From: a virus
Strand: one strand, 5' to 3'
IMG/VR virus record: IMGVR_UViG_3300025127_000260
Span: 1-24,749 of that record
DNA: 24,749 bases
Position numbers and translations under genes: made by a program
Shown: piece after piece, positions 1 through 24,749 of the stretch
Layout of the letters: each line of letters begins with the position of its first letter
Numbering within the stretch: the stretch's first letter is position 1
The notes under the pieces: model-generated
Told to the model about the DNA's origin: nothing
Seen by the model: only the letters and a program-made list of their open reading frames with translations
The model's database searches: none

Positions 1-26
1 CCTAACTCACAACAGGAGAGAGAGCA

Positions 27-959
27 ATGAAACAAGTATCAGTAATCAATTGGGACGGAGAAAACGAGAAGTTCGATGAGGATGATCCGCATCTTCGTAT
101 GTACTGCGCGGGCAGTTACGACGTCCCACAAGTCATGGGCACCGCGACGTATGGCGGCCCCCACGATGTCTTTGAGCGTAAGCGTCACCCAGGGCGCATC
201 GAGAAGAAGGTCACAATGCCAATGCATTGGGGCAATATCTGCGAGCACCCGTTTCGAATTAGGACACAGCAAGTGCTCGAGAAGCTCGGGCTGTCGCAAG
301 ATGAGAAGGTGACTGAGGGCAAAACGTTCTATGAAGACCAATTTATGTACACTGCCAGAACCACACCAGACGGCCTTTTAGAGGGCAATCCTGATGTGGT
401 GTTTGAATATAAGACACGGTGGTGGAGCGATGATGACCTGTACGGTAAGGAGATGACGGACCAGTGCCAGCCACAGGAGTACGATCAGTGCCAGTGGCAT
501 CTCAAGGTGACGGGCGCAAAGGTCTGCTTCCTCGGAGTCTGGTTTCATCCTGGGCAGGACATCTGCTGGTATAAGATAGAGCGCGACGAGGAGCGCATTG
601 AAGAGATCAGCAAGGCCATGTTCGACTTCTGGGTGACCAACCTGCAAGGCAACGAGCCACCGCCGGTTGATGAGACTGAAGGCTGCAGACAGCACTGGGC
701 CCGCGTTGAGGCAAAGGAAAAGGCAAAGCGTGAGTTCTCAGACGATGAGTACTCGTTGGCCCTTGAGCTGGACAGCGTGAAGCAAGAGCTGAAGCGGCTG
801 AAGGATGAGGAGAGGCGGATCGGTAATGAGTTGCGCGCCGCCATGGATGAGCACGAGGAGCTTTACCGACCCGGCGAGAAAACAAAAGTGACACACAAGT
901 TTGCTAAGAATGCAGAAACAAGGACTCTCCGCTTAAACGTGAAAGCAGGTGCAAAATGA
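27..959 (+). CDS. YqaJ-type (lambda Exo-like) recombination exonuclease
   Basis: 310 residues. The order of motifs fits the YqaJ/lambda-exonuclease family of the PD-(D/E)XK superfamily, which degrades the 5' strand of duplex ends and leaves 3' single strands for annealing. Visible motifs are a GTATYGGPHDVFERK segment near residues 38-52, HWGNICEHPFR near 67-77, TPDGLLEGNPDVVFEYKT near 113-130 (catalytic D, E and K), and PQEYDQCQWHLKV near 149-161 (the conserved Q-x-Q/W helix). The C-terminal third is charged and helical, about residues 225-285. An AGGAG Shine-Dalgarno ends 8 nt before the ATG. The stop overlaps the next start as ATGA, so it is probably coupled to the annealing protein at 956, its expected partner. 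Family assignment is by eye; the exact subfamily is not certain. Confidence 0.88.
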   Translation: MKQVSVINWDGENEKFDEDDPHLRMYCAGSYDVPQVMGTATYGGPHDVFERKRHPGRIEKKVTMPMHWGNICEHPFRIRTQQVLEKLGLSQDEKVTEGKTFYEDQFMYTARTTPDGLLEGNPDVVFEYKTRWWSDDDLYGKEMTDQCQPQEYDQCQWHLKVTGAKVCFLGVWFHPGQDICWYKIERDEERIEEISKAMFDFWVTNLQGNEPPPVDETEGCRQHWARVEAKEKAKREFSDDEYSLALELDSVKQELKRLKDEERRIGNELRAAMDEHEELYRPGEKTKVTHKFAKNAETRTLRLNVKAGAK

Positions 960-1702
960 CAGAAGAGAACAAAGAGTGGACAATGATGCGAGCAGAACCA
1001 GTGGTTGAGGTGCCTAACTTATGGGGCGTCATCAAAGCTGAGGACATCAGTCACAAGTACGGTGGCGTGGACTACATGCCTTGGATTTTGGTAAAGAAGT
1101 ACGTGAAGGAGCATGCACCCGGCTGGGATTTTCGGCTCTTACCTTTGCAGGCTGAGGAGCAGCCTAACTTCCTGCACAAGGCCCCAGACGGTACAGCGTA
1201 CGTTTTGGCTCAATGGTTCCACAAACCATCGGGTTTTAAACTGCCTGAGTTCATTCACGCTGTGATGGACAATAAGAATAGGCCTGTGCCATTTGATCAC
1301 GTTGATGCACGTCTTCTGACGGACACTCATCGTCGCGCGATGGCATCGTCTGCAGCTGACGCCTTTGGTCTTGCGGGCGAGTTGTGGGCACGAATGCCGA
1401 TTGAGGACCCGTATCGTGAGCTGCAGGATGCTCAGATCAAACCAAAGTCAAAGCCCAAGGCAAAGCCAAAGGAGAGCACAAAGAAGGAGCGGCTAGACCG
1501 CATGCTCAAGTTCTTCACGAAGTATGAGGTCACCAAAGACCACCTTGAGGCGCACTTTGATTGCGAGCTTACAAAGCTTTCCGACCAGCAGCTTGATAGC
1601 TTAGCCCAACTAGGTGCCCGCATCACGAAGGGAGAAGACCCCTTCAAGGCGCTAGGCATTACTGTCGATGGTGAGGTCGAAGATGCCTTCATTATCGACT
1701 AA
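956..1702 (+). CDS. DUF1071/Sak3-like single-strand annealing protein
   Basis: 248 residues. The N-terminal domain (about 15-160) shows features I associate with DUF1071 (Sak3-type annealing proteins): YMPWILVKKYVKEHAPGW near 40-57, FIHAVMDNKNRPVPF near 99-113, and a Leu-Thr-Asp-x-His-Arg-Arg-Ala-Met run followed by AADAFGLAGELWARM near 133-147. A Lys/Pro linker (KPKSKPKAKPKE, about 162-173) joins it to a small helical C-terminal domain of the kind often seen in phage annealing proteins. It overlaps the YqaJ-type exonuclease by ATGA, and such exonuclease-annealase pairs work together (as in RecE/RecT). The role would be to coat and anneal exonuclease-generated 3' strands during recombination or replication. 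The assignment is by motif memory and could be confirmed by profile search. Confidence 0.75.
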   Translation: MTEENKEWTMMRAEPVVEVPNLWGVIKAEDISHKYGGVDYMPWILVKKYVKEHAPGWDFRLLPLQAEEQPNFLHKAPDGTAYVLAQWFHKPSGFKLPEFIHAVMDNKNRPVPFDHVDARLLTDTHRRAMASSAADAFGLAGELWARMPIEDPYRELQDAQIKPKSKPKAKPKESTKKERLDRMLKFFTKYEVTKDHLEAHFDCELTKLSDQQLDSLAQLGARITKGEDPFKALGITVDGEVEDAFIID

Positions 1703-2531
1703 GGCTCGGGCGGCCCTGCGCTTCGCGAAAGCGGGGCTCAGGGTTCTGCCCCTCTTCGAATTTGATGGTCAGTGTGCATGTGGTCGGTTTGACTGTGGCA
1801 GCCCAGGTAAGCATCCACGTTTGCATAAGGGCGTACACGAAGCGAGTAATGATCTGGACGTCGTGCGCCGGTGGTTCACTGAGAATCCAAACTCAAACAT
1901 AGGTGTGGCGACTGGTCACATCGTTTGTGCGCTGGACGTCGATTTGGACAAGGGCGGTGACTCAAGCTTCAAATGGATGAAAACAAAGTATGGTGAGCTT
2001 CCTCCCACCTGGACCGCTCGGACGGGTGGTGGTGGTAGACACTTCTACTTTAAGATGCCGGATGAAAAGCTGCGCAATGCAGTGAAGATGTGGGGTCGTC
2101 TCGGTCTCGACTTCAGGGGAACCAATGGCTACGTCGTTGCCCCTCCGTCGTTGTCAGACAAGGGCGACTATCGGTGGCTCGGCGGGCGTGCTCCCTGGGA
2201 GATAAAGCTGGCACCGATACCGGGGTTCATTCTCAATGAACTTCGTCAGACGGTGCGTGTCACGGCTAAACCCAACCGCAGGAACAAAGACAACAACAAC
2301 TTGTTCATCGAGTCTCTAGCACCGATTGGTGACGGCTCTCGCAATGATGAGCTTGCGCGCATCTGCGGGAAATTGATTCGGGCAGGTAAGGATCAGCATG
2401 AGAGCCTTACAATCCTGCAGGCGGTCAACGTCATGTACTGCAACCCACCACTTGGCTCAAAGCCGGGTGATGATCCCAGAGAAGTAGAGAAGATACATGC
2501 GTCAGTTTGGCGCTGTGAATTAAGGAAGTGA
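1683..2531 (+). CDS. Small PrimPol (bifunctional primase/polymerase N-terminal domain)
   Basis: About 282 residues from the ATG at 1683. An in-frame ATG lies at 1668, but 1683 is preceded by GAGG with a 6-nt spacer, so I prefer it. Both starts overlap the end of the annealing gene. Features of the archaeo-eukaryotic-type phage/plasmid PrimPol family are a Cys/His knuckle (CACGRFDCGSPGKHP, about 32-46), NIGVATG, the acidic metal-binding pair ALDVDLD, TGGGGRHFYF, and GLDFRGTNGYVVAPPS. The last about 70 residues (GSRNDELARICGKLIRAG onwards) resemble a PriCT-type primase C-terminal helical domain. There is no helicase domain, so this is a short stand-alone primase/polymerase. It probably makes primers for phage replication with a helicase encoded elsewhere. 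Confidence 0.9.
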   Translation: MPSLSTKARAALRFAKAGLRVLPLFEFDGQCACGRFDCGSPGKHPRLHKGVHEASNDLDVVRRWFTENPNSNIGVATGHIVCALDVDLDKGGDSSFKWMKTKYGELPPTWTARTGGGGRHFYFKMPDEKLRNAVKMWGRLGLDFRGTNGYVVAPPSLSDKGDYRWLGGRAPWEIKLAPIPGFILNELRQTVRVTAKPNRRNKDNNNLFIESLAPIGDGSRNDELARICGKLIRAGKDQHESLTILQAVNVMYCNPPLGSKPGDDPREVEKIHASVWRCELRK

Positions 2532-2535
2532 ATGG

Positions 2536-2551
2536 GGCGGGTCACCCCGCC
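2536..2551 (+). other. G+C-rich hairpin after the PrimPol gene
   Basis: A perfect 6-bp stem GGCGGG/CCCGCC with a TCAC loop lies 5 nt after the PrimPol stop codon. No T-tract follows, so it is not a standard intrinsic terminator. It could protect the upstream mRNA 3' end or attenuate expression of the VRR-NUC gene. The 65-bp gap between 2531 and 2597 is the only sizeable gap in the + strand operon. Confidence 0.45.
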
Positions 2552-2566
2552 ACCACAACTCACAGG

Positions 2567-2581
2567 AGAGATTGAATCTCT
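2567..2581 (+). promoter_or_regulatory. 15-bp near-perfect palindrome, candidate operator or RNA hairpin
   Basis: AGAGATTGAATCTCT has 7-bp arms that pair perfectly around one central G. It sits 15 bases before the VRR-NUC start. It lies between two Shine-Dalgarno-like elements, AGGAG at 2564-2568, which it partly covers, and AAGGAG at 2583-2588. Size and symmetry fit a dimeric repressor site, and an XRE-like protein is encoded 450 bp downstream. A 1-nt loop cannot form directly, so as RNA it would have to open a pair or two. No other copy was noticed in the window. Confidence 0.35.
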
Positions 2582-2596
2582 TAAGGAGAGGTTAAT

Positions 2597-3046
2597 ATGT
2601 CAGATGATCACAAGCAACGGGTAATGAACGCAATGCGAAAGTTTGATGAGCGCGTTAGCAGTGGAAAGTTCAAACCAAAGAGGGAGAAGAAAAAGAAAGA
2701 CCCCGATGCGATGCCGACTGAGCATCAGGAGCAGGTAAAGCTCGTAGGGTACATGCGCAGGAAGGGCTGGACCTTTTGCGCCATCCCCAATGGGGGCAGT
2801 CGGTCTAGCGCCATAGAGGGAGCGAGGCTGCGCGCCAGTGGGCTTCAGCGTGGATTTCCTGACCTACTTTTGTTCTGGCCTGTGCAGGCAGCAATCGAGC
2901 TCAAGAGGCAAAAGGGAGGGCGTGTGAGCGATGAGCAGCGCGCATGGCTAGATACGCTCGAGGGATGCGGATGGAAGGTTCAGGTGTGCAAAGGCGCGGA
3001 TGCAGCTATCGAGTGGCTCGAGGAGATTTGTGATGAACAGGAATGA
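2597..3046 (+). CDS. VRR-NUC domain nuclease
   Basis: 149 residues. The N-terminal about 38 residues are Lys-rich and probably disordered. The rest matches the VRR-NUC fold of PD-(D/E)XK nucleases: EHQEQVKLVGYMRRKGW near 42-58, AIPNGGSRS, a Gly-Phe-Pro-Asp motif near residue 91, then IELKRQKGGRVSDEQ (E-x-K catalytic pair) and a C-terminal CGWKVQVCKG strand plus helix. Phage VRR-NUC proteins are thought to cut branched DNA or remove structures during replication and packaging. It sits with exonuclease, annealing protein and primase, which fits junction processing. The AAGGAG Shine-Dalgarno at 2583-2588 supports the ATG. It ends inside the first codons of the next gene. Confidence 0.88.
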   Translation: MSDDHKQRVMNAMRKFDERVSSGKFKPKREKKKKDPDAMPTEHQEQVKLVGYMRRKGWTFCAIPNGGSRSSAIEGARLRASGLQRGFPDLLLFWPVQAAIELKRQKGGRVSDEQRAWLDTLEGCGWKVQVCKGADAAIEWLEEICDEQE

Positions 3047-3260
3047 TTACACAGTGAAACCTATGACGAAGGGTGGCCGGATGCTGCAGGAAGCCATGGC
3101 AGAGCACAAATTAACTTTTAGGGATGTGGGCTTGGCTCTAGGAGTGAACCACACAAACGTGCATCATTGGGTCACCAAACGGGTGCCGATGCTGCGGTGG
3201 GCTGTGAGGCTGGAGGAGCTTTATGGCGTGCCTGTCGAATCCTGGATGGAGGAAGTGTAA
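3033..3260 (+). CDS. Small Cro/XRE-like helix-turn-helix protein
   Basis: 75 residues from the ATG at 3033. AGGAG at 3021-3025 with a 7-nt spacer supports this start over the upstream in-frame ATG at 3000. It overlaps the VRR-NUC end by 14 bp. The segment FRDVGLALGVNHTNVHHWVT is a good helix-turn-helix: a D-x-G/A-x-x-L-G-V turn and an N-x-x-x-x-x-W recognition helix. The C-terminal helix (WAVRLEELYGVPVESWM) resembles those of XRE-family proteins. It probably binds a short operator as a dimer and may regulate this arm; the palindrome at 2567-2581 is a candidate site. A replication-accessory role cannot be excluded. The stop overlaps the next start (TAATG). Confidence 0.72.
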   Translation: MNRNDYTVKPMTKGGRMLQEAMAEHKLTFRDVGLALGVNHTNVHHWVTKRVPMLRWAVRLEELYGVPVESWMEEV

Positions 3261-3439
3261 TGTTTTGGTTGTTGGGGGTCGGGGTCGTTGCGGCAATAGG
3301 GGTTGCCGCGCTCGAGTTCTGGTCAGTGCGCCAGGTTGAGGATCGGCTGCGACGCAAATGGAGGGACAATGAAAAGGGGAGAAAAGCCGAGGGGGTACTA
3401 CGCTCGGGAGAAGAAAAAGAATCTAGCCGCTCAGATTAG
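3260..3439 (+). CDS. Small single-pass membrane protein
   Basis: 59 residues from the ATG at 3260, which shares one base with the preceding stop and has GGAGGA at 3248-3253. Residues 1-22 (MFWLLGVGVVAAIGVAALEF and on) form one strong membrane segment at the extreme N terminus. A very charged tail follows, with VRQVEDRLRRKWRDNEKGRK, likely cytoplasmic. No family is recognised. Small early membrane proteins in phages often modulate the host, but nothing here proves that. Its last 71 bases overlap the next gene in another frame, and both have good ribosome-binding sites. Confidence 0.6.
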   Translation: MFWLLGVGVVAAIGVAALEFWSVRQVEDRLRRKWRDNEKGRKAEGVLRSGEEKESSRSD

Positions 3440-3542
3440 GTTGGCGCTGCGCTGGATTGATGAGTGCACCGATCCAGACCGGTTGGAGTGCTTGAAAGAA
3501 TACTTGTGGCGCTTACGCTACAGAGAGGGAAAACGGAGTTAA
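3369..3542 (+). CDS. Small basic protein, unknown function
   Basis: 57 residues from the ATG at 3369, preceded by GGAGG-GACA. The upstream in-frame ATG at 3303 lies deep within the previous gene and lacks a comparable site. The protein is Lys/Arg-rich at its N terminus (KRGEKPRGYYAREKKK). It continues with a helical segment, IRLALRWIDECTDPDRLECL, and ends LWRLRYREGKRS. I do not recognise it. It could be a small regulator or host-interacting peptide. It starts inside the membrane-protein gene and ends 2 bp before the following start, so it is read as part of one polycistron. Confidence 0.5.
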   Translation: MKRGEKPRGYYAREKKKNLAAQIRLALRWIDECTDPDRLECLKEYLWRLRYREGKRS

Positions 3543-3544
3543 CT

Positions 3545-4213
3545 ATGGCATTTGGTGTGTGCGACGCGCCCTTGTTGCGGGTCTGGGTTCGCAAGGAGTT
3601 TCTATACAATTTTGAGAGGGGACACGGTGAGCTTATTGGTGGTAACTGGATATCAATCCGGGCGAACAAGCATGAGGCCCTGCTGTTTGAGACGCTGCTC
3701 GACAACGGCTCAATGTTCGACAAGTTGCCGATTGAGGCGTTCGTCACTCGTGAGGATGCAGAGATTGAGTATGAGCAACATGAGCTTGCAGTATGGGACA
3801 TCGATACTTGGTGGATTACACAGATATCGAAAGCGTCCCTGAGGCATATGGACTGCTACGTGCGCATCGGCAAGAAGATGGTACCGGGCCAATATTTGAC
3901 GACCATTGATCAGTTTGACGTGCTTGGAGAAGTGCCAACGTCATGTGCATCTCAGCCAGAAGAGCATAAGACGCACAACATAATCCTCTTAGAAAACGGG
4001 CAGATAGCGGTGCAACCTAACAATCGGGTGCTATGGTCGGATCCGTCTATGACGAAAATCACTGAGCCGCCGGATTGGATTGTCTGTAAGCAAAAGTATT
4101 TCTCAAACACTAACGAGAATTACAATCTAACAGACGCCTGGTTCTACGAAGCGCAGTCTACTTCTTCTGAGTTTTGCGAGCCTTTGCCAGAGCCTGAGAT
4201 CGAGACATCTTAG
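3545..4213 (+). CDS. Conserved phage protein of unknown function
   Basis: 222 residues from the ATG at 3545 (GGAG with a 6-nt spacer); the upstream in-frame ATG at 3464 lies within the previous gene. From memory it resembles a protein conserved in cyanophages and other marine phages. That family shares RVWVRKEFLY...GHGELI, a DKLPI segment with F about three residues later, an LxLWD-like region, a PEEHKTHNIILLENGQIAVQPNNR motif, and a C-terminal D-x-WFYE. Here these occur at about 12-31, 59-66, 80-88, 138-160 and 197-202. It has no signal peptide or membrane segment. The function is not known to me. It is the last gene of the + arm, and its last 56 bases overlap the end of the convergent gene at 4158-4304. 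Confidence 0.72.
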   Translation: MAFGVCDAPLLRVWVRKEFLYNFERGHGELIGGNWISIRANKHEALLFETLLDNGSMFDKLPIEAFVTREDAEIEYEQHELAVWDIDTWWITQISKASLRHMDCYVRIGKKMVPGQYLTTIDQFDVLGEVPTSCASQPEEHKTHNIILLENGQIAVQPNNRVLWSDPSMTKITEPPDWIVCKQKYFSNTNENYNLTDAWFYEAQSTSSEFCEPLPEPEIETS

Positions 4214-4304
4214 GGCCCTTCTTTTTGGGAGCCACCTTCTTGGTGGCCTTCTTCTTAAACTTTGCCAATAGCTCAGGTGGCATTTTCTTAGGCTTCTTCT
4301 TCAT
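4158..4304 (-). CDS. 48-residue Lys-rich protein
   Basis: An ATG at 4304 overlaps the preceding stop as ATGA. The translation is 48 residues, beginning MKKKPKKMPPELLAKFKKK and ending in ALAKARKTQKK. More than a third is lysine, and no acidic residue is seen except one Glu. The tight start/stop overlap and the shared style with its upstream neighbours (69, 91 and 95 residues) argue that it is real despite its length. The family is unknown; nucleic-acid binding is the natural guess. It is the last - strand gene before the arms meet, and its 3' end lies antisense to the last 56 bases of the + strand gene at 3545. Confidence 0.55.
   Translation of the reverse strand: MKKKPKKMPPELLAKFKKKATKKVAPKKKGPKMSRSQALAKARKTQKK
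4231..4247 (+). terminator. Weak candidate terminator at the convergence of the two arms
   Basis: GCCACC-TTCTT-GGTGGC forms a 6-bp G+C-rich stem 18 bases after the last + strand stop. On the + strand it is followed by CTTCTTCTT, a mixed T-rich run. It could end the + strand transcript, but the T-run is broken and the site lies inside the - strand Lys-rich gene, where CTT is simply the reverse of the AAG lysine codon. Confidence is therefore low. No comparable structure was found for the - strand transcript. Confidence 0.22.
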
Positions 4305-4510
4305 TTCTTCTTCCTTTTGCCTTGAGCTACCCGAGAGCGCTCAACAGCTTTGATGTCAATCTTCTTGCCGGCTTTGTATGCCTTGGCTGTTCGTTTAATC
4401 TCTGCGGCTTTTGCTTTGGGATTCTTACTACCTGCGGTGTATTTCTTTGGGACGCCGTGAGAGTAAGGCTGCGTACGCTTACCTTTTTTTGGTGGTTTTT
4501 TTCTTCGCAC
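4301..4510 (-). CDS. 69-residue Lys-rich protein, GTG start
   Basis: 69 residues starting at GTG 4510, with a strong GGGGAGG Shine-Dalgarno 5 nt upstream that decides the start. The sequence is very basic: RRKKPPKKGKRTQPYSHG, then VPKKYTAGSKNPKAKAAEIK, a helical middle, and a RVAQGKRKKK tail. The TQPYSHGVPKKY segment looks like a conserved core rather than random Lys repeats. I do not recognise a named family. It overlaps the upstream gene by 32 bp and the downstream one by ATGA, within a run of small basic proteins after the endolysin. Nucleic-acid or anionic-polymer binding is inferred from charge only. Confidence 0.65.
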   Translation of the reverse strand: MRRKKPPKKGKRTQPYSHGVPKKYTAGSKNPKAKAAEIKRTAKAYKAGKKIDIKAVERSRVAQGKRKKK

Positions 4511-4754
4511 TTTTGCCTCCCCTTCTTAGATCTGTGTCATGCTTTCGAGACCCACGTATAAAACTGTTGACTCGCCCCATGGCCCATGCAGCCATCGGCA
4601 CATTTCGGCTGCCCGATGAGAGATACGCCGCCTTGCCCCGATTATGAACCTTCTTCAGTGTGGAATAAGAGATGCCAGACTTTGCCGCCTTGCTTCGTAG
4701 TGTAGCATCCGCGCCGCCGCCCTTCTTCGCTGGTTTCTTCTTTGCAGCCATCAT
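4479..4754 (-). CDS. Small basic phage protein with AWAMGRVNSF motif
   Basis: 91 residues from the first of two tandem ATGs (4754 and 4751). The first overlaps the endolysin stop as ATGA; the second is 7 nt from AAGGA, so either may be used. The N terminus is Lys/Gly-rich. The core, GISYSTLKKVHNRGKAAYLS then PMAAWAMGRVNSFIRG, resembles (from memory) small conserved proteins in cyanophages and other phages, with the pattern TLKxVYxRGxAAW...QWAxARVNSF. I do not trust a specific DUF number. The C terminus is again Lys-rich (KSAKKKTTKKR). Function unknown; possible DNA- or capsid-associated protein, on charge and context only. Confidence 0.7.
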   Translation of the reverse strand: MMAAKKKPAKKGGGADATLRSKAAKSGISYSTLKKVHNRGKAAYLSSGSRNVPMAAWAMGRVNSFIRGSRKHDTDLRRGGKSAKKKTTKKR

Positions 4755-5212
4755 TCAATCCTTTCGTCAATCACCACCCTACCGTCGGGCTCCTGGTGCC
4801 CAATTTCATTTTGTCGACTCTCTGGTCTGGCGGTGGGGTGCCCAAGGCTGATGTGAATCCAACCACGCTCAAGCAGTAGTTGCCCTACGTTAAGCCGCTT
4901 CTCGCGAACCTCTTTGACAAGTTTTTCAAAGGCTTCCTCTAAACTGCCTCCGATAGGCTGCCAATCACATGCCTCGCCCTTGCAGTGCTGCGACTTTATA
5001 GAACCTTTGACCCGCGAGTTAAGCGGTTGCGAGCGAAACCCGCTGGTCACCCTGATGGGTCTGCCGATGATAGCTCGTACCGTTTCCATCATGCACGCAG
5101 TCAGGTAAATGGCACAGGCATAATCCTTTGCCTCTTCACGATTCACATCTCGTAAGTCGCTATGGCTGGTAGTGGTCATCTCATTCCAAGAAAAGTGTGG
5201 CGTTAACTTCAT
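4751..5212 (-). CDS. Endolysin-like M15 peptidase
   Basis: 153 residues from the ATG at 5212, one base into the preceding stop (TGATG) with GGAAG just upstream; the more distal in-frame ATG at 5308 lies within the previous gene. The Peptidase_M15_3 pattern starts with LTPHFSWNEM. It continues with RVTSGFRSQPLNSRV near 54-68, the zinc motif SQHCKGEACDW (His76, Asp83), and WIHIS (His120 as third ligand). These enzymes are zinc D,D- or L,D-peptidases that cut peptidoglycan peptides. It has no signal peptide, so a holin is needed for access, and a holin-like gene lies about 480 bp upstream. A virion-bound role is less likely given its place after the holin. Confidence 0.88.
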   Translation of the reverse strand: MKLTPHFSWNEMTTTSHSDLRDVNREEAKDYACAIYLTACMMETVRAIIGRPIRVTSGFRSQPLNSRVKGSIKSQHCKGEACDWQPIGGSLEEAFEKLVKEVREKRLNVGQLLLERGWIHISLGHPTARPESRQNEIGHQEPDGRVVIDERIE

Positions 5213-5499
5213 CAGCACTTCCACCGTCGACGTGCTTGACGCAGTCTCGAATTGGGATTCTTTGCGGCTTTGGGAAATTTCTTCATCTGGCCAGCACTGC
5301 GAGCGCAATACGACTTGCGGCGCTTAGCAGCCTTCGAGCCTTTCTTAACCTTACCAGTCACCGCACCCTTAAGCTTGCTACCAGGGTTGTCACGACGATA
5401 CTTGGCAATGCCCTTCTTGGTCATGCCCGCACCGGCTTTGGTCGGACGCTTGTGGCCACCTTTGATCGTGTGGCCTTTCATGCTGCCTTTCTTTGCCAT
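5212..5499 (-). CDS. Small basic phage protein ending in WKC (DUF6321-like)
   Basis: 95 residues. The Lys/Gly-rich N terminus (MAKKGSMKGHTIKGGHK) is followed by a conserved-looking core: GMTKKGIAKYRRDNPGSKLK, then RRKSYCARSAGQMKK, and a terminal RRRWKC. The patterns GLTxKGxxKYxRxNPGSxLK, RRKSFCARM and SLRRWKC are, from memory, those of a small-protein family frequent in marine phages (I believe DUF6321). The two cysteines could form a disulphide or a zinc site. Function unknown. GAGGTGG lies 4 bases before the ATG. The stop shares one base with the endolysin start, so the two are probably translationally coupled. Confidence 0.72.
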   Translation of the reverse strand: MAKKGSMKGHTIKGGHKRPTKAGAGMTKKGIAKYRRDNPGSKLKGAVTGKVKKGSKAAKRRKSYCARSAGQMKKFPKAAKNPNSRLRQARRRWKC

Positions 5500-5500
5500 G

Positions 5501-5722
5501 TCACCACCTCACTCTTACTCCGGCCAAAGCGGCCCAGTCCTTTGAGTTTGCGATGTGCCCCTGCGCGATGAGTTCGACGGCGTCATTAACTCGTGCAGCA
5601 GCATCCAGAGTACCCCGGAGCCCAGCAGGGCTAGCAGCGAGCCCAAGGTCGATGCGCCCGCCATTGCTTTTCGGTACGAGCGCCAGCGCACGGCTTACTT
5701 GTCCTGTGAGCTGGCTTGCTGC
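5501..5722 (-). CDS. Candidate -1 frameshift extension of the holin-like gene
   Basis: A reading frame of 73 codons plus TGA runs in the -1 frame relative to the holin-like gene. It is open from just before that gene's GGGAAAG heptamer to 1 nt before the next ATG. It contains no ATG, GTG or TTG early enough to start most of it. It reads like protein: Ser/Gln-rich start, NGGRIDLGLAASPAGLRG, LDAAARVNDAVELIAQGH and DWAALAGVRVRW. About half its codons begin with G (35 of 73 by hand), typical of coding sequence. A shift at the heptamer would join it after residue 77 of the holin-like protein, giving about 150 residues. A non-standard start, or a recent frameshift that split one gene, are alternatives. 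Confidence 0.42.
   Translation of the reverse strand, partial: AASQLTGQVSRALALVPKSNGGRIDLGLAASPAGLRGTLDAAARVNDAVELIAQGHIANSKDWAALAGVRVRW
5515..5691 (-). CDS. Alternative 58-residue single-TM ORF overlapping the frameshift region
   Basis: A GTG start at 5691, 3 nt after the holin-like stop, opens 58 codons ending at TAA 5517-5515. The product begins VRWRSYRKAMAGAS, then has one hydrophobic stretch (LGSLLALLGSGVLWMLL) and a polar tail. A small membrane lysis accessory would fit the place. Against it, AGGA is 10 nt from the GTG, and 6 of 8 serines use TCG. Its Leu-rich stretch is what Ala GCT codons of the other frame give when shifted. I think it is less likely than the -1 frame, but either could be real. 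Confidence 0.3.
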   Translation of the reverse strand: MRWRSYRKAMAGASTLGSLLALLGSGVLWMLLHELMTPSNSSRRGTSQTQRTGPLWPE

Positions 5723-5728
5723 TTTCCC
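5682..5728 (-). promoter_or_regulatory. Candidate -1 frameshift signal: GGGAAAG plus downstream stem
   Basis: On the - strand, GGGAAAG at 5728-5722 is read in frame as (GC)G-GGA-AAG, the X-XXY-YYZ phase needed for tandem -1 slippage. It is the same heptamer that lambda uses for its gpG-gpGT tail frameshift. After a 6-nt spacer, GCCAGC at 5715-5710 can pair with GCTGGC at 5687-5682, a perfect 6-bp stem with a 22-nt loop. The 0-frame TAA at 5697-5695 is in that loop. All pairings were found by hand. Confidence 0.42.
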
Positions 5729-5952
5729 GCTTCAGCAACCGCCTGAGCCCCTGCAAGGGCCGCCTTTACCTTCGCCCGACTTGCGGTATAGCTAGCACCG
5801 CAAATAGCGCTCAGAAGCGTGCCTGCAAGCGTTAGCCACGATGATTCACCTTGAAAGCCTTCAATACTCGCAATCACCATACCGCCAATCATTCCGACCA
5901 GTGCTAGCACATACTCCGAGCTGGCTTTCCCATTAGTGGATCCCTTAACCAT
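5695..5952 (-). CDS. Holin-like protein with two membrane segments
   Basis: 85 residues from the ATG at 5952 (GGAG with a 5-nt spacer); the upstream in-frame ATG at 6003 is inside the previous gene. There are two hydrophobic helices, YVLALVGMIGGMVIASI and WLTLAGTLLSAICGASY, separated by a short polar loop. A basic/Ala-rich C-terminal tail follows (SRAKVKAALAGAQ...), a class II holin-like layout. Location between a membrane/coiled-coil protein and the M15 peptidase supports a role in membrane permeabilisation at lysis. It overlaps the upstream gene by 8 bp. Near its 3' end lies the GGGAAAG heptamer described separately, so a longer frameshifted form of about 150 residues may also be made. Confidence 0.7.
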   Translation of the reverse strand: MVKGSTNGKASSEYVLALVGMIGGMVIASIEGFQGESSWLTLAGTLLSAICGASYTASRAKVKAALAGAQAVAEAGKQQASSQDK

Positions 5953-6286
5953 TTGTCTCCCCCTCTTTCTTACCTTGCAGGTACGAACGAATTGACGCCG
6001 CATTGATACGGCTCTCTTCGCGAAACTCCATCATATCTCGATGGAAGCGATCCACCTTGTCGCTCATCGCTCCCATGGTGTCCCCCATGATCTCGACTTT
6101 AGACTCGATGATAGTTACTCGCTTTTCAATCTCCTCGATCTGACACCGTGCGTCCTTCACGTTGCTATATACATCACCCCCATTTTTCTTGGCGGCGAGT
6201 CGATCAACGTAAGCAGAGACCTTGTTTACGAGCACCACGGCGGAGGCAAGCAACGCCGCCAACGTAGCCTGGTCGATCACCTCCAT
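5945..6286 (-). CDS. N-terminal membrane plus coiled-coil lysis-block protein
   Basis: 113 residues. A hydrophobic segment near 7-25 (ATLAALLASAVVLVNKVSAY) is followed by a heptad-rich coiled coil of about 60 residues (IEEIEKRVTIIESKVEIMGD and on) and a polar tail ending QGKKEGETNG. The layout resembles XhlA/haemolysin-type or i-spanin-like proteins that sit beside holins, but the orientation and partner are not proven. No lipobox outer-membrane spanin partner is visible nearby. The Shine-Dalgarno is weak. It overlaps the holin-like start by 8 bp, so the two are probably coupled. Confidence 0.6.
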   Translation of the reverse strand: MEVIDQATLAALLASAVVLVNKVSAYVDRLAAKKNGGDVYSNVKDARCQIEEIEKRVTIIESKVEIMGDTMGAMSDKVDRFHRDMMEFREESRINAASIRSYLQGKKEGETNG

Positions 6287-6294
6287 CGCGTCAC

Positions 6295-6603
6295 TTACTC
6301 ACTCGGTGCTGGCGGGGCTACGCCGAAGTCGCAACCTTCGTATTGTGTGGATTGCATAGCGGATTCAAGCACGTTTTGAATCGCTGTTACCTGCTCTGCC
6401 GTGAGTTGAACTTGCGCGACAACTACATTGCCCTCTTCGTCAAGTTTGGGCAACTGGAGGCTAGCGCCACCACCGAATCGGCTATCGGCATTGGAAACGT
6501 ACCTTGCTCGGATTTCGTTTTGAGAAACAGTAAATCCGCCCTCAGAATACGCCCCACTGAAGTTCGCTTGGAAAGATACAATTGTGCAAGAATGAGATGA
6601 CAT
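6295..6603 (-). CDS. Small protein of unknown function after the tail fibre gene
   Basis: 102 residues, preceded by AGGGA 7 nt before the ATG. It has no membrane segment. The N-terminal half is beta-like with aromatic and Gly residues (FQANFSGAYSEGGFTVSQNE, then RYVSNADSRFGGGASLQLPK). The C-terminal half has a helix (LTAEQVTAIQNVLESAMQS) and a Pro-rich end (APPAPSE). It lies between the tail-fibre-like gene and the lysis block, so a virion accessory or fibre chaperone is possible but unsupported. No family is recognised. Confidence 0.6.
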   Translation of the reverse strand: MSSHSCTIVSFQANFSGAYSEGGFTVSQNEIRARYVSNADSRFGGGASLQLPKLDEEGNVVVAQVQLTAEQVTAIQNVLESAMQSTQYEGCDFGVAPPAPSE

Positions 6604-6617
6604 AATTTGTTCCCTGG

Positions 6618-7628
6618 TTAGATTTTGCAGATAGTTTTAGCGATGATGAACCGATTTGCATCGCCACCAGCCGAATCAGAAACGTGGTTAGTGACTTCAA
6701 CATAAATAGTCTCACCTGCTGCTGCGGTAATGGTGCCGGAGCTTGAATCCAATACACCGATTGACTGGCCGGAGATGTCTACACCCTTAACCCGACCACC
6801 GCCTGCCATGGTTGATCCGGCAGTAAATGTGCAAGATTGACTACCCGCGTTTTTCAAGACGAACTTGTACAAAGCAACAGGAAGATTATTCAAGGCGGTT
6901 CCTGTGTCGTTGAAATCAAGTGTGAATACTTGACTTGTAGTCGACGGTGTAGCGGTCAGGACTTGCGCGTAATTCTCCATGTTGACGACGCCAGCATCAA
7001 TCAATCGCGTCGCGGTGGTCGCGCCCAATGAAACGTTGCTACGCTCTTGCATAATACCACCCTGAAAAACACTCCCAAAGGTGGATGAATCAAACGAAAG
7101 CTGACCGCCACTAAAAACTTTTAAACCATTAACCTCAATATTTGGCTTCGTCAGCGCTGATTCGGTGCATCTTAGATGTAGTCTAGGGGTGGGGCTTGCA
7201 TCGTCAGTGATGGTGAAAGTCGCACCACTGCCATCGTCTAACGTAAAAGTAGTAGTCGAGTCTTCGTCAATTCGCAGAATTTCAGAGCCGCCCGCATCGA
7301 GCGATGTAAACTTACCCCCGGAAAACTGCCGGTGATTGAATGTGTGAGCGTAAGCGTCAATTGTGTTGTCGCCAGAAAATAAAAACTGGTTATTTGCGCC
7401 GCATCTTAATTGAATCTCACGGGTTTCTTTCATTGAGAATGCTTGGTTTGCGATCCCTGTGTCAATTTGAATTCTGCTATTGCCCGTTGTCGTATCGATT
7501 CTCATATACTCGGTGGAGCTATCTTGAACCAAAAACGCCGGGCTTGTGTTGTCGGCAATCGTGATATCAGTCGGGTCGAATGCGCCACCGCCCTCGCTGG
7601 CGGGTACGTGTACAACTGTCTGTGTCAT
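6618..7628 (-). CDS. Tail-fibre-like structural protein
   Basis: 336 residues. It is rich in Ser, Thr, Gly and Asp with repeated short beta strands typical of trimeric fibre shafts: ITIADNTSPAFLVQDSS, MRIDTTTGNSRIQIDTG, ILRIDEDSTTTFTLDDGSG, and LKVFSGGQLSFDSSTFGS. The C-terminal part (from about 225) is a more globular beta domain ending FIIAKTICKI. Place matches gp17 of T7-like maps: after the large internal virion protein and before the holin. It probably contributes to receptor recognition, either directly or as a fibre segment. It starts at an ATG sharing one base with the previous stop (TGATG) and lacks a chaperone domain of its own. Confidence 0.65.
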   Translation of the reverse strand: MTQTVVHVPASEGGGAFDPTDITIADNTSPAFLVQDSSTEYMRIDTTTGNSRIQIDTGIANQAFSMKETREIQLRCGANNQFLFSGDNTIDAYAHTFNHRQFSGGKFTSLDAGGSEILRIDEDSTTTFTLDDGSGATFTITDDASPTPRLHLRCTESALTKPNIEVNGLKVFSGGQLSFDSSTFGSVFQGGIMQERSNVSLGATTATRLIDAGVVNMENYAQVLTATPSTTSQVFTLDFNDTGTALNNLPVALYKFVLKNAGSQSCTFTAGSTMAGGGRVKGVDISGQSIGVLDSSSGTITAAAGETIYVEVTNHVSDSAGGDANRFIIAKTICKI

Positions 7629-7978
7629 CAGTAGCCTCCTTCGACTTCGATAAAGACCTGACCGGTAGAGCCGCCCGCTTTTGTGTAATCAATGCGAAAC
7701 TTCGGAATGTTGTAACTGACGGCAAACGTCACGCCATTACCAGTCGTCACCGATGAGGACGAGATGCTCTCCTGTGATGCAGTGCCATCGTGCAAAATTC
7801 TCATAAGCTTGATGTCACTAATCGCTGCGCTGCCCTTGTTGAAGACAGCAACGGTTAGCTCCTTCTTATGAAAAAGCTCGAATTCAGGACCGGTAATTGA
7901 GGTGTCGCCGGACTCTGAATCCAGGACCTTAACAATCTGGCCTACATGAGTTGATTTACCTGTAACTGTTAGTGCCAT
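7628..7978 (-). CDS. Small beta-rich virion-associated protein
   Basis: 116 residues from the ATG at 7978, with an ideal AGGAGG Shine-Dalgarno; an upstream in-frame start at 8044 lies inside the 1643-residue gene and is rejected. Composition is beta-sandwich-like (LTVTGKSTHVGQIVKVLD, ELTVAVFNKGSAAISDIKL, VTFAVSYNIPKFRIDYT), ending in an acidic IEVEGGY. It is placed just before the tail-fibre-like gene, so a fibre adaptor or base protein is plausible. No named family is recognised. It resembles in style, but not clearly in sequence, the small proteins at 20655-20969 and 21867-22582. Confidence 0.62.
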   Translation of the reverse strand: MALTVTGKSTHVGQIVKVLDSESGDTSITGPEFELFHKKELTVAVFNKGSAAISDIKLMRILHDGTASQESISSSSVTTGNGVTFAVSYNIPKFRIDYTKAGGSTGQVFIEVEGGY

Positions 7979-7979
7979 G

Positions 7980-10900
7980 TCAGGCCTCCTGTAACGCTTG
8001 CATTGGGGTTTCGAAGGCTGCCGCTGACTTACGTAGCTGACCAACTCCCCCCTGTGTCATGTTAACCCCACCAGGCTGCTCTTGGCCAGCGGGCGGTTGT
8101 GAAATGTTTTGTTGAAGCGCACCAATGATTTGCGGATTCATGCTTGTATTCATTGGCGATTTGGTCGCCAGTGAGAACATTACTTGAATGCTGTATGGTG
8201 CTTTGACGCCCTCTTGCTGAAAGCTCTCAATCGCCGCATCTAATGTTTCCGCTGTGAGTTGCGGATAAACCTGTGACATCATCTGCATGATTTGAGGCGT
8301 CAGCTTGTTGCGGGACGCTAGGTAGAAGAACGTACCGATCGGATCATTGATGACAAAGAGTGCGTCTCGCATCCGCTCTTTATCTTCGGGCGTTGGTACA
8401 AACTCCACAGCTCCAAAGGGCGTATCCTCTGGCTGAGGTGGTATGATGCTGTTGAGCAGGCTATAAGCTCGAGCCACAGTCTGATCCATAGGCATTCTCA
8501 TTTTTTCGACTTGATTGAATTTGCCCTGCGCGCGAAGCATGGTCTTTGCTAGCCCATCCTGATCACCTGCCTGGTCCTCTACCTGTGTAAGAGCTTGGTT
8601 GTATTCCTCATCAGACATGGTGTCGTCTGGGTTGTTCATGCCACGCAAGGTCAGCCCCATTGCACGCGCCAGGACAGAACGTCTACCAGCAAACTCCTCA
8701 GGTTTTGCGCCCTGAATGGTTTTGATCATGTTGTTTGCGCGATTATCGATGAACTCACGAGTAAACTTCCCTGCACCATAGACACCGGCGGCAATGCGCA
8801 GAATGTCTCGAGGGTTGTCCATGAGCTTAAAGGAGGCGTAGAGACCGACAGCCACAGGAGTTGGGATTAGGCTACCGACGGCGTTAGTGATGGCTTCAAG
8901 GCCAAAGGCATTTGCCACTGAGCCAAAGCGGTCGCGCTGGCGGTATGCTAATAAGTCACGGACATCTTGATCGACGTGAGTTTTTGAGAGCTCGTCCAGT
9001 TCTCGAGCCTTCGCCTCTTTGACGCTTAGTTTGCGCTTCTCGATATCTTGAACCTCGGCCTGCAGGTCATCAATCTTGCGCAGGTAAGGATCAACATCTT
9101 CTCTAGTCCGATACTCAATTTCTTCAAGCTCTTTGAGGAGTTGAGACTTAGTATTGCCAAAGTCCTCATCAATTTCAGTCAAGCGCTTAGCCTCTGCTCG
9201 TTTAGAGTCAATGCTTTCGCGCTTGAGATCCTGTAGGTCTCTGCGGTGTCTTACCTGGTTTTCTCGTTTTTGTCTGGCGATATCTGCTAGCTGGGTCCTG
9301 AATCCATCAGCCTGCTCCTGTAGCTCTAGCTTGACGGAGCCGATTTCCTCGTCAATTCGGCGCTCTAGACTGTTGAGGTTGTCTTTGAGTCTTACCTCTT
9401 GCAGGGTGAGGTCGCTGAGCTGATCCGTGCGAATGCGGTTAATGTACTCAACGGCGTTTCTGTTGAGCTTCTTCGTCTTCTTAATGCTGTCGCGCAGGGT
9501 CGCAATCGCCGCCAACTCAGCGTTGCGATATCCACGAACAAACTCAGCGATTAAACTCTGCTCTTGTCTGGAGAAATCCTTTGACCTAGCTGCCATCTGA
9601 CGAATGCTATCGAGCGCAGTTTGAAAGTCGTCTTGCGCGTCCGCGCGCCTCTGAGCAAATTCGACCAAGATCTCTGCATTAAATTCTTTTTCGCTGGCTA
9701 GATTAGCTTTGGCACTCTCCATAAACTTGGTGAAGTTTGCCTCAATCTTCTTCGATAAGTCTTTAAGCTGCTTCTTATCCTGAGCGCTTGCTTGCGCTCT
9801 AGCCAACGCGGCGTCCTTACCTTCTGCAATCTCGAGCTGCTTCATGCGGAAGGCTTCGTCTAGGCTTCTGCCTTGAGCTACTTGCTCCTTAAGATTATTT
9901 GCAAGGTTTTTAATTACATCTGATTTGCGTACTTTGGTGATGCTTTCAATTTGATCGAAGAGCTTATCGCCAACCACGAAGTCGTAACGCATGAAGTGAG
10001 CGAACTCATCGAGCACCTGCCGGAAGTTGCTCATCATCTCGATTTGATTTGTCAAATTAACTGTTTGGTCAGTCAAAGATTTAGACAGCTTGTCGAACTG
10101 TGCGGCGTCCTTGAATGGCTTGGTCTCTGCCAGCTGAGCTGCATTGAAGGCTTGGCGCATTGGAGTAAAGATGTCATCTGCGGCGTTCTGTAGGTCGGTT
10201 GCAAGCTTAAGATACTCCTCTGCATCACTAACAGTCGGATTCTTAAGGTTGCCCTTGTTGTACTTAACTAAGTTGGTCAGCTTTCTGCGGTAGTTCTCAA
10301 GCTCTGCTACTCTTGAGATTTGATCACCTGCGCCCATGAAATTTTTAAGAGCGTCGCGAATACCTGATTTGGCTTCAACCGCTGAAGATATGGCGGTGTT
10401 GCGGATATCGCCAAGTGAGCGAAATGCTGTGTCGAATTCGCTCAGCATACGAGACATCTGCAAGAATACACCGGTCGCTTGATCAGCTATGGCTTTCTGA
10501 TTGGCTGCTGCTTGTTTTTGAGAAGTTTGACCGGCTATGACCGCTTTACCACCAGGAGCAGAATCATCCACCATGTTGCGTAGTCTGGCTAGGTTTTGAT
10601 CCAGGGAGAATTCCCCTTGCGTTCGGAATGCCTCTGCTTGACCAACTAACTTGTCAAATTGAGATTTGAACATTGGGGTAAAGCCAGTGTCATCAACAAG
10701 GATGGTTAATTGCTTTTCGTATTGTTTGATAGCTTCTTTAACGTCGGTCAAAGCCTTCACGATTTCGTTGCCATGGGTATCTGCGCCGACGCCTTTTTCC
10801 AAAAATGCGTCTCTAATGCTGCGGGCAAAGAAGTTGCCGTCTATATCTTTTGGCGTGAAGAACAGAGATGATGCAAGCTTCTGGTCAAGCTTAGGCAGCT

Positions 10901-12911
10901 GCAGGGCTTTGGAGATCTGCTGAGTGAGCGACGTAATGTTGGCTACCGTGGCGTCAAACTCGGCCTTTGCTGACTTTTCCTCTTTTGAGACCAATCCCTT
11001 AAGTCGTTTAATGATGTTGGCTTCTTCTTGGTTTGATGATCTGAGCTGATTAGCTATTGTTTTCAGCTCTCTCTGTGCCTTGCTTAAATCTTCAGCCTGC
11101 TTCTGCATGGCCAGAAACTCAATGTCAGCTAATCGCTCTGCTGCAGCCTCAACCATAGCGCGATTGCCTTTGTTTTCAGAAATGACTCTGTCGATCTCGT
11201 CAACGTAGCCGTCAATCTCGCGCTTCGAAAGCTTATCGAACTTTGCCTGGTCTAGCCCAATGTCTACAATCTCAAAGTCATGTGCCATCTTTGCATCGAC
11301 AGCATCGCTTTCTAGTTCGGCTAGCTCTTTGCGCAGCCGCGTCTCTACGCCGGCTTTTGCTCGAACACCCTCTTGCACCACAGCTTGAATTTCAATGTTC
11401 TTCGCATCGATCTGCGCAGCGAGATCATCGATGTACTTACTGTAGAACTCATCGACCGAAATACGGGCATCTGCAAAAGACTTCTTTTTGTCTCGAGCTT
11501 TTTCCTTAAATTCTGCAGATAGAACAGGGGCTAGTGCTTTCGTGCGCGCTTTGTATGCCTTTAGCTCTGCAAGAGTGGTGGCTGCGCCAGAGGCGGCCCT
11601 GCTTCTCTCGGTCTGGATCCGCTGTATGTCGTCTTCAACTTGAGTCAAAAACTCAACGCGAGCCTCCTCGGTCTCAAGCCTCCGACCTGCAATCTCAACA
11701 GCCTGCTCGCGAGTGGCATTTCTAACCGCTTCTCTGGTCGCTTTTAAGGCGTTGATCTGCTCGTCGTATCGCTTAACTGCGTCTTTCTGCTCATCTTTAC
11801 CGATTCGACGACGCTCTGCTGCGTCTCCTTTGCTAAGTCGTATCTCCTGTCTTTTCACCTGGGCTTGAGCTGTTAGTAGTTGTGACTCTAGGTCATGCCT
11901 TGCGGCTGTGGCCGCCACCTTGGTGCGCACGCCCTCAACATCCGCCACCGCTCGCGTGTACTCATCAAGAGAAAGTTTACCACTTGCGATGTTGCCAAAG
12001 AGCTTTTGAAATTTGCCTCTGATCTCATCGCCACCATGGATAAAGATAGATGAGAGAGCTTTACCAAACTTCTCTCCATGCTTTTCGACCATGTCGCCAT
12101 AGATGCTTCTGGCAATACCTGTGGCGGCCTTACCAGTCATCGCCGCGCCTCCGAGCGTAGCGGGGAGACCCAAGGCAAAAAGCGGACCCATGAACGCACC
12201 ACCAGCTGTGCCCTCAATAGCAGATGACAAGATCTGCTCAGCAGTGGCGTCTGGATTGGTGATCAGCTCTTCGTTGATGCCATACGCACCACCATACACA
12301 CTGCCCTCTGCAACTCCTCTGACCCCCAACGGAAGAACAGTGCCCGCTGCTCTCTGTAGTCTAGATGCATTCTCAGTGGATTCTTTGATGATGTTTTGCG
12401 CGATGCGGTTCTGAACCCTCTCGCCAACTCGAGTGAGGGCATTGTCTGGTGCAATCTTGAGATACGCTTCGGCAGCCTTTTCTGCAGCTTCACCAGCCTT
12501 GCGTGCAGTTTTACCGCCAACAACATTTGCACCCTCTAGGATGCGGCCCGCATAGCTTGTGCCTTTAGCTGCTCCGCGAATAAGCATCGGACCAAACAAG
12601 CTGCCGATTACTTCAGTGCCGTAATACGCGATGGGGTTTTCTTTGGCGATTGCCTCTGTGGTGCCAGGCTCTATGAAGCCAGTCTTCTCCAGTATGCCAG
12701 CACCCATGCCAATGGTTGGAACCTGAAAGGCACCAAGAGCGGCAGCAGCGATTGGCGAGTCCCTGTACTCCGAACGCAGACGACGACGATTGCCTTCCTC
12801 TTGCGACACTGGATCAAGATTAAGCCTTGCGGCCTCATCTAAAGCCTCTTGGTCGTCGGCAGGGATCGCTATAAACCTGCCGCCAGCATTAAAGTAAAGC
12901 ATCTCAGCCAT
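7980..12911 (-). CDS. Giant internal virion (ejection) protein, 1643 residues
   Basis: The position matches gp16 of T7-like phages: last and largest of the internal-protein genes, before the tail fibre. The N-terminal about 280 residues contain several Gly/Ala-rich hydrophobic stretches (AAAALGAFQVPTIGMGAGIL near 54-73, and GGAFMGPLFALGLPATLGG near 236-254). Residues about 300-1310 are almost entirely charged helix with heptads, a very long coiled coil. Near 1325-1370 is another hydrophobic region (GSLIPTPVAVGLYASF). The last about 270 residues are polar and Gln-rich. No lysozyme, SLT or protease motif was recognised, unlike T7 gp16, which has a transglycosylase. The ATG at 12911 overlaps the previous gene by 8 bp with no clear Shine-Dalgarno; the ATG at 12902 is an alternative. 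Confidence 0.72.
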   Translation of the reverse strand: MAEMLYFNAGGRFIAIPADDQEALDEAARLNLDPVSQEEGNRRRLRSEYRDSPIAAAALGAFQVPTIGMGAGILEKTGFIEPGTTEAIAKENPIAYYGTEVIGSLFGPMLIRGAAKGTSYAGRILEGANVVGGKTARKAGEAAEKAAEAYLKIAPDNALTRVGERVQNRIAQNIIKESTENASRLQRAAGTVLPLGVRGVAEGSVYGGAYGINEELITNPDATAEQILSSAIEGTAGGAFMGPLFALGLPATLGGAAMTGKAATGIARSIYGDMVEKHGEKFGKALSSIFIHGGDEIRGKFQKLFGNIASGKLSLDEYTRAVADVEGVRTKVAATAARHDLESQLLTAQAQVKRQEIRLSKGDAAERRRIGKDEQKDAVKRYDEQINALKATREAVRNATREQAVEIAGRRLETEEARVEFLTQVEDDIQRIQTERSRAASGAATTLAELKAYKARTKALAPVLSAEFKEKARDKKKSFADARISVDEFYSKYIDDLAAQIDAKNIEIQAVVQEGVRAKAGVETRLRKELAELESDAVDAKMAHDFEIVDIGLDQAKFDKLSKREIDGYVDEIDRVISENKGNRAMVEAAAERLADIEFLAMQKQAEDLSKAQRELKTIANQLRSSNQEEANIIKRLKGLVSKEEKSAKAEFDATVANITSLTQQISKALQLPKLDQKLASSLFFTPKDIDGNFFARSIRDAFLEKGVGADTHGNEIVKALTDVKEAIKQYEKQLTILVDDTGFTPMFKSQFDKLVGQAEAFRTQGEFSLDQNLARLRNMVDDSAPGGKAVIAGQTSQKQAAANQKAIADQATGVFLQMSRMLSEFDTAFRSLGDIRNTAISSAVEAKSGIRDALKNFMGAGDQISRVAELENYRRKLTNLVKYNKGNLKNPTVSDAEEYLKLATDLQNAADDIFTPMRQAFNAAQLAETKPFKDAAQFDKLSKSLTDQTVNLTNQIEMMSNFRQVLDEFAHFMRYDFVVGDKLFDQIESITKVRKSDVIKNLANNLKEQVAQGRSLDEAFRMKQLEIAEGKDAALARAQASAQDKKQLKDLSKKIEANFTKFMESAKANLASEKEFNAEILVEFAQRRADAQDDFQTALDSIRQMAARSKDFSRQEQSLIAEFVRGYRNAELAAIATLRDSIKKTKKLNRNAVEYINRIRTDQLSDLTLQEVRLKDNLNSLERRIDEEIGSVKLELQEQADGFRTQLADIARQKRENQVRHRRDLQDLKRESIDSKRAEAKRLTEIDEDFGNTKSQLLKELEEIEYRTREDVDPYLRKIDDLQAEVQDIEKRKLSVKEAKARELDELSKTHVDQDVRDLLAYRQRDRFGSVANAFGLEAITNAVGSLIPTPVAVGLYASFKLMDNPRDILRIAAGVYGAGKFTREFIDNRANNMIKTIQGAKPEEFAGRRSVLARAMGLTLRGMNNPDDTMSDEEYNQALTQVEDQAGDQDGLAKTMLRAQGKFNQVEKMRMPMDQTVARAYSLLNSIIPPQPEDTPFGAVEFVPTPEDKERMRDALFVINDPIGTFFYLASRNKLTPQIMQMMSQVYPQLTAETLDAAIESFQQEGVKAPYSIQVMFSLATKSPMNTSMNPQIIGALQQNISQPPAGQEQPGGVNMTQGGVGQLRKSAAAFETPMQALQEA

Positions 12912-14730
12912 CTATTGTGTAACCCGATAGCATACTCTTGCGCAGTTGTTCTGGCAGTTTGTAGGTGCCGTCTTGAAGTTGTCGGATAAACGAGGTCTCA
13001 AACTTGCCGCCATCCATATAGTCTTTATACTGCGGCAAGCTTCTGACATGCGTCAATGCGTCGTCGTATCGCATGCCTGCCTGTAGGCCTGTTTGACCAC
13101 CTAGGGTTGGTTGAGGAAGCATGAGGTATTCTGCCATGGCTTTATCAAACATGGCCTTCTCCTCTAAGTGTTGAACATATCCTATCAGGATTCGTGGATT
13201 GGTGCTCGATGCACCCAATACATCAACAAACATTTGCACGTCTCTGTTTGAGATACTTGAAGAAGACTGACCTGCGGATGCCATTGAGAATGCAAGCATC
13301 TGAATCATCTTTTGATAGGCGTCAAGATTTGCATAATCGCTGCTAACCTCTGTGCCTATAACATTCAGGAATTCATTGATAAACGGTCGACGCCCTTCGG
13401 CATCGGTTTGCTGCAGGGCGGCATTCGTAAGTCGAAGGAACTTGGTTCTAAAGCTTGAGCCACTTATCCCGGTCAGGTCGCCAAAAATGTTCTCCTCGTT
13501 GACGAGCTTGGCTAACACAGGGCCAAGTTCTTCAACATTACTGATGGAAAACTTTGCCTGCCTGATGTTATCGAGGGCAGAGTTTGCTCTGAAAAGGTCG
13601 TCTTTTGTCGCTCGAGCTTGTTCAAATGTGGCTGGCTTACCTCTGCCGCCACTCATCATCGACGCACTTGCCTTCATGGATAAGGCACGCATTTGCTGGT
13701 CAAGCTGAGCTTGCAGACGCATGTTGAGCTGCTCCTGACCAGCTTTCTTAAGAAGCGTATCAATTTTAGACTTGGCCTCGTTAATAATGATTTGTTTCGT
13801 TTTGAACTCCGCAGCTTTCTCGTCGCCTAGAATCTTAAGGTTGCGAGCGTAAAGATTGTTAGCGGTTTTAACCCGGTCACCAAGCTGATTGTACTGCTGT
13901 TGCTGAGTCTGCATTTCTCGGTCGATCATCTTATTGATCATATCAAGACCGATGTTTGAGCCACCGCCTCCACGTAGGCCTTGGGCAGCTGCACCTAGAG
14001 CGATGGCAATACCTGCTGCAATCTTACTGCCGAGGGTAGGCATGGCTCGACCAGGGTCAAAGCGAAATCTGCCCTGCATGTCGTCTGCCTCTCCGAGCTT
14101 TTCTTTTGCGTCGGCAAGAGCTGCCTTTGCCTGCAGCTTCTCAAGAGACTCGTAATCACGCGCCTCCTTGTAGCCCTGCTCTGCTAATTTATTTGCCTCA
14201 AGATAAGTGTCATACGCGCCTTTAATCTCTGTCTTAGGAGCGGTCCGCGTGCTCAGCGACATACTGGCTCGAGCAGGAGCGGGTGGCAGCTTTGTTTTGC
14301 CGCCGACCGCATCTGCCACTTCTGTCTTTGTTGGCTTTGTCTCTTCTTCTGCCCGTGCTTGAGCAGGAGCGGTAGGCTGTGGCGCTTGAGGCACAGGGCC
14401 TCTTCTTGCAGCAATTCTTTGATTTTCCGCAAGACGCATCCCCATTCCGGCCTGACCCACTTGCTCAGCTGTTCCAAACTCACCACCTAAGAATCTCTGC
14501 AAGTCTCTCTGACGTTCAACCTCTGGATCTGAAACGAGTGTAGACGGGTCCACAGGCGTGGCTAGACCAGCAGCCTCCGCGACAGCTGTCCTAGGGGCAG
14601 TAAACATATTGCTTAAGAAATTTCTCACAGCGTCTCTGTTATCTTGCTCGCGTTCCTCAGGCAAAGACTGCGATTCCTCAAGTATCTGTGCGATTTGCTC
14701 TTCGGTCATTTGTGATGATCCGTCAGCCAT
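12904..14730 (-). CDS. Internal virion protein, 608 residues
   Basis: Position is between the chaperone-tailed protein and the giant ejection protein, comparable to T7 gp15. The N-terminal about 50 residues are acidic, followed by a Pro/Ala-rich linker (about 110-150). A hydrophobic Gly/Ala stretch near 233-255 (SKIAAGIAIALGAAAQGLRG) leads into Gln-rich coiled coil (about 265-350). A helical C-terminal half follows, with NIFGDLTGISGSSFRTKF and an NxFLNVIGTEVSSDY-like segment. GGAG with a 6-nt spacer supports the ATG. The role is inferred: released into the cell envelope with the neighbouring proteins to carry DNA across. No enzymatic motif is recognised. Confidence 0.62.
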   Translation of the reverse strand: MADGSSQMTEEQIAQILEESQSLPEEREQDNRDAVRNFLSNMFTAPRTAVAEAAGLATPVDPSTLVSDPEVERQRDLQRFLGGEFGTAEQVGQAGMGMRLAENQRIAARRGPVPQAPQPTAPAQARAEEETKPTKTEVADAVGGKTKLPPAPARASMSLSTRTAPKTEIKGAYDTYLEANKLAEQGYKEARDYESLEKLQAKAALADAKEKLGEADDMQGRFRFDPGRAMPTLGSKIAAGIAIALGAAAQGLRGGGGSNIGLDMINKMIDREMQTQQQQYNQLGDRVKTANNLYARNLKILGDEKAAEFKTKQIIINEAKSKIDTLLKKAGQEQLNMRLQAQLDQQMRALSMKASASMMSGGRGKPATFEQARATKDDLFRANSALDNIRQAKFSISNVEELGPVLAKLVNEENIFGDLTGISGSSFRTKFLRLTNAALQQTDAEGRRPFINEFLNVIGTEVSSDYANLDAYQKMIQMLAFSMASAGQSSSSISNRDVQMFVDVLGASSTNPRILIGYVQHLEEKAMFDKAMAEYLMLPQPTLGGQTGLQAGMRYDDALTHVRSLPQYKDYMDGGKFETSFIRQLQDGTYKLPEQLRKSMLSGYTIDG

Positions 14731-14733
14731 TTT

Positions 14734-15597
14734 TTACTCCGCCATTTCTTCAATCTTCTTGAGTCGCTTATCGATCTGACCAAGAGCAGCAATCACCTTA
14801 CCAAAGCCCTGTGGGATTGTTTTGATGCCGCCCATGTCTTTGACCATGTCTTCTGGTAAGTCCTGAGCCATAACACCAAAGTCCCGCTTACCGTTTACAT
14901 CGTATTCTTTTGCGCTGATCTCGTCGAGGAACTGCTGCGCTTTTGCTGACCCGTCTTTGACATTTGACTTCATGCGCTCATCGGAAATCATTTGACCAAG
15001 CCCACCACCGAACTGACCACCAGCACCCATAAGGGATGTGCCGAGCGCTGCACCCAGCGGACCACCGGCCATAAATCCAAGCGCGCCAAGTCCAGCACCA
15101 GCTAAGCCACCTAGCAAGCCGCCCATGGCACCTTTGCGCTGCTCCTCAAGCTGCTTCTGTTGCTGCTGCTTTTGATACTCCATAACCTCGCCCTGGTACT
15201 GCATCTGCTGCATCTGTTGGTCAATCTGACCCATACGTGCTGCATCTGCTTCAGCTGCTTGTGCCGCTGCCGCCGCGCCTGTTTGTCCAATCGCACGCTC
15301 TGCACCCTGCATGCCTGCACCGGCAAACGGCCCTCTCTGTGCTGCTGCGACACCTCTTTGCGCGCCCGCAAGCTCTTGCTGTTGAGCCATAATCGCCTGA
15401 GCTGCATCACTGCGACGCTGTCGCTGCCTGAGCTGCGCCTGCTCTTGCCCCATGCCGGTAAATTGCGCCAAGGCTGGGCCCTCTAAGCCAGATGCACGAC
15501 CACGATCCTCTACGCTCCGGCCATACGCACCAAGGGCATCTCTGCGTTTTTTCTCTGCGTCAATTTTTTTCTTCGCCGCTTGGATCCCTGCAATCAT
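14734..15597 (-). CDS. Gly-rich virion protein with C-terminal S74-like intramolecular chaperone domain
   Basis: 287 residues. Residues 1-154 are Ala/Gln-rich helix with coiled coil (for example QIDQQMQQMQYQGEVMEY). Residues about 155-204 are a Gly/Ala/Leu-rich hydrophobic block (GGLLGGLAGAGLGALGFMAG and on) that could insert into a membrane. From Ser205 the end matches the Peptidase_S74 / endosialidase chaperone pattern: SDERMKSNV at the cleavage position, then a Tyr in SAKEYDV, RDFGVMAQDL, GFGKVIAALGQID and a final coiled-coil helix. Such domains trimerise their host protein and cut themselves off at the Ser. GGGAGG lies 6 nt before the ATG, which shares one base with the previous stop. It occupies a gp14-like internal-protein position. 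Confidence 0.72.
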   Translation of the reverse strand: MIAGIQAAKKKIDAEKKRRDALGAYGRSVEDRGRASGLEGPALAQFTGMGQEQAQLRQRQRRSDAAQAIMAQQQELAGAQRGVAAAQRGPFAGAGMQGAERAIGQTGAAAAAQAAEADAARMGQIDQQMQQMQYQGEVMEYQKQQQQKQLEEQRKGAMGGLLGGLAGAGLGALGFMAGGPLGAALGTSLMGAGGQFGGGLGQMISDERMKSNVKDGSAKAQQFLDEISAKEYDVNGKRDFGVMAQDLPEDMVKDMGGIKTIPQGFGKVIAALGQIDKRLKKIEEMAE

Positions 15598-16886
15598 TAT
15601 GAACCTCCCTCAAGAGCGCCTAAAAAGCTTTCGAGCAATGCCTCTCGTCCGGCTGGTGAGACATTTTGTATCATATCATATCCAATGCCCAAACGTTCCA
15701 ACTGTTCATCAATGGAGCGTTGTCTTGCGCGACGCTGCTCAGGGCTTCGTCTTTGCACCCTCATCTCTTGCGCTCGAGGGCTTTCCTGCACTGAAAGGCC
15801 AAGGTCAAGATTTGGATCAATTGCTTGAGCAGTCTGCACGCTTGTGACTGGACGCAGTGCGTCATCAACAACTTGTGTATCTAGGGGGATGTCAGGCCTA
15901 ACGCCCTGGAGCTCAATTCCCGGATCATCAGAAGGCCTTGCTAGTTCAACAGGCTGCCGAGGAGCCCCCATCGCCAACGCTTCCGCTTGTCGCTCTGGGC
16001 TATCAATCACGTCGAAGACAGCCCGAGGATTGTTTGCTTCCATAAGCTGCTGCCTAAAATCCAATCCCAGCGGCTCTGCTCGAGCAGCTTCGCGCGCAAA
16101 AAAGTCGAGGTCTCTCTCCATGTCAGTGCGCGTGTCTGGCGGTAGATTTAACGGCAAATCAACTGAGGGCATGCCTGCAACATCGGACGCAAGCATCGGC
16201 GCTTCACGCGGTGCAGATATAAAAGGGTTTTCCTCGAGAAACTGACGCCGACGCAAATCTGCATCCATCATGCTTTGTCGATCAGCAATGACAGACGCAG
16301 GTATAAATGCGTCGCTGGTAAATTGCCCCTCACGGGCTTCACGGGCCTCTGTCCTGCCTGGTATGAGCGACTCTGCTTCGTTAAGAACATCAGCGTCAAA
16401 CCGTGCATCGGGGTTAGCCTCAAGAAACTTTTGCATAGAGTCGCTACCCTCTTTAGCAGCCTCCTTAAGTCCGTCTTCAAGCTTTTTCTGTTGCGCAGCT
16501 ATTTCTGCTGCAGTGCTCGCTAAAGTAGATCCAGCCTGTAGGGCTGCTTGTCCTGCTCTAACTCGTCGCTCGGTCTCTGCTTTGTAATCTGCAAGCTCAG
16601 CTGCATCATCAATTTTCTTCATAGCAAGGTTTCTGTTAGCAAGGGCACGAAACGCTGCCGCCTTTTTTCTTTGCTCATCTGTCATCGCCTCACCGGCTGC
16701 GGAGCGCAGTATCTTCTTGCCTCTCTCGACGGCAGCAATCGGGGCGACTGGACCGGTAGCGCTCTCACGCGCAAGTTGCTCAGCTAAATCGCTTGCATAG
16801 TCTACACCAGAAGAGGGTGCTCTCTGCGGCATAGACGGCCTAGGTGCCTGAAAGAATTGTTGCGCTGCTTTGTTTGGCTGAACCAT
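15597..16886 (-). CDS. Candidate internal virion protein, 429 residues
   Basis: The N-terminal half (about 30-170) is Ala/Glu/Lys-rich helix (AELADYKAETERRVRAGQAA, STAAEIAAQQKKLEDGLKEA) consistent with coiled coil. The middle and C-terminal parts are Pro/Asp/Arg-rich and probably extended, with repeated short patterns such as RQxxxEANxP and ALxPVTSVQTAQ. The end, YDMIQNVSPAGREALLESFLGALEGG, is amphipathic helix. No membrane segment or catalytic motif is visible. It lies directly after the tail nozzle gene with a 7-nt gap, the place of the first internal protein in T7-like maps. The assignment rests on order and composition only. Confidence 0.55.
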   Translation of the reverse strand: MVQPNKAAQQFFQAPRPSMPQRAPSSGVDYASDLAEQLARESATGPVAPIAAVERGKKILRSAAGEAMTDEQRKKAAAFRALANRNLAMKKIDDAAELADYKAETERRVRAGQAALQAGSTLASTAAEIAAQQKKLEDGLKEAAKEGSDSMQKFLEANPDARFDADVLNEAESLIPGRTEAREAREGQFTSDAFIPASVIADRQSMMDADLRRRQFLEENPFISAPREAPMLASDVAGMPSVDLPLNLPPDTRTDMERDLDFFAREAARAEPLGLDFRQQLMEANNPRAVFDVIDSPERQAEALAMGAPRQPVELARPSDDPGIELQGVRPDIPLDTQVVDDALRPVTSVQTAQAIDPNLDLGLSVQESPRAQEMRVQRRSPEQRRARQRSIDEQLERLGIGYDMIQNVSPAGREALLESFLGALEGGS

Positions 16887-16893
16887 GTGTCAC

Positions 16894-19800
16894 CTATACT
16901 TTTGACATAGTCTTGGTTGTTGGAAGCTTGAAGGTACCTGGCTTCGCGCCAGCCTCTAATGCCACACCGTTGAGAGTCATGCCCTCGCCGCTCGCAGAAA
17001 ACACGATTGCAATTTCGATAGCTCGGCATTTTTGTTTTGCCAGATGAAAGCGCATATTGTTTGGCTCGCTCGATGGCGCTGGGTTGATGCTATAGGTTGC
17101 GCTGGCTGCTCCGTAGTCATATGCCACAGACACAGCTGTGTTTGAGTCGGATTTGTAGTCATACAGAACCATTGCTCTGTATATGCGCTGAACCCCCTGC
17201 AGACCATTAACAGCAATAGGTCTTAAATTGACCTTCACATCATAACTCACACTGTTATCTTGATAGAGAGTGTTGGATTGTTGATGTATGATCGCGCTGC
17301 TGGTGAGGATGTAATGTGTATCGTCTGCTGATCCTACGCCTGCGGTCGAAGAGTAGTTGATTTGATCAACCGGGTCATCTGCGCTGAGAACTTGCCACCG
17401 ATACCACAATTTAAAATACGTGTTGAAGATGAAGACGTGCGAGTCTGAAGTGCCAAGCTTGCCACCTGGGTCATCACACAAAAACCTAATCTCATTTAGA
17501 TGATCAAAAAGGACGATGCTTTTGACGGTCAACGAATCAAACAGATCCTCAAGCGGTGCTCCTACATACGAAATTTGAGCATTAGGCTGAATAAGGTAGA
17601 CACCTCTATCCGACACATAGAAGGTGCCAAGAGAATGCGAGAGATGCGGAGAGCCAGGTTTCGCACCCTGCCCTTGACCAATAACGTTTGGTTGAGAGAA
17701 CGCACCTGCGCCAATAGCATTTGGACCGTCTCCCTGCACCGCCATCACAGCATTCTCAGTGAAGATGCATAGAAAGTTTACGTTGGACTCAATGGCGGTT
17801 ACCTGCGATGAATCACCAGGAACATCTATGACAAAGCCCGGCACTGGAAAGCCCGGCGCAAACGCTTGGCGCAACGGTTTAGAGAACCGCACAAATTCAG
17901 TTGGTGTTGCTAGAAACACTCGACCACGATGCTCGATGATGTCGGTGACCGAACCGGGTTGATTGTTATCCAAGACACCGCCGGTCGTATAAACGACAGG
18001 TGCCCTATCGAACTCCTCGAGATCTTCACCGAAATCAAGAAACGTAAAGTGCCTTTGACTAGCATCAAGGGTCGCTGTCTTCACCTTCTTAATGAGAGGA
18101 CCATCGCCTGAAGGCGTGCTGCGGTACATCGTAACTCTGACGCTGCCGCGCTTAAGAGTGGCGTCACAAGCGTAAACTCGCGCACATATGGCAGTGAAGT
18201 CTGTAGCCGTGTCTATCTGCCTGACAGGCGTTGTCACAGACTCATGTATGTTATTAAGCGAGTCCACGAATTCATATGTAAACGTGTAGTTATACGTGGC
18301 AGGTGTGCCTGTAAGTCGCGATGTAGAATTCGTTGGTATCGCCACTAGCGAGCGGATTTCAGGGTTCTCGTAAAACCCATTCTCTACCAGTGTTTGCCCA
18401 TCAAATGAGAACAGAGAGCCACCACCAATAAGCAACTGATTGCCGACGTCGACAGCTGGCAATGACCTGTCTGTCTGCAGGTTAATCTCGGTAATAGAAA
18501 CAGAGTAAAACTGATCGACATCGATGGTATCTAAGGCGCTATTTTGCTCTGCATCTGTGTAAGTGTTTCCTGATGATGTGAGAATGTTTGAACCGAACAA
18601 TATTTTTTTGTTACCAAGAACATCTTTATCGACAGATGTAATCCTCGAAATGCCATCAAAAAGCCTAAACTCATTTTGATAGATGCTTCGATAATCTGAA
18701 GTGTAATTTAAGCTAGACTGTGTAGGTACCCCAGACGCAATCAGCTTACCTGTTGTGTCAATGAGGTAATTGCACGAGTTAAAATTTCCGTCATTACCGT
18801 TAGTGCGAGATATGTTCACATACGTTTGCGGCCCCAGAGCCGTGGCGTTGCTGCTAGAGTCTGGCTTTATAAAGTTGCGAAAGCTATCCGATATCAGGGA
18901 GGCGTTCTGATTAATTGAAGCATAGCTTGAGACAGCTGTTTTGCTTGTTCGCATGTACACGACTTCATGATCTTTAGTCCTGAGTAAATCATTGTTTTCG
19001 TCAATGGTTAGTGTCAGCGTTTCCCCTGAACCCATTGAGAAGCCAAAAAAAGTCTCAATCTTCTGCTTCAAGTCTAGGGTAGATGAATTAGGTATTGTGG
19101 CGGCTACAAACCCTGCCCCTGGCTCTACAATTGCGAACTTTATAGGCTTATTCGCACCACCCTCATGCGCTGCATAAAGCTTACAAGCTGATCCGAATTC
19201 AGCTAGATAAGCTCCGGTGGCGGCGTCGTTTCTGCCGGTAATAAAACCCTCTTTTGCGGTGATGGTCGCAGCCATGTTAGTGCTTGTTAGAGACGCAACA
19301 CCACCATACGAATCTGTTGTATCCTTGTAGAATGCTGTGCTTCCACCTTCAGGGGTTGCAGGAGATCCGTCTGTGCCAGAATGCGCCAATGTCAGAAAGA
19401 CATCAGCTGAAGTCGCTGAAAGATAACTCTGCGTGCCATTCACTAAGTACTTTTGCTGCAAGGATGCGTGTGTAAATTCGTTACCGGCTGCGCCGCTTAG
19501 GTCACTTGCAAAGAATCGCATGAAGACCTGTTGCTCGGATGACCCCTTACCTCCTGGCAAGGCTTGATTAAAGGCAGCAAAAAGAGGGTGACTCGAGGTG
19601 TCGTCAGGATCAAAGCGCAAAGCGATGGCAGGAAACGTCCCTGAGCCGTACCCAATGCCATTTGTATTTATCTCTGTTGCGCCTGACCCGCTAGATGACA
19701 GTTGTATCTCTGTGGTTGCTGTAAGGGTACCGGGTAAATTACTGAAAAGATATCTATGCAGGACCGCCTTACCCGTAATGGCTGTGCCAGTGCTGGTGTA

Positions 19801-20655
19801 AGCGGCAACATAAAGCTCCGTCTTATCTGACTTCACCTCAACTGCAATGCCTGGAGCGCGATGATGAGTGGTCAAAGCGAGACCGGCGTTGGTTGCAAGA
19901 CTGTATTTTGTCGGAGACCCTAAACTTGGCGGCTCTGATCCAGCAAAACTATACTTTACAAATTGAACGCCCGCTGCAAGTCCGCTTGTGTTTGTCTGGC
20001 TGAAGACGAGGTAGATATTACTGTTGTTGTCTTCAACCATATGAAGAGACGGCATTGAGGAGATGTTGTTGTAGAAGTTACTGCCAGTAGAGCGATTCAC
20101 CTCATGGATTACGGTCGGCTCTCTGAAGAATGCACCGCTAACAACTTCTTGAACAGCCACAACAATTTGATATTTTGATGTCGCAGATGATCCGGTAGGC
20201 ACGGTTTGCACGTAGGACAAAACATTGTAGTCCACAGATGAGACAGTTTTACGAATTAAATTGACGCGCCCGACTTTTTGATTGTTCGGTGTGAAGATGC
20301 TGTTGTTTGCGTACGTGCAATCCAGCAGATCTTCAACCATCTTCATGCTGTTTGTCCCAACCTTGGAATACAAAGCCTGCCCGTCGCAAAAAAGAAGGCT
20401 ATCTCGAAACTGGTGCAATCTCCTCCCCACGGTCGTGAGGCCGCTCAGCTGAGGCAGAAGGCCGCCTCTGTCGCCGACAACCGTCTGCACGTTGCGGAAA
20501 ACCCCAAAGCCTTTGCGCTTGTTGATTTGTCCTGCCTTGGTGAAGATTACGTTTTGAGCATCTTTGACTGACCCAGGCTGAGATAGTGGCTGAGATGATT
20601 TTTCATCAACGCCCTGAAGCAAGGGAAAAGTGACTACTTGTTTTTGCAACGCCAT
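16894..20655 (-). CDS. Very large tail nozzle / tail tubular protein B-like
   Basis: 1253 residues from the ATG at 20655, one base into the previous stop (TAATG); the upstream start at 20694 is rejected because it lies inside the previous gene. The start (QVVTFPLLQGVDEKSSQPLS, then SVKDAQNVIFTKAGQINKRK) resembles the N terminus of tail-tube/nozzle proteins that plug onto the adaptor (T7 gp12, P22 gp10 class). The C-terminal part reads as beta-propeller: HRGRVFLATPTEFVRFSKPL, VNFLCIFTENAVMAVQGDG, GTFYVSDRGVYLIQP, HVFIFNTYFKLWYRW. It is much longer than T7 gp12 (about 794 residues); the extra is Ser/Thr/Gly-rich beta sequence in the first 700 residues, which may be surface decoration. Confidence 0.75.
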   Translation of the reverse strand: MALQKQVVTFPLLQGVDEKSSQPLSQPGSVKDAQNVIFTKAGQINKRKGFGVFRNVQTVVGDRGGLLPQLSGLTTVGRRLHQFRDSLLFCDGQALYSKVGTNSMKMVEDLLDCTYANNSIFTPNNQKVGRVNLIRKTVSSVDYNVLSYVQTVPTGSSATSKYQIVVAVQEVVSGAFFREPTVIHEVNRSTGSNFYNNISSMPSLHMVEDNNSNIYLVFSQTNTSGLAAGVQFVKYSFAGSEPPSLGSPTKYSLATNAGLALTTHHRAPGIAVEVKSDKTELYVAAYTSTGTAITGKAVLHRYLFSNLPGTLTATTEIQLSSSGSGATEINTNGIGYGSGTFPAIALRFDPDDTSSHPLFAAFNQALPGGKGSSEQQVFMRFFASDLSGAAGNEFTHASLQQKYLVNGTQSYLSATSADVFLTLAHSGTDGSPATPEGGSTAFYKDTTDSYGGVASLTSTNMAATITAKEGFITGRNDAATGAYLAEFGSACKLYAAHEGGANKPIKFAIVEPGAGFVAATIPNSSTLDLKQKIETFFGFSMGSGETLTLTIDENNDLLRTKDHEVVYMRTSKTAVSSYASINQNASLISDSFRNFIKPDSSSNATALGPQTYVNISRTNGNDGNFNSCNYLIDTTGKLIASGVPTQSSLNYTSDYRSIYQNEFRLFDGISRITSVDKDVLGNKKILFGSNILTSSGNTYTDAEQNSALDTIDVDQFYSVSITEINLQTDRSLPAVDVGNQLLIGGGSLFSFDGQTLVENGFYENPEIRSLVAIPTNSTSRLTGTPATYNYTFTYEFVDSLNNIHESVTTPVRQIDTATDFTAICARVYACDATLKRGSVRVTMYRSTPSGDGPLIKKVKTATLDASQRHFTFLDFGEDLEEFDRAPVVYTTGGVLDNNQPGSVTDIIEHRGRVFLATPTEFVRFSKPLRQAFAPGFPVPGFVIDVPGDSSQVTAIESNVNFLCIFTENAVMAVQGDGPNAIGAGAFSQPNVIGQGQGAKPGSPHLSHSLGTFYVSDRGVYLIQPNAQISYVGAPLEDLFDSLTVKSIVLFDHLNEIRFLCDDPGGKLGTSDSHVFIFNTYFKLWYRWQVLSADDPVDQINYSSTAGVGSADDTHYILTSSAIIHQQSNTLYQDNSVSYDVKVNLRPIAVNGLQGVQRIYRAMVLYDYKSDSNTAVSVAYDYGAASATYSINPAPSSEPNNMRFHLAKQKCRAIEIAIVFSASGEGMTLNGVALEAGAKPGTFKLPTTKTMSKV

Positions 20656-20969
20656 TAAAACACCCACAAGGAAACGGTTACGTCGGCAGAGCACTGAAGA
20701 GTAAAGCTATCTTTACTGGTGCCAATACCAGCACTACCGTTGAAGATCACAGCGTTAGCACTTTTTTGCACGACAAAATAGCCCTGCACCGCTCTATCAA
20801 GAGGGTGTCCAATTTCGTTATTTTTGCCGGTTTTGAGCTCTACGTCAGCGATTAAGAATCCGTTTAAGATATCGACGCCTTGATACCCATCGAGCGCTGC
20901 TTTGATGTCGCGTTGCACCTTCGTAAGGTCCCCTGATAGGTGCAAACGAGGCATAAAATACGATGGCAT
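20655..20969 (-). CDS. Small beta-rich tail-associated protein
   Basis: 104 residues from the ATG at 20969 (GAGG with a 7-nt spacer). The second half has a pattern I recall from small phage virion proteins near adaptor or fibre genes: NEIGHPLDRAVQGYFVVQKS, a short AVIF strand, and a terminal TLQCSADVTVSLWVF. The first half is an amphipathic helix (LTKVQRDIKAALDGYQ) followed by strands. It lies between adaptor and nozzle and shares one base with the nozzle start, so it is probably a tail component. Function is not established. Confidence 0.62.
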   Translation of the reverse strand: MPSYFMPRLHLSGDLTKVQRDIKAALDGYQGVDILNGFLIADVELKTGKNNEIGHPLDRAVQGYFVVQKSANAVIFNGSAGIGTSKDSFTLQCSADVTVSLWVF

Positions 20970-20977
20970 AGCAAACC

Positions 20978-21658
20978 TCAGTATCGAACGATAAACGTGT
21001 TTCTGAATCGGCCCTTACGTATATCGCGAATAGCAAAAGAGCCACTAGCATCGCGAGGCGCTAGGGCTCGTATAATTCTGTTTTCGAGCAACTGTCGCTC
21101 TGCTGCCAAAGGTCCGATATCTGACTCTTCCTTCATCAACATACGGATAGCAGTCGCGACAACGATAAACTCCTCATACCCAGGGATCACGGTTTCAATC
21201 TCTGTGACCGTCGTAGAAAACTGTGTGGGTAGCGGAACGTAGTAAAGAGTGATTGATCCCGTTTGTGAGTTAGTTGGGATGAGCTTAAGTTTGCTGCCTT
21301 CGATTTTATACATGGGTTGTGCCAGTCGATCGATAACAGCAACAGGGGTATTGTAGATGTTGCGCTCACTAAAGGAGAAAGCCCTGAGCGTTGATGTAAC
21401 TCCACCCGAGCTATAATCAACACCCAGAGCCTTATAAAAGTCATCTGGCAGGTTAACGCCCCCGGTCGCAAGAGGGACGTTATAGACCTGCTCAGAGACA
21501 AAATAATCTTCGTAACTTTTGACCATAAAGTCATGGAGTTCAGCGATACTTGAGTTCAAGTAGTCCTGAATCTCTGCGTCTGTTACGAAGCTGGAATTCT
21601 CCATATCGGCGCGGCGACGCGCACGAGTCCTTAAATCGGCTTCTGTGAACGTCGCCAT
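20978..21658 (-). CDS. Head-tail adaptor (tail tubular protein A / gp4-like)
   Basis: 226 residues. The N-terminal MATFTEADLRTRARRRADME is typical of podovirus adaptors, followed by VTDAEIQDYLNSSIAELHDF, the helical part that contacts the portal. Then NLPDDFYKALGVDY, PMYKIEGSKLKLIPT, ITLYYVPLPTQF and PGYEEFIVVATAIRMLMKEE match the usual order of strands and C-terminal helices. It ends in a basic, aromatic tail (FRNTFIVRY). In related phages twelve copies join the portal to the nozzle. The place downstream of capsid and upstream of nozzle fits T7 gp11. Its Shine-Dalgarno is a poor GGGGGG-type sequence. Confidence 0.82.
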   Translation of the reverse strand: MATFTEADLRTRARRRADMENSSFVTDAEIQDYLNSSIAELHDFMVKSYEDYFVSEQVYNVPLATGGVNLPDDFYKALGVDYSSGGVTSTLRAFSFSERNIYNTPVAVIDRLAQPMYKIEGSKLKLIPTNSQTGSITLYYVPLPTQFSTTVTEIETVIPGYEEFIVVATAIRMLMKEESDIGPLAAERQLLENRIIRALAPRDASGSFAIRDIRKGRFRNTFIVRY

Positions 21659-21669
21659 GCCTAGCCCCC

Positions 21670-21870
21670 CTACTCACGCATGTCTAAGTAATCATTCAAG
21701 GCATCTATGAACTCTTTAGGATCATCACCCTTGAATGCACTCATCATGCGCCGACCCGCATCCTCAGTGGCTTCCTGAAGATCGGCACCGCTAGAATCAT
21801 TAGACTCTTCTTCACGCTTGCCTAAGATGATGGCAGCAATCCCCTTTTTAGGTTCTTGCTCCTGCATCAT
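21670..21870 (-). CDS. Small acidic protein between capsid and adaptor genes
   Basis: 66 residues starting at tandem ATGs (21870, which overlaps the previous stop as ATGA, or 21867). The middle is acidic and Ser-rich (KREEESNDSSGADLQEATED). The C-terminal part, MMSAFKGDDPKEFIDALNDY, is an amphipathic helix pair that resembles a motif common in small phage proteins near capsid genes. No family name can be given. A head-completion or scaffold-accessory role is possible from the position, but unproven. Confidence 0.58.
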   Translation of the reverse strand: MMQEQEPKKGIAAIILGKREEESNDSSGADLQEATEDAGRRMMSAFKGDDPKEFIDALNDYLDMRE

Positions 21871-22199
21871 CGTGCAACACTCGTGTTCTTAAGGAACAAG
21901 GTTAGATAAAATCTACAAGTGGTTGTTACATTGTCCACAGTAAACACAACCTCGTTGTTCGTATTGAACGCAGTTGCATCAACGTGCGAAAATGTTCCGC
22001 CTGCTACTTTTTGAGTAAGGCTTACCCCAACCAGGTCTTCATACTTGTCTTCAAGGACAACTTTGAGAGTCGTAGCATCTACGCGCGTACAGCTAGCGAT
22101 CCCCAGAGGAAGACTGGTTAATCCGTGACCCACCACACCTGTTAGAATCTTGACTTCACGCTGCAAAGCCTGAACGTCTTGAAATCTTCTGTTAGCCAT
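21867..22199 (-). CDS. Small capsid-associated protein B (paralogue of the next gene upstream)
   Basis: 110 residues with an AAGGAGGT Shine-Dalgarno, 5 nt spacing. The sequence aligns by eye along most of its length with the 123-residue product at 22211-22582. Both start MAxxxFxD with REVKI/RDVKI about ten residues later, both have a Leu-Glu/Asp-x-x-Tyr-x-x-Leu strand near the centre, and both end in a beta strand with xFxLxLxL character. It looks like an all-beta domain. Its place directly after the major capsid gene suggests a decoration or cement protein. That role is an inference from position and fold style. Confidence 0.6.
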   Translation of the reverse strand: MANRRFQDVQALQREVKILTGVVGHGLTSLPLGIASCTRVDATTLKVVLEDKYEDLVGVSLTQKVAGGTFSHVDATAFNTNNEVVFTVDNVTTTCRFYLTLFLKNTSVAR

Positions 22200-22210
22200 A
22201 GCTTACCTCC

Positions 22211-22582
22211 TTAGCTTACTTCGCCATCCAGGAGATAGAGAGTAAACAGAACCTCGCCGTCAGGTGGGTTCGTGTTAGCCCCGCCGCCCACGTCAAAACA
22301 CTGAAGTTTTACAACAGGGGTTGCATTAGAAACATCATGAGACTGAAGGCTGAAGATTTTATCATCACCTGCCGTCGCTTTAACGAGCATCACAGAGGCG
22401 CTCAAAAGCCCAGTGTATGACTTATCAAGTGTGATCGTCGCAACGCCAGCTGAAAAGTTGCCGATGCTGAAGCCAAGACCGTTCGCAATAGTGGTGTTGC
22501 CGCTGGCGACAGTAATACGCCCAGCGACAATCTTCACATCGCGGTTAGCACACTCTAGATCGAAAAATGATTGACTTGCCAT
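22211..22582 (-). CDS. Small capsid-associated protein A, possible decoration protein
   Basis: 123 residues, first gene after the major capsid gene. All-beta in appearance: RDVKIVAGRITVASGNTTI, FSAGVATITLDKSYTGLLSA, VKLQCFDVGGG, GEVLFTLYLLDGEVS. It is related by eye to the 110-residue product downstream, which suggests an old tandem duplication. A protein of this size here often caps or stabilises the capsid surface, but its function is not proven. AAGGAG lies 9 nt before the ATG. Confidence 0.6.
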   Translation of the reverse strand: MASQSFFDLECANRDVKIVAGRITVASGNTTIANGLGFSIGNFSAGVATITLDKSYTGLLSASVMLVKATAGDDKIFSLQSHDVSNATPVVKLQCFDVGGGANTNPPDGEVLFTLYLLDGEVS

Positions 22583-22595
22583 TGTACTAATCTCC

Positions 22596-23801
22596 TTATG
22601 CTAGCTTAACGCGAGCGTTGTAGCCAGGTGCGGTGCAGCCAATGTTTCCGTAGAAACCAACTCGAACTTCGTAAGCGTCCGCAGATGCTTCACGAAGCAT
22701 ACGGTTGCCATCAAGATCAAGAATGTGTGGAGCAGCACCAAGGCTGTTAAGAGTCCAGGTATCCATCTGAAGCATGTACGCAACGTCAGGAGTGCAGTTC
22801 TGATCAGCAACAATCTGGATTGGTCCCTTTGGCCCAAGGATAGTCAGTGACTGAAAGCCAATGTCTGCGTCATCGCTGCTTACTTTGTCGTAAACGACCT
22901 TAGATCCAAGCGCCTTCTCGAGGTTAGAGAAGTTTGCAAAGTTCATAAAGCAGTGCGTAGGTGATCCACCTTCGCGAGCAAGACGGCTAGCTGCACCGAT
23001 AAGCGCTTCCTCGATTGGCTGAGCAGAGCCGTCGAAACGGATACCGCCGAGGCGAGTAGCGTCTTTGCTTCGGTCTTGACCAAAGAAAAGAGCTGCGCTT
23101 GGTGCGGAAGCTGGGAGCCATGACTCGAGGCCAGAGATCTTCTTAGCAGAGCCACCGTTTTGTGCATCGCCACGTTGAAAGATAAAGTCATTGGTCGCAG
23201 CCGCTCCCGCATTATCTACGGTAAAAGTGCCTGCGTCACGGTCAACAGTCTGCACAACCATGGTCGTACCAGCCTTGATCGCACCGGTTGCGGCAGTGGC
23301 GGCATTAAGCTCCATGCCCACTTCAATGTTTGTGATTTGATCCTGTTTGAGCATCGTGAAGTCGGTGCCCGCAACACTTACTTGGCCAAGTGAACCAGAT
23401 CCATCGGCATACATAGAAACCGCAAGAGATCGAGTAAGCGACTGGATAGCGCCGTCGATTTCAAGAGTTGCATACTTAAGGAACGCATCCGCTGCGCCTT
23501 CAGTTGCTTTGATGGTTTCGCCGGTGATGCTGGCGAAAGAATAGTCCTTAACACGGGTAAGAACGAACCGTGCAAGCTCAGTTGCTGTGTTGAGGCCCTG
23601 CCCGGTTGAGAAGTCAGCAGAGCGTCGGTTTGCGATACCATACTGAACTGGAACAGGCATATTCTCACCGCCGAAGCGCTCATACTTAGGCATGAGGGCG
23701 AGCAGTGGGTTGTCCTTGTAGACCATGTTTTTGACGGTCAAGGGCTTGTAGTGCTCCTTAAGCGCCTGGGTGACGTTGTCGAGATTTAATGAAGTTGGCA
23801 T
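22596..23801 (-). CDS. Major capsid protein
   Basis: 401 residues. Place (after scaffolding-like gene, before decoration-like and adaptor genes), length and sequence style fit an HK97-fold capsid protein. There is a helical N terminus (NLDNVTQALKEHYKPLTVKN), then MVYKDNPLLALMPK, PVPVQYGIANRRSADFS, a spine-helix-like stretch (KATEGAADAFLKYATLEIDG), LARFVLTRVKDYSFASITGE upstream of it, THCFMNFANFSNLEKALGSK, and a final strand GCTAPGYNARVKLA. There is no delta-domain or fused protease. GGAG 6-7 nt before the ATG is the Shine-Dalgarno; it sits in a potential hairpin, listed separately. Identification is by context and fold style, not by a diagnostic motif. Confidence 0.82.
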   Translation of the reverse strand: MPTSLNLDNVTQALKEHYKPLTVKNMVYKDNPLLALMPKYERFGGENMPVPVQYGIANRRSADFSTGQGLNTATELARFVLTRVKDYSFASITGETIKATEGAADAFLKYATLEIDGAIQSLTRSLAVSMYADGSGSLGQVSVAGTDFTMLKQDQITNIEVGMELNAATAATGAIKAGTTMVVQTVDRDAGTFTVDNAGAAATNDFIFQRGDAQNGGSAKKISGLESWLPASAPSAALFFGQDRSKDATRLGGIRFDGSAQPIEEALIGAASRLAREGGSPTHCFMNFANFSNLEKALGSKVVYDKVSSDDADIGFQSLTILGPKGPIQIVADQNCTPDVAYMLQMDTWTLNSLGAAPHILDLDGNRMLREASADAYEVRVGFYGNIGCTAPGYNARVKLA

Positions 23802-23807
23802 AACTCA

Positions 23808-23838
23808 CTCCTTACAGGAGCAAGTTCATCTTACTCCT
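23808..23838 (-). promoter_or_regulatory. Capsid-gene ribosome-binding site inside a possible two-state hairpin
   Basis: On the - strand, AGGAG (23812-23808) is the capsid gene's Shine-Dalgarno. It can pair with CTCCT at 23820-23816 through a GTA loop, a 5-bp stem. A second AGGAG at 23838-23834, next to the scaffolding stop codon, could pair with the same CTCCT through a 13-nt loop. The two structures exclude each other, so translation termination upstream might influence capsid initiation. Found by eye; stability was not calculated. Confidence 0.35.
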
Positions 23839-24749
23839 GGCGAAACAGACTAGACCCGTACTTATTCACCAGCACGTCGATAGACTGCTGCCGGCTAAGC
23901 TTCTTGGGCTTATCCCCTGGCGCACGTTGCACCTGGGTATTTGTTAAAGTTTTGGGTGGCGTTTTATCAGAAGCCTTAGCTTCCTCGTCTGCTTGCCCCG
24001 CCTCGGGCTCTGTTTTCGCTGGAGCGTATCGGCTCTTAAGCCGCTGCTCTAGTTTGGGGACTTTGAGATACTTTTCTGCTTCAGCCTCATAATAGTCCTC
24101 AACCATCTTTGCCGCTTCTTCGTACTGCAACACTTCCTTGGTGCTGTTGTAATGCTCCTGCATTACCTCAGCGACGACATGGTAAGCGTCATTAGCTTTG
24201 ATGAAGTCGTACTCTTCTGTATTGTTCACGAAACTTTGGATCTCGTCAACAAATCGACCGTAGGTATCCTTGAACTTGCTGACTTCTCGCTCTTTCTCAG
24301 CCTCTGCACGCTCAGCTTTCATCTGGTCAATCTCTTGACGCAGACGCTGCATCTCGCCAGCCATCTTCTGCTCAGGGGTAATCTCTCCATCCTGCAGCAC
24401 CTGTTGGCTTAAAGCTTCGTAATCAAGACCGAGCTTCTGCATGACCTCATAAGGGTTTTGTCTTGCGAGTTGACGCAGCTCGTCAAAGCTGGTGACTGTG
24501 TCTTTGCGACTGTCCAGATCCTGCTGGATCCGTTTCATCTCATCACGTTCTTGACGTAATTTCTTTTGCTCTCGAGCTAGTTGAGCAAATCTTCTAGAGA
24601 ACGGGTCGGGCGCTGATTGTTGCTCAGGCTCTGGAGCGCTGCTCTCCACTCCATTGTTATCACCATTCTCTCCAGTTGTTTCATGTGAAACGTCGTCTCC
24701 TCCAGAGGCTCCTCCATCAGGTCCTCCAGGAGCGTCTCCCACATCAAGA
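23831..24749 (-). CDS. Scaffolding-like protein, partial at the window edge
   Basis: The frame is open to the end of the window. The first start-like codon inside is GTG at 24742, but reading continues upstream (Leu-Asp before it), so the true start is probably outside. About 303 residues are visible. The N terminus is acidic and Gly-rich (GDAPGGPDGGASGG). The middle is a long charged coiled coil (FAQLAREQKKLRQERDEMKR, about 50-160). The C terminus is basic with KLSRQQSIDVLVNKYGSSLF, like the capsid-binding helices of podovirus scaffolds. Position directly upstream of the capsid gene supports this. Scaffolds guide capsid assembly and leave before or during packaging. No protease motif is visible. 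Confidence 0.75.
   Translation of the reverse strand, partial: LDVGDAPGGPDGGASGGDDVSHETTGENGDNNGVESSAPEPEQQSAPDPFSRRFAQLAREQKKLRQERDEMKRIQQDLDSRKDTVTSFDELRQLARQNPYEVMQKLGLDYEALSQQVLQDGEITPEQKMAGEMQRLRQEIDQMKAERAEAEKEREVSKFKDTYGRFVDEIQSFVNNTEEYDFIKANDAYHVVAEVMQEHYNSTKEVLQYEEAAKMVEDYYEAEAEKYLKVPKLEQRLKSRYAPAKTEPEAGQADEEAKASDKTPPKTLTNTQVQRAPGDKPKKLSRQQSIDVLVNKYGSSLFRQE

What the first reader, a model, noticed from the sequence alone, without database searches (positions are those of the whole stretch)
14734..15597. Endosialidase-type chaperone domain on a Gly-rich internal virion protein
S74-like chaperone domains usually end tail fibres and spikes. Here a clear match (Ser205-Asp-Glu-Arg-x-Lys, GVMAQDL, final coiled coil) ends a 287-residue protein. 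That protein has a 50-residue Gly/Ala/Leu block that looks membrane-inserting, and its gene lies among the ejection-protein genes. One model is a trimer whose hydrophobic block is held soluble by the chaperone until self-cleavage, then inserts in the envelope during DNA entry. Alternatively the protein is an external tail component.
Basis: partly seen in the sequence, partly recalled or inferred. Interest (0 to 1): 0.55.

Follow-up and report, generated by a model that had tools for sequence, protein, structure and literature searches.

The report
Self-cutting chaperone on phage ejection protein
In a large group of uncultured short-tailed bacterial viruses, a small protein that is probably injected into the host at infection ends in a fold-and-cut-itself-off domain known mainly from tail fibres, which may keep its greasy end harmless until the virus is built.

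Summary
The gene (minus strand, 14734-15597) ends in a Peptidase_S74 / endosialidase-type chaperone domain (Pfam 25 bits, cut-off 22), preceded by a 49-residue block without any charged residue. The same gene sits between the putative nozzle gene and two large genes in many uncultured phages, the place of T7 gene 14 and P22 gene 7. The Ser-Asp-x3-Lys cleavage motif is kept in 29 of 29 distinct relatives. Two orthologues without S74 end within about 3 residues of where S74 would start. The window and its nearest relative change sharply in DNA identity at that junction. A relative at the same place carries a peptidoglycan hydrolase. Best reading: a gp7/gp14-type ejection protein made as a precursor; S74 trimerises it, restrains its hydrophobic C-terminal block, and cuts itself off before Ser205, leaving about 204 residues. 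Domain and gene position are shown from sequence; cleavage, trimer, virion location and membrane insertion are inferred. No sequence homology to T7 gp14 or P22 gp7 was detected. A PHROG family called 'DNA ejection protein' already appears to include the architecture, so this is a new variant of a known kind.

The parts
14734..15597 (-). gene for the 287-aa S74-bearing protein (stop codon included)
   Evidence: its start overlaps the stop of the 429-aa gene by one base and its stop lies 3 bases before the 608-aa gene
15133..15597 (-). residues 1-155: helical Q/A-rich part, conserved in family members with and without S74
   Evidence: AF2 helices 2-35, 40-57, 64-86, 92-167; HMM matches
14986..15132 (-). 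residues 156-204: uncharged Gly/Leu/Ala block, predicted C-terminus of the mature protein
   Evidence: pLDDT under 50 at 168-205
14737..14985 (-). residues 205-287: Peptidase_S74 / intramolecular chaperone domain
14968..14985 (-). Ser205-Asp-Glu-Arg-Met-Lys210: predicted Ser/Lys dyad; cleavage expected between Ile204 and Ser205
   Evidence: dyad spacing as in endoNF S911/K916 and MyRF S587/K592
14857..14877 (-). GVMAQDL (241-247), second conserved S74 motif
14740..14805 (-). residues 265-286: C-terminal helix, presumed trimerisation coiled coil
15597..16886 (-). 429-aa protein, no profile match at E 0.01 (neighbour)
12904..14730 (-). 608-aa protein in the place of T7 gp15 / P22 gp20 (label by position and size only)
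7980..12911 (-). 1643-aa protein in the place of T7 gp16 / P22 gp16 (label by position and size only)
16894..20694 (-). 1266-aa putative nozzle (label by position; no Pfam or PHROG match)
20978..21658 (-). head-tail adaptor, SU10_adaptor 53 bits (cut-off 27)
22596..23801 (-). major capsid protein, SU10_MCP 29.9 bits (cut-off 24.1)

Best explanation
The gene encodes the small ejection (internal virion) protein of a podovirus-like phage, in the role of P22 gp7 / T7 gp14, made as a precursor with a removable C-terminal S74 chaperone. Proposed steps: (1) the S74 domains of three chains assemble through the C-terminal helix; (2) this brings the hydrophobic Gly/Ala/Leu block 156-204 together and keeps it from aggregating or entering membranes of the producing cell; (3) Ser205, helped by Lys210, cuts the Ile204-Ser205 bond and frees the 83-residue domain; (4) the 204-residue product, ending in the hydrophobic block as P22 gp7 does, is packaged and ejected early and contributes to the envelope channel. 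Shown from sequence: the S74 domain, the dyad, the block, the gene position, S74-less orthologues ending at the junction. Inferred from the known S74 mechanism: trimer and cleavage. Inferred from position and anatomy: ejection. Most speculative: step 2 and the membrane insertion.
For: S74 membership: PF13884 over cut-off, 11 of 11 members of A1, SDxxxK in 29 of 29 distinct relatives; a profile of the domain alone finds two solved S74 chaperones in the PDB (3gud E 2.3e-4, 6f45 E 8.5e-4); its model has ICA domains at ranks 1, 3, 4 and 5 and 1-3, with weak scores. Not a fibre stalk: helices at 2-167 and no beta structure before the S74 domain. Position: putative nozzle, then this gene, then a protein of about 500-600 aa and a large one, in S74 relatives found through the S74 domain alone as well as through the capsid protein; same order as T7 and P22. 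Size: predicted mature form 204 aa, 194-227 aa in the 13 close members, against 181-240 aa for gp14-like proteins (PMC8954989, passages). Anatomy: P22 gp7 ends in two Gly/Ala-rich hydrophobic segments, 190-208 and 211-229 of 229. Module boundary: L010 and L023 (244 aa, no S74) match an HMM of the S74-free part to within 3 residues of both ends (E 4.7e-10 and 1.5e-11; 26 hits among 2331 ORFs, the other 24 S74 bearers); window versus L002 DNA identity rises from about 0.73-0.80 to 0.95 at codon ~202. Entry role: family member L057 carries Peptidase_M23 and the next gene in L047 an SLT domain. Processing precedent: P22 gp7 is itself trimmed, at the N-terminus, by a host protease (record note).
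Against: No sequence similarity to T7 gp14 or P22 gp7 by profile comparison (hhalign probabilities 0.1 and 0.4%). No virion proteomics. The hydrophobic block is weak by Kyte-Doolittle (1.46) and is not universal: a 15-residue mean of 1.2 or more within 60 residues before the Ser was found in 23 of 29 members, and an uncharged run of at least 15 directly before the Ser in 18 of 29. S74 domain fold matches are weak one by one (best Z 3.7, best Foldseek E 0.1). In the rows L104/L105 and L119 the S74 domain is internal, so cleavage there would split off a second half. About half of the readable capsid relatives lack S74, so it is not essential to the role. PHROG scans more often name the S74 part 'tail fiber protein' (6 of 11 members) than 'DNA ejection protein' (3 of 11).
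Confidence: 0.6

Rival explanations
1. The protein is an external trimeric tail part, such as a needle or plug in the tail (P22 gp26-like) or a short fibre, with an ordinary S74 fibre chaperone.
For: S74 usually ends fibres and spikes; in P22 the needle gene follows the nozzle gene directly and is 233 aa; PHROG fibre families match the S74 part in 6 of 11 members.
Against: No beta stalk predicted before S74. P22 gp26 has no hydrophobic segment at the cut-off used, unlike this protein and P22 gp7; no profile match to gp26. In most close members another gene (p429) stands between nozzle and S74. S74-less members would have lost their trimerising domain.
Confidence: 0.15
2. An ejection protein on which S74 works only as a trimerisation/folding tag and is never cleaved, so that the full 287-aa chain enters the virion.
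For: Chaperone and protease functions are separable in principle; the residue before the Ser is not fixed (I, V, F, M, W in 23 of 29, others in 6).
Against: Ser and Lys of the dyad invariant in 29 of 29 while the domain diverges to about 30% identity; S74-less orthologues end at the cut site.
Confidence: 0.15
3. The gene is an assembly factor (scaffold or chaperone acting on other virion proteins in the cell) that is not packaged.
For: P22 has a head-morphogenesis gene (14) between nozzle and gene 7; no direct evidence of packaging here.
Against: The hydrolase domain on relative L057 and the place next to the presumed ejection proteins suggest a job at entry.
Confidence: 0.1

Closest known systems
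Peptidase_S74 / intramolecular chaperone (CIMCD, ICA) domains: endoNF, GA-1 neck appendage protein, T5 L-shaped fibre, MyRF
   Same: Pfam family, Ser-x4-Lys dyad, GxxAQ motif, C-terminal helix; MyRF is a precedent for this domain outside fibres, next to a membrane segment
   Different: Here the part before S74 is predicted helical with a Gly/Ala/Leu hydrophobic block, not a beta stalk; the domain is short (83 residues) with no long tentacle
P22 gp7 (DNA ejection protein, 229 aa)
   Same: Gene position before two larger ejection genes; size of the predicted mature form; Gly/Ala-rich hydrophobic block at the C-terminus; proteolytic trimming
   Different: No detected sequence similarity; gp7 has no S74 and is trimmed at the N-terminus by a host protease
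T7 gp14 (196 aa, outer-membrane pore)
   Same: Gene position, size, hydrophobic segments at both ends
   Different: No detected sequence similarity; gp14 is kept soluble by gp15, no S74
PHROG 4287 'DNA ejection protein'
   Same: Weak match of the window protein over residues 22-259 (24 bits); relative L108 matches over its central part and S74 (40 bits)
   Different: Its founding phages were not identified here; in a six-frame search only 1 of 19 family records matched

Membership tests
Peptidase_S74 (PF13884) | Profile score over the curated cut-off | tested here: met
   25 bits vs 22; 11 of 11 members of A1 match
Peptidase_S74 (PF13884) | Ser and Lys five residues apart (catalytic dyad) | tested here: met
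   S205/K210; 29 of 29 distinct relatives; dyad rule from passages of PMC8326128 and PMC3742443
Peptidase_S74 (PF13884) | ICA fold | tested here: inconclusive
   Domain model pLDDT 87; ICA entries lead both lists but Z is at most 3.7 and Foldseek E at least 0.1
Peptidase_S74 (PF13884) | Trimer formation and self-cleavage | not testable with these tools
   Only monomer models are offered; no biochemistry
S74 tail fibre / tail spike | Beta-structured stalk or enzyme part before the S74 domain | tested here: not met
   AF2 model: helices 2-167, low-confidence block 168-205, no strand before residue 230
gp7/gp14-like podovirus ejection protein | Gene directly before the gp15-like and gp16-like genes, after adaptor and nozzle | tested here: met
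   Order in the window and relatives against T7 and P22; partner labels rest on position and size
gp7/gp14-like podovirus ejection protein | About 181-240 aa with hydrophobic segments | tested here: met
   Only for the predicted mature form: 204 aa, 194-227 in 13 close members; the precursor is 287 aa; range from PMC8954989 passages
gp7/gp14-like podovirus ejection protein | Sequence homology to a characterised member | tested here: inconclusive
   None to T7 gp14 or P22 gp7, each against a single sequence; the review gives 8-12% identity between T7 and other groups
gp7/gp14-like podovirus ejection protein | Inside the virion and ejected into the host | not testable with these tools
   No proteomics or cryo-EM

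The most novel reading that the evidence does not exclude
A self-removing chaperone guards a membrane-pore protein: S74 holds the pore-forming C-terminal block of the first ejected protein as an inert trimer in the producing cell and releases it by self-cleavage only when folded, a solution to keeping an insoluble pore protein safe that is separate from the T7 one (gp15), and one that phages gain or lose as an exchangeable cassette.
Probability: 0.35. Interest if true: 0.72.

Novelty: new variant of a known kind. Interest (0 to 1): 0.52.

Why it matters
Ejection proteins are insoluble membrane proteins that must be made, stored and then released; for T7 gp14 solubility is credited to gp15. A built-in, self-removing chaperone would be a different answer, and would extend the S74 domain from beta-stalk fibres to helical, membrane-active proteins, as MyRF does in animals. 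The single Ser205 and the predicted 204/83 split make this directly testable in E. coli with one recombinant protein.

Tried and rejected
Ordinary fibre with S74: rejected as first choice because no beta stalk is predicted and the position is that of ejection genes. L003, found with the S74 domain, is an ordinary S74 fibre.

The 99% identity of the S74 domain between window and L002 first looked like strong purifying selection; DNA comparison shows that silent changes drop too (pS 0.65-0.87 before, 0.26 in the domain) and that the high identity runs on into the next gene, so recent exchange or a recombination breakpoint explains it better.

Searches that led nowhere: tblastn of the window protein, the 1266-aa, 1643-aa and capsid proteins in 50,697 phage records at E 0.01 found nothing; the window's S74 part and relatives' proteins found only S74 parts of fibres or hypothetical proteins or nothing. 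The VIA comparison of the full model gave only generic helical matches with Z up to 7.0. NCBIfam gave nothing for this protein. Weak human-protein hits in the PDB are low-complexity matches.

Literature: searches for S74 or endosialidase together with ejection or internal virion protein found no paper describing S74 on an ejection protein. The only hit for 'chaperone of endosialidase' with 'internal virion protein' (PMC10783043, passages) names the two in different phage clusters. The jumbo-phage review says S74 serves fibres, spikes and other low-complexity proteins (PMC7824862, passages). PMC10386132 and PMC11784390 were read as passages. The library is open-access only, so this does not show absence from print.

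Full report
What is there. The coordinates hold a 287-codon ORF on the minus strand. Its last 83 residues are a Peptidase_S74 domain: 25 bits against a cut-off of 22 in Pfam and 27.8 bits in the six-frame search of the window. The part before it is predicted as long helices (2-167), then a low-confidence stretch (168-205), then the S74 fold. Residues 156-204 hold no charged residue and are 20 Gly, 9 Leu and 8 Ala of 49.

Relatives. The protein itself finds one close relative among viral contigs. The capsid protein finds 69 loci; in their 69 records PF13884 is over the cut-off in 11 of 35 and 1 of 34, many records being short fragments. An alignment of 11 members then found 34 loci. I pooled 45 sequences, dropped 16 identical ones and kept 29. 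All 29 have Ser-Asp-x3-Lys at the start of the domain; for L110 and L116 the script picked a later SD....K and I set the right one by hand from its printout. The patterns that found these loci did not contain the Ser-Lys motif. Of 19 records searched again, all 19 have a PF13884 match over the cut-off, and each of the 17 viral ones has exactly one, so no second S74 fibre is seen in them, with the caveat that they may be fragments.

Is it really an S74 domain? A profile of the domain alone finds the GA-1 neck appendage protein (3gud, E 2.3e-4) and a long-tail-fibre distal subunit (6f45, E 8.5e-4) in the PDB. A model of the domain alone (pLDDT 87) has the endoNF chaperone, 3gud, the T5 fibre chaperone and MyRF at ranks 1, 3, 4 and 5 of the VIA list (Z 3.7 to 2.9), and MyRF at ranks 1-3 by Foldseek (E 0.1 to 0.18). 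Each score is weak; that the same family fills the top is the point. In known members the Ser and Lys are needed for cleavage and cleavage needs the trimer (passages of PMC8326128, and PMC3742443).

Where the gene sits. In the window the order is scaffold-like, capsid, two small genes, adaptor, small gene, putative nozzle, 429 aa, S74 gene, 608 aa, 1643 aa. The S74 gene follows the nozzle-like gene, directly or after one gene, in nearly all S74 loci where that end is held, including those found through S74 alone. L102 and L115 had no blastp match to the nozzle and were not placed. T7 runs scaffold, 10, 11, 12, 13, 14, 15, 16, fibre. P22 runs 8, 5, orf69, 4, 10, 26, 14, 7, 20, 16. The S74 gene thus takes the place of T7 14 / P22 7. 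Nozzle, 608-aa and 1643-aa labels rest on position and size; no profile supports them. Independent hints of a role at the cell wall: a family member at the same place in L057 (N-terminal HMM E 2.1e-7) carries Peptidase_M23, and the gene after the family member of L047 carries an SLT domain; the gene after the S74 gene of L119 is a phage lysozyme. Thirteen other neighbour or partner proteins scanned, less the three named, showed nothing useful.

The junction. An HMM built from the 13 close members with S74 removed gives 26 hits among 2331 ORFs: 24 S74 bearers and the 244-aa proteins of L023 (E 1.5e-11) and L010 (E 4.7e-10), which have no S74 and whose ends match the model's end to within 3 residues. 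In these two, and in L066 (same place, no significant HMM match), the most hydrophobic 15-mer ends 26-30 residues before the C-terminus; in close S74 members it ends 19-29 residues before the Ser. So nature has S74-less versions that end where cleavage would end the mature protein. L064 and L062 also end in or just after a hydrophobic stretch, L068 does not, and L047 has another C-terminal module. Between window and L002, DNA identity rises from 0.73-0.80 to 0.95 at about codon 202 and stays high into the next gene, which suggests exchange with a breakpoint at the junction.

Gain and loss. By my reading capsid-relative contigs can be judged: 12 have S74 and 12 do not; the rest are too short. 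On a capsid tree of 35 rows (23 with S74, 12 without) the label needs at least 6 changes, at least 4 forced by well-supported branches. L010 and L023 sit inside S74-bearing clades. Their nozzle genes are of a different type (27.7% identity), so a whole block may have been swapped; the tree cannot tell gain from loss.

Comparison with known ejection proteins. gp14-like proteins are 181-240 aa, matched mostly by size and synteny, and T7 gp14 is insoluble alone, held soluble by gp15, and ejected first to form an outer-membrane pore (PMC8954989, passages). The predicted mature form is 204 aa and 194-227 aa in the 13 close members; in distant ones it is 171 to 774 aa. P22 gp7 has its two hydrophobic Gly/Ala segments at its very C-terminus (190-208, 211-229 of 229), and T7 gp14 has one at each end. 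Profile comparison finds no homology to either; the only aligned piece with gp7 (10 columns, E 0.17) happens to pair the two hydrophobic ends and is not significant.

Mechanism and its limits. Domain, dyad, block, position and junction are read from sequence. Trimer and cleavage follow from the known S74 mechanism. That the product is packaged and ejected follows from position and anatomy. That S74 keeps the block from membranes is a hypothesis; six of 29 members lack a clear hydrophobic 15-mer near the Ser, and in L104, L105 and L119 the domain is internal. Novelty is limited because a PHROG family already named 'DNA ejection protein' matches this architecture, although six searches of open-access papers found no description.

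Noticed in passing
L104 9569-11164, L105 9569-11164, L119 7110-9047: The S74 domain is internal, with over 200 further residues after it; self-cleavage would make two proteins from one gene. An 'LSPGEIVIP' module after it in L104 also stands at the C-terminus of the S74-less L047 protein.
   Followed up: partly
L057 7839-10004: A family member at the same gene position carries a Peptidase_M23 domain.
   Followed up: partly
L110 8816-10348: About 120 residues inserted between the SDKRGK motif and the rest of the S74 domain.
   Followed up: no
L116 8807-10309 (same protein in L033, L038): The SDE[RK]TK motif occurs twice, about 100 residues apart; the first copy may be a remnant S74 start.
   Followed up: no
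L100 10492-11124: The gene after the S74 gene has a weak partial S74 match (E 0.0018, model positions 5-32 only).
   Followed up: no
L088, L089, L091, L092: The counterpart of the 1643-aa protein is split in two ORFs.
   Followed up: no
window 1-24749: Capsid and adaptor resemble SU10 (Kuravirus) families by Pfam, yet tblastn finds no relative of the capsid protein in 50,697 phage records: an apparently uncultured lineage.
   Followed up: partly
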